Source: Saprospiraceae bacterium | GTDB lineage: Bacteria; Bacteroidota; Bacteroidia; Chitinophagales; Saprospiraceae | Assembly (NCBI GenBank): GCA_020629965.1 | Contig: JAHDCG010000017.1 | Coordinates: 1-64,000 of the forward strand | Reading direction: 5' to 3' | DNA length: 64,000 nucleotides | Shown: positions 1 to 64,000 of the stretch, in pieces | Layout of the letters: each line of letters begins with the position of its first letter | Position numbering within the stretch: the stretch's first letter is position 1 | Program-made: the position numbers and the translations under genes | Notes under the pieces: generated by a model | What the model was told of the DNA's origin: nothing | The model's database searches: none | Seen by the model: the letters and a program-made list of their open reading frames with translations, nothing else

Positions 1-27
1 CCCGATTTTTCTCTTACCTTCGCGCCC

Positions 28-999
28 ATGAAAAACAAAATTACTTTAGCTTTAAAAGGGGCGGCAATGGGCGTCGCCGAGGTCATACCCGGGGTGTCGG
101 GCGGCACGATTGCTTTCATTACCGGTATTTACGAAACGCTTTTGCAGAGTATCAAAGCTATCGGACCGGAGTTGATTCCGGTGTTTAAAAAGGACGGTTT
201 CGGCGGGGTATGGACGGCGGTGAACGGTAGCTTTTTGGTGAATTTGCTGGTCGGTATGGTCGTCGGAGTCGTGGTCGGGGTGTTTGGGGTGACGCATATT
301 TTGGAGACTTATCCGGTGCTGCTGTGGGCGTTTTTCTTCGGGTTGATTGTGGCTTCGGCGATTTACATTGCGAAGCAAGTGGACAAATGGGGACTGCGGC
401 AGATTATCTGTCTTCTTGCGGGTATCGGCATTGCATATTACATCACGATTGCCGCGCCGACGGAAGGCAACGATGCGCTGTGGTACATTTTTATTTCGGG
501 CATGATTGCGATTTCGGCGCTGATTTTACCGGGCATTTCGGGCAGTTTTATCTTACTGTTGATGGGAATGTACACGATTATTTTGCCGACGGTGAAAGAA
601 ACTTTGAAGACTTTCGATACGCAGGGTTTGATAGTGATGGGCGTTTTTGCGGCGGGCTGTTTGGCGGGTTTGATGACCTTTTCGCGGGTGCTGACTTGGA
701 CTTTTAAACGCTACCGCGATGCGACAATGGCAGGTTTGACGGGATTTATGATTGGGTCTTTGAATAAAATTTGGCCCTGGCGTAAGGCGGTACGCGGCAT
801 GGACGAGGACGGAAATATAGTAGTCATTACGCCGGATGTCGAGGTGGACAAAATTTTGGAAGAGGTAAATTTACTGCCGGCGGAATACGGTCTGCAGGTC
901 GGCGAGGCGTATTTGCCTTATGTGGTTGTGCTGATGATTTTGGGTTTTGTGAGCGTATTTTTGTTGGAAAAATTGGATGATAAATCGAACAACGGATAG
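28..999 (+). CDS. DUF368 polyprenyl-phosphate transporter-like membrane protein
   Basis: A 323-residue polytopic membrane protein. Two related motifs mark the internal duplication of the DUF368 family: PGVSGGTIAF at residues 21-30 and PGISGSF at 168-174. Family members have been shown in other bacteria to recycle undecaprenyl phosphate across the inner membrane, so a role in cell-wall and glycan lipid-carrier recycling is the best inference. Hydrophobic segments alternate across the whole length, with a soluble loop near 255-290. It starts at ATG and ends with TAG. No operon partner lies on the same strand downstream; a T-rich tail, a heptad array and a GC hairpin follow. Confidence 0.88.
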   Translation: MKNKITLALKGAAMGVAEVIPGVSGGTIAFITGIYETLLQSIKAIGPELIPVFKKDGFGGVWTAVNGSFLVNLLVGMVVGVVVGVFGVTHILETYPVLLWAFFFGLIVASAIYIAKQVDKWGLRQIICLLAGIGIAYYITIAAPTEGNDALWYIFISGMIAISALILPGISGSFILLLMGMYTIILPTVKETLKTFDTQGLIVMGVFAAGCLAGLMTFSRVLTWTFKRYRDATMAGLTGFMIGSLNKIWPWRKAVRGMDEDGNIVVITPDVEVDKILEEVNLLPAEYGLQVGEAYLPYVVVLMILGFVSVFLLEKLDDKSNNG

Positions 1000-1091
1000 G
1001 CTTTTTTGCTGAATTTTTTACGCTGATTTTTATGATTTTTTATGATTTACACTGTTTTTTTTCTTTTGAGTGTACGCGATAATCAATATTT

Positions 1092-1130
1092 ACCATAAAC
1101 CATAAATCGTAAACCGTAAACCGTAAACCG
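1092..1130 (+). repeat. heptad array, ACCRTAA type
   Basis: Five and a half consecutive 7-bp units (ACCATAA twice, ATCGTAA, ACCGTAA twice, then ACCG) lie between the convergent DUF368 and lipoprotein genes. This is one member of the short tandem-array family scattered through the first 33 kb. Confidence 0.8.
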
Positions 1131-1161
1131 GAGCGCGGAGAAAGTTCCCCCGCTCCGGTTT
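1125..1161. terminator. GC-rich hairpin between convergent genes
   Basis: Arms AAACCGGAGCG and CGCTCCGGTTT pair perfectly over 11 bp around a 15-nt loop. It overlaps the end of the heptad array and lies between two convergent genes, so it may stop transcription from both sides; the T-run is short. Confidence 0.5.
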
Positions 1162-1184
1162 AAGGTTAGCTGCTTCTAAAGGTC

Positions 1185-1250
1185 AGCGCACCGGGGTACA
1201 AGTCGCTCCCGGTAGGGTTCCCCCGATTCGGGGGCGGAGGGGGCTGAATA
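1185..1250 (+). repeat. dispersed GC-rich repeat, copy A (partial)
   Basis: About 65 bp nearly identical to copy B (in reverse complement) and copy C. The shared order is CACCGGGG, then ACAAGTCGCTCCCGGTAGGG, then the self-complementary CCCCCGATTCGGGGG and CGGAGGGGGCTGAA. It is non-coding and intergenic. Confidence 0.75.
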
Positions 1251-1262
1251 CAAACGGCAACC

Positions 1263-1601
1263 TCAGTCCTCCACAAACCCCTCCGCTGTCATCTCCTCCG
1301 CAAATTCTTCATCGACGCGCACCCGAATCACCGTTCCCGTTTTACAACTGCAGGCCTCGCAGTCTTCTCCTTCCTCCGCCTCCGGCAGCACTTCGATTTC
1401 TTCGACGATTATTTCCGTTTCATTTACAAAATAATGCGCAACGGACTCTTCTAATGTGACGAAAAGTACAGGCGGTGCGTCCCAACTGTCGGCGCATTTG
1501 GTTTGTGCATAGCGAAACCAAAGGTCGGTTTCGGTTTCTTCTTTATTGCAGGAAGACAACAAAGGCAGCAGGGCAAGCAGGAGAATTATCGGATATTTCA
1601 T
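1263..1601 (-). CDS. small hypothetical lipoprotein
   Basis: 112 residues from the ATG at 1601 (an in-frame TTG lies three codons upstream). An N-terminal hydrophobic stretch ends in a lipobox, LLSSC, with the lipidated Cys near residue 18. The mature part is acidic and holds a cysteine cluster, DCEACSCKTG, near residues 83-92 that could bind metal or form disulfides. The protein family is not recognised. It is convergent with the DUF368 gene and has no evident operon partner. Confidence 0.7.
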   Translation of the reverse strand: MKYPIILLLALLPLLSSCNKEETETDLWFRYAQTKCADSWDAPPVLFVTLEESVAHYFVNETEIIVEEIEVLPEAEEGEDCEACSCKTGTVIRVRVDEEFAEEMTAEGFVED

Positions 1602-1813
1602 TTTATGCAATTTTTTGACTTAAAAACTCTTTATACCGAAGACGGTTGGAAAAGCAAAAACGGTTGGGTCGAACTCGTTATTTTAGGCAATGAGCCGTAA
1701 AAGCGGCGACGGATTACAGGTAATTTTTCCTCAATTCACATCCTGTTTAACACCTTGACAGTCAATGTGTTAAAATTGTGCAAATCCCTTACCTCGTTTC
1801 GTCGCTGCTTTGT

Positions 1814-1821
1814 TATCTTTG
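1814..1821 (+). promoter_or_regulatory. Bacteroidota -7 element TATCTTTG
   Basis: TATCTTTG matches the TAnnTTTG consensus of the Bacteroidota primary sigma factor and lies 62 bp before the OmpA-family start codon. The -33 region is weak. Confidence 0.6.
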
Positions 1822-1883
1822 CCGACGATGCGGACTTTCTTGTCCGTGTGAATACTATGACAACTTTGAAAATATAAAGAATT

Positions 1884-3590
1884 ATGAAAAAGTTACACGT
1901 TACTTTGCTGACCTTTCTTTTATCCGCAGGTTGCGCGTTTGCTCAGAACGTCGTACTCGAAGGCTATGCCTTTGAAACCAATAATCGCGGTTATCTCAAC
2001 GAAGTGCACGTGCGCATTACGGACACCGAAGGCTCGCAAACTTACTGCGATATTTATTCCGACGAAGAGGGATTTTTTACCTGCGAACTGCCCGCCGGTC
2101 AGGACTACGTTGCCGTTGCCGAAAAGGACATTTTCAAACAGCAGGTCGAGTCTTTTTCTGTTAAAAATACCAAACCCGGGGAGAAGGCTTACCTGAAAAT
2201 CGCCATGAAACGCGCGCCCGGTTATTTGCTCGACGTGACTTTGTCCGAAAAATTTGACGAAGAAAAAGGCGAAGTCGATGCCGTTCAGGGCGCACTCATC
2301 GAGTTGTACAATAACACCACCGAAAAAGAAGAATTGGTACTCAAAGACCACCCGAACCCGACGTTTCAATACACGCTTTTGAAAGGCAATCACTACACGC
2401 TGATGATTCGGAAAAAGGGATTTTTTACCAAACGCATCGAGGCTTTTGTGGACGTGGACGGCTGCATTTTGTGTTTGGACGGGGTCAGCAAAATGCGTCC
2501 GGGCGTCTCCGATAATTTGACGGCAGGTAACGAAATGGGAACGCTTTTGGCAAACATCGAAATGGAGCGCGTGGAAGTCGATAAAGCCATCGACGTCAAG
2601 GATATTTATTACGATTACAACTCGGCGCGCATCAAAACCGCCGCCAAAAAAGAGCTGGATAAGTTGGTTTATTTACTAAAAACCAATCCTTCGATGCTGG
2701 TAGAATTGGGTTCGCACACCGACTCACGCGGCAAGGAGGAATACAATCAAAAGTTGAGTCAGGAAAGGGCGGAGTCTGCGGTGAAATACATCACGGAGGA
2801 AGGCGGTATTCAGCCTTTTCGCATCAAAGCGAAGGGCTACGGCGAGTCGGAATTGGCTAACAAATGTGCGGACGGCGTGAAGTGTTCGGACGAAGAACAT
2901 CAGCAAAATCGTCGCACGGAATTGAAAATTACCGGCGTCCTTAACAATGCGGAAAACAATCGTTCTTTAAAGAAAATTATCGAAGAAGAGCGTTTTGAAG
3001 AACTGTTGCAGGAGGTCTTAAATCAAGAAGTCGTCGAGATAAAAGAGGGCACGGAAATTCCCGAAGATTTGAAAAAAGAGTTGGCAGGAAAAACGGAAGA
3101 AGAGTCGCCCGCAGCGGAAGCAAAAGAACCCGTGCAGGTCGTACCCGTAAAGGAAAAAATTCAATCCGAGGTAAAGAAAACGCCGCCCGTCGAGAACGAG
3201 CCGCCGACCGACCCTTTTGCCGCAGCCGAGGAAGCGGAAACGAAAACGGGAGAGCGAGTAAATGCCGGCGAAAAAGACGCGGCGGTCGTTGCCGATACGA
3301 AGATAAACGTGGCGGAAGTCGAAAATGTGCGCGTGGTGAGTGACGATTATTCGGGCTTCAAAATTGAAATTTTGCATACTATGCAAAAACCGTTATTGCC
3401 CGACCACGCTGTATTCGAACGTCACGGTAACATCACGACCGATGTAGTCAAAAACGAAAAATACAGCTACATGCTCGGCAATTATCAAACTTACGAAGCG
3501 GCGGACAATTATATGCGCAAAACGCTGTTGTTCACTTATCCGCAAGCGAAAGTGATACAATATAAAGACGGCAAACGGCTGGATTATTGA
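1884..3590 (+). CDS. OmpA-family peptidoglycan-binding envelope protein with C-terminal SPOR-like region
   Basis: 568 residues. A signal peptide ends near residue 21 (CAFAQ). Two Ig-like or carboxypeptidase-regulatory-type beta regions follow at about 22-110 and 115-200. An OmpA C-terminal domain spans about 238-350; its peptidoglycan-binding signature includes GSHTDSRGKEEYN at 276-288 and NRRTEL at 342-347. A low-complexity Glu/Lys/Pro linker (about 370-470) leads to a C-terminal SPOR-like segment with YSYMLGNYQTYEAADNYM. It probably tethers the outer membrane to peptidoglycan. The ATG follows a TATCTTTG promoter with a leader of about 55 nt. Confidence 0.87.
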   Translation: MKKLHVTLLTFLLSAGCAFAQNVVLEGYAFETNNRGYLNEVHVRITDTEGSQTYCDIYSDEEGFFTCELPAGQDYVAVAEKDIFKQQVESFSVKNTKPGEKAYLKIAMKRAPGYLLDVTLSEKFDEEKGEVDAVQGALIELYNNTTEKEELVLKDHPNPTFQYTLLKGNHYTLMIRKKGFFTKRIEAFVDVDGCILCLDGVSKMRPGVSDNLTAGNEMGTLLANIEMERVEVDKAIDVKDIYYDYNSARIKTAAKKELDKLVYLLKTNPSMLVELGSHTDSRGKEEYNQKLSQERAESAVKYITEEGGIQPFRIKAKGYGESELANKCADGVKCSDEEHQQNRRTELKITGVLNNAENNRSLKKIIEEERFEELLQEVLNQEVVEIKEGTEIPEDLKKELAGKTEEESPAAEAKEPVQVVPVKEKIQSEVKKTPPVENEPPTDPFAAAEEAETKTGERVNAGEKDAAVVADTKINVAEVENVRVVSDDYSGFKIEILHTMQKPLLPDHAVFERHGNITTDVVKNEKYSYMLGNYQTYEAADNYMRKTLLFTYPQAKVIQYKDGKRLDY

Positions 3591-3605
3591 TATCATTGTT
3601 TAAGA

Positions 3606-3694
3606 GTTTAGAAGTTTAGGCGTTTAATTCCGATAATCATCGGTACCAATCTTCCTGACGCACCTAAACGCCTAAACGCTTAAACGCCTAAACA
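3606..3694. repeat. inverted pair of octad arrays
   Basis: Units GTTTAGAA, GTTTAGGC and GTTTAATT (3606-3629) face CCTAAACG twice, CTTAAACG and CCTAAACA (3663-3694). The segments GTTTAGGCGTTTAA and TTAAACGCCTAAAC can pair over 14 bp. The right-hand array ends 9 bp before the next start codon. Confidence 0.8.
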
Positions 3695-3703
3695 AAACTA
3701 AAA

Positions 3704-4552
3704 ATGACCACCGAATTTAACTGGAAAACCGACGACAACCTGACCCTTTATGCCAAAGATTGGTCGGTCGCTTTCCCCAAAGCCGTGTTTGTCTTGGCGC
3801 ACGGCATGGGCGAGCATATCAATCGCTACAACCACGTCGCCGAGTTTTTGAACAGTCGTAACGTCGCCATGATTGGTAACGACCACCGCGGTCACGGAAA
3901 ATCAGAGGGCAAACGCGGGCATTTTCGTAAATACGACGACTACCTGAACGAGATGGATACGCTTATCGCCGAGGCCGAAAAACGCTATCCGAATGTACCG
4001 GTCGCGCTGTACGGTCACAGCAAAGGCGGCAACATTGTCCTCAATTATTTGCTGCGCAGAAAACCGAAAAATATCAAAGCGGCGATAGTCACCGGTCCGT
4101 GGATTGAGTTGGCCTTCAAGCCTTCCTCATTCATGGTTTTTTTGGGGAAAATGATGCGTAATATCGCGCCGTCATTTACGCAGGCAAGCGGTCTGCCGGC
4201 GACTTCGGTTTCTTCCAATCCGGCGGTGGCGGCGGCTTATGAAACCGACAATTTAGTCCACGACAAAATCTCGGCGGAAGGCGGTATGGGCATGATGGAT
4301 GCGGGAAGATGGCTGGCGGATTATTCCGGCAAAGTGCCTTGCCCGTTGCTGATTATGCACGGCGGTGCGGACATCGTGACCAGTCAGCCGGCGAGCGAAC
4401 GTTTTGCGGGGCAACTGTCGGGCGATGTCACTTATAAAGTTTTCGACGGTTTTTATCACGAGATTCACAATGAATTGGGGCAGCAGGAAGTTTTTGATTA
4501 CTTTTACGCCTGGGCGCAGGAAAAATTGGATTTACTGAACCCGCCCAAGTAA
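3704..4552 (+). CDS. alpha/beta hydrolase, monoacylglycerol lipase-like
   Basis: 282 residues of the serine aminopeptidase S33/lysophospholipase group. The oxyanion-hole motif HGMGEH is at 33-38, the nucleophile elbow GHSKGG has Ser106, the acid is Asp223 in HGGADIV, and the base is His252 in GFYHEIHNE. All four elements match monoacylglycerol lipases, so hydrolysis of monoglycerides or lysophospholipids is likely. No signal peptide is seen, so it is probably cytoplasmic. It stands alone, with a tandem octad array immediately upstream of its ATG. Confidence 0.88.
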   Translation: MTTEFNWKTDDNLTLYAKDWSVAFPKAVFVLAHGMGEHINRYNHVAEFLNSRNVAMIGNDHRGHGKSEGKRGHFRKYDDYLNEMDTLIAEAEKRYPNVPVALYGHSKGGNIVLNYLLRRKPKNIKAAIVTGPWIELAFKPSSFMVFLGKMMRNIAPSFTQASGLPATSVSSNPAVAAAYETDNLVHDKISAEGGMGMMDAGRWLADYSGKVPCPLLIMHGGADIVTSQPASERFAGQLSGDVTYKVFDGFYHEIHNELGQQEVFDYFYAWAQEKLDLLNPPK

Positions 4553-4605
4553 AAAGAGGAGTACGAAGGATACGGTAAAAGTCAAAAAAATCGTGCAATG
4601 AGTAG

Positions 4606-4637
4606 GTTTACAAGTTTAATCGTTTAGTCGTTTAAGC
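4606..4637 (+). repeat. octad array, GTTTARTC type
   Basis: Four 8-bp units: GTTTACAA, GTTTAATC, GTTTAGTC and GTTTAAGC, lying 53 bp after the hydrolase stop codon. It is in the opposite orientation to the array that precedes the hydrolase. Confidence 0.75.
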
Positions 4638-4773
4638 CCCAAAAGCTGATAGCCGGCATTTTATTTACTTTTTTATAGGTAAACAATTATGTCAACCTGC
4701 TTGACTTAAATACTCGGTGAGCAAGTTCGATACAAAGAAGAAAACTTCTTACATTAAGAACAACAACTAATCC

Positions 4774-4801
4774 ACCAACTATCAACCACCAACCAACAAC
4801 T
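4774..4801 (+). repeat. heptad array, WYCAACC type
   Basis: Four 7-bp units: ACCAACT, ATCAACC, ACCAACC and AACAACT, ending 6 bp before the ATG of the SCP2 gene. The array contains no G and is predicted to be unstructured. Confidence 0.75.
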
Positions 4802-4807
4802 AATTAT

Positions 4808-5125
4808 ATGACAGCAACGGACTTCATTATAGCATTACCACAGCGCGTGGACCCGGCGGTACTCGACGGCATCGCCACCAATTTTCACTTTGACATCAGC
4901 GGCGAGGGCGGCGGTCAATACACTGCGGAAGTGTGTGACGGCGAGCTGGAAATCAGCGAAGGCTTTCACGGCGAGCCGAAGTGCGTCGTCAAGACGAGCA
5001 ACGACACTTTTATGAATGTCATCAACAAAAAGACCAACCCGATGATGGCGGTGCTGATGGGTAAAATCAAAATCAGCAATCAGGGCGAATTACTCAAATA
5101 CGCTAAGATTTTCGGGATTATGTAA
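4808..5125 (+). CDS. SCP2 sterol-binding-domain protein
   Basis: 105 residues made almost entirely of one SCP2 lipid-binding fold. The typical pattern is present: FHFDISGEGGGQYTAEV early, a short acidic strand with GEPKCVVKTSND, then a C-terminal helix with NPMMAVLMGKIKISNQGEL. Bacterial members bind lipids or acyl-CoA non-covalently; the ligand here is unknown. It has no signal peptide. A nested inverted-repeat element fills the space to the next gene. Confidence 0.85.
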   Translation: MTATDFIIALPQRVDPAVLDGIATNFHFDISGEGGGQYTAEVCDGELEISEGFHGEPKCVVKTSNDTFMNVINKKTNPMMAVLMGKIKISNQGELLKYAKIFGIM

Positions 5126-5134
5126 ATTATACGG

Positions 5135-5255
5135 ATTTAGAATTTCAGCCGCCGCACAGAACATTCGTTTGGCTACGCGGTTTTAGCAAAAGTCGGAAAG
5201 GCAGCGAAGTTATACGCGGCGTTTCCGACTTTTTAGTTAACCTGAAATTCTAAAT
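5135..5255. repeat. nested inverted-repeat element filling the intergenic space
   Basis: The outer arms ATTTAGAATTTCAG (5135-5148) and its exact complement (5242-5255) are 14 bp. Inside them a second perfect pair, AAAAGTCGGAAA (5188-5199) with its complement (5222-5233), encloses a 22-nt loop. The 121-bp unit fits almost exactly between two genes, so it could be a MITE-like insertion, a structured RNA leader, or a transcription terminator via the inner stem followed by T residues. Confidence 0.65.
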
Positions 5256-5264
5256 GCAAAAAAG

Positions 5265-5723
5265 ATGAACAATTCTGATATAGGAAAAGGCTTGCTCGCC
5301 GGTTTAATTGCCGGTGCGGTCGCTACTTTGGCGAAGACTTATTGGGAAGAAAACTTTCCCGTGCGTGACGAAGAGACCGATACCCCGCCGGCAATACTCG
5401 CGCAGCGGGTATCCGAAAAAGAACTGACCGACGATGAAGAAAAGACCGCCGAGACTACCATTCATTGGACATTCGGCACCGGCGCAGGCGCAATTTACGG
5501 GATGTTGGCGGAGGAAAGCAGCTTGGTCAGCAGCGGATTGGGTTTGCCTTTCGGTGTAGTATTTTGGGCGATGACACACGGCAGCGTCGTACCCGCTTTG
5601 GATTTAGAGCCGTACCCGACCGAGGTAGAGCCGCAGCGGTATGCTGTGAATGAATTTGCCGGGCACTTGGTGTACGGCGTGACGGCGGAGGTGGTGCGGA
5701 GAGCGGTGCGGGGGTTAATGTAG
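5265..5723 (+). CDS. YagU/DUF1440-like small membrane protein
   Basis: 152 residues with hydrophobic helices near 8-26, 68-85, 91-108 and 130-150. The Gly/Ala-rich first helix and the motif HWTFGTGAGAIYGML near 66-80 resemble the DUF1440 (YagU) family of inner-membrane proteins, whose E. coli member is linked to acid resistance. The function here is inferred only from that resemblance. Its ATG lies 9 bp after the outer arm of the nested inverted repeat. Confidence 0.65.
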   Translation: MNNSDIGKGLLAGLIAGAVATLAKTYWEENFPVRDEETDTPPAILAQRVSEKELTDDEEKTAETTIHWTFGTGAGAIYGMLAEESSLVSSGLGLPFGVVFWAMTHGSVVPALDLEPYPTEVEPQRYAVNEFAGHLVYGVTAEVVRRAVRGLM

Positions 5724-5811
5724 GCGTGAATGCTGTCTTCGCCGCTTCTCTTTTTTCGCCGCAAGACTCTACGGACAAATCGGCATCAAGCCGAGAAAAG
5801 AGTAAATCTTC

Positions 5812-6285
5812 TCATTTTTTATTATCTGCATCATTCAAAATATCCACCGGTCGATTGATGCTTTCCTGTAAAGAAATAAAAGTTTCCGTGCGCTGAATGC
5901 CCTGTATTTTCTGAATTTTATCGTGCAGCACATCCCGCAAATGATTGGTATCGCGGCAGACAATTTTTGCAAAAATGCTGTACTGCCCCGTCGTATAATG
6001 CGCACTTACAATCTCCGGAATATTCATCAAAGCCCCCGAAACATCATCGTACAGACTACTCTTATCCAAATATATGCCGAGAAATGCCGAAATATCGTAA
6101 CCCAAAGCCTCGTAATCCACGTGCAGTCCCGACCCTTTGACAATGCCCATTTCGTGCAGCTTCCGCATTCTGACGTGTATCGTACCTCCGGACACAAAGA
6201 GTTTTTTCGCCAACTCGGTGAAGGGTTGCGTGGCGTTTTTCGTTAGTTCGTCGATGATTTGCAGGTCTAAGCGGTCTAATTTCAC
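5812..6285 (-). CDS. Lrp/AsnC-family transcriptional regulator
   Basis: 157 residues when started at the GTG at 6285, which gives the family-standard N-terminus KLDRLDLQIIDEL; an upstream extension to 6456 contains no conserved sequence and runs through the lpxA terminator. The winged helix-turn-helix is about 5-55 (FTELAKKLFVSGGTIHVRM) and the RAM ligand/oligomer domain about 65-145 (VSAHYTTGQYSIFAKI). Such regulators usually sense amino acids as octamers; the target is unknown. Confidence 0.88.
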   Translation of the reverse strand: MKLDRLDLQIIDELTKNATQPFTELAKKLFVSGGTIHVRMRKLHEMGIVKGSGLHVDYEALGYDISAFLGIYLDKSSLYDDVSGALMNIPEIVSAHYTTGQYSIFAKIVCRDTNHLRDVLHDKIQKIQGIQRTETFISLQESINRPVDILNDADNKK

Positions 6286-6411
6286 GGTAAAAAAGGTTGT
6301 GGGTTTGAGTGGTTTGAGTTGTCGGAATCGTTTGAATCGTTTTCGCAAAATTACGGAATTATCGGAGGATAAAATTTGTGGGTTGATTTTTTCTGCATCC
6401 TGTACAAATAA

Positions 6412-6445
6412 AAATCCCGTATCGATAAATTTCAATACGGGATTT
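6412..6445 (-). terminator. rho-independent terminator after lpxA
   Basis: Arms AAATCCCGTAT and ATACGGGATTT pair over 11 bp around a 12-nt loop. Read on the minus strand, the stem is followed by a T-rich run, placing it 73 bp after the lpxA stop codon and ahead of the Lrp gene. Confidence 0.8.
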
Positions 6446-6482
6446 AATCTGCACAAGCAACACGCGAAAGTCGAAACGGCAG

Positions 6483-6517
6483 TCTAACGTCTAAAATCTA
6501 ACGTCTAATATCTACTC
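6483..6517 (+). repeat. heptad array abutting the lpxA stop codon
   Basis: Five 7-bp units, TCTAACG, TCTAAAA, TCTAACG, TCTAATA and TCTACTC, end exactly where the lpxA stop codon begins (6518-6520). This array is therefore in a 3' untranslated region, not a leader. Confidence 0.78.
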
Positions 6518-7348
6518 TTAAAGACTTTTAAACCCCCGCATCAATCCCCGGTCCGCTTCCTGCAAAAATGCTAAAATCTCCTCTTTTTCTTCACTCTCTC
6601 TTACCGTCGTTTCGATAATTTCAATCGCCCGTCGGGTGTTATGTCCGCGCACGAAAAGGATGCGATAGATGTCTTGTAAATGATGAATCAGTTCGTTAGT
6701 GAAACCGCGTCGGCGCAGACCCACCGAGTTGAGACCCGCATAGGATAAAGGTTCGCGGGCTGCCTTGACGTAAGGCGGAATGTCTTTGCGCACCAAAGAA
6801 CCGCCGCCGACCATGACGTGTTTGCCGATGCGGACAAACTGATGCACCGCCGTCATGCCGCCCAAAACCGCGTATTCGCCGATTTCGATGTGACCGGCGA
6901 GGGTGACGTTATTTGCCAACACACAGCCGCGCTTAATCACGCAATCGTGCGCCACGTGCACGTAAGCCATCAGCAGGCAGCCGTCGCCGATGCGGGTCGT
7001 GCCCGTCGCATCCGTACCGCGATTGATGGTGCAGTACTCGCGGATAGTGACGTTGTTACCGATAATCAGCGTGGAATATTCGTTGCGAAATTTCAAATCC
7101 TGCGGAATAGCCCCGACGACCGCGCCCGGAAAAACGCGGCAGTTATTGCCCATTCGCGTGCCGCTCATAATGACGGCGTTGGCACCAATCCAACAGTTTT
7201 CGCCGATAATGACGTTATCTTCAATCGTAGCGAAAGGCTGAATGACCGTATTTTTGCCGACGATTGCATTCGGATGCACGTTAGTCATCGGATGAAAATC
7301 ATTTTTCTGAGTCATTCCCGTAACGCCGTTTTTTTTATCTTTAATCAT
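6518..7348 (-). CDS. lpxA: acyl-ACP--UDP-N-acetylglucosamine O-acyltransferase
   Basis: 276 residues, first committed-step acyltransferase of lipid A synthesis in the cytoplasm. Left-handed beta-helix hexapeptide repeats run from about 22 to 200. The active-site region is recognisable as AYVHVAHDCVI (catalytic His in the HVAHDC segment), and the C-terminal helical domain contains GLRRRGF. ATG codons occur at 7348, 7315 and 7288; the family N-terminus (VHPNAIVG) fits the later ones best, so the first 11-20 residues are uncertain. It lies downstream of lpxC-fabZ with an inverted heptad pair between them. Confidence 0.93.
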   Translation of the reverse strand: MIKDKKNGVTGMTQKNDFHPMTNVHPNAIVGKNTVIQPFATIEDNVIIGENCWIGANAVIMSGTRMGNNCRVFPGAVVGAIPQDLKFRNEYSTLIIGNNVTIREYCTINRGTDATGTTRIGDGCLLMAYVHVAHDCVIKRGCVLANNVTLAGHIEIGEYAVLGGMTAVHQFVRIGKHVMVGGGSLVRKDIPPYVKAAREPLSYAGLNSVGLRRRGFTNELIHHLQDIYRILFVRGHNTRRAIEIIETTVRESEEKEEILAFLQEADRGLMRGFKSL

Positions 7349-7362
7349 GTGTGGTAAAAATT

Positions 7363-7534
7363 ATGTACGATTTACGAATTACGATGTACGAGGAGTGTGA
7401 ATTTCATTGTTGAATTATTTGATTTTCACGCTGTCATTTTTCTATCCGGTCTTAAAAGACTATACGCAAGTACTCAATTTCCGAATACTTGCAAAACTTG
7501 GTAACTAACAATGTACGCCTCGTAAATCGTACAT
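7363..7534. repeat. inverted heptad arrays in the lpxC-fabZ/lpxA gap
   Basis: Units TGTACGA, TTTACGA, ATTACGA and TGTACGA (7364-7391) lie just before lpxA, and TCGTAAA plus TCGTACA (7520-7533) just after the lpxC-fabZ stop. A 15-bp perfect inverted pair (7363-7377 with 7520-7534) could close a long intercistronic hairpin. The middle holds a small GTCTTAAAAGAC palindrome. Confidence 0.7.
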
Positions 7535-7536
7535 CC

Positions 7537-8931
7537 TTATTCTTTCTCCCTCTTCACTATTTGCGCCGTCAGTTCCGCTTCGGAAACAATGTGATTACCG
7601 ACGTAAACCGTGGCGGACATTTGTACGATGCCGCGTCGTATCGGCGACAGCAGTTCGCATTTAATAATTAAGGTATCGCCCGGCACTACCATTCTTTTGA
7701 ATTTGACGTTATCCAATTTCAAAAAATAAGTGTTCCAGCCGTAAGGGTCGTCCTGCTTCGTCAACGCCAAAATACCGCCCGTTTGCGCCATCGCTTCCGT
7801 TTGCAGCACGCCCGGCATGACCGGATTTCCGGGGAAGTGACCCTGAAAAAACGGCTCGTTGAGCGATACGTTTTTGATGCCGACTACCTTGTCGTCCGTC
7901 AGTTCGATAATTTTATCGACCAACTGAAAAGGGTAGCGGTGCGGCAGCAATTCGTAAATTTGATTCGCCGTATAAATCGGTTCTTTGTCGGGGTCGTATT
8001 TGGGTTTGCCGCGCAGTTTTTTCTGTTCGACAAATTTACTTTTCAGCAGCTTCGCAAATTCTATATTCGACTTATGTCCCGGTTTTTCGGCAATTATTTT
8101 ACCCTGAATGCGACCGCCGATGAGCGTCATATCACCGATAATGTCGAGCAATTTATGCCGCGCCGGCTCATTTTTAAAGCGCAGTGCCGTTGTATTCAAA
8201 ATGCCTTCCGAGTCCACCTGCATGGTCGGTTTGCCGAGTTTTTTCGCCAGGGCATTCAAATCTTTTTTCGGCATCGAGCGGTCGGCAATGACGACGGCAT
8301 TCTCCAAATCACCGCCTTTTATCAAACCCGCATCCGCCAAGTTTGCCAATTCGTGCAAAAAAACGAACGTCCGACAGGGCGCGATTTCGGTCGCGTAATC
8401 CTCCAATTTTTTCAACTCCGCATACTGCTGACCCAAGACCGGCGAGTTAAAATCAATCAAACTCGTCACTTCAAAATCATCGGCGGGCAGCGCGGTAATT
8501 TGCGTTCCCGTCTCTTCATCGACAAAATCAATCTGCTCGTCTATGACAAAATAAACGCGGTCTTCCCCCTGTTCTTCCGTGCCCGCTTTCTTAACGGCTG
8601 CGATTATCTCTTTGCTGCTTCCGTCCAAAATCGGAGCTTCCGGCCCGTCGATTTCAATCAAACAATTATCCACGCCCATACCCCACAGCGCCGACAGTGT
8701 ATGCTCGACGGTGCTGACACTCGCCGTGCCCTGCGATATCGTCGTACCGCGCCGCGTATCGGACACCTTATTAACGTCCGCAATGACAATCGGCTGCCCG
8801 TCGAGGTCGATTCTTTTAAATTTATATCCGTGATTTGTCGGCGCGGGGTTAAAAGTCATAGTCACTTTCGCGCCGGTGTGTAAGCCCGTGCCCGATACAC
8901 TTACGGCAGATTTGACGGTTCTTTGCTTCAT
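7537..8931 (-). CDS. lpxC-fabZ: bifunctional UDP-3-O-acyl-GlcNAc deacetylase / 3-hydroxyacyl-ACP dehydratase
   Basis: 464 residues. The LpxC half (about 1-300) has zinc ligands His77 (VEHTLSAL), His259 and Asp263 (HKLLDIIGD), plus acid-base His286. The FabZ half (about 320-464) has LLPHRYPFQLVD at 328-339 and the dehydratase centre GHFPGNPVMPGVLQTEAMAQ with His365 and Glu379. The fusion is standard in Bacteroidota and links lipid A deacetylation to fatty-acid elongation. It starts at ATG behind a heptad array and belongs to the minus-strand order lpxD, lpxC-fabZ, lpxA. Confidence 0.95.
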   Translation of the reverse strand: MKQRTVKSAVSVSGTGLHTGAKVTMTFNPAPTNHGYKFKRIDLDGQPIVIADVNKVSDTRRGTTISQGTASVSTVEHTLSALWGMGVDNCLIEIDGPEAPILDGSSKEIIAAVKKAGTEEQGEDRVYFVIDEQIDFVDEETGTQITALPADDFEVTSLIDFNSPVLGQQYAELKKLEDYATEIAPCRTFVFLHELANLADAGLIKGGDLENAVVIADRSMPKKDLNALAKKLGKPTMQVDSEGILNTTALRFKNEPARHKLLDIIGDMTLIGGRIQGKIIAEKPGHKSNIEFAKLLKSKFVEQKKLRGKPKYDPDKEPIYTANQIYELLPHRYPFQLVDKIIELTDDKVVGIKNVSLNEPFFQGHFPGNPVMPGVLQTEAMAQTGGILALTKQDDPYGWNTYFLKLDNVKFKRMVVPGDTLIIKCELLSPIRRGIVQMSATVYVGNHIVSEAELTAQIVKREKE

Positions 8932-8936
8932 TAGTT

Positions 8937-8964
8937 GGTTGATAGTTGATGGTTGACGGTTGAT
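8937..8964 (-). repeat. heptad array before lpxC-fabZ
   Basis: On the minus strand the units ATCAACC, GTCAACC, ATCAACT and ATCAACC are followed by AACTA and then the ATG. This is nearly the same arrangement as at the unrelated SCP2 and serS genes. Confidence 0.78.
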
Positions 8965-9175
8965 GGCGGGGCTGTGGTTGTTTGTTTATCTTTTGTGGTA
9001 GGCTTGAGGTCGAAATTTTTTACTTGATATTTTTATATGCAGAAAACGGTTAAACATAATAAGGTCAAATTGACTTCAAATCGAGTTTTTTATGGTTTTA
9101 AAATAGTTTCAGTTTTCACGTTGGAAATCATCAATTTTCAACTACCGAAAACTTTGACGCAAAGGAAGTCGCCCT

Positions 9176-9400
9176 GATTGGGGCAGGGTTGATTGCTTCT
9201 GTTTACCAAAAAATCAGGAGCGCAGAAAGTTCCCCCGATTCGGGGGTTAGGGGGGTCAAGACGGACAGAGCCGCACGTCTTCAGCCCCCTCCGCCCCCGA
9301 ATCGGGGGAACCCTACCGGGAGCGACTTGTGCCCCGGTGCGCTGAACTTTGTAACCAACCAACCCTGCGATTCGGGGGTTAGGGGGCTGAAGACGAACAG
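9176..9400 (-). repeat. dispersed GC-rich repeat, copy B (fullest)
   Basis: This occupies most of the 560-bp gap between lpxD and lpxC-fabZ. Read on the minus strand it contains CACCGGGGCACAAGTCGCTC, then CGGTAGGG, a self-complementary CCCCCGATTCGGGGG, a spacer, a second such palindrome and AACTTTCTGCGCTCCTGATT. A shorter partial copy adjoins at about 9355-9395. The rest of the gap (8965-9175 and 9401-9491) shows no gene. Confidence 0.75.
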
Positions 9401-9491
9401 CAAACAAAAAAATCCGCCCAAATCCGCTATATCCGCATCGTCCGTCCCCGTCCCGTACTTCAGTCGGGATTATCTACCTTCGTCACACACC

Positions 9492-10505
9492 TCACTCCTC
9501 CAACTTCCGCAACCGCTTTTCCACCTCCGGCAATTTTTTAAAAATCGAAAACGCCCTTAAAAAATCATTATAAGCCATCGCCGGCGAGCCGTACACCGCT
9601 TTTCCTTCCTCTTTAATTTTCCGATTCACGCCGCTTTGCGCCTGAATGCGCACCCCGTCGGCCGTCGAAATATGCCCGACAATGCCGACCTGCCCGCCGA
9701 TTTGGTTATTCTTTCCGATTTTGGTGCTGCCCGCGATTCCCGCTTGCGCCGCAATAACGGTATTTTCTCCGATTTCGACGTTATGTGCGATTTGAATTAA
9801 ATTATCCAACTTCGCCCCGCGCCGAATAATCGTAGCATCCAAAGCCGCCCGGTCGATAACCGTATTTGCGCCGACCTCCACATCGTCTTCGATAATCACG
9901 TTGCCCACCTGCGGAATTTTCTTGAAAGTCCCGTCTGCCTGCGGCGCAAAACCGAAGCCGTCGCTGCCCACCACTGCATTGGCGTGCAAAATTACGTTGT
10001 TTCCGATAATACAATCCGCATAAATTTTCACTCCGGAATGCAGCGTACAATTATCACCGATTTTTACATTTCTGCCCACAAAAACCTGCGGATGAAGGAC
10101 GCAATTCTCGCCGATTTGTGCGCCCGCCTCGATGACGGCAAAATGCCCGACGGCCGTATTTTCGCCCGTTTTCGCCTGCGCGTCTATGTGTGCCTGCGGC
10201 GAAACGCCCGACACCCGATTGCTCTGCGCACTGAATTGCTGCAACAAAGTCGCCACCGCTACGCGTACATTCTTCACGCGTATTAAAGTCGCGGACACGG
10301 GTTTTTCGGCGCGAAAATCCTCATCGACCAAGACCGCCGCAGCAGTCGTCGTATATAAATGCGGTAAATATTTGGCATCGGCAAGAAAGGTCAAAGTGCC
10401 GGCACCGCCCTCCTCGATAGAGGAGGGGCGCGTAATCACGACGTCCGGATTTCCTTCGGTCGTGCCGTTGAGTAAGCGGGCAATTTCTCGTGCGGTCATC
10501 TGCAT
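9492..10505 (-). CDS. lpxD: UDP-3-O-acylglucosamine N-acyltransferase
   Basis: 337 residues. The N-terminal uridine-binding domain is about 1-100, a hexapeptide beta-helix runs about 105-300 (IGENCVLHPQVFVGRNVKIG, ILHANAVVGSDGFGFA), and a C-terminal coiled helix ends the protein (FKKLPEVEKRLRKLEE). It adds the second 3-hydroxyacyl chain of lipid A using acyl-ACP. Two ATG codons lie two codons apart (10505 and 10499). A -7 element sits only 4 bp before the first, so the mRNA may be leaderless or start at the second ATG. Confidence 0.94.
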   Translation of the reverse strand: MQMTAREIARLLNGTTEGNPDVVITRPSSIEEGGAGTLTFLADAKYLPHLYTTTAAAVLVDEDFRAEKPVSATLIRVKNVRVAVATLLQQFSAQSNRVSGVSPQAHIDAQAKTGENTAVGHFAVIEAGAQIGENCVLHPQVFVGRNVKIGDNCTLHSGVKIYADCIIGNNVILHANAVVGSDGFGFAPQADGTFKKIPQVGNVIIEDDVEVGANTVIDRAALDATIIRRGAKLDNLIQIAHNVEIGENTVIAAQAGIAGSTKIGKNNQIGGQVGIVGHISTADGVRIQAQSGVNRKIKEEGKAVYGSPAMAYNDFLRAFSIFKKLPEVEKRLRKLEE

Positions 10506-10509
10506 GGGG

Positions 10510-10517
10510 CAAAGGTA
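10510..10517 (-). promoter_or_regulatory. -7 element TACCTTTG for lpxD
   Basis: On the minus strand TACCTTTG matches TAnnTTTG and is separated from the lpxD ATG by only four C residues. The heptad array lies upstream of it, covering the -33 region. Confidence 0.55.
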
Positions 10518-10521
10518 GGAA

Positions 10522-10563
10522 TTTTCGATGTACGATTTACGATGTACGATGTACGATTTACGA
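10522..10563 (-). repeat. heptad array upstream of the lpxD promoter
   Basis: Six 7-bp units, read on the plus strand as TTTTCGA, TGTACGA, TTTACGA, TGTACGA, TGTACGA and TTTACGA. It is the same unit type as at lpxA. Here it precedes the -7 element and so would not be transcribed into lpxD mRNA. Confidence 0.78.
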
Positions 10564-10801
10564 CGAGTCCTCTCTCGGCTTTTGTTGTTTCATTTACTGA
10601 CGTTTCTAATCTTTGAGAAAAACTGTGGGAACTTTATCGCTCATTTTTGCGTAATAACGCGCAAGGCTCGGATTTTCCCTACTTAAAAATGCCAACGGCA
10701 TAGGGCACTTCAGCCCGGTATGCAGTTCCGTAGGAACGAAATGCCGGCAAAAACGGGTTAATATTCCCCACCCAAATTTCAACAATCCCCCCCAAACCCC
10801 C

Positions 10802-10809
10802 TATTTTTG
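10802..10809 (+). promoter_or_regulatory. -7 element TATTTTTG for serS
   Basis: TATTTTTG fits TAnnTTTG and lies 90 bp before the serS ATG, placing the CCGTCAA array within the transcribed leader. Confidence 0.5.
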
Positions 10810-10860
10810 CCGCAAAATTCAAAAAGCAAGGTAAAACGCAGACAGCCCGGGGAAAGCCGC

Positions 10861-10891
10861 CCGTCAACCGTCAACCGTCAACCGTCAACCG
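10861..10891 (+). repeat. perfect heptad array in the serS leader
   Basis: CCGTCAA is repeated four times without a mismatch plus CCG, ending 8 bp before the serS ATG. It lies downstream of the candidate promoter, so it is part of the 5' untranslated region. Confidence 0.85.
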
Positions 10892-10899
10892 AACAAAAA

Positions 10900-12186
10900 A
10901 TGCTTACAACCACCTACATCCGCGATAACAAAGAGCGCGTCCTGCAAGGTCTCCGCATCCGTAATTGGACCGAAGACCGCCTGCACATTGTCGATGACAT
11001 CATCGCTGCCGACGACGCCCGCAAGAAAGAAAAAACCGAACTCGACGACATGCTCGCCGAGCGCAATCGGATGTCCAAGGAAATCGGCGGCTTGTTCAAG
11101 CAAGGCAAAAAAGACGAAGCCAACGCTCTGCGCGAGCAGGTCAACGCCCTGAAAGACCGCGCCGAAAAGGTAGAAAACGAGCTGAACGAAAGCCGCGACC
11201 GCCTCGAAGAAATGTTGCTGCAACTGCCCAATGTGCCGCACCCGAGCGTTCCCGCCGGCACGACGGAAGAGGACAATGAGGTGTACCGCGAGTGGGAAGG
11301 CGACCTGCCCGAACTCGGCGACGATGCCAAACCACACTGGGAACTCGCTAAAGATTTTCAAATTTTCGACATGGAACTGGGCGTGAAAATCGCGGGCGCG
11401 GGCTTCATTTTGTACCGTAAAAACGGCGCAAAATTGCAACGTGCCCTCATCAATTTTTTCCTCGACGAGGCCGACCGTGCGGGCTACGAGGAGGTCATGC
11501 CGCCGCACCTGGTCAACGCAGACAGCGCACGCGGCACCGGTCAGTTGCCCGACAAAGAGGGGCAGATGTACCACACGGAAAAAGACAGTTTGTACCTCAT
11601 CCCGACGGCGGAGGTGCCGGTGACCAACATCCTGCGCGGCGATATTGTCGAAGAAGCGGATTTACCGATTAAGTTTACGGGCTATACACCTTGCTTTCGG
11701 CGCGAGGCGGGCAGCTACGGCGCACACGTGCGCGGTCTGAACCGGGTACACCAATTTGATAAAGTAGAAATCGTGCAAGCCGTGCATCCCGACAAGAGCT
11801 ACGCGCACCTCGACGAGATGGTAGAACACGTCGCGGGCTTACTGAATAAACTCGAATTACCGTACCGTATTCTGCGTTTGTGCGGCGGTGATATCGGATT
11901 TACCTCTGCGCTGACCTACGATTTCGAGTCTTACTCTGCTGCGCAAAAACGTTGGTTAGAGGTCAGTTCCGTTTCTAATTTCGAAACTTTTCAAGCCAAT
12001 CGCCTGAAGTTGCGCTACCGTGATGCGGAGACCAAAAAAGTGCATTTAGCACATACGCTCAACGGTTCCGCGCTTGCTTTGGCGCGTATCGTAGCGACGA
12101 TTATCGAAAATAACCAAACGCCGGAGGGAATTAAAGTGCCGAAGGTTTTGCAGAGTTATATGGGTGGTTTGGAGATTTTGAAGTAG
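10900..12186 (+). CDS. serS: serine--tRNA ligase
   Basis: 428 residues from the ATG at 10900; an upstream in-frame extension to 10807 reads through the heptad array and is not conserved. An N-terminal antiparallel coiled coil (about 30-100) binds the tRNA long arm. Class II motifs follow: motif 2 FRREAGSYGAHVRGLNRVHQ with FDKVE, and motif 3 GSALALARIVATIIENNQ with TPEGIKVP. It charges tRNA-Ser in the cytoplasm. It is monocistronic, with a terminator shared with convergent mscL. Confidence 0.96.
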   Translation: MLTTTYIRDNKERVLQGLRIRNWTEDRLHIVDDIIAADDARKKEKTELDDMLAERNRMSKEIGGLFKQGKKDEANALREQVNALKDRAEKVENELNESRDRLEEMLLQLPNVPHPSVPAGTTEEDNEVYREWEGDLPELGDDAKPHWELAKDFQIFDMELGVKIAGAGFILYRKNGAKLQRALINFFLDEADRAGYEEVMPPHLVNADSARGTGQLPDKEGQMYHTEKDSLYLIPTAEVPVTNILRGDIVEEADLPIKFTGYTPCFRREAGSYGAHVRGLNRVHQFDKVEIVQAVHPDKSYAHLDEMVEHVAGLLNKLELPYRILRLCGGDIGFTSALTYDFESYSAAQKRWLEVSSVSNFETFQANRLKLRYRDAETKKVHLAHTLNGSALALARIVATIIENNQTPEGIKVPKVLQSYMGGLEILK

Positions 12187-12205
12187 GAAAATTATCTGCA
12201 AAAAC

Positions 12206-12246
12206 AAAAAAGCCGAGGCGCAACCACTGCATCTCGGCTTTTTCTT
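12206..12246. terminator. bidirectional terminator between serS and mscL
   Basis: AGCCGAG and CTCGGCT form a stem flanked by an A-run on the left and T-runs on the right, suitable for ending both convergent transcripts. Confidence 0.8.
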
Positions 12247-12263
12247 TTCTTTAAAAAATTAAA

Positions 12264-12722
12264 TCAAACCTTCTTCCCTTCACCTCCGCGCAGCAGCTCA
12301 TTTTGCTTTTCCAACAAATCCGCCACTCGGTCCAGTAACTCAATATCCTTCGGAGTTTTGACCGTGTTGTCTTTTGGGTCTTCCGCCTTATCTTTCCAAC
12401 TTTTGATGAATTTTACCACGACAAAAACCGTGAATGAAATGATGAGAAAGTCTATACCTGCTTCCAATAATTTACCGTAGCCCACGGCAATTTCCGTCCG
12501 GGCATCCGCGCCTTCGCCCGCGACGGCCTCGCGCAGTATCCACTTTCGATTTTCCAAATTAACGCCGTCCGTCAAAAAAGACAGCGGCGGCATAAAAATC
12601 TCTTTGACTATTGCATCGACAACTTTGTTAAATGCCGCACCGATAATCACACCGATGGCAATGTCAATCATGTTGCCTTTGACGGCAAAATCTTTAAAAT
12701 CCTGCAGAAATTTGAAAGCCAT
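12264..12722 (-). CDS. mscL: large-conductance mechanosensitive channel
   Basis: 152 residues. The N-terminal amphipathic helix and first membrane helix carry the family signature FKDFAVKGNMIDIAIGVIIG, including the pore-lining Gly/Ala pattern. A periplasmic loop (about 55-85) is followed by the second membrane helix IDFLIISFTVFVVVKFI and a C-terminal helix ending LLEKQNELL. It forms a pentameric safety valve against osmotic downshock. An octad array precedes its start. Confidence 0.95.
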   Translation of the reverse strand: MAFKFLQDFKDFAVKGNMIDIAIGVIIGAAFNKVVDAIVKEIFMPPLSFLTDGVNLENRKWILREAVAGEGADARTEIAVGYGKLLEAGIDFLIISFTVFVVVKFIKSWKDKAEDPKDNTVKTPKDIELLDRVADLLEKQNELLRGGEGKKV

Positions 12723-12730
12723 GTGGGAAA

Positions 12731-12754
12731 GGTTGTAAGGTTGAGTGGTTGTAA
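12731..12754 (-). repeat. octad array in the mscL leader
   Basis: Plus-strand units GGTTGTAA, GGTTGAGT and GGTTGTAA; on the mRNA strand they read TTACAACC and ACTCAACC. The rest of the 349-bp divergent gap with the TonB receptor gene holds the operator and promoter described next, and no gene. Confidence 0.65.
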
Positions 12755-13003
12755 AGGTTCGCCTGATTTTATTGAGGTACTTTCTGAGAACGATTTTGCC
12801 CGGGGAAGGTTCTGTTCGGATTACTCAATGGGATACTTTCAAAACTTTTCCGGATTTCGGTTACCCGTAGAGACGTTGCACTGCGACGTCTTGCCGTGAA
12901 AATACGAAACCGGTAATTCTTCGCTGATCAAAAAAAATACGATGAGATTATTATCACTCACAAATCTGGAAATTTCATTTCTAAATAATCATCAAAATTT
13001 ATT

Positions 13004-13019
13004 TTTAGACTAATCTAAA
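13004..13019 (+). promoter_or_regulatory. DtxR/MntR-like palindromic operator
   Basis: TTTAGACTAATCTAAA is a 16-bp near-perfect palindrome (seven of eight pairs). It lies between the -33 and -7 positions of the receptor promoter, ending 4 bp before the -7 element. The TTAG-N-CTAA arrangement resembles DtxR-family iron or manganese boxes; no such regulator is in this window. Confidence 0.6.
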
Positions 13020-13023
13020 TTTG

Positions 13024-13031
13024 TATCTTTG
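13024..13031 (+). promoter_or_regulatory. -7 element TATCTTTG of the TonB receptor gene
   Basis: An exact TAnnTTTG match 41 bp before the receptor ATG, overlapped on its upstream side by the palindromic operator. Confidence 0.65.
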
Positions 13032-13071
13032 CGCTACTAAAATAAATTTTCTGCCCGGCAAAGATATCAAT

Positions 13072-15369
13072 ATGAAAAAAGCAATCACTTTAATTTTACT
13101 GCTGTTCACCGCGTTTTTACAAGCCCAAAATATCACGGGCGTCGTAAAAACAGACGGAAAACCCACCGAATATGCTACCGTCTCTCTCGCTGAAACCGAA
13201 TACGGCAGCACGACCGACCGCGACGGCAAATTCTACCTCGAAAACATCCCCGCCGGCACTTACGACATCCTTGCCTCCTATATCGGCTACACGCCGTTGC
13301 GCCGCACGGTTACTGTCGCGGAAGGAGAAAATTTATCGCTCGATTTCAACCTGACGGAAACCAATACCGTCTTCAACGAAGTCGTCGTCACCGGCACCAA
13401 AACCTTTAAACGCAAGACCGATTCGCCCGTCATTGTCAACGTCGTCAGCAGCCGAACTTTGCAAAACGTGCAAGCCTGCAACCTCTCCGAAGGTCTCAAA
13501 TTTCAGCCCGGTCTGCGCATCGAAAACGACTGCCAAACCTGCAATTATACCCAACTGCGCATGAACGGACTCGCCGGCGGTTATTCCCAAATCCTCATTA
13601 ACGGTCGCCCCGTTTTCAGTCCGCTGACAGGGCTGTACGGTCTCGAACAACTGCCCGCCAACATGATAGAACGCATCGAAGTCGTGCGCGGCGGCGGCTC
13701 CTCGCTCTACGGTTCGAGCGCGGTCGGCGGCACGGTTAATGTCATCACCAAACTGCCGACGACCGACAGCTACGAAGCCGGTTACACCTATCAAAACATC
13801 GACGGGCAAACGAGTGACCACCAACTGACGGGCAACGCCGCCTTAGTTTCCGACAGCAAAAACTCCGGAATTTCCTTTTTTCTAAATCGCCGCGAGCGCG
13901 GACTCTACGACCGCAACGGTGACAACTTTTCCGAAATTCCGCTTCTGGAAAATACTTCTCTCGGCGCGACAGCTTTTTTACTGCCCCGCGAAAATCAAAA
14001 AATCGAGTTCAGCATCAGCAATCTCAACGAATTTCGCTACGGCGGCGAAATGACGGACAAACCCGCCTACCTCACACAGCAGGCCGAGGAAAGAACGCAC
14101 AACGTTTGGATGGGAAATCTCGATTATCAAATCAATTTTAACGACGACAACACCTCGCTCATCACCTACGCCGCGTGGCAAAATACCGACCGTGACCACT
14201 ACACCGGTATTTTTCCCGACGAGCCGCTTGCCGTGCAAAATCATTTGGAAAATGCCCCCTACGGCACTTCCGTCACCACGACTTTACAGGGCGGTTTGCA
14301 GCTTAACCATCGTTTGTCGCGCTTTCTCGGCGGCAAAAATATGCTGACTTTCGGCACGGAATACATCGTCGATGATGTCAATGACGAAATTCCCGCTTAC
14401 AATTATTTAATCGACCAAAAGACAACCGACCTCGGCGTTTTTGTGCAAAGCGATTGGGAAATTATCCGCAATTTGAGTCTGCTCTCCGGGGTGCGCGCGG
14501 ACGTACACAACCTCATCGACGGACCGCTGTTCAGTCCGCGCACCTCGCTGCTGTATAAGGCGGGTGTCGGTACGCAATTGCGTTTGAACTACGGCAGCGG
14601 CTTTCGTGCGCCGCAGGCTTTCGACACCGATTTGCACATTGCATTCGCGGGCGGCGGTGTGTCGCGGGTCATGCTTTCGCCCGACTTGCAACCCGAAAAA
14701 TCACAGAGCTGGAGTGCCTCGGTCAACTACGACAAAGTCACGGAAAACTACATCGCCGGTTTCACCCTCGAAGGTTTTCGCACCCGTCTTGACGACGCAT
14801 TTTTCCTGCAACCCCTCGGTACGGACAGCTTCGGCGAAGTTTTCGAAAAGCAAAACGGCGACGGCGCGACCGTGCAGGGTATCACCGTCGAATTGCGCGC
14901 TAATTATAACCGCAAGTTGCAGTTAGAGTCGGGCTTCACGGTGCAAAGCAACAAATTCGACCGCCCCGTCACCTACATCGACGGCGTGCCCGCGACCCGC
15001 GAATTTATGCGCACCCCCGCGACCTACGGCTTTGCATTGTTGACTTTCACGCCGACCGGTCGCTTCAATGCCAACCTCAATTACGTTTATACGGGGCAAA
15101 TGCAAATCCCGCATTTTGCCGGCGCACCCAATCAGGAGGTCGATGAAATTATTACCTCGTCTTCCTTTTCGGAAGTGAGTTTTAAAGCGGCCTATCGCTT
15201 ATTTGTAAATGAAAATGCGCCGAATATCGAGCTTTTCGGCGGCGTAAAAAATATCTTCGATGCGTATCAAAATGATTTCGACATCGGCAAAAATCGGGAC
15301 AGTAATTTTGTGTACGGCCCGGGACTGCCGCGTACGTTTTTTATGGGCGTAAGATTTGAAGGCAAATAA
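13072..15369 (+). CDS. TonB-dependent outer-membrane receptor
   Basis: 765 residues from the ATG at 13072 (MKKAITLILLLFTAFLQAQ signal peptide). Residues about 20-105 form a carboxypeptidase-regulatory-like domain, the plug is about 110-225, and the rest is a 22-strand barrel ending in a short aromatic-rich strand (TFFMGVRFEGK). The plug has a CxxC (Cys154, Cys157, CQTCNYTQLRMNG) and RIEVVRGGGSSLYG. The plug resembles siderophore, cobalamin and colicin receptors. The operator at its promoter suggests repression by a metal-dependent regulator, so metal or metal-chelate uptake is inferred. Confidence 0.9.
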   Translation: MKKAITLILLLFTAFLQAQNITGVVKTDGKPTEYATVSLAETEYGSTTDRDGKFYLENIPAGTYDILASYIGYTPLRRTVTVAEGENLSLDFNLTETNTVFNEVVVTGTKTFKRKTDSPVIVNVVSSRTLQNVQACNLSEGLKFQPGLRIENDCQTCNYTQLRMNGLAGGYSQILINGRPVFSPLTGLYGLEQLPANMIERIEVVRGGGSSLYGSSAVGGTVNVITKLPTTDSYEAGYTYQNIDGQTSDHQLTGNAALVSDSKNSGISFFLNRRERGLYDRNGDNFSEIPLLENTSLGATAFLLPRENQKIEFSISNLNEFRYGGEMTDKPAYLTQQAEERTHNVWMGNLDYQINFNDDNTSLITYAAWQNTDRDHYTGIFPDEPLAVQNHLENAPYGTSVTTTLQGGLQLNHRLSRFLGGKNMLTFGTEYIVDDVNDEIPAYNYLIDQKTTDLGVFVQSDWEIIRNLSLLSGVRADVHNLIDGPLFSPRTSLLYKAGVGTQLRLNYGSGFRAPQAFDTDLHIAFAGGGVSRVMLSPDLQPEKSQSWSASVNYDKVTENYIAGFTLEGFRTRLDDAFFLQPLGTDSFGEVFEKQNGDGATVQGITVELRANYNRKLQLESGFTVQSNKFDRPVTYIDGVPATREFMRTPATYGFALLTFTPTGRFNANLNYVYTGQMQIPHFAGAPNQEVDEIITSSSFSEVSFKAAYRLFVNENAPNIELFGGVKNIFDAYQNDFDIGKNRDSNFVYGPGLPRTFFMGVRFEGK

Positions 15370-15395
15370 CCGCGACTTTTAAGTCGTTGTAAAAA

Positions 15396-15431
15396 AAAGA
15401 AAGCGCAGTCCCGAGGAACTGCGCTTTCTTT
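15396..15431 (+). terminator. terminator of the TonB receptor gene
   Basis: A 14-bp perfect stem, AAAGAAAGCGCAGT with its complement, around an 8-nt loop, 26 bp after the stop codon. Confidence 0.85.
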
Positions 15432-15433
15432 CT

Positions 15434-15564
15434 AAATAGCCGGTCGATTAAAATCGACGCTACGGTACGGGTTGAGCGTATAACGAAAGCCGTCCGCCAA
15501 CTACCAACCAACAACCACCAACCAATTTTAGCCGGTCGATTAAAATCGACGCTACGGTGCGGGC
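15434..15564. repeat. paired dispersed repeat with GTCGATTAAAATCGAC core
   Basis: Two nearly identical copies of about 33 bp in direct orientation (about 15436-15468 and 15530-15562) begin TAGCCGGTCGATTAAAATCG and continue ACGCTACGGT. Each holds a perfect GTCGATT/AATCGAC palindrome. Related palindromes occur at about 15372 (CGACTTTTAAGTCG) and near 59.6 kb. A heptad array (15497-15524) sits between the copies. Confidence 0.7.
15497..15524 (+). repeat. heptad array, CCAACYA type
   Basis: Units CCAACTA, CCAACCA, ACAACCA and CCAACCA in the convergent gap between the receptor gene and the PNGase F-like gene. No start codon follows it. Confidence 0.7.
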
Positions 15565-15566
15565 AA

Positions 15567-15600
15567 CCGTCCACCGTCCACCATCCCCCCGTCCACCGTC
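15567..15600 (+). repeat. heptad array abutting a stop codon
   Basis: Units CCGTCCA, CCGTCCA, CCATCCC and CCGTCCA with one extra C, ending at the stop codon of the minus-strand secreted protein gene, as the array does at lpxA. Confidence 0.65.
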
Positions 15601-18600
15601 ATTCTTTCACCACCGACTTCGTCCAAACTCTATCCGCCCCCGTCAGGCGCACAAAGTACATACCCGTCGGCAAATCATTCAAAGCAATCGGGTGAATGCG
15701 GTATTCGCCCTCGGACAAAGTCAACTTTTCGCTCTGCAAAATTTGCCCCGTCAGCGAGACCAAATCCACGCGGTAATCACCGGCAAAACCCTGTAATTCG
15801 ATACGCGCCGCGCCCGTCGTCGGGTTAGGGGAGATGCCGAACAGTTTTGCGGTTTCGATGATGTCCTCGGTGTCGCTGATGGTACCGATGACAAAATCGT
15901 ATTTGATAAAGCTGCCGAATTCCGACTCGAAAGTCTTGATGCCGATACTCGTCGAGTTGAAATGCCGACGAATCGACAGTCCGCCGCTGCCCGCCGCCGG
16001 GTCTGCCCAAAAGGAGAGACCGTCGTCGTTGGTATCGACCAACTCAAGGGAATAGCAGCCGGGCGGCAAATCCAAGTCGTCTTCGTAAACGGTATTTGCG
16101 CTCATATTATCGCGGGACAAGACGACGTTTCCGCTTGCGTCTTTGACCGTATAGCTGTTTTCCTGCGGGCGATTATTGGTGCGCATTCTGATGAAAAAAT
16201 CTGCATCCAAATCTTCAAAAAGGCGCGGTAATTCAAATTCAGAGCGCATGACGTTGTTTTGCGCGTATTCGTCCGTCTGTCCGTTGGGTTGGCTGACGGT
16301 GACTTCAAAAACGGGGTTTTCCGCATTTGTCGCGAAAATGTTGGAGTCGCTGACCGGTAAGACTACTTCTTCCGTATCCATCGAAGCAAGATTGCCCGTC
16401 CATTCGTAGCTCTCCTCGATATTACCGCCGAGGGTTTTGTAGGTAATCATCAGACTCATTAACGGCACCGCGCCCGTATTGCGAATCATCACGGTAGGGT
16501 TGTTGCAAATCGGGTTGAGGCGCTCGAATTCTACGCGCTTGCTCGGGCGCATAATTTCGGTAATCGCTGCATCGGTTTGGAAGTTATTTTCGCCGTAAGT
16601 CACCAGTTGATTGGAGACCAAATAATTCGCTTCGGTCATAAAAGCACCGTTGACGCCGTAGTCGATTTCCGTGCCGGCCCCGGGTGTCACCATGCCCGTA
16701 ATGTCGAACTCGTGTACATCCGTCGCCGCCCCCGGACACCAGCCCGCGCGGTCGTAAATCCAGGTGCCGCCCTGCGGGTAAATCGGATTGTCGCCGCATT
16801 CTTTCCACACTTCGTAAGTAAAATCCTGACTGCCGCCGTCCAAATTCATGTAGTGCTGACGCGGTACAAATTCCCCGTTTTGCCCGTGACCGGTGACGGA
16901 AGAGCGGAGTTTAAAGTGCGTTCCCGCCGCATCCATCGTGACCTCACGCGGCTCGAAAATTGCGTTGTCTTGTATCGGCTCGTACCATCCGCGGGCAAAG
17001 GGCCATACGTTTTGCAGGCTGATAACTTCGCGCGGCGGCGTACCCGTGATGAACAGAAATTTGATGTCGTGTTCTTCCTGTGTCGCGCCGAATTTCATTT
17101 CGATAAAACGCTCGCCTTGCAGCACCGGTGCGTAGTCCGTCACGTCGAAAATGAACGATTTTCCTTCCGCACCTAAACTCAAACCGATGCCGTAAGGTGT
17201 CACCAAAGACAACAATTCGATTTCCGCCGGACGTTTCAAAAAGTAATCGAGCGTACCGATATTGATGGTCGCTTCGGAGGGTTCCGTCACCGTACCGACG
17301 ACTGCGCCGGACTCGTCGATGATGCTCATTTCGCCCGAAGGGTAAACGAAAGTTTGCCCGACTTCGATCAAGTCCGTGCCTTCCGTCGCAAATTCCGTGA
17401 TGACGTGCTGCGCGTTGAGTAAACTGTCTTGCACGAGGATTTCGTTGTTATTTGCAAAGGTGTAAACGGTTTGCGCAAAGACGGCATTTGCCCGTAAATT
17501 CACGCCCGCAAAGCCCTTGAATAAATCTTTACCGCGCAGAGAAGTACGCGCCGGTCCGCCGCTCATCGGAGCGTCGAGACCGTTTTGCGAAGCATCCGTT
17601 GCCGTAAATCCGGTTGCCTCGTCCAATCGGTAGTAAGCCTGTAAATTTTCGTAAAAAGGATGCCCCGCGTCGATACTTTTGTACAAATATTCCTGAATCG
17701 TCTCTGCGTCCAAAGCCTTATTCCAAATCTGAAATTCATCGACCTCGCCGTAATAATTATTAGTCAAAATCGAGGACGCACCGATTTTAAAACTTTGCAA
17801 ATCAATCGGGCGGGTATTGCCGTTACCGCTGTGCCATTCTTCGCCGTTGAGGAAAATTTTCATACTGCCCGTTGCCGCATTTTTGGTGAATGCCCAATGC
17901 GACCAAGTACCCGCAAAAGCTGCCGGCGGCGCGACTTTGTTGATGCGGTCGTAATTGCCCCCGACATTGCCGCAGTCCCAATAGACCTGCCCGTTCGACC
18001 AAGGTAAATGCACATTCGCACCGCGCGCGCCCGCTGCGTTTACCCCTTCAAAAACGGAAGTATTGGTCGGCAAAACGTCGGCATTTCCCTTTGACCAAAA
18101 GGCAACCGTAATCTCGTTTTCGATGTCTTGCAAAGCCGCACCGGGTACGTCGATTGCGCCCGCGCCCGCAAAGGCAAGCGCACCGTCGGGCGTACCGTTG
18201 ACCAGGCTCGAAGTGGTCGCGGTCGGCTCGGCGTTGATGCCGTTATTGCCCGCCGAGCCGGTAAAGGTGAACTCCATGATGACGTTGGAAGTACCGTCCC
18301 AGACAAAATTTTCGTAGAAATTAAAATCGTGCAGCCCCGCCTGCTCGAAGGTCGTATTGAGAAAATAAACTTCCGTGAAGCCGTCCAAATCGGGATTTTC
18401 CGCCGTCAGTATGTTTTTGTCGGTGGCTTTTAAATTGATGCGCATAAAAGGAACCGTCGCGCCGATGCTGCTCATATCCAATTTCAGACCCGTAATATTA
18501 CCCGGCTCCAAGCCTGCTGCGCTCAACTCGTCGGCGGTGTACAAAAACTGCGCGCGCCCTACCGTTTGCTCGGCAGCAAGCAGTAACTCTATCTCCCCGT

Positions 18601-19033
18601 TGCCGATGGGAGCAAGGTTTTCTTCGACGACTTCGGTGTAGGAAATGTCGTGCTGCTCGTATTGGTAGTAAGTGTAGGTCGGCTGCGTAGTGTACGAAAA
18701 TTCATCGCCCGCAAAGCCCGAAATCAAATGCGTCGGGTGGGTTGCCGCCGTGCTGTCGGTCTGCGTCGGGTCGGTGATGAAGGTATTGCAGGAGTAGTCC
18801 CATTCGCCGCAGCCGACATCGTTGCCGCCGGTAGTATTGGTGACATTGTCTTTGCAGCGCATATTATACACCATCAAAATTTTCTCGAAACTTTGCTCGC
18901 CCGAGGGGAAAGTGTAAGTGCCGGAGCGCGCCGCATTGTCGCGGGTAATGGTCTGCACCGTGATGGTATCTTGGGCGGAGAGCGCGGTTGCAAAGAGGAG
19001 AAAAAGGAAAAAAGCGGGTATTCGTTTGAGCAT
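15599..19033 (-). CDS. T9SS-secreted PNGase F-like protein with an inserted LamG domain
   Basis: 1144 residues. A signal peptide ends near 21. Residues about 25-90 match the start of peptide-N-glycosidase F (TYTFPSGEQSFEKI, then CGEWDYSCNTF with Asp79 at the position of the catalytic Asp). About 500 residues follow, including a LamG/concanavalin-like domain at about 275-480. The PNGase F fold then resumes with TPYGIG near 608 and DVTDY, and its second lobe has GHGQNGEFVPRQ (Glu near 718, matching the second catalytic Glu) and DRAGWCPG near 762. The last 80 residues are a T9SS sorting domain (SPNPTTG). It probably removes N-glycans outside the cell or is a non-catalytic relative. Confidence 0.82.
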   Translation of the reverse strand: MLKRIPAFFLFLLFATALSAQDTITVQTITRDNAARSGTYTFPSGEQSFEKILMVYNMRCKDNVTNTTGGNDVGCGEWDYSCNTFITDPTQTDSTAATHPTHLISGFAGDEFSYTTQPTYTYYQYEQHDISYTEVVEENLAPIGNGEIELLLAAEQTVGRAQFLYTADELSAAGLEPGNITGLKLDMSSIGATVPFMRINLKATDKNILTAENPDLDGFTEVYFLNTTFEQAGLHDFNFYENFVWDGTSNVIMEFTFTGSAGNNGINAEPTATTSSLVNGTPDGALAFAGAGAIDVPGAALQDIENEITVAFWSKGNADVLPTNTSVFEGVNAAGARGANVHLPWSNGQVYWDCGNVGGNYDRINKVAPPAAFAGTWSHWAFTKNAATGSMKIFLNGEEWHSGNGNTRPIDLQSFKIGASSILTNNYYGEVDEFQIWNKALDAETIQEYLYKSIDAGHPFYENLQAYYRLDEATGFTATDASQNGLDAPMSGGPARTSLRGKDLFKGFAGVNLRANAVFAQTVYTFANNNEILVQDSLLNAQHVITEFATEGTDLIEVGQTFVYPSGEMSIIDESGAVVGTVTEPSEATINIGTLDYFLKRPAEIELLSLVTPYGIGLSLGAEGKSFIFDVTDYAPVLQGERFIEMKFGATQEEHDIKFLFITGTPPREVISLQNVWPFARGWYEPIQDNAIFEPREVTMDAAGTHFKLRSSVTGHGQNGEFVPRQHYMNLDGGSQDFTYEVWKECGDNPIYPQGGTWIYDRAGWCPGAATDVHEFDITGMVTPGAGTEIDYGVNGAFMTEANYLVSNQLVTYGENNFQTDAAITEIMRPSKRVEFERLNPICNNPTVMIRNTGAVPLMSLMITYKTLGGNIEESYEWTGNLASMDTEEVVLPVSDSNIFATNAENPVFEVTVSQPNGQTDEYAQNNVMRSEFELPRLFEDLDADFFIRMRTNNRPQENSYTVKDASGNVVLSRDNMSANTVYEDDLDLPPGCYSLELVDTNDDGLSFWADPAAGSGGLSIRRHFNSTSIGIKTFESEFGSFIKYDFVIGTISDTEDIIETAKLFGISPNPTTGAARIELQGFAGDYRVDLVSLTGQILQSEKLTLSEGEYRIHPIALNDLPTGMYFVRLTGADRVWTKSVVKE

Positions 19034-19046
19034 ATTTTGAATTTTT

Positions 19047-19085
19047 GTTCAGTCGTTTGATCGTTTAGTCGTTTAATCGTTTAGC
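19047..19085 (-). repeat. octad array in the leader of the PNGase F-like gene
   Basis: Plus-strand units GTTCAGTC, GTTTGATC, GTTTAGTC, GTTTAATC and GTTTAGC; on the mRNA strand they read GAYTAAAC-type repeats ending 13 bp before the ATG. The rest of this 301-bp gap holds only a terminator and a second short array. Confidence 0.78.
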
Positions 19086-19244
19086 GGGGAAGCGCGGTAA
19101 GTTCCGTTTTTTACGGAAGGAATACAGTTTTTGCTTTTCCGAAAAAGAATTTATAAACGCTAATTTACTTTGAAAAGCAGAAAAAACAGAATTTGAACAG
19201 AGAAATGACGGCGGCACTGCTTTATTTAAGTCGAAACGGCGCAC

Positions 19245-19280
19245 AAAAAAAAGCGCAGCCTAAACAGACTGCGCTTTTTT
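19245..19280 (-). terminator. terminator after the small lipoprotein gene
   Basis: AAGCGCAG and CTGCGCTT form a stem flanked by an A-run and a T-run. Transcription from the minus-strand gene at 19335-19667 would end here, before the PNGase F-like gene. Confidence 0.8.
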
Positions 19281-19305
19281 CAGAAATTTATGAGCAGGTA
19301 CGAAA

Positions 19306-19329
19306 GTTAAACGCCTAAACGCCTAAATC
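19306..19329 (+). repeat. octad array after the small lipoprotein gene
   Basis: Units GTTAAACG, CCTAAACG and CCTAAATC, ending 6 bp before the stop codon of the minus-strand gene. Confidence 0.65.
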
Positions 19330-19334
19330 CCCTT

Positions 19335-19667
19335 CTACTGCATCACATAATTCCCCGACACGACCAAGGGGTTTTGCATCAACTCGCCGAGTACTTTTTT
19401 GGTCTTGATTTTTTCGGGATTAAAAGAAAATGCCCAGCGATTTTCGTCGCGGCTGGTGCGTTTCAAGGCTTTTAAATCGTAGTTCATAAAAGTCTGCTCC
19501 AAGGTCGCGGGTAGTGCGCCTTCGGAAAGCAAAAGGTTGATTTCGCCTTCTTTGGCGTTGTCGGGCATTTCGGGAATCATCGCGCCGCCTGTGCTTTTGG
19601 GGCTGCAAGCGGTGAAAAATGCGAGTGAGACAAACAAGAAAGCGGTGAATATTCCGGTTAACTTCAT
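19335..19667 (-). CDS. hypothetical lipoprotein
   Basis: 110 residues with a lipoprotein signal (FLFVSLAFFTAC, Cys at about 21). The mature part, about 90 residues, has a pattern seen in small periplasmic Bacteroidota proteins: a conserved-looking central EQTFMNYDLKALKRTSRDEN and a beta-rich end NRWAFSFNPEKIKTKKVL. I do not recognise the family and propose no function. It is a single gene with its own terminator. Confidence 0.7.
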   Translation of the reverse strand: MKLTGIFTAFLFVSLAFFTACSPKSTGGAMIPEMPDNAKEGEINLLLSEGALPATLEQTFMNYDLKALKRTSRDENRWAFSFNPEKIKTKKVLGELMQNPLVVSGNYVMQ

Positions 19668-19710
19668 GGTTAATTTCTTTTTGGTTAAAAGTGAAAAGTG
19701 TTGTTGAGGA

Positions 19711-19865
19711 GTTTAGGAGGTTTAGGCGTTTAGGGCGCCCGCCGCTGCCGAAAAACTCAACGAATCAGAAAAGATAAATAGGTTTGCGTCACTATTTACC
19801 TGTAAGGAAGCGAGCAAAGTTCTGATTATCAGCTTCATAGGTCTAAACGGTTAAACGATTAAACC
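19711..19865. repeat. inverted octad arrays flanking a gene-free gap
   Basis: GTTTAGGAG, GTTTAGGC and GTTTAGGG (19711-19735) face TCTAAACG, GTTAAACG and ATTAAACC (19842-19865). They lie at the two ends of the gap between the lipoprotein gene and the frameshifted T9SS gene; no gene is seen between them. Confidence 0.65.
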
Positions 19866-19951
19866 TATTTATAAAAATGCTGTCGCTTACGGAAGTCAAA
19901 AGGTTTGAGCGGTCGGTATTGTTCGCTTTTTACCCTAAAAATATCGCCGCT

Positions 19952-21021
19952 TTATTCAATAACAAACTTAGCGATTTGCACGTTTTTTCCCGTGACGCGT
20001 AAATAGTATAAGCCCGCCGGCTGCCCGGCGAGGGGAACGGTTTGGCGGCGGTCGGTGATTTTTCCCGCAGTCAATATGCGCCCCGCAGCGTCGATGATTT
20101 CCCATTTTTCGGCATCGTCACGGCTTATAAAAGTCAGATTGTCGCGGGTCGGGTTCGGAAAAATTTCTAAATCGGATTGAGTAAAATTATCCGTTGCGAC
20201 CGAAGTCTCGCAGGCAGTTGCGGGGAGAAAAGAAATATCCGTACACAACTCTGCTTCCGCAAGGCAGAGAAAAGCCGGGCGTTGACGGTTTGACCGGGCG
20301 GGCAGTTTTGCGCAGAGATTTCCACGGAAGCCGAGCAATAACAGGCATCGAAAGCCGCCCAACGGTAATTCGCTTCGGCGTCGGCGCAGATGCCGACGGG
20401 CATTGCGGGGGCGTTATTGGTGAGTTTCAAATCCAAACCGCCGTCCCGGCAGTAGCAATCGAAGCGGGAAGAGGCGGCGCAGCTTTCGCCTTGGTCTAAA
20501 GCCAACATACAGCAGGCGATTTGTCCTTCGCCCGTTGCCGTGCCGAAGATGTCGGTCGGTTGGTTGGAGAAATTTGTGATGAGCAGTATATAAGTATTTC
20601 CGGACTGCGCAAAGGGAATATTTACGGTTTCGTTCTCTGATGCGGAGTAGCTGCAATCGAACGGAGAATTTAAAGTGTCGCAGGTATTTAAAGCCGCATT
20701 CAGATTATCAAACGGTCCCCACAGCGCGAAATCAATGTCCACGTCGTTGCTGTTGGTCAGGTTAATTTGAATATCGCCCGGAATGCCGACCTGCAAATAA
20801 TACCAAGCCGGATTTGGCGTCGTAGAAAGGCAACCGTAGTCATTGCCGGGTGCGGAAGCGTGCGCCCCTGCGACATTGACACCGGCAGGAAAAGTTACGG
20901 CGTCTTCATTGCCGAAGGGACAAAACTCGGTGGCTTCACTGCAAAAATCACCTTGAGCATTTGCGGCAAAAGCGATGACTGAAAAAGAGAGAAGGAGAAC
21001 AAAAAAGCGGTAGGTTTTCAT
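19952..21021 (-). pseudogene. T9SS-sorted secreted protein interrupted by a frameshift
   Basis: Translation from the ATG at 21021 gives a signal peptide (MKTYRFFVLLLSFSVIAFAA) and a Cys-rich pre-peptidase-like beta domain (NPAWYYLQVGIPGDIQINL, DIDFALWGPF), then leaves the conserved frame near 20265-20285. The correct continuation is in the -1 frame: CLAEAELCTDISFLPATACE, then a T9SS domain with IFPNPTRDNLTFIS and the C-terminal AKFVIE. One extra base in the CCC or TTTT run would explain it. It may be a sequencing error or a recent mutation; total length would be about 356 residues. Confidence 0.75.
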
Positions 21022-21073
21022 AGAGCGGGTATTTTGAAGAGTTAAGATTGTCTCCGTAAAAATACAAAAAAAA

Positions 21074-21115
21074 GTGTCTGACATCGACTTTAAAACTAAC
21101 ATCGGTGTCAGACGC
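21074..21115. terminator. hairpin upstream of the frameshifted gene
   Basis: GTGTCTGACA and TGTCAGACGC pair around a 22-nt loop with A-rich and T-rich flanks. Part of the arm sequence recurs at about 21175-21186. Confidence 0.55.
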
Positions 21116-21209
21116 TTTTTCTTGCTTAAAGCTTAGATTTTATCTGCCGTTTTTTCTCCTTTTATCAAAAGCAGCGTCAGACACCGAAGCTCTCCGTGAA
21201 GGTAGAAAA

Positions 21210-21246
21210 AAAAAGAAACGATGCTGTAATCGCACCGTTTCTTTTT
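21210..21246 (-). terminator. terminator after the DUF1501 gene
   Basis: AAAAAGAAACG and its complement form an 11-bp stem around a 15-nt loop, directly after the minus-strand stop codon. Confidence 0.75.
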
Positions 21247-21256
21247 GTAAAATAAT

Positions 21257-22900
21257 TTATTCGCGCCCTCCGAAAAACTTCCCGCTCGCCCGCTGCCCTT
21301 TGTGTTGCACCGTGTAAACCAACGGAATGCGCGCCACCGGCAAATGACTTAACGAGAAGTCAATCTCCTGCCGACCGCCGAGAAAGTGACCGTCCGCCGG
21401 TGTACCGATTCGCATTCCGCCGATGGTAAACAGTTCGATTTTTAAGTGACCACCGGGTAAATCAAGGATAATTTTATATTGACCGCCGCCCCGACTCACC
21501 ATGCGGTGCTGCAAACGCACGGGCGCAACGGGAATATCGAAAACCGGAACGGTGTTACAACTAAAGCCCAAATCATCCAAACGCGGATAACTTTCGCCCA
21601 AAACCTCATCGACCGCAGCCGCATCGAGACAAAGCCAATCCTGCAAAACCGTGGCGTACAGCGACCGAAAATCAGTGCCGAATTGCAGATTGCCCGTCTC
21701 GTCGAGCGCATTCAAATCGGGGGCCGTGCCGTGAAAGTCGCTGCCTGCCAAGGCCGAACCGAACAACATCACGGGCATTGCCGTACCGTGGTCGGTGCCG
21801 CTGAAACCGTTTTCTTCGACCCGCCGCCCGAATTCCGAATAAGTCATACTCAATACATACTGCTCGCGGTCGCCCGCCGCCAAATCTTCATTAAAAGCCG
21901 CGACCGCCGTGCTGACCTGCTCCAGTAAGCCCAAATGATTGCCGCCGCCGTTTTGTGAAACGTGCGTGTCGAAACCGTCCAAAGTGACGAGGTAAAATTG
22001 GGTCTCCAAGCCGCCTTTTATCAAGCGGGCGACGAGTTTCAGTTGCTCTGCCAGATTGTTGCCGGTGCCGTAATCCGCCTGCGTTTCCGAACTGTTGTAG
22101 GCATCAAAAACCGCCGTGCCGTACAGCGAAGCGGCATTGGCGACGGTGCGCAAAAAGACCACTTGCTCGCCGTGGTAGCAGTCGTCGGGCGCGTTGACGT
22201 TGTCGAATGCGCTGCCCGTTTCCAAGAGGGTAGTGAGTTGCTCGACGTTGCTGTAATTAGCGGAAATGTCGATGCTGTTGCTGTCGTTGAAAACCACGCT
22301 CGTCGGTCCGCCGATTTTGACCGCCGGCGGAAAAGGGCAGGGGTTTTGAATATAATCCGGATTTTGGGAAACAAAATAACGCGCCAACCAGCCGTCACTG
22401 TTGTCTGCCGTATCGGCGCTGCCGCTCGCCATGATATCCGAACTCGTGAAGTGCGATAGATTATGGTCGGGATAACCGACGCTGTTGACGACGCGCATTT
22501 TGCCGCCCGTCCACAGCGGTTGCACACTCTGCATCGCGGTCGGCACGGCGAAATTTTCGTTTAAATTCAGCAAATCGTTCGTGCTGTGACCGAGCGTCGG
22601 GCGCACCGCCGCGTAGTCGCCGTATTGATACAGCGGCACAAAAGTATTCAGCCCGTCGTTGCCGCCTTTCAGGCGGATAAGCACCAATTTGCGCTCGCCG
22701 CCCTCACCGAGCGCAGCCGTCAGGGGCGCGGCAAACAGGCTCGCTACGGGCAGCATCCCCGATGCGACACTCGATGCGCCCGCCAGTCCGAGCATTTTCA
22801 TAAAGCCGCGACGGCTCCACGTTTGGTGGTCGGCGCGGTGTGCGCTGCGGTCGGAAAGGTCGGTGCCTGGGCGGTTCGGTTGTTTTTTATTCGATGACAT
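21257..22900 (-). CDS. DUF1501 family Tat-exported protein
   Basis: 547 residues. A twin-arginine signal is visible (WSRRGFMKMLGLAG, Arg30-Arg31), so it is probably folded before export. The sulfatase-like DUF1501 core follows, with LIRLKGGNDGLNTFVP near 73-88, YPDHNLSHFTSSDIMASG and SEFGRRVEENGFSGTDHGTA. The C-terminus carries a short beta-rich sorting-like tail (IELFTIGGMRIGTP). Members are almost always encoded with DUF1800 proteins, as here, 97 bp apart; the biochemical function is unknown. Confidence 0.88.
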   Translation of the reverse strand: MSSNKKQPNRPGTDLSDRSAHRADHQTWSRRGFMKMLGLAGASSVASGMLPVASLFAAPLTAALGEGGERKLVLIRLKGGNDGLNTFVPLYQYGDYAAVRPTLGHSTNDLLNLNENFAVPTAMQSVQPLWTGGKMRVVNSVGYPDHNLSHFTSSDIMASGSADTADNSDGWLARYFVSQNPDYIQNPCPFPPAVKIGGPTSVVFNDSNSIDISANYSNVEQLTTLLETGSAFDNVNAPDDCYHGEQVVFLRTVANAASLYGTAVFDAYNSSETQADYGTGNNLAEQLKLVARLIKGGLETQFYLVTLDGFDTHVSQNGGGNHLGLLEQVSTAVAAFNEDLAAGDREQYVLSMTYSEFGRRVEENGFSGTDHGTAMPVMLFGSALAGSDFHGTAPDLNALDETGNLQFGTDFRSLYATVLQDWLCLDAAAVDEVLGESYPRLDDLGFSCNTVPVFDIPVAPVRLQHRMVSRGGGQYKIILDLPGGHLKIELFTIGGMRIGTPADGHFLGGRQEIDFSLSHLPVARIPLVYTVQHKGQRASGKFFGGRE

Positions 22901-22903
22901 GGT

Positions 22904-22938
22904 GTTGAGATTTTAGACTTTAGATTTTAGACGTTAGA
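22904..22938 (-). repeat. heptad array in the DUF1501 leader
   Basis: Plus-strand units GTTGAGA, TTTTAGA, CTTTAGA, TTTTAGA and CGTTAGA; the mRNA reads TCTAAAR-type units ending 3 bp before the ATG. A further purine-rich, loosely periodic stretch continues to about 22995. Confidence 0.78.
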
Positions 22939-22997
22939 CTGCTTTGCCTCTCTGCTCGCTACTCTCTACTCTTCGCTCTCTCCTTTCCCCTCTCCCC

Positions 22998-24434
22998 TCA
23001 TTTCAACTGATACTCCGGCATTTTAACCAAAAAGCCAAGCAGACCGCTGAGTTGAAAAGGGGTTGCCCAGTAGTTGACCGTCCAAGTACCGTCTTCGAAA
23101 TAATTTTGCGGAATTTCTCCTTTAAAATTAACCAAAGCCGCCGCGTAGTCCGCCTCGAATTGGAAGCCTTTGGGTAAAAAATACCGGATAATATCGCGGC
23201 AAACCAAATCGACGTCCTCGGTTTCGTCGGTGACTTGAGTGACAAAAGCGGCGAGTTCGCCGAAGCTGAAAAGTGACAGCGGACCGAGTTGGCTTTCCTG
23301 CGCATTTTGTCGATAAATCAAGTTGGTGGTGTTAATCCAAGCGCGATTGCCGGGCCAACCGGCTACATCTACGGGGTTGAAAAGTGCCTGTCCGAACTCC
23401 GTGGTGTCGGCGTACACTCCGAAAACCGACAGTCCGTTAAGTTGCGCGCCGACTTCATTCAAAAAAATCAGATAATGCTCCAAATGCCCCTGAATGACGG
23501 TCGCAAAATTATTTTCGTCGAAAAAATGCGTACTTTTAAACAGTGCGCGCAGCAGCTCGGCAATGCTCCAGTCGCTGTCGATGAAAACCTGCGCGAGTTC
23601 GGCAATCATTTCGGGGCAGACCTCGGGGTTGACAAAGTTGCGGTACAGCTTGCCGGCGATAAACTCGGCAATCTCGGTGCTGCGCTGCTCGAAAAGCAGG
23701 TCGATGACCGCATCGTAGCCGTAATTTCCCGTTTGCCCGAAAATGGTTTTTTCGCCCGTGTCGTGCGTGGCGGGGTCGAAGAGAATTTCGCCCCACGGCT
23801 CGGTAATATTTGTGTAGCCGGTGAAAGCCCGCGCCGTTTCTTCTATGTCGGCTTGGGTGTAGCCGTTATCGACGCCGAGCGTAAAAAGCTCGTACACCTC
23901 GCGGGCGTAATTTTCGTTGGGACTGCCCGCCGCATTTTGCGTACCGTTGAGATAGACGAGCATGGCGGGGGTCAGACCGATTGCGCGGACAAATTCTTTG
24001 AAATTGCCCAAGGCGTTTTCCTCCAGCACCTTGTGGTATTGATACATGTAGGAGGCGGACTCATAAACATCGAAACGGGTCACAAAGTGATTGTGCCAAA
24101 AAAGGGTCATGCGACCGTGCAGACCGCTTGTTTGCAATTTGAGAATCCACTCGCGAGCGTAACCGTCGCGCTCCAGGATGCTTTCGAGCATTGCCAGCCC
24201 GTATTCGCTCATCGATTTGAAAGCAAAATTCGGCTCGGGCGTGAGCGGCGTGTCGAGGGCGGTTTGGATTAAATTATCGACGACATGCTGCGGGGCTTCC
24301 GTGAGAGCAGCGAGTACGGTGTCGATATCGGCGGAAAAACCGGCGCGGCGAAAAAGATGCACGGCGCGTAGTTTGTTCCACGGCACGGCGGCGGTAGGTA
24401 TATAGGGCGAGAGGTCTGTGACGGCACAGTTCAT
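22998..24434 (-). CDS. DUF1800 family protein
   Basis: 478 residues, helical, with the family hallmarks: LFRRAGFSAD near 28-37, LFWHNHFVTRFDVYES near 111-126, and NENYAREVYELFTLGVDNGY near 173-192 followed by the ARAFTGYT helix. No signal peptide is obvious. It is the first gene of the two-gene unit with the downstream DUF1501 gene. The pair recurs across Bacteroidota and Planctomycetota, and its role is not established. Confidence 0.88.
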   Translation of the reverse strand: MNCAVTDLSPYIPTAAVPWNKLRAVHLFRRAGFSADIDTVLAALTEAPQHVVDNLIQTALDTPLTPEPNFAFKSMSEYGLAMLESILERDGYAREWILKLQTSGLHGRMTLFWHNHFVTRFDVYESASYMYQYHKVLEENALGNFKEFVRAIGLTPAMLVYLNGTQNAAGSPNENYAREVYELFTLGVDNGYTQADIEETARAFTGYTNITEPWGEILFDPATHDTGEKTIFGQTGNYGYDAVIDLLFEQRSTEIAEFIAGKLYRNFVNPEVCPEMIAELAQVFIDSDWSIAELLRALFKSTHFFDENNFATVIQGHLEHYLIFLNEVGAQLNGLSVFGVYADTTEFGQALFNPVDVAGWPGNRAWINTTNLIYRQNAQESQLGPLSLFSFGELAAFVTQVTDETEDVDLVCRDIIRYFLPKGFQFEADYAAALVNFKGEIPQNYFEDGTWTVNYWATPFQLSGLLGFLVKMPEYQLK

Positions 24435-24604
24435 AAGCGAAGAAATTTCTATTAAAAACCGAGCGGTGTGTGAATTGTGTTTGGGCGGATGTGTGGGAGA
24501 CGAAGGTGTTTTGAGTTTGTTACTTTTGGGTTGAAAAAATTAGACCTTTTTTAGATTTAATGCAGAAGAGTTATCCCTATTTAGGGAAATTTAATACTAT
24601 GAAG

Positions 24605-24805
24605 TTGAGCACACCGGAGGCACAAGTCGCTCCCGGTAGGGTTCCCCCATTGGGGGCGGAGGGGGTCTGAGACGCGGGTTTTTGCTCACCAAATCCCCCC
24701 TAACCCCCAATGGGGGAACACGCTCCGTGCCTAAGTTTGCGGATGAAATTGAGAACCAATCAACCCTGCCCGAATCGGGGGGACTTTCTGCGCTCCTGAT
24801 TCTGT
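24605..24805 (+). repeat. dispersed GC-rich repeat, copy C
   Basis: Located in the 461-bp gap between the DUF1800 and Omp85-like genes. It starts with CACCGGAGGCACAAGTCGCT, has a CCCCCATTGGGGG palindrome twice, and ends with ACTTTCTGCGCTCCTGATT, matching the full length of copy B in reverse complement. No gene is seen in the rest of the gap. Confidence 0.75.
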
Positions 24806-24895
24806 GGTAAGCAGGGCTCACAAGTTCTTTTTTATCGTAGGTTAGTAACCCTGCCCGGAAGTCATACGCGCTCAACGATTCAACATTTCAACAAC

Positions 24896-26125
24896 CTAAA
24901 AAGCCTCCGCAATCCCCAGATAAAAATTATTTTCCCTGATTCTACCCAAACCGAAAGCATAGTCGATGCGGATATTCAGATTTTCGGATTTGACAATTTT
25001 AAAGCGAATGCCCGTGCCGACGCTGTATTTTAACTCGCCGAAACTGACCTCTTTAAAAGTCTGTGCGACCTCACCGAGACCGGTGAAGGCGACAAAACCG
25101 ATATTTTCCGTGACTTGTCGGCGGTATTCGACTTGTCCGAAAAGGGAGATGCGGTCACGAAAACGGCTTTCGCGGAAGCCGCGCAGCAACTCCGGGCCGC
25201 CGAGGGTCGAAAGCTCTAAGGGCGGTGTGTCGGCCCCGGCGACGCGGGTGAAAAACTGAAAGGCGAGGACATCGTGCGGGCGTGACTGCGAGGTGCGCAC
25301 GTATTTGCGGTAGTCGAGTTTGGTGAGCATAAACTCGTGTGAACTGCCGAAAGTCTCGTTGTAAAAACCGTGGGTAAATTCTAAGAAAGTACCCGAGGTT
25401 GCATTCAAAATATTGTCGCGGGTGTCTAAAGTGGTCGCCAATTCAAGACCCGAGGAGAAAGAAGTCAGCGTGTCGAGCAGCGAGTCTTCTTCGGGCAGCG
25501 GGGTGTTTTCTTCTTCCACAAATTCGAGATTCTTAAAAGAATTGAGCCGCCAACCGCCGCCGACAAACAGCCCCGGGCGCAGGCGGCGCAGCAATAGAGG
25601 TTCGAGCAGGAAATTATTAAAAGAAATGTCGATTTTGTCCGATTCGCGGGTATTGCTGCCGATGCCGAAGTAGCCGATGGGAAATTTGGAAAAGCCGAGA
25701 TTTCCTTTCAGCAAAAACTTTTCTTCGGGAAAAAAAACGTTGTATTCCGACCAGGCAATGAATTGATTGCGCAGCGTATATTGCACGGAAATCGGCAGGT
25801 TGGAAGTCCGCGTCTCCGCGCCCGCACCGAAGGGTTTGAACAGAAACTTGGCACCGATACCGAAGCCCCAACTCGTGCTCGGCTCGTAAGAAGTAATCGG
25901 CGCGAGCACGAATTTGGCGTGCCGAAAGGTGGTATCTTCTCGCTCGGGACCGACGTTAAATTCAAAAAAATCGGCGACGTCCGAAATGAAACCCTGTGCC
26001 TGTGCAGTCACGGAGCCGGTGCAAAGGAGCACTAAAAAGCAGCAAAAACGGGTAAAGTATCGAGACAATAGATTGGAATTGTAGGCGTGAAAAATGTGAT
26101 ATTTGTTTAGAGTGACAACAAACAT
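24896..26125 (-). CDS. Omp85/BamA-like surface antigen barrel protein
   Basis: 409 residues from the ATG at 26125. A basic N-terminus leads to a signal peptide ending near CTGSVTAQAQG. The rest is a 16-strand barrel of the bacterial surface antigen family, without recognisable POTRA domains. The family lid-loop motif is visible as GGPELLRGFRESRFRD near residue 310, and the last strand ends in Phe (FYLGIAEAF), as Bam substrates do. It could insert or export proteins or lipids, but the role is unknown. Its start is uncertain because of a long region before the signal. Confidence 0.8.
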   Translation of the reverse strand: MFVVTLNKYHIFHAYNSNLLSRYFTRFCCFLVLLCTGSVTAQAQGFISDVADFFEFNVGPEREDTTFRHAKFVLAPITSYEPSTSWGFGIGAKFLFKPFGAGAETRTSNLPISVQYTLRNQFIAWSEYNVFFPEEKFLLKGNLGFSKFPIGYFGIGSNTRESDKIDISFNNFLLEPLLLRRLRPGLFVGGGWRLNSFKNLEFVEEENTPLPEEDSLLDTLTSFSSGLELATTLDTRDNILNATSGTFLEFTHGFYNETFGSSHEFMLTKLDYRKYVRTSQSRPHDVLAFQFFTRVAGADTPPLELSTLGGPELLRGFRESRFRDRISLFGQVEYRRQVTENIGFVAFTGLGEVAQTFKEVSFGELKYSVGTGIRFKIVKSENLNIRIDYAFGLGRIRENNFYLGIAEAF

Positions 26126-26237
26126 ACCGAATGCGGGGGGGAATTGCAAGTTTTCGGGCGACGGAAAGGGGATTTTAACGCGAGGAAGGGGGAGAAATGT
26201 CGGCGGGGCGGGTCAATGCAGGACACGAAGAACAGCC

Positions 26238-26555
26238 TTAATAACTAAACGTACTGTAATCATACAACACCACCGGGTCTAATTCGAGCTGCACGTCAAA
26301 TGTCTTTCCGTTCGATAATTTAAATTCTTTCCTGACCTCCTTCCAACTCAAAGTATTGTCCGTCAAGGCAACGGTTTCAAATACTTCTTTTTGCAGCAAG
26401 GGATACTTAAAGTCGCCCGGTTTCAGATTCCAATCCGCGAAAATCGGTCGGAAGTCGATAAGGCGAGACTCCCCGTTATTAAAAACGCAATATACTTTGA
26501 AGTTTGAAACTTTATCGATGCGCAAAATGCGAGGGATTGCAGGTTTATTTTTCAC
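26238..26555 (-). CDS. DUF2442 family protein
   Basis: 105 residues, GTG start. The DUF2442 pattern is present: an N-terminal beta strand FKVYCVFNNGESRLIDFRPIF, the central LTDNTLSWKEVRKEF and a C-terminal acidic LELDPVVLYD. Members are small, often near toxin-antitoxin genes, and may bind DNA. No toxin partner is seen here. It lies between two outer-membrane genes. Confidence 0.75.
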   Translation of the reverse strand: MKNKPAIPRILRIDKVSNFKVYCVFNNGESRLIDFRPIFADWNLKPGDFKYPLLQKEVFETVALTDNTLSWKEVRKEFKLSNGKTFDVQLELDPVVLYDYSTFSY

Positions 26556-26752
26556 TATATCGGTTTTGAAATGTGATTTGGTTACGGTTTTACCTTGCTT
26601 AAAGCTTTTTAAACAAAAACCGGTTCACAGCTAAACCGGATTTCGCAAACCCCGACCCTATTTTTCTCTTAAAAAAAACCTTACCGTAAAACATTAAAGC
26701 CCCTCACGCTTTTTCACAACAACATTCTACCTGAAAAAATTAACCCGTAAAG

Positions 26753-27313
26753 ATGACCCGCGTTGAAAATACGATACTGTCCGTCCTTTTGCTCTGCTGC
26801 TCCGTGCTGTCGGCACAAAGCGGCTTTTACGTGTCGGCGGCAACGGGCATCGGGTTTAACTCCGGTTTAAAACTAAACGGCGAGCCGGTCAGCGGTTCGA
26901 TTGCTTCCGTAAGCGAGGCAGCGTCGGCGTATAATTTTCGTTTAGCTAAGAATTTATTCGCCGAAACCGGAGCAGGATTGCGCATAGTTTTTGCACAGGG
27001 GCAACTCGGTGACGAAAAGTTTTCGACCAAAACCACGCGCCTCGTCGTCCCCTTTTTAATCGGCACGCATTTTTCCGAGAAGACCGATTTGTACGTCGGC
27101 TTTACGGTGCAAAACAACCGCGATTTTGCGGACATCAACCCGCACGAAAATTACTTTTGGCGCAGTAATATCGTGGTCAGATTACAACGTGCAATTACCG
27201 AAAAAATCGACTTGTTCGGCTTAGCCAACTATGGATTTTACGGCGTCAAAGACTCCTTTTTATTAAACGACCCGCAGTTTTTTTTACTCTGCGGTCTCCG
27301 ACTTAAGATATAA
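26753..27313 (+). CDS. small outer-membrane beta-barrel protein
   Basis: 186 residues. A signal peptide ends near SVLSAQSG, then alternating strands typical of an 8-stranded OmpW/OmpX-sized barrel run to the C-terminal FLLCGLRLKI. Aromatic residues flank the strands. No catalytic motif is seen. It is 11 bp upstream of the CotH-like lipoprotein gene on the same strand and is probably co-transcribed with it. Confidence 0.65.
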   Translation: MTRVENTILSVLLLCCSVLSAQSGFYVSAATGIGFNSGLKLNGEPVSGSIASVSEAASAYNFRLAKNLFAETGAGLRIVFAQGQLGDEKFSTKTTRLVVPFLIGTHFSEKTDLYVGFTVQNNRDFADINPHENYFWRSNIVVRLQRAITEKIDLFGLANYGFYGVKDSFLLNDPQFFLLCGLRLKI

Positions 27314-27324
27314 AATACCGAAAA

Positions 27325-28530
27325 ATGAAAACCCTGTACTGTTTACTCTTCCTGACTTTTTTTGCCTCCTGTTCCGAGTTTTCGGAAAGTTCTTTTACCG
27401 TCGTCGATAATGCAAACCTCAGCCCCGCCGAAGTCGCTACCGACTTGGCGGTCGTGTCGCTGACCGTCGCTGCCGAAGATTTTGAGGAAATGTACGACAA
27501 CCACGAAGACGACATCGAAATTGACGGCACTTTTACTTTGTATCGCAATCGAGAAAAAGTCATCGATGCACTGCCCGCCGAGCTGGAAATTAAAGGCGCA
27601 AAATCCGCTACTTTTGAGTTAAAATCTTTGGGTGTCAAATTCGACGACAGCTACGACAATGAAGACGGTACGCTCATCGACCCGCCCGTCGTCTTGCCCG
27701 CCCACAGTTTAGAGAAAATAAAAGCCGTGCGTCTGCGCAATTCCGGTAACGATTTTTACCACACGATGCTCAAAGATTTATCTTACACGCACTTGGCGAT
27801 ACAGTCGGGTTTGGACTTGGATTTGACTTACGGCGAGCCGACTTTGGTCTTTGTCAATCAAGAGTTTTACGGTCTGCTCAATCTGCGCACCGAGTCCAAT
27901 ACCAACGGTATTTCGCGCCTGTACCGGGCAGATAAAGACGACATTACTTTGGCAAAAATGGGCAATCCCGAACTCATACGCAAAGACGGTGATTTTGACC
28001 GCATCGACCGCTACGAGGCGGCCATATACAGCGGCGATATCGACTACCTCAAGTCCGAAACCGACCTCGAAAATTTTATCGACTACGTTATTTTTCAGAC
28101 CTACATCGGCAACTGGGATTGGCCGGATAATAACGTCAGAATGTACGCCGTCGAGGACGGAAAATTTCGCTTCATTCTCTATGATTTAGACGAAGCCGCC
28201 GCGATTTACCTCAAGCGCGCCCCGCTGAAATTCGTCGAAGGCAACCAAGACAACTGCATCACCGACCTCTTCAATTTGCTGTACACCGACCCGAAGTTTA
28301 AAGCCGATTTTACGGCGCGGTATAAAGAAATCGTCGCGGGGGGTACACTCTCCGCCGAGCGTTTTGGTGACATCGTGCGTGAAAATGCCGCGCGCATCGA
28401 AGTTGATATGCCCCGCCAAATTCAAAAATACGGCAATCCGCACAGCATCATCGAGTGGCGCACCGAGACGGCGCAACTCGTCGAGTTTTTCGCGGAACGG
28501 GAGGCAGCGGCTAAACGAGATATGCAGTAA
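27325..28530 (+). CDS. CotH-kinase family lipoprotein
   Basis: 401 residues. The lipobox is FFASC (Cys at about 16). The CotH kinase-like fold includes KSLGVKFDD, YTHLAIQSGL, FVNQEFYGLLNLRTE (strand-turn of the ATP site), YIGNWDWPDNNVRMY (catalytic-loop-like Asp and Asn) and RFILYDLDEA, an acidic metal-binding motif near 287-296. CotH proteins are atypical secreted protein kinases in spore-formers. Here it would act at the outer membrane or in the periplasm, and substrates are unknown. Confidence 0.85.
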   Translation: MKTLYCLLFLTFFASCSEFSESSFTVVDNANLSPAEVATDLAVVSLTVAAEDFEEMYDNHEDDIEIDGTFTLYRNREKVIDALPAELEIKGAKSATFELKSLGVKFDDSYDNEDGTLIDPPVVLPAHSLEKIKAVRLRNSGNDFYHTMLKDLSYTHLAIQSGLDLDLTYGEPTLVFVNQEFYGLLNLRTESNTNGISRLYRADKDDITLAKMGNPELIRKDGDFDRIDRYEAAIYSGDIDYLKSETDLENFIDYVIFQTYIGNWDWPDNNVRMYAVEDGKFRFILYDLDEAAAIYLKRAPLKFVEGNQDNCITDLFNLLYTDPKFKADFTARYKEIVAGGTLSAERFGDIVRENAARIEVDMPRQIQKYGNPHSIIEWRTETAQLVEFFAEREAAAKRDMQ

Positions 28531-28669
28531 ATTTTGAGCAGATTTACGTGTTTGGTCGTTTAGACCTAAACATCTGATAGCCAAAATTTTACAGGCTTTT
28601 TCACCCGTAAATAATTTTGTAACCTTCTTATCGTAAATTTCGCTGTAAAGCTGTAAAAATACATAAAAA

Positions 28670-28706
28670 CGGGGATGCTGACTTTGAGAGTCGGCATCCC
28701 CGTTTT
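28670..28706 (+). terminator. strong terminator after the CotH gene
   Basis: A stem of about 14 bp built on CGGGGATGC and GCATCCCCG, extended by GACT/AGTC, followed by a T-run. The rest of the 555-bp gap (28531-29085) holds no convincing gene; a small GTTTAG/CTAAAC hairpin is at about 28568. Confidence 0.85.
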
Positions 28707-29085
28707 CTTTTGCAGTAAATCGATCAATGCCGAATATTTTCTCCGCCGGCAGTCGCCTGCGTAGTCTCCGTTTTTTTGAGTCGGTTTCGGAAAAAAGGAA
28801 ACTGAAATCTGCTCTACACTTTGTTATTCGTGCAAGCGGAGCAAGAAGGAGAGGTGATTTTATGCACGGATTTTTTCGACTGCAAAAATTGTTCGTGTCC
28901 GGCAAGACTTTTGTTACCTACAAACAGAAATCCGCTTCTGTTGCCGCCCGGCTCCTGTATCAGCTTACCCTCTATACTGAATTTCATTTTTTAATAGCTG
29001 TTTTCGTCAGGATATCTTCTGCACGGTTACTTCTTTTCTCCCCGTTTTTCCCTCCTCAACTATTACTTTTAATTTTTTCCGAACA

Positions 29086-32000
29086 ATGAACAACACAAAC
29101 ACGCACATTAACTTCCGGCTGCTCGCAGCCCTGCTCGGTCTTTTTGTATTCACCGCCGCCGCACCGCAGGCCGGTCTGACCGAACGCATTTTTCAACAAC
29201 TTAAAAATGAAATTATTCATCTGAAAAACACGGCAGATGGCGATGCCGCCGCGCCGCAAAAAATTAACGATGCTGCGACCGCCGCCGCCTGCAACATCAG
29301 TCCGGGCTGCATCGGTGGTGATGTTTTTGAAGATTTCAACTTTGACGGTCTGCAAGACACACACGAGCCGCCTGCGCAGGGTATCGAGGTGCGCCTGTAC
29401 GACTGCAACGGCGCGGAAGTCGGCAATACCGTCTCCGATGCCGCCGGTGAATGGTCGGTCTGCGGTCTGACTGACGGCGAAAGCTACCGCGCGGAGTTTA
29501 CTTTGCCCGCCGACATTGCAGCTTGGGCGGTACCGACACACGTCAATGCCGCCGGCAATCAATCCGACGTGCAGTTTTTGACCGCGCCGGCTTGTACCGC
29601 ATTCAGCATCAGCAACGACTTAAACTATTGCGAAGAAAATCCCGCCTATTTTACCACCTGTTACGTGCCGCTCGACCCGATAAACGGTACAAACGCAACG
29701 GAACCGATGGGTGCGGCAGCTCCTTTTAATACCAACAGCAGCAATAAATCGTCTTTATTTTTAAAACCGCCGTCCAATACAACGGGCAGTACCTACGGGG
29801 TGGCGTGGCAGCCGCGTTCGCAGTCTCTTTTCGTGTCTTCTTACATGAAACAAACGGCGGGATTCGGTCCGGACGGTAACGGCGGCACGACGACCGGCGG
29901 TATCTATCGCATCACACAGGACGGCGCGGGCAATCCCGTAGTGAGCCTTTTTACTGATTTACAAAATTTGGGAACGGGAGCCGACCCGCACCCCGACCCG
30001 TCCGACGTCTGTAATTCTTTTAAATTCGGGAACAGTAACAACGCTTGTTGGCTGCACGACATCGACGCTTTCGGACAAACGGGAAAAATCAGTCTCGGTG
30101 ACTTGGAACTGACGCCCGACGGTTTGCATCTAATGACCGTTAACCTCAATGACCGTACCCTCATCAGATTGCCGCTCGGCAACGACCCGAGCAATCCGAC
30201 GGCGGGGGCACCGCAGGAATTCGACCTCTCTTCACTCTACAATACCTGCGCCGACGCTACCGATTGGCGACCTTTCGGTTTGGGAAAAAAAGGCGGAAAA
30301 ATGTATCTCGGGGCGGTTTGCTCCGCCGAAAGCACGCAGAATACCGCAGATTTGACGGGATTGATTTATGAGTTCGACCCGACTAATCCGACGGCTTTTA
30401 CTTTGATTTTCAGTTTCGGGTTGGACTACGAGCGCAACGGAGAAATTCGAGCTTGTAACACCGCTTGCATCGCCGAGTGGCAGCCGTGGTCGGATGTCGA
30501 AAGCGAACTGACTTTCAATTTACGAACTTCCGGCTCGGGTACTAAAAAAGCGGATGCCATAGAACCCATGCCGATGCTTTCGGATATCGAGTTTTTCGGC
30601 GACGACCTCATCATCGGAGTGCGCGACCGGGCGGGCGATATGTTCGGCGACGATGCGGGCAGCCCTTTTGATCTGAACAGCGACCGCCTGTACAGTCAGG
30701 TGGCAGCGGGAGATATACTGCGTGCCGCCAAAAATGCGGACGGCTCTTTCTCTTTGGAAAATAACGGCGTGACGGGTATTTATACCTCGGCCGGTTCTTA
30801 TCCCGGCACGATTGCCCCGGGTAACCTGAACACGGGACCCGGCGGAAAAGAATTTTACAGCGACGGTAACGGCACACACTCCGAGATAATTTTGGGCGGC
30901 TTGGCGCAGTTGCCGGGCAGCAATATCATTCAGACTTCGACCACCAATCCGTTTACGGGTGTGTTTTCCTCGGGCGGCGTGGCGGGCTACGACAACATGA
31001 CGGGTACGCTGCTGACGGGTAATGTTTTTTACGACGGCGATGATGATTTTGACTTTGGAAAAAACAGCGGACTCGGTGACCTGGAGCTGATGTGCGGTGC
31101 CGCTCCGCTCGAAATCGGGAATTATATCTGGTGCGACTCGGTACAAAACGGCGTGCAGGATGCCTGTGAGCGCGGGATGCGGGGCATTAAAGTCTCACTG
31201 TACGATGATACGGGATTGCTCGTCGGCACGACGGAAAGCTCGGCGGCGGGGCAATATTATTTCAACCAAAACAACATCGACCGCAACGGTGTAAATGCGG
31301 ACGGCAGCCCGACGGTCGGCTACACCGGACTCGACTACGGCGCGACTTATCACCTCGTTTTCGGGGAAGGGCAGTATGCGGCGGGCGAATTTGACAACGG
31401 CAGCGAAACTTTCGGCATTGCGACCGCCGACGCGGGCAATAATGACAATATCGACTCTGATGTAGATGCGAATAATCTGACCGCAGGCAGTCTCGGTGCG
31501 CGCCCCGACGGCTTGCCTTTCATCACTTTGACGACGAGCCAAACCGGGCGCGGAGACCACAAATACGACCTCGGGGTGCTGTGTGCCTGCACCGCTCCGA
31601 CGTTGACCCCGCTGACCGACGAGTCGATTTGTGAGGGCGAAAATTTTAATTCCGCCAACGTCACGACGAGCGTCACTAACGGCGTCAGTGTCAGCTACCA
31701 ATGGTACGATGCCGCCGGTATCGACAATCCGGGCACGAATGCCCTGAGCGGTCAAAATACGGCGACCCTGACCGCACTGCCGACCGCTGCGGGTGCCTAC
31801 ACTTACCGCGTAGAGGCGGTGAGTACGGAAAACAACAACTGCCTCGCCGAAGCATTTGTCAATCTCGATATCGCTCCCAATCCGACGGCAACGGTGACGG
31901 CAACCGCCGTGACCTGCACGGGCGACGACTCGGACGAAAACGGGATGTTGACCGCCGCCGATTTTACCGCCGGCGAGAGGTTTGATTTTACTGCCGGAGC

Positions 32001-32730
32001 GACCTACACGGGCACGGCGACCTACGCAGCGGGCGCGACCGATATACCGGCGGGCGGCGTGCTTGCCGACGACCTGCTCAATCCTGCGACGAGCGGACAA
32101 AATTATACGGTACGCTTTTTCAATGCGGCGGGCTGCTTCAGAGACCGCACCGTAAATTTACCTTACACCGAATGTTTTCGCCCGCGTGATTTTCCCGATT
32201 ATACTCCTATATTCAATCCCTGCCCGACGCAGCCTTGTCACTTTACGGGCAGCGAAATTTATTTGGGTTCGGGCGTGAGCAGCGAGATGAGTCCGAACGG
32301 TAATACGACGGCGGACAGCGATAACGACGACGGAGCGGCTATCGGCATCTTTACCGACCTCGCGCCGGGCGGCGGTCTGCGCATTCCGGTCACGGCATTT
32401 AACAACACGGGCAATCCGGGTTTTCTGCGGGCGTGGGTCGATTGGAACAGCGACGGTGATTTTGACGACAGCGGCGAGCAAATCGCGGATGTCAATGTGC
32501 CTTCGATGATGAATGCACAACTTATTCACTTGCCGACAACGGTGCCGGTGAGCGTACCGCAAAATCAACCGCTTGCTTTGCGGTTGCGTATCAGTACGGA
32601 CGCTGCCGGCTCCGGGTCGCCCTGCGGCGGGGCGGATTGTGCTGCCGACGGGGAGGTGGAGGATTATCTGCTGCGGGTAGATTGTCCGCCGGAGGTTTGT
32701 GTGCCGGCGGAGACGGCGGTGGGGAATTGA
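29086..32730 (+). CDS. large SdrD-B / GEVED secreted surface protein
   Basis: 1214 residues. A signal segment (LLAALLGLFVFTAAAPQA) is followed by an SdrD-B domain near 75-165 (GGDVFEDFNFDGLQDTHEPP), a long beta-propeller-like region at about 200-680, and a second SdrD-B domain near 680-830 (GNYIWCDSVQNGVQDACERG). An Ig-like/PKD-like region is near 840-1000 and a GEVED domain near 1050-1205 (RAWVDWNSDGDFDD, DGEVEDYLLRV). It is probably adhesive. It ends right after GEVED with no T9SS sorting domain, which is unusual for this architecture. Confidence 0.85.
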   Translation: MNNTNTHINFRLLAALLGLFVFTAAAPQAGLTERIFQQLKNEIIHLKNTADGDAAAPQKINDAATAAACNISPGCIGGDVFEDFNFDGLQDTHEPPAQGIEVRLYDCNGAEVGNTVSDAAGEWSVCGLTDGESYRAEFTLPADIAAWAVPTHVNAAGNQSDVQFLTAPACTAFSISNDLNYCEENPAYFTTCYVPLDPINGTNATEPMGAAAPFNTNSSNKSSLFLKPPSNTTGSTYGVAWQPRSQSLFVSSYMKQTAGFGPDGNGGTTTGGIYRITQDGAGNPVVSLFTDLQNLGTGADPHPDPSDVCNSFKFGNSNNACWLHDIDAFGQTGKISLGDLELTPDGLHLMTVNLNDRTLIRLPLGNDPSNPTAGAPQEFDLSSLYNTCADATDWRPFGLGKKGGKMYLGAVCSAESTQNTADLTGLIYEFDPTNPTAFTLIFSFGLDYERNGEIRACNTACIAEWQPWSDVESELTFNLRTSGSGTKKADAIEPMPMLSDIEFFGDDLIIGVRDRAGDMFGDDAGSPFDLNSDRLYSQVAAGDILRAAKNADGSFSLENNGVTGIYTSAGSYPGTIAPGNLNTGPGGKEFYSDGNGTHSEIILGGLAQLPGSNIIQTSTTNPFTGVFSSGGVAGYDNMTGTLLTGNVFYDGDDDFDFGKNSGLGDLELMCGAAPLEIGNYIWCDSVQNGVQDACERGMRGIKVSLYDDTGLLVGTTESSAAGQYYFNQNNIDRNGVNADGSPTVGYTGLDYGATYHLVFGEGQYAAGEFDNGSETFGIATADAGNNDNIDSDVDANNLTAGSLGARPDGLPFITLTTSQTGRGDHKYDLGVLCACTAPTLTPLTDESICEGENFNSANVTTSVTNGVSVSYQWYDAAGIDNPGTNALSGQNTATLTALPTAAGAYTYRVEAVSTENNNCLAEAFVNLDIAPNPTATVTATAVTCTGDDSDENGMLTAADFTAGERFDFTAGATYTGTATYAAGATDIPAGGVLADDLLNPATSGQNYTVRFFNAAGCFRDRTVNLPYTECFRPRDFPDYTPIFNPCPTQPCHFTGSEIYLGSGVSSEMSPNGNTTADSDNDDGAAIGIFTDLAPGGGLRIPVTAFNNTGNPGFLRAWVDWNSDGDFDDSGEQIADVNVPSMMNAQLIHLPTTVPVSVPQNQPLALRLRISTDAAGSGSPCGGADCAADGEVEDYLLRVDCPPEVCVPAETAVGN

Positions 32731-32737
32731 GTGGGGT

Positions 32738-32822
32738 GTTTAAGGGTTTAGGGGCTTTGCCCTGTTTAGGCGTTTAGGGGCGGCAGCGGCTCTAAACGCC
32801 TAAACTTTTAAACGCCTAAACA
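32738..32822. repeat. inverted octad arrays forming a compact hairpin
   Basis: GTTTAAGG, GTTTAGGG, GTTTAGGC and GTTTAGGG (32738-32779) are followed by TCTAAACG, CCTAAACT, TTTAAACG and CCTAAACA (32791-32822). GTTTAGGCGTTTAG pairs perfectly with CTAAACGCCTAAAC across a 14-nt loop. This is the last array of the family in the window. Confidence 0.8.
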
Positions 32823-32886
32823 AAAAAATATCCGATATTTGTCCGATTGAAAAACTTCTTTACGCACCTCGCAAAAACAACCGCAA

Positions 32887-33843
32887 ATGACCGACAAGCT
32901 CACCGTTGCCCTCGCCCAAATTGCCCCCGTGTGGCTCGATCGCAAAAAGACGATGCAGAAAATGGTGCGCTACATCAAAAAAGCGGGAAAGCGGGGCTGT
33001 GACTTGGTTTGTTTCGGTGAAGCTTTGCTGCCCGGCTATCCTTTTTGGGTGGACTTTACGGACGGGGCGCGCTTTAATTCCGAGGTGCAAAAAGACCTGT
33101 ACGCACACTACGTCCGGCAGGCGGTCGATGTGGCGGGCGGCAATCTCGACGACCTGTGCGCGGCGGCGAAAAAACATAAAATCGCAGTCGTCGCGGGCAT
33201 TATCGAGCGGGCGACAGACCGGGGCGGACACAGCGTTTACTGTGCTTTGGTCTATATCAATACCAAAGGCAAAATTAAAAACCTGCATCGCAAACTAATG
33301 CCGACTTACGAAGAAAGACTCGTGTGGGCACAGGGCGACGGACACGGACTGCGCACGCAAAAACTCGGTGCCTTCACCGTCGGCGCGCTCAACTGTTGGG
33401 AAAATTGGATGCCCTTACCCCGCGCGGCTTTGTACGGTTTGGGTGAAGATTTGCACATTGCCCTGTGGCCCGGCAATCGGCGCAACACCGAAATTTCGAC
33501 CCGCTTTCAGGCGCGCGAGGGTCGCTCTTACGCCGTGTCGGTTTCCGGCATTTTTCGCCGCAAAGACATTCCGAAAGACATCCCGCACTACGACCTCATT
33601 TACAAAAACTGCCCGAAAATGCCGGCGGACGGCGGCTCGTGCATCGCGCGTCCGGACGGCAGTTGGTTAATTGCGCCGGTAACGGGTAAGGAAAAATTGC
33701 TGATTGCCGAGCTATCGCACCGGGAGGTTTTGCGGGAGCGACATAACTTCGACCCGGCGGGGCATTACGCGCGCCCGGATTTGATGCGGTTGGTGGTAGA
33801 TAGGGGAAGGCGGGGGACGGTGGAGGTGGAAGGAGATAACTGA
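32887..33843 (+). CDS. nitrilase-family carbon-nitrogen hydrolase
   Basis: 318 residues with a complete catalytic triad: Glu45 (FGEALLPGYPFW), Lys136 (HRKLMPTYEERLVW) and Cys170 (ALNCWENWMPLPRAAL). These three contexts match true nitrilases, which convert nitriles to carboxylic acids and ammonia, more closely than amidases. The family forms spiral homo-oligomers in the cytoplasm. It has no signal peptide, starts at ATG and is monocistronic. Confidence 0.87.
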   Translation: MTDKLTVALAQIAPVWLDRKKTMQKMVRYIKKAGKRGCDLVCFGEALLPGYPFWVDFTDGARFNSEVQKDLYAHYVRQAVDVAGGNLDDLCAAAKKHKIAVVAGIIERATDRGGHSVYCALVYINTKGKIKNLHRKLMPTYEERLVWAQGDGHGLRTQKLGAFTVGALNCWENWMPLPRAALYGLGEDLHIALWPGNRRNTEISTRFQAREGRSYAVSVSGIFRRKDIPKDIPHYDLIYKNCPKMPADGGSCIARPDGSWLIAPVTGKEKLLIAELSHREVLRERHNFDPAGHYARPDLMRLVVDRGRRGTVEVEGDN

Positions 33844-33867
33844 GGGAGCGGGTTTTATTTATTTAAG

Positions 33868-33916
33868 TTTGTTGGAGTCAGCGGGTATAAGAAACGCCTG
33901 TGCGCCAATCGGAAAA
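33868..33916 (+). repeat. divergent copy of dispersed repeat family 3
   Basis: GGAGTCAGCGGGTATAAG, then CGCCTGTGCGCCAA, aligns with the ends of the repeats at about 50.3 and 53.2 kb. It is only a partial match. Confidence 0.35.
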
Positions 33917-33934
33917 CTCGATAAGATGCTAAAA

Positions 33935-34606
33935 TCATTCACCTTTCTCCTCCCTCCCCCAAACATCCCAAATTACATACCCTCCGTACAGCAGCAAACT
34001 CACGCCGCCGACCCACACCAAGCCGGATTTCAGCGTTTCGGTATTGTCGCTAAACAGGGCAATCAGTACGGTGAGCGGCACGATACCGACCAAAGTAGCG
34101 GCGATGAAGCGCGTGTATTTCATCTTTAGCATACCGGCGATAAAGCTGATTGCATCGTTGGAAAGAAAAGGAGCCAAACGAAAAATGACGACCGCCCCGG
34201 GGCCGTATTTTTCGAGGACGTTTTCTAATTTTTTCTCGGTTTTCTCGCCGACCATGCGTGTAATCGTCGCCTCTCCCAAGACCTCGCCGATGACCCAACC
34301 GACGGAGGAAGCAACAAAAACAGCAACTACCGACAGGACGACTCCCCACACTTTTCCGTAAGCCAAAACGGCGATAATCATCAGCAACCAAGACGGTACG
34401 ACAATCAGAAACATTTGTACAATCATCACGAGAATGAAGACCACCGGTCCCCATATCCCGAATTGACGCACGTACTCGGTGACGGCAGCGCGGTCGTTGC
34501 TCGTGAAGATTTGGTAGGCTTCGTTGACTTCCGTCTGAAACCCGGGCCATAAGAAGTAAGCGGCAATCAGCAGCAGCGGAACGGAAAAGGAAAGAATACG
34601 TTTCAT
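33935..34606 (-). CDS. TVP38/TMEM64 (VTT) family membrane protein
   Basis: 223 residues with about five membrane helices. The VTT/DedA-like core includes VVPSWLLMIIAVLAYGKVWG and the re-entrant FRLAPFLSNDAISFIAGML near 140-160. Related DedA and VTT proteins move or flip membrane phospholipids and undecaprenyl phosphate, so a lipid-transport role is a reasonable inference. It lies 53 bp downstream of the propeller-like gene on the same strand. Confidence 0.83.
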   Translation of the reverse strand: MKRILSFSVPLLLIAAYFLWPGFQTEVNEAYQIFTSNDRAAVTEYVRQFGIWGPVVFILVMIVQMFLIVVPSWLLMIIAVLAYGKVWGVVLSVVAVFVASSVGWVIGEVLGEATITRMVGEKTEKKLENVLEKYGPGAVVIFRLAPFLSNDAISFIAGMLKMKYTRFIAATLVGIVPLTVLIALFSDNTETLKSGLVWVGGVSLLLYGGYVIWDVWGREEKGE

Positions 34607-34659
34607 AAATGTTTTTTGTCGGTTGCCGAGTCGGGTGCGATTGTTAAAAAAAACAGCGG

Positions 34660-35553
34660 TTACCGGACGCCCTTAAAGCGCAGCAGGTTGGGTTTTCCTT
34701 TGCCGCCCTCATTAGATATGAGCATGTCGCCGTTGTCTAAAAAGGTGATGCCTTCGGCTTGTTTAAACAGTTTTTTGTCTAAGTGAAAAATGCTTTCGGG
34801 TTTGCTGTCGCGGTTAAAAATGTACAGCAAATTATCGCGGGAAGACAGAACGTACAGGCGGTCGGTCGTCGGGTGCACAGCAATGGCCGAGGGGTTGAGT
34901 TTTACTTTAAAATTCGATTTTTCGGGTTTGTTTTCTTCGATAAATTTTTCGACGTCCTTTTTTTTAAAAGTAAAAACGGGCTTTTTACTCGTTTTTTTGT
35001 CTTTTAAATCGAAAGCGTACACCGTTCTTTCGTCTTCGTGTTTTTTGCCTTTGGGTTCGCTTTTGCCGGCGAGCAGAAGGCGGTTATTTTTGGCATCATA
35101 AGCCAAACCTTCGTTATTTTTGACGGGAACGTCGGTGTCGTATTCTTCGACCTCGGGGTCGTCGTCGGTATAGTTTAAAATCTCGAAGAGCTTGCCGTCG
35201 CTGCGCAGTACGTACAAGTCGTTGCCGGCGCGGGTGATGCCTTCGTAGTCGCCGTCTTTATCGAATTTTATTTCGCGGATTATCTTTTCGGATTCTAAAT
35301 CAAAAATAAAAATGACGCCGTCCTCATCCTGCACGGCGGCCACGGTGCGGTCGTCGAGGTCGGTGAGTCCGGAGACTTCCAAAAGAATGTCGGGCAGCTC
35401 GGTGCTGCGGGTCGGTTTGGTGAGGTCGTAGCCGACTTCGCCGCCGAGGGTGATTTCTTCCTGCTGAAAATTTTGGATGAAGGTGTAAGAGAAAAAGACC
35501 CCGATGAGCAGTATGGTTAAAGTAACGAGCAGTGGTTTTGTGATATAATTCAT
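34660..35553 (-). CDS. SdiA-regulated-domain (YjiK-like) beta-propeller protein
   Basis: 297 residues. A single N-terminal membrane anchor (LLVTLTILLIGVFFSYTFI) is followed by a periplasmic propeller with repeating LEVSGLTDLDDRTVAAVQDE, FDKDGDYEGITRAGNDLYVL and HLDKKLFKQAEGITFLDNGD. This pattern fits the SdiA-regulated/YjiK family. The ligand is unknown; the Glu-Gly-Ile-Thr blade motif is conserved in the family. It probably forms a short operon with the downstream VTT gene. Confidence 0.78.
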   Translation of the reverse strand: MNYITKPLLVTLTILLIGVFFSYTFIQNFQQEEITLGGEVGYDLTKPTRSTELPDILLEVSGLTDLDDRTVAAVQDEDGVIFIFDLESEKIIREIKFDKDGDYEGITRAGNDLYVLRSDGKLFEILNYTDDDPEVEEYDTDVPVKNNEGLAYDAKNNRLLLAGKSEPKGKKHEDERTVYAFDLKDKKTSKKPVFTFKKKDVEKFIEENKPEKSNFKVKLNPSAIAVHPTTDRLYVLSSRDNLLYIFNRDSKPESIFHLDKKLFKQAEGITFLDNGDMLISNEGGKGKPNLLRFKGVR

Positions 35554-35646
35554 GGTAATCTGTTTTTGAAAAAATTAACGAGATAAAAGGCAGCCGACTC
35601 ACAAAAAGTCGACTGCGAAATTTACATGGTCAAAACTGATAAACTC

Positions 35647-36096
35647 TTAGTTCTCAAGGCGTAAAAAATCGCCGTTTGCGTTGAATACCAAGTCTGTATC
35701 GTTATCGAGACCGACGTGTTGTTCACCGTTTTCAAGTTCCCAATCGGTGATGAAATTTGCGGGATATTCCGCCTGTACATAAGTCCGAATACCGTCCGGA
35801 ATAACGCTGTCGGGCAGTTGTACATCGGACTCGATTTCGATGATTTCTTTGGCAGCGTTAAATTCGAGTTCGGTATTATCTTCCGTCAGGCTGACCTCGA
35901 AAGTCACCGTATCGGTATCGTGGTCGATGTCCTTTACTACTTTGCGGACGCTGTTGCCGGGGAAGTGTTGATTAACATACGCCTGTATTTCATCGGGTGT
36001 GTTGTCTAAAACGATGTCGTCGCTCATGTCGCAACTTGTAAAGGCAAATGCGCTCATTAAGCCGATGAGCAGAGCTATAAAAAATGAATTTTTCAT
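35647..36096 (-). CDS. PepSY-like (DUF2874) lipoprotein
   Basis: 149 residues. The lipoprotein signal ends at AFTSC (Cys at about 22). Two PepSY-like halves follow: IQAYVNQHFPGNSVRKVVKD at about 38-57 and IRTYVQAEYPANFITDWELE at about 103-122, each ending in a short strand (TLEFNAAKE and DLVFNANGD type). Such proteins are common periplasmic proteins in Bacteroidota and may inhibit or chaperone partners; function is unproven. Confidence 0.82.
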   Translation of the reverse strand: MKNSFFIALLIGLMSAFAFTSCDMSDDIVLDNTPDEIQAYVNQHFPGNSVRKVVKDIDHDTDTVTFEVSLTEDNTELEFNAAKEIIEIESDVQLPDSVIPDGIRTYVQAEYPANFITDWELENGEQHVGLDNDTDLVFNANGDFLRLEN

Positions 36097-36221
36097 GATT
36101 AGAATTTTTTAAAAATTTAAGAAACGGCACAGGAGTAGCATACCGCGTCGGAACGCAATCACTGTTTTCCCCCCGTGACGGGATTTGTGTTGAAATGTAC
36201 TTTTTATTTTTTCGGGCGAGG

Positions 36222-36983
36222 TCAGCTCGCCGGCAAAACCAAAATCGGAATATTGTATTTGCAAAACAGACGCACGGTATCGCTTCGGAAAAATTCGGAG
36301 AAAACCGATTGTTCGGTATCGACCAAAATGAGCAAGTCAATAGGTTCACGCTCGTGGGCTTTATCGATTTTTTTGATAAGTCGCTCGTCGTGACTCTTTT
36401 CGTAAGCCATGATATTCTTCCAAAAAGCGGATAAAAAACCGGTTTGCCGTAAGGTTTTTACTTCCGCTTTTGCGGGATTGATGTCGAGTTTTTTGCTGTA
36501 TTTTTCGACTACGGGCGACTCGCTTGCTCTGCGTTCGATATGCCATACGTGTTCGCAATCGGTAAAATTGAACGGCATATCGGTATCAGGCATAATCAAA
36601 ACCGGGCAGCGGGCGCGGGTCGTGACCGAGAGTTTTTTCTCGCTGAAATGCCCGTGCTTTTTAGACGGGTGCGCCTTTCGGCTCATGACTATCAGGTCGT
36701 AGCGGTCGCTGACTTTGCCGACGATTCCGGATATCGTTCCCGCTTGCGTCATCAGCGGTATTTTGTGTTTTGGATTATTGACGTGGCGCAGGTAAAATTC
36801 CCATAGTTTATCTCGTACTCCCGCTGCATAATCCTGTTTACCGAATTCGTATTTTTTGTTGTAATTTTTAGTCGGATACGAGTGCAGCAGTGTAATACGC
36901 GCCTTGTCGTACAGCGCGGCGGCGTGCCGCAAAGAGTTTTTCGAGGCTTTGGAAAAGGAAACGGGAACAAGGATTTTTTTCAT
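36222..36983 (-). CDS. universal stress protein, UspA family
   Basis: 253 residues from the ATG at 36983, giving the standard start MKKILVPVSFSKASKNSLRH. The first Usp domain is about 1-140, and YDLIVMSRKAHPSKK is near 98-112. The usual ATP-binding signature G-2x-G-9x-G-[ST] is not clear. A second, degenerate Usp half follows and ends CKYNIPILVLP. It is likely a tandem-type Usp with an altered nucleotide site. Confidence 0.83.
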   Translation of the reverse strand: MKKILVPVSFSKASKNSLRHAAALYDKARITLLHSYPTKNYNKKYEFGKQDYAAGVRDKLWEFYLRHVNNPKHKIPLMTQAGTISGIVGKVSDRYDLIVMSRKAHPSKKHGHFSEKKLSVTTRARCPVLIMPDTDMPFNFTDCEHVWHIERRASESPVVEKYSKKLDINPAKAEVKTLRQTGFLSAFWKNIMAYEKSHDERLIKKIDKAHEREPIDLLILVDTEQSVFSEFFRSDTVRLFCKYNIPILVLPAS

Positions 36984-37022
36984 GTAAAACAAATTTTCAG
37001 ATACGACAAGCAATCGTCCGGG

Positions 37023-37664
37023 TCAATTATTCGTAGCTTTTCGATTCTCTTTAGCAGCGAGCAGTCGCTCACGTTTTTTCTCGTTATTTCTTTCGAGCGT
37101 ATAGAAAATAAAAGCCAAAACGACTACGCCCATACCTACCAAAAAGTAAGTTTCAATAGTCGTAAACAACTCCGAAGCCTTCAATGCGTACTCGCTTTCT
37201 TTCATTTGCCGCTTGCCTTCGGTGACTTGAATTTCCGAGAGTTTTGACAGATTGGCGTTGATTTTATTGAGCTGACCGGCGATGTTTTCCTTTTGTTCCG
37301 GGGCGGTATTTTTCTCTAAGGCGATGAGACGGTCGAGATTGGTCTGTAATTCATCGAGCGTTCTTTGTTCTTCCGGAGTCAATTTAGTTGCGCGAAATTC
37401 GGTCAGCAGCCGATTTATCTCTTTGTTGACCGCAATATTTTTCGCACCGTAAAAATCCGCATCGGAGGTTGCGTTTGCCAACTCCTTTTGCTGCACGGCG
37501 CGAGAAAGTTCAAAGACTAAATTACTCACTACAAGTCTGTCTTCGTAAATGGTGTTAATCGAGGCTTGAATTTCTCGAAAGTTATCTCGGTCGATAAAGT
37601 TGGTGAAAAAAATCATCAGAAAAATCAGGACGACACCGAGTAACCAATTGAGTTTGCCGAACAT
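37023..37664 (-). CDS. membrane protein with four-helix-bundle sensor-like domain
   Basis: 213 residues. An N-terminal helix (WLLGVVLIFLMIFFTNFI) and a second near 173-190 (YFLVGMGVVVLAFIFYTL) bracket a periplasmic helical bundle of about 145 residues, in the arrangement of methyl-accepting-chemotaxis ligand domains. No HAMP, kinase or signalling domain follows; the cytoplasmic tail is about 23 basic residues. It may be a stand-alone sensor or adaptor. Confidence 0.65.
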   Translation of the reverse strand: MFGKLNWLLGVVLIFLMIFFTNFIDRDNFREIQASINTIYEDRLVVSNLVFELSRAVQQKELANATSDADFYGAKNIAVNKEINRLLTEFRATKLTPEEQRTLDELQTNLDRLIALEKNTAPEQKENIAGQLNKINANLSKLSEIQVTEGKRQMKESEYALKASELFTTIETYFLVGMGVVVLAFIFYTLERNNEKKRERLLAAKENRKATNN

Positions 37665-37736
37665 AAGCGTAAATATTTAACGGGTCAAAAAATCTGTTCA
37701 CAGGTTTTTCGAGGGTAGGAACAAGTACTTTTTTCG

Positions 37737-38600
37737 TTATATAAAAAATTCCGCGCCGTCTTTTCCCATGATACAATTCGGAAATTTTTCCCGGCAATAT
37801 CGCTCCTTTTTAAGCAAAAAGTCATCATCATGCGCGGGGTCGTGGTGCGTGAATACCAACTGTTTGACGCCGGCGCGTTCGGCGGTTTCCATAGCTTGGG
37901 CGTAGCTGCTGTGCCCCCAACCCCGATGCTTTTCCAACTCGGCGGCGGTGTACTGCGCGTCGTGAATGAGCAAGTCGGCATCGCGGCAAAACTCTACGGT
38001 TTGCGGGTCGATTTGCCGACCGTGTTCCAAATCCGTGCAGATGACGACCGATTTCCCTTGCGACTCCATGCGGTAGCTGTACGCGCCACCGGGGTGATTG
38101 TGCAGTTGATAGGTGATAGCGACTTGACTGTCCGCATTGAGCGCGGCATGATAATCTTCGACCGTATAAAAATCGATGTGTGCACCCATTTTGTCGAACT
38201 GCACCGGAAAGTACTCCTTCTGCATTTGGGTGGCAAAGATGTTGTGCAAATCCGATTTTTTCAATTCCCGGTGCGGCGAAAAAATGCCGATTTTTTTAGC
38301 GGGATTATAAGCCGGGTCAAAAAAAGGTAAACCCTGAATGTGGTCTAAGTGAAAGTGCGAAAACACGAGCAGGATGTTCTCGGTATCGGGTAATTTGCCC
38401 GCGAGAATATCCTGACCGAGCTTACGAATACCCGTACCGGCATCGAAAATAACAATGAGTTTGCTGCGGTCATTAGTCAGCAGGTCGGCATAGATGCAGG
38501 TGGTATTACCTCCGAACTTTTGAAAGCCGGGCTCACAGACGGGCGTCGAGCCGCGCGTGCCGTAGAGTTTGATGTGGAAGACGGGTTGCGGGTTATTCAC
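37737..38600 (-). CDS. MBL-fold metallo-hydrolase
   Basis: 287 residues. The metal motif HFHLDH is at 82-87 (SHFHLDHIQG); further ligands are in DLEHGRQ, DAQYTAAE, and a terminal His (TEHH-like VFTHHDPAHDD). The N-terminus KLYGTRGSTPV and GGNTTCIY resembles phosphodiesterase and RNase Z/PhnP-type enzymes that cleave phosphodiesters. Substrate unknown. It overlaps nothing and lies 11 bp from the upstream PH-like gene, so the two are probably co-transcribed. Confidence 0.85.
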   Translation of the reverse strand: MNNPQPVFHIKLYGTRGSTPVCEPGFQKFGGNTTCIYADLLTNDRSKLIVIFDAGTGIRKLGQDILAGKLPDTENILLVFSHFHLDHIQGLPFFDPAYNPAKKIGIFSPHRELKKSDLHNIFATQMQKEYFPVQFDKMGAHIDFYTVEDYHAALNADSQVAITYQLHNHPGGAYSYRMESQGKSVVICTDLEHGRQIDPQTVEFCRDADLLIHDAQYTAAELEKHRGWGHSSYAQAMETAERAGVKQLVFTHHDPAHDDDFLLKKERYCREKFPNCIMGKDGAEFFI

Positions 38601-38611
38601 GGTGGGAAATT

Positions 38612-39103
38612 TTAGTTTTTAAATCGCTTAATTTTTGCCAAAGTCTCTTCCAAGCGGTCGATGTCTTTACTGCCGATGAAGTAATATTTACCGGCTTTGG
38701 TCTTAATTGCCAAACCGTTTCTGCCGCTCAGCGAGACTCTGCGTTCGTGGTTGAAAGTGATGTTGCCGCCGCTCCATTGTGCCAATTCCGAGGTCTTGAC
38801 GAGGTCGCAGCTTTCTATTTCATCCCAAGCAATAAAGCGTTTGGTAGCGTGATTGGGTGACATTTTAAATTTGATGCCTTTTTCGTTGACGGTGACTTTT
38901 AATTCGACTTTAATCAACCACCAAATAATGCCGCCGACAGCCGCGAGAACTAAGGACAGAAACAAGGCGGCTGTATAGTCGGGCTGCGGTTGCAACAGAA
39001 ACTGTGCGCCGCGCCATATTACAACCAAACCAATCACGGTCAAAATGACTAAAACCGGTTTGTTGTTAAATTGCTGTTTTTCTTTGAATTTTGCTTTTGC
39101 CAT
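38612..39103 (-). CDS. two-helix membrane protein with PH-like C-terminal domain
   Basis: 163 residues. Two adjacent membrane helices at about 16-65 are followed by a beta-rich cytoplasmic domain with FIAWDEIESCDLVKTSE and RNGLAIKTKAGKYYFIGSKD, resembling STM3941-type or bacterial PH-like membrane proteins. Function unknown. It is the first gene of a probable pair with the MBL-fold hydrolase. Confidence 0.6.
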   Translation of the reverse strand: MAKAKFKEKQQFNNKPVLVILTVIGLVVIWRGAQFLLQPQPDYTAALFLSLVLAAVGGIIWWLIKVELKVTVNEKGIKFKMSPNHATKRFIAWDEIESCDLVKTSELAQWSGGNITFNHERRVSLSGRNGLAIKTKAGKYYFIGSKDIDRLEETLAKIKRFKN

Positions 39104-39281
39104 GTTTATAGTTTTAAAGAAGATGATTTCTTATGCAAACGGCATGAAAGAGACATTTGTTTACATTAAATTAACATTGGAACTTCAGAATATTAAAAAA
39201 AGGGCGACCGCAAACCGAAAGCCCGCCGGTCACCCTTTCGTCGGATAGGTTTTAGGTATATGTTTTTCGGGCAATAAATTC

Positions 39282-40079
39282 TTAGAAATAAACCGCCTCA
39301 AACACCGCCAAAGGTGCGCGGCGACCGACGTTGAGCATGAGCATATCGCCGTTTATCGTGTAATTGTCTGCCTGATTGAAGACTTGTAAAAATTCGGACT
39401 CGTTTACCTCTACATCCGGGCAGGCGCGCAGCGTAGCCAACATTTGACTGAAGCGAATACGATTTCCGTCTTCCAAGTCATAGGAGCCGTTAAAAGTATT
39501 ACAACCCGCAAAGCCTTTGACGCTGCCGTCGGATTTCAACATAAAATAGGCTTCTCTTTGCTGATTGTCCGCCATAGTTACCGGCTGACCTTCGAGGGTT
39601 TTCAGTTTCCAATACTTTTCGGTGATGTCGGACTCGTTCGTTTTATTTTTGGTAAATACCGCCAAAGGTGCGCGGCGACCGACGTTGAGCATCAGCGAGT
39701 TACCGTTGACGGTGTAGTTGTCCGTCAATTCAAAGACCTGCAAAAAGTCGAATTCTTTAACCGGTGCGTCGGGACAGGCCATGCGGGTAGAGGCTAATTT
39801 CCCGAAGCGAATGCGCATTCCGTCTTCAAGGGTATAAGTACCGTTGAAGTTGTTGCAGCCCGTGTAGCCGGTCACTTTTCCGTCCGGTTGCAGAACAAAA
39901 TGAATGCTTTGGTCTTGCTCCGAGTCAGCGGTTACGGCTTGACCTCCGAGAGTGGTCAACGTCCAAGTCACGCCGGTAATGTCATTGTTATTCATATAGG
40001 GTTGACCTGCTTTTTTACTGCTGTTGCAACTTGCCGCCAAGAGGGCGATAACTAAGAAACTGAAAATTCGTGTTTGCAT
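39282..40079 (-). CDS. lipoprotein with two META domains
   Basis: 265 residues from the ATG at 40079 (signal FSFLVIALLAASC, Cys18). Two META domains, about 32-145 and 150-262, are clear internal duplicates: each has TGCNNFNGTY or AGCNTFNGSY, a RMACPD or LRACPD turn, and ends with LMLNVGRRAPLAVF. META proteins such as HslJ are linked to stress and antibiotic tolerance in the outer membrane. A perfect palindromic operator is 62 bp upstream. Confidence 0.9.
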   Translation of the reverse strand: MQTRIFSFLVIALLAASCNSSKKAGQPYMNNNDITGVTWTLTTLGGQAVTADSEQDQSIHFVLQPDGKVTGYTGCNNFNGTYTLEDGMRIRFGKLASTRMACPDAPVKEFDFLQVFELTDNYTVNGNSLMLNVGRRAPLAVFTKNKTNESDITEKYWKLKTLEGQPVTMADNQQREAYFMLKSDGSVKGFAGCNTFNGSYDLEDGNRIRFSQMLATLRACPDVEVNESEFLQVFNQADNYTINGDMLMLNVGRRAPLAVFEAVYF

Positions 40080-40140
40080 GATAAAATTATTCAATTATTT
40101 TTTTGATTAGAGTACGTCGATAGAACGTTTTTATTTTCAA

Positions 40141-40166
40141 TTTGGTTCGTAACAATACGAACCAAA
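40141..40166. promoter_or_regulatory. GbsR-regulon operator 1 (META gene)
   Basis: An 11-bp perfect inverted repeat, TTTGGTTCGTA with its complement, around 4 bp. It is the most symmetric of the four sites and lies upstream of the META lipoprotein gene and just past the gbsR stop. Confidence 0.75.
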
Positions 40167-40207
40167 CGAGTTAAAGAAAGCATAAAAACCGGTTGCAGAC
40201 AGTTTAT

Positions 40208-40705
40208 TCAGCTTTCCTCACGCCATTGATAAGCCTTAATTTCGGCAACTGTTTTTTTTACAAGGTCTTGGTAACTTTGTAAATAATTTTCCATGATGCC
40301 GCCCAAAGATTGGTTGTCGATTTGTTTTTCCGGGTAGTGTTCTTTATTGAAGGTGTTGATTTTTTGAATCATCAACATTTGTTTATGCAGCGATTCTACT
40401 TCCTGTTCCAAAGAAAGTAACTGAAAGTATTTCGCTATTTTGAAATACCTTTTTCTGATACCGGGTTTGGTATAGTACTCGACATATTTGAGTTGTGTCA
40501 GCACTTTGAGATTAACGGAAACGGAGCTTTTGCTCGCCTGAATAATCTCTTTTATCTCGTCAAAAGTCAATCCGTCCTGCGGCGATAAAACTAACAGTGC
40601 ATAGATACGAGCGGCGAGGGGGGCAACTTTGAGTTGTTCCTCCATGTTCAGCCCGAGTTCTTCGATGAGTTTTTCTTTTTTCTTAGAAATTTTGATGCCG
40701 GTCAT
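40208..40705 (-). CDS. GbsR/MarR-family transcriptional regulator
   Basis: 165 residues. The winged helix is about 25-95 (LTFDEIKEIIQASKSSVSVN, then LKVLTQLKYVEYYTKPGIRKRYF), followed by a long C-terminal dimerisation helix. GbsR-type proteins regulate osmoprotectant or membrane functions. An operator of the local family lies 37 bp before its start, consistent with autoregulation, and it is the best candidate to bind all four sites. Confidence 0.85.
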   Translation of the reverse strand: MTGIKISKKKEKLIEELGLNMEEQLKVAPLAARIYALLVLSPQDGLTFDEIKEIIQASKSSVSVNLKVLTQLKYVEYYTKPGIRKRYFKIAKYFQLLSLEQEVESLHKQMLMIQKINTFNKEHYPEKQIDNQSLGGIMENYLQSYQDLVKKTVAEIKAYQWREES

Positions 40706-40741
40706 AATTTTATATTTATCATTTAAACATCTGTATTTAAT

Positions 40742-40767
40742 TTTAGTTCATTTCGTTACGAACTTAA
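40742..40767. promoter_or_regulatory. GbsR-regulon operator 2 (gbsR/doxX intergenic)
   Basis: TTTAGTTC at one end and TACGAACT at the other, with a degenerate middle. It lies between the divergent regulator and DoxX-like genes and could control both. Confidence 0.65.
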
Positions 40768-40830
40768 ACTGTATTCGTTTTGTTTTTATTTCAGAAAGGC
40801 TGAATGCTCGGTCTTTTCTAAACAATAACA

Positions 40831-41208
40831 ATGAATACCAAACTAATTTTAGCCGTTCGCATTTTCTTCGGCATCTTTTTACTTTTTTTCGGACTCGACC
40901 ATTTTTTTGATTACATTCCCTTTCCCGAAATGGCGCCGGAAGCTAATGCTTACTTTGCCGGGCTGCTTTCTACCGGAGCCATGCAATTGGTAGGAATTGT
41001 GGAAATCACGGCGGCTTTGGCTTTTCTGTTTAACAAATACGGCGCACTAACGGCTCTGATACTGATGAGTGTAGCCGTCAATGCGGTGCTGTTTCACATT
41101 ACTTTAGACCCGGCAAAAATTTACGGCGCGCTTGCACTTTTGTTGCTCAACGTATTTATGCTGTACGTTTACAGAGATAAATACAGCGAGTTAATGAAGC
41201 CTGAATAA
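40831..41208 (+). CDS. DoxX-like membrane protein
   Basis: 125 residues, four membrane helices. The first holds RIFFGIFLLFFGLDHFF with the typical DoxX Asp-His pair, and the second begins MQLVGIVEITAALAFLFN, the DoxX Glu-containing motif. Members are linked to redox and membrane stress; the activity is unproven. It is divergent from gbsR across operator 2 and leads a possible operon with the DUF3124 and TetR genes. Confidence 0.85.
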   Translation: MNTKLILAVRIFFGIFLLFFGLDHFFDYIPFPEMAPEANAYFAGLLSTGAMQLVGIVEITAALAFLFNKYGALTALILMSVAVNAVLFHITLDPAKIYGALALLLLNVFMLYVYRDKYSELMKPE

Positions 41209-41240
41209 TCGCATTCTGTTTTATTTTAAAACCCAAAAAT

Positions 41241-41762
41241 ATGAAAAATATCGGTTCCCTTTTTTTCTTTTCAGCGGTTTTTGCCGGTCTGTTTGCGTCC
41301 TGCTCGGAGTCGAAGCAGGACACGACTCCCGAGCCGATAAATTGGCAGCAGCGCGCACAGGAAGTACCCGCCTTCGATTCTTTGACAAGCGGCACGACGT
41401 ACCTGTCCGTGTACTCTCAAATTTACAGTTACAAAAGTCATCAGTTGCAAGACTTGACGGTGACGATTAGTATGCGCAACACCAACCGCGCAGACACCAT
41501 CTACCTGACCGGCATAGAATACTACGCTACCTCCGGCGACTTGCTGCGCTCTTACATCGACTGCACAGTCATTTTGGCACCGCTCGAAACAATCGAAATC
41601 ATCATCGAGGAAAGCGACCGAACGGGCGGCAGCGGTGCCAATTTTTTATTTGATTGGACGACGGAGGCGGGTGTCAACGAACCTTTTTTTGAGGCCGTGA
41701 TGATTTCGATGCGGGGCGGGCAGGGTCTTTCTTTTGTAACGGAAGGAAAGCGAACGGAGTAA
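41241..41762 (+). CDS. DUF3124 lipoprotein
   Basis: 173 residues. The lipobox is GLFASC (Cys at about 21). The DUF3124 pattern is visible: YSQIYSYKSHQLQDLTVTIS, RNTNRADTIYLTGIEYY, LAPLETIEIIIEESDRTGGS and GANFLFDW, ending EAVMISMRGGQGLSFVTEG. The family is found in the envelope of marine bacteria; no function is known. It lies 32 bp after the DoxX-like gene. Confidence 0.87.
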   Translation: MKNIGSLFFFSAVFAGLFASCSESKQDTTPEPINWQQRAQEVPAFDSLTSGTTYLSVYSQIYSYKSHQLQDLTVTISMRNTNRADTIYLTGIEYYATSGDLLRSYIDCTVILAPLETIEIIIEESDRTGGSGANFLFDWTTEAGVNEPFFEAVMISMRGGQGLSFVTEGKRTE

Positions 41763-41793
41763 TTTGTTTTGATAATAAAACTCATTTTCAACC

Positions 41794-42471
41794 ATGGCAG
41801 TAAAAATAAAAATCAGTCTCAACGAAAACCTCTACCTGCGCGACCCGCAGGCAACCGATTTGGGGCAAAACCTGATTCGGCAAAGCATTTTATTATTCGA
41901 CGAAGTGGGTTTCGAGCGTTTCAATTTTAAAGAATTAGCCAAAAGAATGCAATCGACGGAGGCGTCGGTGTACCGCTATTTTGCGAACAAAAATGTGCTG
42001 CTTATCTATCTGGTGTCGTGGCATCAGGAGTTTGTATCTTACCTGATTGACATCAATTCGCACAACGTAAGCGACCCGCAGGAAAAACTGAAAATCGTCA
42101 TCAACACCTTGGTCTATCCGTCGCGCAGCAACATCTCGGTAGATTACGTGGATGCAAAAATCCTGCACCGCGTGGTCATTTATCAGGGCGTAAAAGCCTA
42201 CCGCAGCGAGCGCGTGGACAGTCAAAACAAACAGGGCTTTTTCCTGGATTATAAAAATCTGACGGCAAAAATATCGGCGGTCATCAGAGAGGTGGCACCC
42301 GATTTTCCTTACCCGAATACTTTGGCGAGCAGCCTCTTTGAAATGGTGAACGATAACATCTACTTCGCCAATCATTTGCCGCGCCTGACAGACATCAGCG
42401 TAAGTGAAGAGAACTACGACGAGGTGGAGAAAATGCTGAATTTCTTTGCTTTTTCGGTATTGAAACAGTAG
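41794..42471 (+). CDS. TetR/AcrR-family transcriptional regulator
   Basis: 225 residues. The N-terminal helix-turn-helix is at about 28-72: LIRQSILLFDEVGFERFNFK, then ELAKRMQSTEASVYRYFANK. The ligand domain is unassigned. It lies 31 bp after the DUF3124 gene. It could share control of the cluster, but no operator lies directly before it. Confidence 0.87.
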   Translation: MAVKIKISLNENLYLRDPQATDLGQNLIRQSILLFDEVGFERFNFKELAKRMQSTEASVYRYFANKNVLLIYLVSWHQEFVSYLIDINSHNVSDPQEKLKIVINTLVYPSRSNISVDYVDAKILHRVVIYQGVKAYRSERVDSQNKQGFFLDYKNLTAKISAVIREVAPDFPYPNTLASSLFEMVNDNIYFANHLPRLTDISVSEENYDEVEKMLNFFAFSVLKQ

Positions 42472-42515
42472 TCTGCATCCGCACCGCAAAGGTTAAACAT
42501 TTTAACAAATACACA

Positions 42516-42541
42516 TTTAGTTCACAACATAACGAACTAAA
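42516..42541. promoter_or_regulatory. GbsR-regulon operator 3 (EamA gene)
   Basis: Outer arms TTTAGTTC and GAACTAAA are perfect over 8 bp, with the inner CACAACATAAC. It lies 47 bp before the EamA start codon. Confidence 0.72.
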
Positions 42542-42588
42542 GCAAAGAGCCGTCTGTTCTTGTCTATTTACATCCTGATTAAATCCCG

Positions 42589-43530
42589 ATGGAAATGCGA
42601 CAAATCTTAGAAAACAGATGGTTCTTATTGACGGTCATTGCCCTGACTTGGGGCAGTTCGTTCATTCTGATTAAGAAAAGTCTGGTGGTTTTTACACCCT
42701 ACGAAATAGGTGCCGTTCGGGTCGGTGTGGCGGGCTTATTGATGTCCGCCGCCGGTATTCCCGCGCTGCTCAAAATGCCGAAGCGCACCCTGTTTTGGGT
42801 CGTCGTTGCCGGTTTTTTCGGCAACTTCTTCCCGCTGTACCTTTTCCCTATGGCGCAGACGCAGGTGAGCAGTTCTCTGGCGGGTATGCCGGACTCTCTG
42901 GTACCCGTTTTCGTCCTGGCGTTCGGCTTCCTGTTTTTCGGTGAGCGCAGCCGTCTGTCACAGATTGCGGGTGCGGTTATCGGTTTGCTGGGAGCGGGCA
43001 GTCTGATTTACTTTTCGGAGTCGGGCGGGCAGGGTTCGCAGATAGGCTATGCGCTGCTGATTGTGCTGGCGGCAATGTCTTACGGCATCAACGCGCTGCT
43101 GATTAAAGAAAAAGTGTCCGGTTTGTCCTCGATAAAACTGACGGCGGCGGTCTTTACCGTGTGGATGATTCCTTCCTTCGTCATTCTGTATTTTACGGGA
43201 TTTGTGCAGCGTTTCGAGGCTACGCCCGAAGCTGTGGAAGCACTGGGCTACCTCGGCTTTTTGACCGTTTTCGGAACGGCAATCGCTATGCTGCTTTACT
43301 ACAAATTGATTCAAAATACGACTCCCGTTTTTGCGAGTACGGTCAGCTATTTGCTGCCGATTATCGCCGTGCTGTGGGGCGTTGCCGACGGGGAGCAGTT
43401 TACGATTTGGTACGTGGTGAGCGGCTTGATGATTTTGGCGGGCATTTATCTGATTCAGGATGAAAAACCCGACAACCGACCGCCAAAGTCGTACCGACCC
43501 GTCGGCTCTCGTACCGTAAAAACGGCGTAA
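42589..43530 (+). CDS. EamA/DMT-superfamily permease
   Basis: 313 residues, ten membrane helices in two EamA repeats. The first starts WFLLTVIALTWGSSFILIKK, the second IGYALLIVLAAMSYGINALL. Family members export amino acids, metabolites or amphiphiles; the substrate cannot be read from sequence. The start ATG is preceded by operator 3, placing it in the local envelope regulon. Confidence 0.87.
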   Translation: MEMRQILENRWFLLTVIALTWGSSFILIKKSLVVFTPYEIGAVRVGVAGLLMSAAGIPALLKMPKRTLFWVVVAGFFGNFFPLYLFPMAQTQVSSSLAGMPDSLVPVFVLAFGFLFFGERSRLSQIAGAVIGLLGAGSLIYFSESGGQGSQIGYALLIVLAAMSYGINALLIKEKVSGLSSIKLTAAVFTVWMIPSFVILYFTGFVQRFEATPEAVEALGYLGFLTVFGTAIAMLLYYKLIQNTTPVFASTVSYLLPIIAVLWGVADGEQFTIWYVVSGLMILAGIYLIQDEKPDNRPPKSYRPVGSRTVKTA

Positions 43531-43607
43531 AATAAAACAATCGATTTTTTCAAAATACCCCCCTTATAACTTGGATACTTTTAGCCGAAATCATCTACAT
43601 CGTCGTC

Positions 43608-45020
43608 TTGATCCTCGTCATTTTGCGCGTGCTGTACGACACCCGTAGCGCGGCGAAGGCGTTGGCGTACATTCTCTTTATCATCCTGGTGCCGATAGGG
43701 GGGATGGTATTCTATTTTTCGTTTGGGGTGAATTATCGCAAGCGAAAAATGTACAGCAAAAAGATTGTTGAGGACGAAAAGCTGAGCGAGGAAATCGCCG
43801 AGCGGCTGCACACCTACTCGCAGCAAATCGAGGCGGCGGGCAATCTGACCGACGGACACAGAAACCTGTCGCGCTTCATTTTTAACACGAGCGACAGCCC
43901 GCTCACCGCCGACAACGAAGCAGAGCTGCTGCTGAACGGAGAGGAAAAATTTCCCGCGTTGCTGCAAGCGCTCAAATCCGCAAAGTCACACATTCACGTA
44001 GAATACTACATCTATAAAGACGACGCTACGGGCGGCGAAATTGCGGATGTATTGGTACAAAAAGCACGGGAAGGCGTAGAAGTGCGCTTTATGTACGATG
44101 ACTTCGGCAGTCGCGGATTGAGCAAGCCGTTTATCAAAAGACCGGAAGAGGCGGGCGCACAAACCGCACCGTTTTACAAGGTGACCCGGTACGCGCTCGC
44201 CAATCGTCTTAATTACCGCAATCACCGTAAAATCATCGTCATCGACGGCAAAACTTCCTTCGTCGGCGGCATCAACATCACCGACAAATACCGCAACGAC
44301 ACCAAAGCCCCCGACGGACTGTACTGGCGCGATATGCACCTGATGCTAAAGGGCGCGGCGACGCTTTACCTGCAATACCTCTTCCTCTGCGACTGGAATT
44401 TTTGCAGCAAAAACAAACTGGTTTTCGGCGAAACGTATTTCCCCGCACAGCAAATCAGTGACGCTCCCGGCGGAGATTTGGTACAGATTGCGCCCTCGGG
44501 TCCCGACTCGGTTTTGCCCGTGATTTTTTACTCGCTGTTGCAGGCAATCAGCTTGGCAAAAAAGTCGATTTGGATAACGAGTTCCTACTTCATACCCGGC
44601 GAAAGTCTGATGAATGCCCTGATTATCGCGGCACAAAGCGGCACAGAAGTCAAGCTGCTGATACCCGGCGTCTCTGACTCCAAAATCGTGGATGCGGCGG
44701 CGCGTTCGTATTACACCGTACTGCTGCAAAACGGCGTGCGCATTTTCCGCTACAACAAAGGTTTCGTACACGCCAAAACCATGGTCGTGGATGATAACCT
44801 GGCAGTCGTCGGCTCGGCAAATATGGACTACCGGAGTTTCGACCTCAACTTTGAAGTCAACGCCATGCTCTACGGCAAAACGACCGCCGGCAAACTCAAA
44901 GCCGCCTTCACCGAAGACCTGAAAGGAGCCAAAGAAATCGACGCCGCCGTGTGGCTGAATCGCCCGAAGCACCTGCGTATTTGGGAAAAATTTGTGCGGT
45001 TGATTGCGCCGTTGTTGTGA
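43608..45020 (+). CDS. cls: cardiolipin synthase, phospholipase D family
   Basis: 470 residues from a TTG start. Two HKD motifs are complete: His206-Lys208-Asp213 (NHRKIIVIDG) and His388-Lys390-Asp395 (HAKTMVVDD), each followed by VGGIN and VGSAN. It condenses two phosphatidylglycerols into cardiolipin at the inner membrane. The reading frame stays open upstream to 43536 and encodes the rest of the first membrane helix (TWILLAEIIYIVVLILVILR), but with no ATG, GTG or TTG; an ATA at 43566 sits where the family starts. The true start is unresolved. Confidence 0.9.
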   Translation: MILVILRVLYDTRSAAKALAYILFIILVPIGGMVFYFSFGVNYRKRKMYSKKIVEDEKLSEEIAERLHTYSQQIEAAGNLTDGHRNLSRFIFNTSDSPLTADNEAELLLNGEEKFPALLQALKSAKSHIHVEYYIYKDDATGGEIADVLVQKAREGVEVRFMYDDFGSRGLSKPFIKRPEEAGAQTAPFYKVTRYALANRLNYRNHRKIIVIDGKTSFVGGINITDKYRNDTKAPDGLYWRDMHLMLKGAATLYLQYLFLCDWNFCSKNKLVFGETYFPAQQISDAPGGDLVQIAPSGPDSVLPVIFYSLLQAISLAKKSIWITSSYFIPGESLMNALIIAAQSGTEVKLLIPGVSDSKIVDAAARSYYTVLLQNGVRIFRYNKGFVHAKTMVVDDNLAVVGSANMDYRSFDLNFEVNAMLYGKTTAGKLKAAFTEDLKGAKEIDAAVWLNRPKHLRIWEKFVRLIAPLL

Positions 45021-45072
45021 AGCGAGCGGTTTGAAGTATTCTGTATCAATCTAAGATTAGCGTGCGCTATTT

Positions 45073-45097
45073 CCGACTTACTGTAACAGTAAGTCGG
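45073..45097. promoter_or_regulatory. 25-bp perfect palindrome after cls
   Basis: CCGACTTACTGT and its complement flank a single A. With almost no loop it looks more like a protein-binding site than an RNA hairpin. A GTAAAC/GTTTAC hairpin followed by TTTTTT at about 45101-45128 may terminate cls. Confidence 0.55.
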
Positions 45098-45201
45098 TCA
45101 GGTAAACTTATTTGTTTACTGTTTTTTCTTTGCTGTATTTTTTTGAAGTTGATAGTCGGTGTGAAAGCAGGGAGAAAACGAATACGCTGCCTTGATTTAT
45201 T

Positions 45202-45227
45202 TTTAGTTCGTAACACAGTGAATCAAA
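45202..45227. promoter_or_regulatory. GbsR-regulon operator 4 (bestrophin gene)
   Basis: The left half TTTAGTTCGTAAC is the consensus; the right half (GTGAATCAAA) is degenerate. It lies 92 bp before the bestrophin start. Confidence 0.6.
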
Positions 45228-45319
45228 AGTCAGAACCGGCGTTATAAAATCACAAACACATTACGGAAAGGTAATAACATCGGTTAAAAATTAAATATAA
45301 AAAAAGAGAATAACCCGCT

Positions 45320-46225
45320 ATGATTATATCGAATAAAGTGAGCATTCACCGCGTTTTGACAAGCACTTGGCGGCAGTTTCTCGCCGTTATCTTAACCTGC
45401 GCGGCGGCATGGGCAACGGTGGCTTATTTTGACATCGATACGGAAATACCCGGTCTGCTGCCCTCCGTATTGGGTACGGCTTTGGCTTTTTTTATCGGTT
45501 TTAATAACAATCAAGCTTACGACCGGTGGTGGGAGGCGCGCAAAATATGGGGCGCGATAGTCAACGATTCGAGAACGTGGGCGCGACAAATCGTGCAATA
45601 TCCCGACCGAACCGCGAACCCCGAAAACGTACATTTGCTGATAAAAACCGCCGTATATCGGCACCTCGCTTTTCTGTACGCTCTAAAACAAAATCTGCGC
45701 GGCACCTCGACCAACGATTACCGCCGTTTTCTCTCTGAAACGGATACGACTTATTTGGAAACACAATCTAACAAAGCCAACGCCATTCTCAATTTGCAAA
45801 GTAAGGCACTACACGAAATGTACTGCGATGACATCATCGAGGGTTTTCGTTTTGCGGAATTGAATAAAATGCTCATCAACTTTACCGACGAAACGGGTAA
45901 ATCCGAACGCATCGCCAACACCGTTTTTCCGACGACTTACAATTACTATACGCGCATTTTCATCTGGACATTTATTGTATTTTTCACCTTAGTGACCGCG
46001 CAAAGTATCGGCGCGTGGTCAGTCTTGGCGGGCGCGCTGACGGGCTACGTTTTTTTGACTACTCAAAAAATCGGACAGTCGCTGCTCAATCCTTTTGACG
46101 ACATTCATACAGGCATTGCTTTAAACCAAATTACCCGTACCATTGAAATTAATATGCTGGAGACCTTAGGTGAAACCGATATTCCCGCACCCGTGACAAG
46201 CGTAAACGGGGAGTACATTATGTAG
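45320..46225 (+). CDS. bestrophin-family (UPF0187) channel protein
   Basis: 301 residues. The family core is clear: STWRQFLAVILTCAAAWATV, LGTALAFFIGFNNNQAYDRW and WEARKIWGAIVNDSR, with further helices near 215-250. Bacterial bestrophins form pentameric ion channels in the inner membrane. The gene is preceded by operator 4 and stands last in the envelope-stress cluster. Confidence 0.9.
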   Translation: MIISNKVSIHRVLTSTWRQFLAVILTCAAAWATVAYFDIDTEIPGLLPSVLGTALAFFIGFNNNQAYDRWWEARKIWGAIVNDSRTWARQIVQYPDRTANPENVHLLIKTAVYRHLAFLYALKQNLRGTSTNDYRRFLSETDTTYLETQSNKANAILNLQSKALHEMYCDDIIEGFRFAELNKMLINFTDETGKSERIANTVFPTTYNYYTRIFIWTFIVFFTLVTAQSIGAWSVLAGALTGYVFLTTQKIGQSLLNPFDDIHTGIALNQITRTIEINMLETLGETDIPAPVTSVNGEYIM

Positions 46226-46312
46226 CTGAATCCGGAATGGATGAACTCTTGAAAAATTCCAAAAAATCCCTATAACCTATCTAAACAATTTACCAAACCA
46301 ACTGACAAAATC

Positions 46313-48040
46313 ATGAAAAACATCCTCTTTTTATTTTTTGCTTTCGCCCTGTTTTACGGCTGCGGACAAACGGAAAATACCGCAGCGAATACCGCCGAAA
46401 ATACCGCCCGCGCGCGACTTTACCACAACGGCAACATCCTGACGATGCAGTCGGAAACGACGCCCGAGTACGCCGAAACGCTCGTAGAGCAAGACGGTAA
46501 AATTGTTTTCGTTGGCAGCAAAGCGGATGCAACGGCGAAATACCCCGCCGCCAAGCAAATTGATTTGCAGCGCAAAACCCTGTTGCCGGGCTTCATCGAC
46601 CCGCACAGTCACTTCGGCATGGTATCCAACTCCATGGGGCAGGTAGATTTGAATCCGCCGCCGGTGGGTGATGTGTTGAGCATCGAGGATGCTATGGAAA
46701 AGATTAAAATGTACAAAGCCGAAAACAACATTGCGGACGGCGAGTAGATATTCGGTTGGGGCTACGACGACGGACAGTTGGCGGAAAAGCGACACCCGAT
46801 AAAGACGGAAATCGACGCCGTGCTGCCCGATAATCCGGTGTATCTGCAACACACGAGCGGGCACATGGGCGTGGCAAACTCGGCGGCACTGAAGATGATG
46901 AATATAACGGCAGACTCACCCGACCCCGAGGGCGGCAGCATCGCGCGAATGCCCGGCAGCAAAGAGCCGAACGGCTTGGTGCAGGAAACGGCGATGTATC
47001 CTTTTGTCGGAAATATGCTGCAAATCCTCAACGCCAAACAGGCGGAGTTTTTTGACAGCACCCAAGATTACTACACGGAAAACGGCATTACCACGGCGCA
47101 GGACGCCATGACCGACCGCAACGCTGTCGCCTTTTTTCAAAAGCAAGCCGATGCCGGCAAACTCAAAATCGACCTGATTGCCCTGTCGGGTTTCAGCGGT
47201 TTGGAGAAGAACTTAGCGGACTCGGATATGTCATTCAAGACTTACAGCAACGGTTTTAAATCGCAGGGCACGAAAATTATTGCTGACGGTTCGCCGCAGG
47301 GCAAGACGGCGTATTTCAGCAAGCCGTTTCACACGGAGGTGCCGGGTTGTCACCACGATTGTCGCGGACTGCCGAGTCTGAATCAAGAGGCGATGAACGA
47401 TTTGTTTACTTTGGCTTACGCCAATGACAATCAACTCTTCATCCACAGCAACGGCGACGCCGCCATTGATATGGTCATTGCCGCTCACGAGTATGCTTGT
47501 GCAGAGAACAATCAGGCGGTCGATAAAGACCGCCGCACCATTGTCATCCACTCGCAGTTTGTGCGTCCGGAGCAACTCGAAACCTTTGCGCGGTACAAAA
47601 TGCAGCCTTCCTTCTTTACAAATCACGCTTATTTTTGGGGAGATGTACACGTCGAAAATTTGGGCGAAGAGCGCGCTTTTTTCCTCAGCCCGATTGCCTC
47701 GGCGGATAGCTTGGGTTTGAAATACACCAATCACTCCGACGCGACGGTGACGCCCGTCAGTCCGTTGTTTACGGTTTGGTCGGCGGTAAATCGCACTTCA
47801 CGCTCGGGGGCAATTATCGGTGAAGCGCAGCGGGCAACGCCTTATCAGGCACTCAAAGCTGTGACGTCTTACGCCGCTTACGAATTTGTTGAAGAAGACA
47901 GCAAAGGCACCTTGGAAGCGGGCAAAACGGCGGACTTCGTCATTCTGAACGAAAATCCAATGACCGTTGCGCCGGATAAAATCAAATATATACAAGTGGC
48001 GGAGACGATTAAGGACGGGGAGACGGTTTTTAAAATGTAA
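46313..48040 (+). pseudogene. amidohydrolase (YtcJ-like) lipoprotein gene with an in-frame TAG
   Basis: One open frame of about 575 codons is interrupted only by TAG at 46745-46747 (codon 145). Upstream: lipobox FALFYGC, then ARLYHNGNILTMQSET and LLPGFIDPHSHFGM with the metal-binding HSH. Downstream: IFGWGYDDGQLAEKRHPI, FIHSNGDAAIDM, IHSQFVRPEQLETFARYKM and LEAGKTADFVILNENP. The residue before Ile in the IFGWGYD motif is Trp in the family, so TGG changed to TAG. It would yield a 144-residue fragment unless read through. Confidence 0.82.
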
Positions 48041-48100
48041 GGAAGTCGGATTGTATCTCATTCAGACCGTAAAGTGATTTTTAACCAAAAAAATAAAACA

Positions 48101-48874
48101 GTGAAATTCAATAAATTATTCGACTTGACAGGAAAAATCGCCACCGTTACCGGCGGTGCAAACGGCATCGGCAGAGCGACCGCGCTGCGACTCGCGGAGG
48201 CGGGCGCAGACATTTCCATCGGTGATTTTAAACCCGATGATGCGGAAAAAGTAGCGGAAGAAATTCGGGCATTAGGCAGAAAGGCGCTTGTGGTGCCCTG
48301 CAATATTCTCAAAGATGATGACTTGGTAAATTTAGTAGATACGACCGTAAAAGAGTTGGGCGGCATTCACATTCTGATAAACAACGCGGGTGGCGGCGGC
48401 GGCGGGCGCGAAAATCCGTTTAAGATTTCGGTGGAAGATTTCAAGCGGGATTTTGATTTGAACGTCTTCAGCGCGTGGCGATTGAGTCAGCTTTGTGTGC
48501 CGCACATGAAGCAAGCCGGCTACGGCTCCATTGTAATTACAACCTCAATGTCGAGCGTAAATAAGAGTCCGAACATGAGCGGCTACGCTGCATCGAAGGC
48601 GGCGGTCAACCACATGGCGGCGAATTTGGCGCTCGACTTCGGTCCGGAAGTACGCATTAATGCCGTGGGTCCGGGAGCGACGCGCACGGCGGCTTTGGAG
48701 AGCGTGCTGACTCCTGAAATCGAAAAAAAGATGTTGGCGCACACACCGATAAAACGTTTGGGCGAAGCGGATGACATTGCGGGTGCGATGTTGTATTTCG
48801 CATCACCGGTATCGGAGTGGATGAGCGGGCAGACGTTGTTTGTGAACGGCGGCGGGGAGCAGACGTTAGAGTAG
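48101..48874 (+). CDS. short-chain dehydrogenase/reductase
   Basis: 257 residues from the GTG at 48101 (an earlier in-frame GTG at 48074 adds nine non-conserved residues). Cofactor motif TGGANGIG is at about 17-24, NNAG near 100, and the active site Ser with YAASK near 165-169. The order and length match 7-alpha-hydroxysteroid dehydrogenase-like SDRs using NAD(H), but the substrate is unknown. It follows the decayed amidohydrolase gene. Confidence 0.88.
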   Translation: MKFNKLFDLTGKIATVTGGANGIGRATALRLAEAGADISIGDFKPDDAEKVAEEIRALGRKALVVPCNILKDDDLVNLVDTTVKELGGIHILINNAGGGGGGRENPFKISVEDFKRDFDLNVFSAWRLSQLCVPHMKQAGYGSIVITTSMSSVNKSPNMSGYAASKAAVNHMAANLALDFGPEVRINAVGPGATRTAALESVLTPEIEKKMLAHTPIKRLGEADDIAGAMLYFASPVSEWMSGQTLFVNGGGEQTLE

Positions 48875-49001
48875 TTTTTTCGTAAAAATGTGAAGATAGC
48901 GAATAATCGGATATTGCAAATATCTTGTCGAATAGTGTGTATCAACGGGTTAATATTTTCCGTATGTGAAAAGGAAAATTCATTAAATAAAAATCTAACG
49001 A

Positions 49002-49409
49002 ATGGACACCAAAGCATTTTTAAATACAGAAGTTAAAATATCTACAATTCCCTCTCATATTTCGTTAGACTCAATCAAGATAGAAAAAGGAAATTGCTAT
49101 CCAAATTCGTACTATGTATCTAAAAATAACCGTGACGTAAAAGTAATACTTGGGATATTGCTGATAGTTGAAGGAAATACCGCAACGCCGTTTTCTCACG
49201 CTTGGAATAAATACAGAGAAAATTACTTCGATGTTACCGAAGAACAAGTGTACCAAAAACATTACATGCGAAAAGGCAAAAGCCTAAAATATTTTCTGTT
49301 TGAAGAAATAGAATATGAAAATCTGAAAAACGTGAAAAGTCTTGATTTTCCAAAAAGTTTACAGAGAAAGAGAGAAGAGCTATTAGCTTACATAACAAGA
49401 AACAAGTAA
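49002..49409 (+). CDS. AT-rich orphan protein with a Cys-His-Asp pattern
   Basis: 135 residues, no recognised family. A pattern reminiscent of papain-like folds is seen: Cys in KGNCYPNSYYVS near 26-37, His in PFSHAWNKY near 63-71, and Asp in NYFDVTEEQ near 74-82. A catalytic role is conjecture. Base composition is clearly more AT-rich than the neighbours and the preceding 127 bp is also AT-rich. It replaces the missing 5' end of the deacetylase remnant, so insertion by transfer is likely. Confidence 0.55.
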   Translation: MDTKAFLNTEVKISTIPSHISLDSIKIEKGNCYPNSYYVSKNNRDVKVILGILLIVEGNTATPFSHAWNKYRENYFDVTEEQVYQKHYMRKGKSLKYFLFEEIEYENLKNVKSLDFPKSLQRKREELLAYITRNK

Positions 49410-49417
49410 CCGCCATC

Positions 49418-50125
49418 ATGAACTACACTTAGCGCGAGTACGGCAACAGGGTAGGGGTATGGCGAATGTTAGAATTGTTTGATGATTTGGAATTACCGGC
49501 GGCGGCACTGTTCAATACCGATTTGTACCACGCCGCGCCGCGTGTTTTGGAAGCCTTTCGTAAGCGCGGAGACGAGCTGACGGCACACGGTCGCACCAAT
49601 GCGGAAAAGCCCGGTTCTATGTCCGTCGGAAAGGAGCGGGAGCTGCTGACGCAGATGCGGGATGCATTCAAAAAAGAAGAAGGCAACGCACCGAAAGGGT
49701 ATTTAGCAACGCACATTTCCGTCTCAAAAGACACGCCGCGTCTGCTGTACGAATTGGGATTTGAGTATCAACTCGACTTCGCTATGGACGACCAACCCGT
49801 GTGGCTCGATACCGACGCCGGCCAAATGCTGTCGGTGCCTTACGCGCAGGAAATCAATGACATTCCACAACTCATCGGGCGCAACCGCACGGGGCGGCAA
49901 TTTGCCGACATGATAACGGATGCCTATGTGACACTGCACCGAGACGCACAGGCGCAGTCACGGGTATTTTGCATTGCGCTGCACCCGTATCTGATGGGGC
50001 AGGCACACCGTTTTACGGCGCTGAAGCGCGCGCTGACGCAACTGCGGGAGCAAGCGGACGGGTTGGTTTGGTTCACTACGCCGGGAGAGATAAATGATTG
50101 GTATCGGGGGTTGGAAGAGGGTTAA
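49418..50125 (+). pseudogene. polysaccharide deacetylase (PuuE-like) remnant
   Basis: Reading from ATG at 49418 gives MNYT, a TAG at 49430-49432, then REYGNRVGVWRMLELFDDLE, which matches the family motif WREYGNRVG; the TAG replaces the Trp. The rest is intact to IALHPYLMGQAHRF and VWFTTPGEINDW. The normal first 60-70 residues, including the metal-binding part, are absent. The gene is therefore both truncated at its start and interrupted. Confidence 0.75.
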
Positions 50126-50220
50126 GAGACTGTTTACTGAAAGTAAATAAATGTTGCCAACCACGTAAATTGAAAAGGGTGATACCCGCTCGGACAGAGT
50201 ATTCTGCCTTCCTCGTGCTT

Positions 50221-50242
50221 AGTAGGTTTTCCAAAACCTACT
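50221..50242. repeat. 22-bp palindrome in the gap before proB
   Basis: AGTAGGTTTT and its complement around CC. It lies in the 280-bp gap between the deacetylase remnant and proB, next to the family 3 repeat. Confidence 0.5.
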
Positions 50243-50294
50243 CACGTCGTCTATGCGGTTTCGAATAGAATTTATAAATTTTGTTTGTCTCTTA

Positions 50295-50392
50295 AGGTTG
50301 AGCGAGACTGTGAAAAATCCGGACGTTATTTCTCAAATCCGTCGGAGGCGGGAGTCAGTAGGTACGAAGGTTACCCTCACGCCAACTTGTTG
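50295..50392 (+). repeat. dispersed repeat family 3, copy 1
   Basis: About 95 bp sharing roughly three quarters of its bases with 53225-53321 in the same orientation: GCGAGACTGTGAA, then CGGAGGCGGGAG, then ACCCTCACGCCAAC. Its 3' part can form a short hairpin. Confidence 0.6.
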
Positions 50393-50404
50393 AACCCGCT
50401 ACCG

Positions 50405-51163
50405 CTACCTCCCCAAAAACCGCGAACAAACCACCTCCCCCCGCAGCACCCGCACCAAAAAATTATCCTCGTGACCGTTCACGATGCGGCACTCAATGCC
50501 CGCTGCGTGCGCAATCGCTACGGCATCCAATTTAGAGTGCATGCCGCCCGTGCCTTGAGCCGATTTGTCGTCACGGACAAAATGCCGCACGCTGTCCGGG
50601 TCGGTGATTTGGGCGATGGTATTGCCTTCCTTGTCGTAGATTCCATAAGTATTGCTCGCAATGATTAACAGTCGGGCTTCGAGCAGACAGGCCGTCAGTG
50701 CGGACAGTTTGTCGTTATCGCCGAATTTAATCTCTTCCGTCGCCGTGGTATCGTTTTCGTTGATGACGGGGAGCACGTTGTTTTTCAGCAGTTCGCGTAT
50801 CGTATTGCGGATGTTGGCGCGCGAAGTCGGGCTGTGAAAGTCGGGGTAGGAGAGCAGGCACTGACCCACGGGCAGCCCGAAATCCCGAAAAGACTCATAA
50901 ATCAAGCGCATCAAGAAAGGCTGTCCTACGGCGGCGAGGGCTTGTTTTTCCGTGATGCCGTCGCCGAATTTTTCTAACTTAGTAAACTGCTTGGCGGCGG
51001 CAATGGCACCCGAGCAGACCAAAACCACGTCGTAGTCCGTTCGGATTTCGACCACTTGCGCGGCGATGTCTTCTAACTTTGCGCGCGAAATGCGAGCGCC
51101 GCCTTTGGTGAGAGTAGCGGTGCCGAGTTTGAGCAGCAGCAAGGGTTTATCTTGTTTGTCCAT
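50405..51163 (-). CDS. proB: glutamate 5-kinase
   Basis: 252 residues. The amino-acid kinase fold is complete: LLLLKLGTATLTKGG, VLVCSGAIAAAK, PVINENDTTATEEIKFGDND and TGGMHSKLDA. It phosphorylates glutamate as the first step of proline synthesis. The C-terminal PUA domain of enterobacterial enzymes is absent, which is common in this phylum. Its start overlaps the end of proA by 17 bp, so the two are translationally coupled. Confidence 0.93.
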   Translation of the reverse strand: MDKQDKPLLLLKLGTATLTKGGARISRAKLEDIAAQVVEIRTDYDVVLVCSGAIAAAKQFTKLEKFGDGITEKQALAAVGQPFLMRLIYESFRDFGLPVGQCLLSYPDFHSPTSRANIRNTIRELLKNNVLPVINENDTTATEEIKFGDNDKLSALTACLLEARLLIIASNTYGIYDKEGNTIAQITDPDSVRHFVRDDKSAQGTGGMHSKLDAVAIAHAAGIECRIVNGHEDNFLVRVLRGEVVCSRFLGR

Positions 51164-52289
51164 GACCGGTGATGTACCATTTGTTAGTGACTAAGTGTTC
51201 GATGCCGAGCGGCCCGCGATGGTGCAGTTTGTCGGTGCTGATAGCCATTTCCGCTCCCAAACCGAACTGAAAACCGTCGGTAAAGCGGGTACTGACATTA
51301 TGACCGACGGCGGCGCAGTCCGTGATTTTCGTAAATTTTGCGGCTTCCGTCGGGTCTGCGGTGACGATAACGGCGGTGTGTTTACCCGAATATTTGTTGA
51401 TTTTTTTCGCTGCCGCCGTCAGACTTTCCGTGCGCGCCAAGACGATTTTTTTGTCTAAAAATTCTTCCGACCATACCGCTTCTTCCTGCGGATTTTCGAT
51501 AATTTCGACCTCGTTTTCCGCCAATGCCGCTTTTACTTTTTCATAAAAATCGGCAGAAATATCGCGGTGAAACAAAACCTTATCCAAAGCATTGCAAGCC
51601 GATATTTTGGAAATTTTAGACTCGACAATCAAGTTCAAAGCCATCGTCGGGTCGGCCGAAGGCGCGATGTACATAAAGTTATTGCCGCGTCCGCTGACCA
51701 AGACCGGGCAGGTCGCCACGCTGCGCACGTAAGCAATCAATTTTTCGCCGCCGCGCGGAATTATCAAATCCAAAGGCGTATCGGGATTTTTTAAAAAGGA
51801 TTGAAAATCAGTACGTTGCATGTTCAAATAGCGGACGCGGTCGGCGTCGAGTCCCGCCTCTTGCAGTGCCGTCGTCCAACACTTATGCAGAAAAAGATTG
51901 CTGTTTTTGGCTTCTTTGCCGCCTTTTAAAACGATGCGGTTGCCCGATTTGAGAGCGGTAGCCGTCGCCTCGATGGTCACGTCGGGGCGCGATTCGTACA
52001 CAATCAGGATTGTACCGAAAGGAACGGTTTTATTTTCGACGCGCATCCCGTTGTCGTGCGTAAAGGCATAGAGCGTCTGCCCGACGGGGTAGGGTTTGGC
52101 TTCGACCTGTCGCAGGCTGTCTATCATGCCGTCGATTTTGTTTTGGTCGAGGTGCAGCCGGTCGAAGAGGGCAACATCGGAGCGGTCGCAGTTTTTGACA
52201 TCGAGGGCGTTGAGACGCAGCAGTTCGTCGCGCCCGGCGTTGATGTGTTCGGCGGTGAGGCGCAGGGTGTGGTTTATTTTTTCTTGCAT
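51147..52289 (-). CDS. proA: gamma-glutamyl phosphate reductase
   Basis: 380 residues, aldehyde dehydrogenase-like fold. NADPH and substrate regions include IVYESRPDVTIEATATALKS, KGGKEAKNSNLFL and IIPRGGEKL; the catalytic Cys is in ISACNALDKVLFHRD. It reduces glutamyl phosphate to the semialdehyde, the second step of proline synthesis. It is first in the proA-proB operon. Shorter than E. coli ProA, but no motif is missing. Confidence 0.94.
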   Translation of the reverse strand: MQEKINHTLRLTAEHINAGRDELLRLNALDVKNCDRSDVALFDRLHLDQNKIDGMIDSLRQVEAKPYPVGQTLYAFTHDNGMRVENKTVPFGTILIVYESRPDVTIEATATALKSGNRIVLKGGKEAKNSNLFLHKCWTTALQEAGLDADRVRYLNMQRTDFQSFLKNPDTPLDLIIPRGGEKLIAYVRSVATCPVLVSGRGNNFMYIAPSADPTMALNLIVESKISKISACNALDKVLFHRDISADFYEKVKAALAENEVEIIENPQEEAVWSEEFLDKKIVLARTESLTAAAKKINKYSGKHTAVIVTADPTEAAKFTKITDCAAVGHNVSTRFTDGFQFGLGAEMAISTDKLHHRGPLGIEHLVTNKWYITGHGQTR

Positions 52290-52535
52290 ACGAAAAGATT
52301 TTGCGGCAAGGTAAGGGAAGTCGCAAAGGCAAACCGGTCAGAATAGCGGGGAAATACGATGCGATAAGGCAGACGGATGATTGGTTTAATCGAGAGGAAG
52401 TCTGTTTTTACAAGAGTCGTTGAGATGAAGCGGTACAACTTTACTTTCCCGGTTTTTTGTATTTTTGAAAAATAATTACACGCGAACGCTTTCGCAGGGA
52501 AGCAAAACACAACTTTCACTTGTAAAAATAATTCT

Positions 52536-53210
52536 ATGCTCATTTGGCGCGGCTTAGGCTGCATTACCATCCCGATTTACCTCGTTACTTTGTGGATTTT
52601 TCAATGTTTTCTGATAAAATTTTACGGAATTTCATTGGGCAGAGAAGAGTATCTGTTAATCGGCGTCGGACTTGTCATTGCGGGTATTATCAATTGGATA
52701 GTCGGTTGGCTGTTAAATCAAAGCGGCGAAAGACACGACCTGTTTTTTATCAAATCGCAGTATTGGTCGCTTTTGATTCCTGTTGGGTTTTTCATTTATT
52801 TTATGGTGCAGCGGGAACAAACTCAAAAGCGCGATGCCTTTTTGCAGGAGCAGCATATCGACTCTTCCGTGCCGTTTGTGATTGTCGATAACAGTACTTC
52901 TTTTGTGAATGATTTCGGGTTTAAATTGCAACTGCGGTCGCAAATTGACATCGAAATAGCGGGCATAGAGGCTAATGTTAAAGTCTCGGATTTGCGTTTC
53001 GGCAGCGATGTGAAAAAACGTAATCTGCGCACGCGGTTTGCCGCAGGTATCTTTCCGACTTCTGTCAAAAACGGGGAATATCTTGAAATCTCGGGCATGG
53101 AGGGAGGCGAAGGGAAAATTGAGGTACTAATAATTCGCGGAACGCATCAGGGCATCATGAAGGCGTATAAGTTTGTAAGGGAAGGGGAGCGATTTTCGTT
53201 ATCAGAATAA
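52536..53210 (+). CDS. hypothetical membrane protein with three helices
   Basis: 224 residues. Hydrophobic helices at about 7-28, 39-64 and 77-92 (SLLIPVGFFIYFMVQ) are followed by a soluble, beta-rich domain of about 130 residues. No motif is recognised. It is bounded by proA upstream (divergent) and by a family 3 repeat directly downstream. Confidence 0.6.
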   Translation: MLIWRGLGCITIPIYLVTLWIFQCFLIKFYGISLGREEYLLIGVGLVIAGIINWIVGWLLNQSGERHDLFFIKSQYWSLLIPVGFFIYFMVQREQTQKRDAFLQEQHIDSSVPFVIVDNSTSFVNDFGFKLQLRSQIDIEIAGIEANVKVSDLRFGSDVKKRNLRTRFAAGIFPTSVKNGEYLEISGMEGGEGKIEVLIIRGTHQGIMKAYKFVREGERFSLSE

Positions 53211-53224
53211 GAAACGCTCTCTCA

Positions 53225-53321
53225 AAATCGGCGAGATTGTGAAGAAATTCGGATTTCGTTTTTTAATTCCACCGGAGACGGGAGGCAGCGGGCACGAGGG
53301 GCACCCTCGCGCCAACCGTAC
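53225..53321 (+). repeat. dispersed repeat family 3, copy 2
   Basis: Contains GCGAGATTGTGAAG, CCGGAGACGGGAGGCAGCGG and a CGAGGG/CCCTCG hairpin before CGCGCCAAC. It lies in the convergent gap before the cytochrome c gene. Confidence 0.6.
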
Positions 53322-53343
53322 ATTTTCCGCCGGCAAAATTCCT

Positions 53344-54747
53344 TTACAACCCCTTCAAATACTCAATCACCGCCGCCCGCTCCTCTTCCGAAAAGCTGTC
53401 GGCGTAATAATGACCTTCCTTGCCGTAGCCCGGTATCGTCGTGTCGTAAATGTTCGGATTGCCGTCGGCGGCGTCTGCGACTTCGTAAGTCCAACCCGTG
53501 TTGTCGGCGTTGTATTGCGGGTTATTAAAATTGCGTTTCCAATACGTCGGTCGCTTCTCGCTGTCGAGCAGTGTCGCCAAATCGGGAACGCTGCCGTTGT
53601 GCAGATAAGGCGCAGTTGCCCATACACCGTCCAAAGGCGGCGCGTAGTAGCCCGCGTTAAAATCAAAGTACGCCGGCTCGTGCGAAGTGCCGAACCAACC
53701 TTCATCCCACCAAGTCAAAAAGTCGGTTTCCGCGCCGTTGCGCAGCGTGTAGAAAGGGTCGGTGCCGACTTCTGCGGCGGGAATGAGCAGATTGGGGTAG
53801 CTCTCTTCGTCGCCGTAAGTGCCGTGGCATTTTGCACAGTTTTGGTAGAATAATTCCGCGCCTTTGCTGTGCAACTCTTCGTTGATAACGCCGGGATAAA
53901 CGGGTGCTTCCATTGAATTCAAATAAGCCACCACATCGTCAAAATTTTCGTACACTTCCTCCGCTTTATTCACGTCTTCCAAGGTCAGCAACGAAGATGC
54001 CATGGTATATTTCCGAAAATCACCGCGCGCCGAGGCATCGTTAAACATGGCGTTTTTCTTCTTTAAAATCCACCAGGCCGGTACGTCCGAGGGCAGGTTG
54101 TCGGCGTTAATCGGGAAAGCGGGTTCGTCGCGCCACTCTAAGGTGACCGGGTCGCGGTGCGCACCTAATACCGCTGTCAGCTTACTCGCCGAGTTCGGCC
54201 CTTTGAACGGAACGACCAACTGCTCTGCCGATGCCAAAGTCGCCCGGCGCAAGGGCTGAAAAGCTTCGTATTCGGGGCTGTCCGCGCCGTAAAAAACGGT
54301 CAGGGCGGCGTTTACCTGATTGATATTTCCGGTTTGGTCTTCGGTGTAGTCCGACAGCGAGTTGCCCAAGCCGACGATAAGTTCGCCGTTGAGTTCCTGT
54401 GCGTGGCAGGTAAAGCAGTTGGGCGCGACGACCTTGACGCCGTTGGGGGCGAGTACGACGTTGGTGTTGTAAGGCACGAGGGCATTGTCGCCGGTGCGGT
54501 TCAGCAAATTCGGGCTGCCGGCGGAAATCTGCGTGTAGAGGTCGAAAGGAATGCCGCTTTCCTCAAAATCGCCGGTAAAAAGATAGTCCCGTCCGGCATC
54601 CGGGTCGCCCGGTGCATTTTCGTTTTCGGGAATGGCGAGTGCATTCGGCGGCGGGGCGAGATAGTCGATTGGTGCGGGCATTTCTTCGTCTTCTTTGCAA
54701 GAAACGAGGAGGAGAAAGAGAGCGAGGAAGATGATTGTATTTTTCAT
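53344..54747 (-). CDS. dihaem cytochrome c lipoprotein
   Basis: 467 residues. The lipobox is LLLVSC (Cys at about 17). Haem-binding motifs are CFTCH at 111-115 and CAKCH at 304-308. The C-terminal segment APPLDGVWATAPYLHNGSVP, with a likely axial Met/His environment, is typical of large periplasmic cytochromes and c-type peroxidase-like proteins. It is probably an electron carrier or oxidoreductase subunit at the cell surface; the partner is not in the window. Confidence 0.85.
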   Translation of the reverse strand: MKNTIIFLALFLLLVSCKEDEEMPAPIDYLAPPPNALAIPENENAPGDPDAGRDYLFTGDFEESGIPFDLYTQISAGSPNLLNRTGDNALVPYNTNVVLAPNGVKVVAPNCFTCHAQELNGELIVGLGNSLSDYTEDQTGNINQVNAALTVFYGADSPEYEAFQPLRRATLASAEQLVVPFKGPNSASKLTAVLGAHRDPVTLEWRDEPAFPINADNLPSDVPAWWILKKKNAMFNDASARGDFRKYTMASSLLTLEDVNKAEEVYENFDDVVAYLNSMEAPVYPGVINEELHSKGAELFYQNCAKCHGTYGDEESYPNLLIPAAEVGTDPFYTLRNGAETDFLTWWDEGWFGTSHEPAYFDFNAGYYAPPLDGVWATAPYLHNGSVPDLATLLDSEKRPTYWKRNFNNPQYNADNTGWTYEVADAADGNPNIYDTTIPGYGKEGHYYADSFSEEERAAVIEYLKGL

Positions 54748-54847
54748 TTTGCGTTGCTTTTCGGTTTTAATGAAGTTTTCGGGGTTTTGTTTAGCGATTG
54801 GGTTTTTAAGTCAGACGGGGGCAGGTGGGGGAAGGGTTAGGTGGAGG

Positions 54848-54881
54848 TTTGAAAATCCCGGACGGTGTCTGTGATTTTTAA
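54848..54881. repeat. palindromic repeat family 4, copy 1 (imperfect)
   Basis: TTTGAAAATC on the left and GTGATTTTTAA on the right around GGACGGTGTC. It matches the two later copies but with several mismatches in the left arm. It marks the left edge of the ATPase/DUF4276 module. Confidence 0.65.
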
Positions 54882-54978
54882 GAAGCGCGTTTGACTTCTT
54901 AAAATAAGCCTACTTCAATGAGTGACAGTATTTTATCATTATTCGGATATAAAGTGAAAAAGTAAGCGGAACAAGATG

Positions 54979-54986
54979 TAACTTTG
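54979..54986 (+). promoter_or_regulatory. -7 element TAACTTTG of the ATPase/DUF4276 operon
   Basis: An exact TAnnTTTG match 59 bp before the ATPase start codon. Confidence 0.5.
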
Positions 54987-55045
54987 CTTCAGGCGAGGCA
55001 TTTTGTTTTGGCGGAAAACCGGAAAGCGACACACAAATATCAATT

Positions 55046-56305
55046 ATGTTAGCAAAAGTAACTTTAGAAAACTTTTTCAGTTTCGGCGAAAAAACCGAGA
55101 TAGTGCTGCATCCGAAAGTCAACGTTTTGGTCGGCATAAACGGCAGCGGGAAGTCTAATTTTTTGAAGGCGATACGGTTGTTGTATGAGGGAGTGGCAGG
55201 TCGTGGCTTTCAAAATACTTTTGTTAATTCTTGGGGAGGTTTTGAAGGTGTAGCTTATTCTTCGTGGAAATCGCCGATTAAAATCACTTATGAATTTCAA
55301 AAAGGAAATGTTGCTTTCTCAGTATTTGAAGACGCTTATGAATTTAAAAACAATGTAATTTATGAAATTCAGATTGTCTCAAAAGAAATAAAAAATAACT
55401 CTTATACGCTGAAGGAAAAAATCTACTGTATCAGCAAAACAGGGGAAGAGTCCGTGTTTTTAGATATCGAGAATAATCGCGGCTCTGTACTTGAAAAAAA
55501 TCTTGCTCCGGACAGTAACGGAAAATATTTTGTCAGATACATTAAGGCTAACGGCTCCGGACATAATGATACTAAAACCGCTTTCGACTCTGCCGAACTT
55601 TTTTTGAGCCAAATAAGCGACCCTGAAAGGTATGAGCCTCTGCAAGCATTAAAAGAAGGCATTGAGCAGTTTTCGGTTTTCATAAATTTCGATACTAATC
55701 TACGCGGAAAGGTACGTGCTTTGCCTTTTAAAAGAGATGATTTAAAAGTAATGACCGACGGGTCGAATGTTGCAAACGTTTTGATGCACATCAAAAGTTC
55801 TCATAAAAACAAAGAATACACGCAAATAAAATCGACATTAAGGAAAATTAACCCCAAGTTCAATGACATTGAGTTTATGGAGTTCGGAGGTAGGTTGCTG
55901 ATGAGTTTGAACGAAGACGGTATAGATAAGCCCGTTAGTATCGAAGCCATATCTGACGGCACCTTACTTTTTCTCATACTGATGGCAATATTTTTCAATC
56001 CACATCACGATATAGGGCTATTGTACCTTGACGAACCGGAAACAGGGCTGCATCCCGATATGATAAATTCGGTCGCTAAAATTCTGAGAACAAGAAAAAA
56101 GCCGTTTCAGCAAGTCATCATCGCCACTCATTCCCCGCTTCTGCTCAATCATTTCGACTTAGACGAGATTTTAATTTTTGAAAAAAGTAAGGAAAATCAA
56201 ACTCGTGTTACTTATAAATCCGAAGAAGATTTCGGAGATTGGCAGGGGGAGTTTTTAGCCGGACAAATGTGGATACAAGGCAAATTGGGAGGTACCCGAT
56301 GGTAA
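55046..56305 (+). CDS. AAA-family ATPase, RecF/OLD-like (AAA15/AAA21)
   Basis: 419 residues. Walker A is GINGSGKS at 30-37, the ABC signature-like SDGTLLFLILMAIFF near 303-317, Walker B LLYLDEPETG at 325-334 (Asp329-Glu330), and the switch His362 in IIATHSP. The insert between the motifs is helical, without a TOPRIM domain. Such ATPases pair with nuclease or TOPRIM partners in phage-defence systems. The downstream DUF4276 gene starts inside its last codons, so the two proteins probably form one complex. Confidence 0.88.
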   Translation: MLAKVTLENFFSFGEKTEIVLHPKVNVLVGINGSGKSNFLKAIRLLYEGVAGRGFQNTFVNSWGGFEGVAYSSWKSPIKITYEFQKGNVAFSVFEDAYEFKNNVIYEIQIVSKEIKNNSYTLKEKIYCISKTGEESVFLDIENNRGSVLEKNLAPDSNGKYFVRYIKANGSGHNDTKTAFDSAELFLSQISDPERYEPLQALKEGIEQFSVFINFDTNLRGKVRALPFKRDDLKVMTDGSNVANVLMHIKSSHKNKEYTQIKSTLRKINPKFNDIEFMEFGGRLLMSLNEDGIDKPVSIEAISDGTLLFLILMAIFFNPHHDIGLLYLDEPETGLHPDMINSVAKILRTRKKPFQQVIIATHSPLLLNHFDLDEILIFEKSKENQTRVTYKSEEDFGDWQGEFLAGQMWIQGKLGGTRW

Positions 56306-56970
56306 CGGTTACGGTATATTTGGAGGGCGGTACAAATCCAAATGAGTTGAATGCAGACGCACTCGCCTCATCTAATGTGTCGGTATATCGGGAAGAATTT
56401 GAAAGTTTGCTGACGCAGGCTTTAGACACTTCCGAAATCAGTCTGATTGTAGAAAGCAAAGGGCCGATTTCTGCCGTCAAAGCAGAGTATGCGCGGGTAA
56501 AAGCCGAAGGAACTTCCGCCGTATTCTTGATAGATTTAGACGACCGCGCCGTCGAAATTCCGCGCCGCTTAGCTGATAATTTCCAAAATGAACCCGCCGC
56601 CGACATCGTATTTTTCATGGTACAAAAAATGGAAAGTTGGATATTGTCCCAACCTTGGATAATAGACGAATTAGCACGAGAAGAAAATTGGCAGAGGGAT
56701 AAAAAATATCCCGATACGGTCGCGGTAGCAGACAGTAATCTGCTCAAAGTCGCACATCCGGAAAATATTAAAAACGCCGATACCGCTTTGAATACTATTT
56801 GCACCCGGTATTTTAAAAAGTACGAAGCGAGAAGAAAAAAGCAGGTAAATGTCAGGTACGGAAAAACGAAGCACGGCCCGCGATTGATAGGACTTCTTGA
56901 TTTGGAGTTGCTGTGCGGCACATTTTCCGAGGCAGACCGACTTGTGAAATATTTGAGGAGTTTGAGTTGA
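56299..56970 (+). CDS. DUF4276 family protein, partner of the ATPase
   Basis: 223 residues from the ATG at 56299, which overlaps the ATPase stop codon by 7 bp and gives the family start MVTVTVYLEGGTNPNE. A TOPRIM-like layout is suggested: an acidic Glu in YLEGG, then AVFLIDLDDR (acidic DxD) near 80-89, and the DUF4276 signature FFMVQKMESWILS near 110-122. The family is often encoded beside AAA ATPases. It could be the effector nuclease of a two-gene defence system, but that is inference. Confidence 0.8.
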   Translation: MVTVTVYLEGGTNPNELNADALASSNVSVYREEFESLLTQALDTSEISLIVESKGPISAVKAEYARVKAEGTSAVFLIDLDDRAVEIPRRLADNFQNEPAADIVFFMVQKMESWILSQPWIIDELAREENWQRDKKYPDTVAVADSNLLKVAHPENIKNADTALNTICTRYFKKYEARRKKQVNVRYGKTKHGPRLIGLLDLELLCGTFSEADRLVKYLRSLS

Positions 56971-57006
56971 GGAAAGTGCACAGTTTTTGGGATTAAAATT
57001 GTGAGC

Positions 57007-57041
57007 TTTGAAAATCACAGGCACTGTCTGTGATTTTCAAA
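57007..57041. repeat. palindromic repeat family 4, copy 2
   Basis: TTTGAAAATCACAG and its complement, 14 bp each, around GCACTGT. It separates the ATPase/DUF4276 pair from the DUF433 cassette and could also terminate the operon. Confidence 0.75.
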
Positions 57042-57094
57042 ATGACCTTGTGTACGCGCCGAATTTTTTTATATTTTTTAAGAAAATCAAACCA

Positions 57095-57313
57095 ATGTTC
57101 ATCTACAAAAACATCATCACAATCGAACCGGGCAAACGCTCCGGCAAGCCCTGCATTCGCAATATGCGCATCACGACGGATGATATTTTGCGGATGTTGG
57201 CTGCGGAGATGTCGGAGGAGGAGGTTTTGATTGCGGTGGAGTTTTCGGGAAATGATGCTTTTACAACTTTCCGATGTTATCCGGATTTTTCGTATTTTTG
57301 GAAAAAAAAATAA
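57095..57313 (+). pseudogene. DUF433 copy 1, internally deleted
   Basis: Identical over the first 40 residues to copy 2 (start MFIYKNIITIEPGKRSGKPC). It then lacks about 12 codons found in copy 2 (LEDFPELGREDV) and resumes at AVEFSG. Its altered end runs into the promoter of the next gene (SYFWKKK). DUF433 proteins are small winged-helix antitoxins normally paired with a PIN-like toxin; this copy is probably non-functional. Confidence 0.65.
57293..57300 (+). promoter_or_regulatory. -7 element TATTTTTG
   Basis: A TAnnTTTG match inside the tail of the deleted DUF433 copy, 18 bp before the next start codon. The leader would be about 14 nt. Confidence 0.45.
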
Positions 57314-57317
57314 AACT

Positions 57318-57575
57318 ATGCACCATAAAGTAAGGTTTGTCGATATTAAGAACGATATAGCTAAAGAAGCATGGATTGCTTACGACAACTCTTCTATTGC
57401 GGAGCAAGACGAGCGCGGACGCCTGTCTTTGGCGGAAAAAAAGGGACAAAGTAAGGAAAAGACGGAAACGGTTTTGCGGGGTTTCAAAGCGGGATTTTCG
57501 GTAGAAGCGATTGCGAAATTAACTGATTTGACGGTAGCGGAAACAGAGGAGATTTTGCGGGAGTTTGGGGAGTAA
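57318..57575 (+). CDS. small protein resembling a Rpn/PD-(D/E)XK transposase C-terminus
   Basis: 85 residues from the ATG at 57318. The second half, GFKAGFSVEAIAKLTDLTVA then ETEEILREFGE, resembles the helical tail of Rpn-family nuclease/transposase proteins; the nuclease core is absent. The first half is basic and unmatched. It is cradled between two DUF433 copies and may be a remnant or an unrecognised toxin partner. Confidence 0.5.
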   Translation: MHHKVRFVDIKNDIAKEAWIAYDNSSIAEQDERGRLSLAEKKGQSKEKTETVLRGFKAGFSVEAIAKLTDLTVAETEEILREFGE

Positions 57576-57607
57576 GGTATTCATCTTTTTGGAGAAAAAA
57601 ACTGCCA

Positions 57608-57817
57608 ATGTTCATCTACAAAAACATCATCACAATCGAGCCGGGCAAACGCTCCGGCAAGCCCTGCATTCGCAATATGCGCATCACGACGGACGATATT
57701 TTGCGGATGTTGGCGGCAGATATGTCGGTGGAGGAGATTTTGGAGGATTTTCCGGAGTTGGGGCGGGAGGATGTTTTGACGGCGGTGGAGTTTTCGGGAT
57801 TAGAAGGGGAAGTCTGA
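57608..57817 (+). CDS. DUF433 protein, intact copy
   Basis: 69 residues, nearly complete DUF433: IITIEPGKRSGKPCIRNMRI, TTDDILRMLAADMSVEEILE, DFPELGREDVLTAVEFSG. It is probably an antitoxin-type DNA-binding protein, but no DUF5615 PIN-like toxin is beside it. The stop codon TGA is the first three bases of palindromic repeat copy 3. The DNA over the first 120 bp is about 95% identical to copy 1. Confidence 0.8.
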   Translation: MFIYKNIITIEPGKRSGKPCIRNMRITTDDILRMLAADMSVEEILEDFPELGREDVLTAVEFSGLEGEV

Positions 57818-57845
57818 AAATCACAGACACTGTCTGTGATTTTCA
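57815..57845. repeat. palindromic repeat family 4, copy 3
   Basis: TGAAAATCACAGACA and its complement, 15 bp each, around one C. It begins at the stop codon of the intact DUF433 gene and closes the cassette on the right. Confidence 0.75.
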
Positions 57846-57943
57846 AAAAAGCGTTCCGTTTGATACTCTTATTTAACTCTCTCTCTCTCGGCAGAAATAA
57901 AGCATAATTCCCTTCCGAAGTCACAGAAATAACATAATTCAGT

Positions 57944-58770
57944 ATGCCTTACGGACTACTATTGCTGTTCATTACTCTATCGATTTTTTCAAACAGTTGC
58001 TATAGTATAGCGCAAGTTGAAAAATTACCGGAATGTGAAACGGTCAGCCCTAAACTTTTCATAAGAAACGGCACTTCAAGCTATAACAGTACGAAAATTT
58101 CTGCTCCGTCTGCGGAGTCCGAAACGCGTGAGTTTTACCGAATTCGTCGGCGAGTCGAGAGGCAGAACTCACAGAATCTTGACAACGGCGAAAGTGCGGC
58201 GAGGTACGTTATTCAATCTTTGATGAACCTGAAAACGGGTGATGATTTCAGTCCGTATTTTTTCAAAATTTAAAACAACGAACTTGTGGGATTTAATAAC
58301 GCACTGAACTTTGCGGACACGGAATTTCGGATGACAGGATGTGTCAGTTTCGGTTTTCAGAAGAAAAATACGTCTACGTCGAAGGCAATTTTATGACATC
58401 GCTGCGTGAAGAGGAAAAAGTAAATGTAGTGTTAAGGGGTAAGGATTGGAACAGCCTGCAGGTACTTTCTTTCATAGATGACTCCACTAATGTCAATTTG
58501 AGACCGGAAGTAAAGGAACTTACAGAAACCTTATCGAAAATTGATATCAGAACTTTGTCTTTGCTGAAAAGCAAACGAAAAGAGTCTTTAGTAAAGTCGT
58601 TTGAACAAGACCGAATAAATCTCATTTTAAGGATGCAACAGGATTTGTTTTCACACAACAAAAAAGGCGGATTAGACCGTTTGAATTTGACAAAATTGGT
58701 ATTGAAATATAAAGAGTGGTCAAACAATAACGACACTGAAGAACTCTCCGTTTTCAAAATACAAAACTAA
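57944..58770 (+). pseudogene. broken secreted-protein gene
   Basis: A signal-peptide-like start (MPYGLLLLFITLSIFSNSC) leads into a soluble region that stops at TAA (58271-58273). The same frame reads on for 40 more codons (NNELVGFNNALNFADTEFRM), and the rest of a coherent protein continues in another frame from about 58355 (KYVYVEGNFMTSLREEEKVN to FKIQN). One nonsense change plus one frameshift would explain this. The family is unknown. Confidence 0.55.
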
Positions 58771-58773
58771 GCC

Positions 58774-59517
58774 ATGAAGCCTGTTTTTACCGTTTGGTAC
58801 ATCCTGTTCTTTTTTCCGTCCTTTCCGGCGGCGCAGCAAGATTACGCATATAGGGACGAAAACCAATCTCATTTTGTGTTTTGTAAAAACAACATTATCA
58901 AAAACACGGAAGCGGAACCGCAAAGTATAAGTTCTCCCGAAAGCATAATCGAACACTTCATTGCTGCCGGTAATGATAAAGAAAAACAGCGTGCCGTCAT
59001 GCACCCGGAATATAAACCTTATGGAGCTACAGTTCTATTCAATTCTCCGCTACCTTTTTCAAATGAGAAAAAATTCGGAGTCGGGCACATATATGATGTT
59101 GAAATAGACTTCAAGTTTACCTACTCACCCGAAAGTAATCAAGATAGTATCAGTTTTGTCAGATTTAATGTTTTTGTAGAAAATAAGGAAGCGGCAACTA
59201 ATTTGCTGATTTTATATTTTGACAGCAAATACAACCGTTGGTATGTGCAGGGAGAGCATCCATATGTCAAAAACCTTTCTTTCATACAGTTGCAATCTGT
59301 GTTCAGGAAAATAAATCGCTCTTACTCGGAATATCTGTTTGCCGATAATGACAATGAAACTTTCGAAAAAGAGGGTATTTTAAAACGCGAATACTACCTG
59401 TTTACGGGTGCGATTGACATTGAAAAATTGAGTGGAAAACTCACCTATTTAAAAACTCGAAAACCGGAACTATATGAATTGATTGCGATTCCGTATTTGG
59501 GGTGGCGGAGGGAGTAG
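58774..59517 (+). CDS. secreted hypothetical protein
   Basis: 247 residues. A signal peptide (VWYILFFFPSFPAAQQ) is followed by a mixed alpha/beta domain with EADNDKEKQ-like charged segments and YFDSKYNRWYVQGEHPYVKN. No motif is recognised. It starts 3 bp after the end of the broken gene and was probably in one operon with it. It is AT-rich like the rest of this accessory stretch. Confidence 0.6.
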   Translation: MKPVFTVWYILFFFPSFPAAQQDYAYRDENQSHFVFCKNNIIKNTEAEPQSISSPESIIEHFIAAGNDKEKQRAVMHPEYKPYGATVLFNSPLPFSNEKKFGVGHIYDVEIDFKFTYSPESNQDSISFVRFNVFVENKEAATNLLILYFDSKYNRWYVQGEHPYVKNLSFIQLQSVFRKINRSYSEYLFADNDNETFEKEGILKREYYLFTGAIDIEKLSGKLTYLKTRKPELYELIAIPYLGWRRE

Positions 59518-59577
59518 TATTTGCTCAACATAAAAAACCGTTATATGAGCGCGTAAATTTGCTGCGAGGTCGGATTA

Positions 59578-59690
59578 GTAACAGCGACTTTCAAGTCGTC
59601 TAAAAACGAAGTTTTTTGCTGAAAAGGCTGTTGTAACTTATCCTGAACGGACTTTTCTTACGACCGGCTAAAGCCGGCGGTTACTATAGG
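59578..59690. repeat. short palindromic dispersed repeats
   Basis: CGACTTTCAAGTCG-type and CCGGCTAAAGCCGG palindromes stand in the 233-bp gap before the radical-SAM pair. They resemble the GTCGATTAAAATCGAC repeats after the TonB receptor gene. No gene is seen in this gap. Confidence 0.55.
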
Positions 59691-59750
59691 TTTTTGAGTC
59701 TGCAGCCCGATTTAGCACAAAGCAAAATATCGGGCAACCCAACACAAAAC

Positions 59751-60527
59751 CTACCGCAACCCCCCCTGCACCCGCTTCTCCGACAAATACTTCCAATACC
59801 TAACCGGCACATGCTGCAAATGTATCTTCATGTTACGCCGCTCCGGGATGTTCACACTGTCGAAATAACTCTTCCACAGCACCTGATAATCGCCTTCCGA
59901 CTCGTCGAGTACGTCCTTGTTGAGCTGCCGCAAGTGCAGACGGTGGTCGTCTTCAAAGGTGATAAATTCCGTCTTTTTTTGGTCGTAAGAAATGCCGTAG
60001 CGGCGGCGGCTGTCGTATATCAGCCACGACTGCGCGGGGTAGCGACGCTCGAAGTGGTCGGGCAGCAGCGGCAGCACATTAAAATCCGGCTCGACGACCG
60101 AGTAGTAGATGTCGTCTTTGGTGCGCTGAAAACGGACGAAAGCGTGCATCCGGTGTACCTCCCGCCCGATTTTCTTATTGATTTTGTGTAATGCCAAAAC
60201 CGTATCATCGCCGTAATTATCCAAAATCGAGCGCGAACTCGCCATTGCTTTTTTGACAAAATCGTAAATCAACATCGGTATCTCGGGCAACTCCGAAAGG
60301 TAGCAGCGGTGCAGCAAAGTCACCGCCGCTTTGCCGCATTTTTTCTCGATGCCCGTCAGCACGCGCTCGGCGTAGCTGTGGTCGGTCGCACAGAAAATCG
60401 GCTGCTCGAAAAGACTGTCCTGCCAATCCGCCTCCGCGATGATGCGCTGCGGATTTGCTTTCAAGCGGTAGGTCTCAAATATCGCCGTCAGCAGACCCTC
60501 GAAGGTGCCGTCGAAAGTAAAGGTCAT
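59751..60527 (-). CDS. TIGR03915/DUF4130-type DNA metabolism protein
   Basis: 258 residues. Features of the family: FDGTFEGLLTAIFETY at 5-20, VHRMHAFVRFQRTKDDIYYS near 124-143, and DPDFN-type VVEPDFNVLPLLPDHFERRY. It is the constant genetic partner of the radical-SAM DNA repair protein, and a role in repairing or modifying DNA bases has been proposed from context only. Its ATG overlaps the stop codon of the upstream gene by 4 bp, so translation is coupled. Confidence 0.87.
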   Translation of the reverse strand: MTFTFDGTFEGLLTAIFETYRLKANPQRIIAEADWQDSLFEQPIFCATDHSYAERVLTGIEKKCGKAAVTLLHRCYLSELPEIPMLIYDFVKKAMASSRSILDNYGDDTVLALHKINKKIGREVHRMHAFVRFQRTKDDIYYSVVEPDFNVLPLLPDHFERRYPAQSWLIYDSRRRYGISYDQKKTEFITFEDDHRLHLRQLNKDVLDESEGDYQVLWKSYFDSVNIPERRNMKIHLQHVPVRYWKYLSEKRVQGGLR

Positions 60528-61771
60528 GCGAAAAGATTGAGTTGATTGTAGGCGGCTTTTTTGCCCGAAGGCTGCGTCAAAAAGCCGCGCACCGCGTCCG
60601 GATTAAAACCGAGGTAACGGAAATCTTTGTCCGCCGTCGTCAGAAAATAACGGGCGCGTTTGAGTACGACACCGATTTTTTTCAGATTGTCGATGCGCAG
60701 TCTGCCGTGCCGGCGAGCGGCCACGATTTTGCGCGCCGACTTCACGCCGATACCGGGGATGCGGAGTATCATCTCGTAGGGCGCAGTGTTGATATCGACG
60801 GGGAAAAGGTGCGGATTGCGCAGCGCGTAACCCGTCTTCGGGTCGAGTTCCGGGTCGAGGTCGGGGTTTTCGGCGTTCACGATTTCATCGACTTTAAAAC
60901 CGTAAAAACGCAGCAGCCAATCCGCCTGATACAGTCGATTTTCGCGTACGAGGGGCGGTTGTTTCAGCACCGGCAAGCGGTTGTCTTCACTAATCGGCAC
61001 GTAGCCCGAGTAGTAAACCCGCTTCAGATTTTGCTTGTCGTAGAGGTCGTTAGCGAGGTTCAAAATGTGCAAATCATTTTCGGGCGTCGCACCGATAACC
61101 ATTTGCGTGCTTTGTCCGGCGGGCGCAAATTCGGGTGTGGCACGAATGACTTTTTTCTCCTCTTTATAGCCTTTAATCGCACCCTGCAAGTAGTTCATCG
61201 GCTTATAAACATCCGCGTAATTTTTCTCCGGTGCGACCTTTTTCAGACTCATTTCCGACGGAATTTCCAAGTTCACGCTCAAGCGGTCGGCGTACAGCCC
61301 CGCTTCGTGTATCAGCTCGTCACTCGCGCCCGGTATCGCTTTGAGGTGAATGTAGCCGTTAAATTTATGGATAGTCCGCAACTCCTTCGCAATGCGCACG
61401 AGGCGTTCCATGGTATAATCGGCATCTTTAAAAATGCCCGAACTCAAAAACAGCCCTTCGATGTAATTGCGGCGGTAAAAGTTAATCGTCAAATCGACCA
61501 CTTCTTTGACCGTAAAAGCCGCGCGTTTCACGTCGTTACTCTTACGACTAACGCAGTAAGCACAGTCGAAAATGCAGTGATTGGTAAGTAAAATTTTGAG
61601 GAGAGAAACACAGCGACCGTCTTCGGTGTAACTGTGACAAATACCCATGCCGTTGCTGTTTCCGAGTCCGCCCGGCGTATTCTTACGCTTGCTGCCGCTC
61701 GATGCACAGGAAACGTCGTACTTCGCCGCGTCGCTGAGTATTTCTAATTTTTGCTGTATCTTATCGTTCAT
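60524..61771 (-). CDS. putative DNA modification/repair radical-SAM protein (TIGR03916)
   Basis: 415 residues from the ATG at 61771, with 11 extra residues possible upstream. The 4Fe-4S cluster motif is CIFDCAYC (Cys66, Cys70, Cys73), preceded by SLLKILLTNH. The C-terminus has helix-hairpin-helix DNA-binding motifs, ILRIPGIGVKSARKIVAARR and a second near KIGVVLKRARYF. Probably acts on DNA with the overlapping downstream gene; in many bacteria the pair is linked to uracil-DNA glycosylase. Confidence 0.9.
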   Translation of the reverse strand: MNDKIQQKLEILSDAAKYDVSCASSGSKRKNTPGGLGNSNGMGICHSYTEDGRCVSLLKILLTNHCIFDCAYCVSRKSNDVKRAAFTVKEVVDLTINFYRRNYIEGLFLSSGIFKDADYTMERLVRIAKELRTIHKFNGYIHLKAIPGASDELIHEAGLYADRLSVNLEIPSEMSLKKVAPEKNYADVYKPMNYLQGAIKGYKEEKKVIRATPEFAPAGQSTQMVIGATPENDLHILNLANDLYDKQNLKRVYYSGYVPISEDNRLPVLKQPPLVRENRLYQADWLLRFYGFKVDEIVNAENPDLDPELDPKTGYALRNPHLFPVDINTAPYEMILRIPGIGVKSARKIVAARRHGRLRIDNLKKIGVVLKRARYFLTTADKDFRYLGFNPDAVRGFLTQPSGKKAAYNQLNLFA

Positions 61772-61790
61772 GCTGTTCTTTTTTAGAGCA

Positions 61791-61838
61791 TAAAGATACA
61801 ACATTTTCGCGAATTTAAAACAATTTATTTATTGTTTT
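61791..61838 (-). promoter_or_regulatory. promoter with overlapping inverted repeat for the radical-SAM pair
   Basis: Minus-strand TATCTTTA (61791-61798) is one base from TAnnTTTG and 19 bp before the ATG. At -33 lies AAAACAAT-N6-ATTGTTTT (61817-61838), an 8-bp inverted repeat containing TTG, so a regulator may act here. Confidence 0.45.
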
Positions 61839-61960
61839 TCGGGTTGGGGTAGGAATTGTTTTATTGGGGTGTTTTTTTATGTTTGTGGTTTTTAACGTGA
61901 TTGATTTCGTTAATCAGTATGTTTTTTAGGAGTTTATATATTTTTATTTCTGTTATGGAA

Positions 61961-61985
61961 TTTGGTGTGACACTGTCACACCAAA
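61961..61985. repeat. DUF1016-linked palindrome, copy 1 (promoter region)
   Basis: TTTGGTGTGACA and its complement around a single C. It ends 23 bp before the -7 element of the DUF1016 gene and so overlaps the -33 region. Confidence 0.8.
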
Positions 61986-62008
61986 TGGAAAGTTTATAAA
62001 AATCGGTT

Positions 62009-62016
62009 TATCTTTG
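62009..62016 (+). promoter_or_regulatory. -7 element TATCTTTG of the DUF1016 gene
   Basis: An exact TAnnTTTG match, 26 bp before the start codon, downstream of the first palindrome. Confidence 0.6.
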
Positions 62017-62042
62017 ACCAAAATCTAACAATCAGTTTTATC

Positions 62043-63056
62043 ATGAAAAACCTACCGGAAATTAAAGATTATGATATTTTGATAAAAAATATCACGGAAA
62101 CTTATCAGTCCGAAAGGAGTAAAGCTATACAAGCAATCAAATCGGGGTTAGTCAATGCGCATTGGCAAACCGGAAAGTACATTGTAGAATTTGAACAGGG
62201 AGGAAACGAGAAATCAGAGTTTGGTTCTTTGCTTTTAGATAAGCTGTCGGAAGACTTAAAAGCTAAACACGGCGCGGGTTTCAGCAAGAGTAATTTGGTC
62301 TATATGCGCTTGTTTTATCTAAAATACCCAATTGGTGTGACACTGTCACACCAATTGAGCTGGTCTCATTACTATGAGCTACTGAAGATTTCTGATGACT
62401 TAGAACGCGGATTTTATGAGAAGCAAAGTATTTTGGAAGGCTGGAGTATCAGAGAATTAAGAAGACAGAAAAAAGCATCACTATATTTGCGTGTTGCTGC
62501 TTCGACGGATAAAAAAAGAATAGTAAAATTAGCCAAGGAAGGCAGAAGAGTTGAAAAGCCTATCGATATTATTCGTGACCCTTACATTTTTGATTTTTTA
62601 AAAATTCCCGCAGCTTATCAGCTGACTGAAGCTGAATTAGAAAAAAGAATAATTCAACATCTTCAAAATTTTCTTTTAGAATTAGGAAAGGGTTTTGCTT
62701 TCATCGGCAGTCAATACCGTATTACTCTCGGCAATCGTCATCACTTCGTAGATTTGGTTTTTTACCACCGTATTTTAAAATGCTTTGTGTTGATTGATTT
62801 GAAAAGAGAAGAAGCCGGTTATCAAGACATCGGACAAATGAATATGTATCTCGGTTATTTTGAAAGCGAGGAAAATACGGTGGGCGATAACCCGCCGATT
62901 GGCATCGTACTCGCAAGAGAAAAAGATGAATTATTGATAAAGTACGCGATGCACGGAATTTCGACGCAGTTATTTATTTCAAAGTATAAACTGCACTTGC
63001 CGGATGAGGAAGAATTGCGGAGGGAGCTTGAGTTGATTGTGGGAGAAGAGGAGTAA
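62043..63056 (+). CDS. DUF1016 (YhcG-type) PD-(D/E)XK nuclease
   Basis: 337 residues. The N-terminal DUF1016 domain is about 15-165, with LSWSHYYELLKI near 105-116 and SIRELRRQ near 135-142. The C-terminal PD-(D/E)XK nuclease is about 175-325, with active-site Asp237 (FVDLVFYHR) and Asp252-Lys254 (VLIDLKREE), then MYLGYFES. Members are predicted DNA nucleases of mobile or defence elements. A palindrome is embedded in residues 96-105 and repeated at both ends of the gene. The coding sequence is AT-rich relative to the core genes. Confidence 0.9.
   Translation: MKNLPEIKDYDILIKNITETYQSERSKAIQAIKSGLVNAHWQTGKYIVEFEQGGNEKSEFGSLLLDKLSEDLKAKHGAGFSKSNLVYMRLFYLKYPIGVTLSHQLSWSHYYELLKISDDLERGFYEKQSILEGWSIRELRRQKKASLYLRVAASTDKKRIVKLAKEGRRVEKPIDIIRDPYIFDFLKIPAAYQLTEAELEKRIIQHLQNFLLELGKGFAFIGSQYRITLGNRHHFVDLVFYHRILKCFVLIDLKREEAGYQDIGQMNMYLGYFESEENTVGDNPPIGIVLAREKDELLIKYAMHGISTQLFISKYKLHLPDEEELRRELELIVGEEE
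62329..62357. repeat. DUF1016-linked palindrome, copy 2 (inside the gene)
   Basis: CAATTGGTGTGACA and its complement, 14 bp each, around one C. In frame it encodes IGVTLSHQL within a conserved part of the protein, and the family spacing to LSWSHY appears unchanged. Confidence 0.8.
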
Positions 63057-63091
63057 TTTGAATTGGTGTGACACCGTCACACCAATTCAAA
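63057..63091. repeat. DUF1016-linked palindrome, copy 3 (after the stop codon)
   Basis: TTTGAATTGGTGTGAC and its complement, 16 bp each, around ACC. It begins at the base after the stop codon and ends 8 bp before the convergent gene's stop, so it may double as a bidirectional terminator. Confidence 0.8.
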
Positions 63092-63098
63092 AACCACT

Positions 63099-64000
63099 TT
63101 ACAAAACCACCAAAGGCAACACAACCCGCCCCGCTGCCGTCCGCACCGTCACCCGGTAATGCCCTGCCGTCAGCGGTGCAAAAATGCCCTCGTTTGCATC
63201 AAAACCGGCGACCGAACGCCCCGCCGCAGTCACGATTTGTACTTCCGAAATCGCCGTTTCGTTTTCCGCAAAAACAAGCGTCACCGCCCCGCCGGGTGTC
63301 ACCGGGTTTTGTAATAAACGCACGGAATTATCGCGCACAATATCCTGCGTCGGGGTGCCGACTATTGTAAAAGTCGCCGTACCCGTGCAGCCGTTCGCGT
63401 CTGTGACCGTCACAAAATACTCGCCGCTTTCGGGGTTGGAAATGAGCGGTGTCGTCGTGCCGTTCGACCACAGGTAGGTGTAAGGTGCCGCGCCGCCGAG
63501 GACTTCATCGACCTTCAGTTTGCTGTTTTCAAAACTCACCGCGACCGACAAACCCGAAGAATTATCAATCGTCAAATTTTCAAATTGCACGTCCGCATAA
63601 TTGAACTCCGCAGTAGCCGCAACTACGGGAATTGCATTGTTATCAAAGCTGATTTCCGAGCCTTCCGCGTCCGCGCTCGCGGTAAACGTCATGCGAAAAA
63701 TCTCCGTGCCGTCGGCGAAAGTTTCGCCCGTCACCTGCGTATCGAGGTAAGCGACAGTCAAACGACCGGGGGCGGGTGAATACAAATTTGACGCATTCAA
63801 ATCGGAAATATTCGACTCCGTACTTGTCAACTCTAATTTATCCGCATCCCAAGCGAGACCGAACTGAAAACCGAGCAAATTCTCGTAATTTTCCACGCGC
63901 ATCACGACCTCGATTTCCGAGCCGCAGCCGATTTTTTCCATACTGAACGTCGGTCGGTAAGTCTCGTCGAGTATCGTTTGACTCTCCAAAATTACGTCGC
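63099..64000 (-). CDS. T9SS-sorted cohesin-like secreted protein (5' part outside the window)
   Basis: At least 300 residues, open through the window edge at 64000, so its true start is not in view. A cohesin-like domain (LLGFQFGLAWDADKLELTST, APGRLTVAYLDTQ, IFRMTFTASADAEG) is followed by an SprB-type repeat (APYTYLWSNGTTT, YFVTVTDANGCTGTATF) and a T9SS sorting domain (RLLQNPVTPGGAVTL to HYRVTVRTAAGRVVLPLVVL). It is probably a surface or secreted adhesin. Confidence 0.85.
   Translation of the reverse strand, partial: DVILESQTILDETYRPTFSMEKIGCGSEIEVVMRVENYENLLGFQFGLAWDADKLELTSTESNISDLNASNLYSPAPGRLTVAYLDTQVTGETFADGTEIFRMTFTASADAEGSEISFDNNAIPVVAATAEFNYADVQFENLTIDNSSGLSVAVSFENSKLKVDEVLGGAAPYTYLWSNGTTTPLISNPESGEYFVTVTDANGCTGTATFTIVGTPTQDIVRDNSVRLLQNPVTPGGAVTLVFAENETAISEVQIVTAAGRSVAGFDANEGIFAPLTAGHYRVTVRTAAGRVVLPLVVL

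Follow-up and report, generated by a model that had tools for sequence, protein, structure and literature searches.

Within the 64-kb stretch of DNA analysed here (the window) lies a DUF1016 (YhcG-type) gene accompanied by three copies of one palindrome, which stand before, inside and directly after the coding sequence. The features of the locus are as follows.

61960-61986, no strand assigned: upstream palindrome, exact, with 13-bp arms and a 1-nt centre that lies ~70 nt 5' of the start codon
62009..62016, plus strand: -7-like element TATCTTTG, a consensus match only
62043..63056, plus strand: DUF1016 (YhcG-type) gene, 337 aa (ORF; Pfam; PADLOC)
62091..62492, plus strand: DUF1016_N domain (Pfam residues 17-150), with a predicted ParB/Noc-like DNA-binding fold (Pfam; AlphaFold2)
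62329-62357, no strand assigned: internal palindrome, in frame, exact, with 14-bp arms and a 1-nt centre, coding for IGVTLSHQL
62565..63029, plus strand: YhcG_C PD-(D/E)XK nuclease domain, residues 175-329 (Pfam; fold match), with D237, D252 and K254 intact
63057-63091, no strand assigned: downstream palindrome, exact, with 16-bp arms and a 3-nt centre, abutting the stop codon (63054-63056)

The encoded protein matches DUF1016_N (E 3.9e-39) and YhcG_C (E 1.2e-57) far above the Pfam cut-offs, as well as the PADLOC profile PDC-S02 (E 4.6e-125), and is a member of the family known variously as YhcG, COG4804 and PDC-S02; a search of NCBIfam gave no match. An earlier note, made from the letters alone, had described a single palindrome before, within and after this gene, had not noticed it elsewhere in the window and had remarked that the internal copy does not seem to lengthen the protein. 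All three observations are borne out. The copies span 27-35 bp, and their arms, of 13, 14 and 16 bp, pair perfectly. When up to three mismatches are allowed, GTGTGACANTGTCACAC occurs in the 64 kb at the three palindrome places only, against a chance expectation of 0.16, and a chance origin of the sites was rejected; in the 6.5-Mb genome the palindrome 23-mer, at the same tolerance, is likewise confined to these three places, while the short inner core GTGACNNNGTCAC recurs at four additional places, approximately the chance level. The internal copy, centred on 62343 and thus 18 nt 5' of the W107 codon (62361-62363), falls in a loop of DUF1016_N that varies in length within the family, and the window protein displays the short form of this loop. 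The upstream copy stops 22 nt 5' of the -7-like element, the consensus for the Bacteroidota promoter -7 element being TAnnTTTG. Terminator function was considered for the window palindromes and rejected. Elsewhere in the window a pair of tandem ORFs (57008-57313 and 57608-57817) encodes near-identical peptides (MFIYKNIITIEPGKRSGKPCIRNMRITTDDILRMLAA...) and looks like a duplicated gene, putatively of a DUF433/antitoxin-like family.

The source genome holds six DUF1016 genes, some of which, besides the window gene, carry distinct palindromes of their own in corresponding positions. At one of these loci (L005) the palindrome TCCGAGACACTGTCTCGGA is found 5' and 3' of the gene, and at another (L008) the palindrome GAATTTGTGCCACG..CGTGGCACAAATTC lies within and 3' of it. 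Paralogues in the same genome never have a half-site in common, and their half-sites diverge more than those of distance-matched pairs drawn from different genomes (2.27 versus 3.03 of 8 bases, P ~0.003). Escherichia coli K-12 yhcG, which encodes a longer protein than the window gene, contains three in-frame internal palindromes, all in the variable loop, and one further copy after the stop codon.

The generality of this arrangement was assessed in 204 non-redundant full-length DUF1016 genes from bacteria and archaea, which were drawn from Bacteroidota, sampled classes of a Pseudomonas and a Faecalicatena genome, viral contigs and a species-genome survey that included archaea. A palindrome in the loop-coding segment, upstream of the conserved LSWSHY motif, was present in 166 of these genes (81%), and in 117 (57%) its centre lies exactly 18 nt 5' of the conserved Trp codon. 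A single codon phase is common to 195 of 201 sites, including 78 of the 84 sites at other distances. In the remainder of the same genes, by comparison, only 42 of 164,963 positions (0.025%) pass the palindrome test. An odd-centred internal site is lacking in 38 of the 204 genes; two further genes carry even-centred palindromes, which a scan for odd centres misses. The half-sites themselves vary greatly, with 63 distinct sequences among the 80 sites in which at least 10 of 11 positions are paired, and the symmetry is nevertheless kept: across all 204 genes Watson-Crick pairing at -18 is 0.660, compared with 0.388 (sd 0.008) when partners are shuffled, and it falls to 0.20-0.30 when the partner is slid along. 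Among 78 disjoint close pairs of genes, arm changes were two-sided in 162 cases and one-sided in 92. Decayed or split DUF1016 genes are numerous, and several partial matches stop near the palindrome-coded loop, a pattern that is as expected from rapid gain and loss of the gene or from long loop insertions.

Copies outside the gene are far scarcer than the internal one. Upstream copies accompany 6 of 158 site-bearing genes and downstream copies 5 of 151 (~4% per side), five of the six upstream copies being no more than 100 nt from the start codon. The internal copy is therefore the rule (81%), and the bracketing flanking copies are the rare part of the window pattern. When 123 flanking palindromes were scored, the majority did not fit the residue-base code of their owner (see below), which indicates that many of them are unrelated. 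The two loci L005 and L018, in which the gene has no internal site, have flanking palindromes that fit the residues of their own proteins. Palindromes of another kind, whose arms include GTAGAGACGC and GTAGAGACTC, flank a further two, unrelated, Bacteroidota loci (L089 and L062) and are probably dispersed repeats.

To ask which residues might read the palindrome, columns of the protein alignment were compared with half-site bases, residues 93-104, which are largely encoded by the palindrome, being excluded. Seven positions outside the palindrome-coded stretch predict half-site bases (83, 86, 87, 108, 111, 136 and 137), and they group in the window gene as follows.

62289..62303, plus strand: codons 83, 86 and 87, in the first part of a predicted recognition helix (residues 82-94), covarying with half-site bases 7, 8 and 5
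62364..62375, plus strand: codons 108 and 111, in predicted helix 107-113, covarying with bases 3 and 4
62448..62453, plus strand: codons 136 and 137, at the start of predicted helix 136-144, covarying with bases 3 and 2

The strongest pairings are of position 83 with base 7 (z 14.1), 108 with base 3 (13.4), 111 with base 4 (12.0), 136 with base 3 (10.9) and 86 with base 8 (9.6), and base 5 is likewise strongly paired with position 87, as is base 2 with position 137. The rules are clear-cut: Arg83 accompanies G7 in 55 of 56 cases and Lys83 C7 in 15 of 16; Glu86 is found with C8 (17/17), Trp86 with T8 (13/13), Asn87 with A5 (35/36), Arg111 with C4 (36/39) and Arg137 with C2 (127/127). In a control for relatedness based on 83 disjoint nearest pairs, 108-3 (p 1.3e-7) and 83-7 (p 1.6e-7) headed 2990 tests; 111-4 (p 0.03) and 87-5 (p 0.05) were weak. 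With whole clusters held out at the finest clustering, single residues predicted the base in 63-86% of cases against baselines of 36-84%, with little gain for 137-2, and 86-8 failed at the coarsest clustering. We infer from these correlations, which are among related sequences, that the covarying residues may contact double-stranded DNA.

An AlphaFold2 model of the N-terminal domain alone (pLDDT 89) places these residues at or near the starts of helices 82-94, 107-113 and 136-144. In structural comparisons the top 12 rows were all ParB, Noc or Spo0J proteins, several of them DNA-bound (Z 7.5-9.3), and the next row had a Z of 4.9; SopB and P1 ParB appeared as weak rows (Z 4-5), which carry no weight for or against the match. 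The likeness to ParB/Noc is a predicted fold match over residues 35-152, at a sequence identity of ~8-16% and with weak Foldseek E-values (best 0.12), and a sequence search of solved structures found no credible match. Pfam lists only DUF1016_N, YhcG_C and NucS_C, with no ParB N-terminal CTPase domain. In ParB and Noc the outer base of the site is read by the recognition helix and the inner base by helix alpha6, with alpha8 also making contacts (PMC7383237). The covariation, which was obtained with no structural input, has the same order, in that bases 5, 7 and 8 go with helix 82-94 and bases 2-4 with the two later helices; since this is the geometry of the published contacts, it is counted in favour of the protein binding its own site. 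The nuclease domain has a fold match to NucS/EndoMS (Z 11), and its PD-(D/E)XK site is intact in palindrome-bearing relatives, D237 and K254 being retained in 166/166 and D/E252 also in 166/166.

Sites away from DUF1016 genes are scarce. The earlier note had reasoned that a palindrome frequent throughout the genome would speak against a link with the nuclease, and the searches of this and related genomes point the other way: three of three copies are at the window gene, and in 118 Bacteroidota genomes the pattern AATTN5GACNNNGTCN5AATT, one common site shape, occurs ten times. All six matches with complementary variable arms lie in DUF1016 genes, and none of the four that lack complementary arms coincides with a DUF1016 match. 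On plasmids, matches to the E. coli palindrome are nearly all in DUF1016 genes, and those that appear unannotated are mostly unannotated DUF1016 genes. A lone DUF1016-type palindrome, TTAAATTGGTCAGACAGTGTCTGACTAATTTAA, was found on Cetobacterium somerae plasmid p5 (NZ_CP143324.1; L306, 2500-2532), where it adjoins relB with no DUF1016 gene within 2.5 kb; it is either a target or a decayed locus. In a phage collection, for which the Pseudomonas-type palindrome was the sole query, nothing matched over the full length.

Taken together, the anatomy of the genes and the covariation make it very probable that the DUF1016/YhcG protein binds the palindrome, as a dimer, and across bacteria and archaea each DUF1016 gene seems to contain the site at which its own protein binds. 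The suggestion in the earlier note that the palindrome is the protein's binding site thus finds strong support in the residue-base covariation, in the ParB/Noc-like predicted fold and in the lack of such sites elsewhere. It could be argued that homologues with sites of unrelated sequence, which the same note had regarded as contrary evidence, undermine this view. Such homologues do occur; it should be stressed, however, that they support binding and do not refute it, since their sites covary with the residues proposed to read them.

Two explanations of the palindrome that involve no binding by the protein can be weighed against this evidence. The perfect stems lie within the transcript and could form an RNA hairpin that acts as a signal for mRNA processing or translation. 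Arm mismatches, however, comprise 16 of the G-T and 29 of the A-C type, and as a G-U bias is lacking the pairing looks like DNA symmetry rather than an RNA stem. The upstream copy in the window, moreover, precedes the likely promoter element, no T tract follows the downstream copy, Rfam gave no match and the covarying residues read as contacts to double-stranded DNA, all of which renders the hairpin highly improbable. A dispersed palindromic repeat, of the REP or Rickettsia palindromic element type, that inserted by accident would account for the in-frame palindromic segments that lengthen the loop in some genes. We consider this just as improbable, as the copies are not scattered through genomes, their position and codon phase are fixed and they covary with the host protein.

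The natural variation of E. coli bears on what the protein may do at its site. In most genomes of this species yhcG sits between gltD and nanQ, which are adjacent in 944 of 5426. The two gltD-nanQ junctions lacking yhcG that were read out each hold one palindrome; in K-12 a segment comprising gltF, yhcADEF and yhcG is flanked by palindromes at both ends, and strains C8 and O157 have yhcG with no left palindrome. Using a residue-base code trained without E. coli, the K-12-type protein (Lys83, Arg86) gave its best score, 10.2, with both the first internal site (in its C8/O157 form) and the lone palindrome. The E686 allele (Arg83, Trp86) scored best on its own first internal and after-stop sites (10.9) and only 1.0 on the lone site. 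Internal site 1 of K-12 carries a change in the left half-site, which scores 7.3 against 10.2 for the right. In strains H19, PKF8 and B (L069, L072 and L073) yhcG is broken near internal palindromes: one lesion is an 80-bp deletion that starts just past the first copy, another is an IS1 boundary within the third copy, and the last lies at that third copy, a pattern suggestive of fragile sites.

These junctions invite the explanation that the gene spreads by homing or as a cassette, the nuclease cutting the palindrome of gene-free alleles, into which the gene is then copied during repair, so that flanking palindromes mark the ends of the segment. The single palindrome at both junctions without yhcG, which the code predicts to be cognate to the K-12-type enzyme, the K-12 segment lying between two copies, and the patchy, often decayed distribution of the gene are consistent with such mobility. 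A homing gene, however, normally destroys its own target, and here an intact cognate site sits inside the DUF1016 genes; C8 and O157 carry yhcG with no left palindrome, and dispersed empty targets were not found in the 118 genomes. Insertion and deletion histories of the E. coli segment are indistinguishable, and a deletion may have left the lone site behind as a scar. We regard homing as unlikely. At the window locus no empty site was found, the upstream neighbour being retained in one relative only; the downstream neighbour of the nearest relative has no adjacent palindrome, and a protein search of viral contigs for close relatives found none. Alternatively, the nuclease could exclude its own kind, cutting arriving or arising copies at the embedded site, which would serve as an address. 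That DUF1016 genes contain the only cognate sites found, that paralogues share no half-site and that every palindrome-bearing gene retains the active site accord with this proposal. The resident copy would also be cut unless protected, however, and among the neighbours there was no conserved modification partner, type I restriction-modification genes being weakly recurrent (~5 of 108); the avoidance of shared sites, furthermore, also fits the simple insulation of regulators. Self-exclusion is distinctly improbable. A broader proposal, that the nuclease targets only genes of its own kind and that the palindrome is a cleavage address by which copies of the same specificity are excluded, converted or spread, is possible but rather unlikely; were it true, specificity would evolve through a compact residue-to-base code.

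The reading that we prefer, with a probability of about one half, is that the internal site is chiefly an operator within the gene for negative autoregulation. DUF1016/YhcG would be a dimeric sequence-specific DNA-binding protein, in which a ParB/Noc-like reading domain is fused to a PD-(D/E)XK nuclease, and most members of the family would have their recognition site embedded at a set location within the coding sequence of the gene itself. Protein bound at the internal site, and at promoter copies where these are present, would shut down transcription of its own gene, and as the operator travels in the gene a mobile and potentially harmful nuclease would be kept at a low level behind any promoter beside which it comes to lie. 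Such autoregulation would explain the location of the site in coding sequence, its movement with the gene, the avoidance of shared sites by paralogues, the extra copies near promoters and the absence of other genomic sites. Autoregulation was among the uses proposed in the earlier note, alongside self-mobilisation and selfish spread, and is plausible. The window has a copy near its putative promoter, but upstream copies are present at only ~4% of genes. Repression would consequently depend largely on an internal roadblock, a mechanism for which the open-access literature searched yielded no precedent. The 38 genes that lack an odd-centred internal site, and the many flanking palindromes that do not fit the code of their owner, also count against the model. 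The operator model does not explain the copies after the stop codon, the tandem internal copies in E. coli, the invariably retained active site or the target of the nuclease.

Earlier work on the family covers nuclease prediction, mobile-element context, prophage context and antisense RNA, in the parts of the literature seen. A 2005 study recognised the C-terminal PD-(D/E)XK domain of YhcG/COG4804 and reported that no structure could be matched with confidence to the N-terminal domain (PMC1189080). Within the open-access portion of the literature, as distinct from subscription papers and preprints, we found no account of a self-site or a reading code in DUF1016/YhcG. In this family a DNA-level signal is retained in protein-coding sequence at one codon, in bacteria and archaea, despite changes in its sequence, and this points to a way in which a mobile nuclease gene might carry its own control. 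The long-uncharacterised yhcG of E. coli K-12 gains a testable predicted binding site and residue-to-base code.

The homing endonuclease I-TevI represses its own gene through an operator related to its target (PMC2988022), and is thus a precedent for a self-repressing nuclease; it differs in being a GIY-YIG enzyme encoded in a phage intron, with an operator at the promoter and not within the coding sequence. With ParB and Noc, DUF1016_N shares a predicted fold, a palindrome that would be read by a dimer and the order in which outer and inner bases are associated with successive helices. Unlike those proteins, however, DUF1016 has neither a CTPase domain nor a Pfam ParB match, it is fused to a nuclease and its site lies in its own gene rather than at a centromere.
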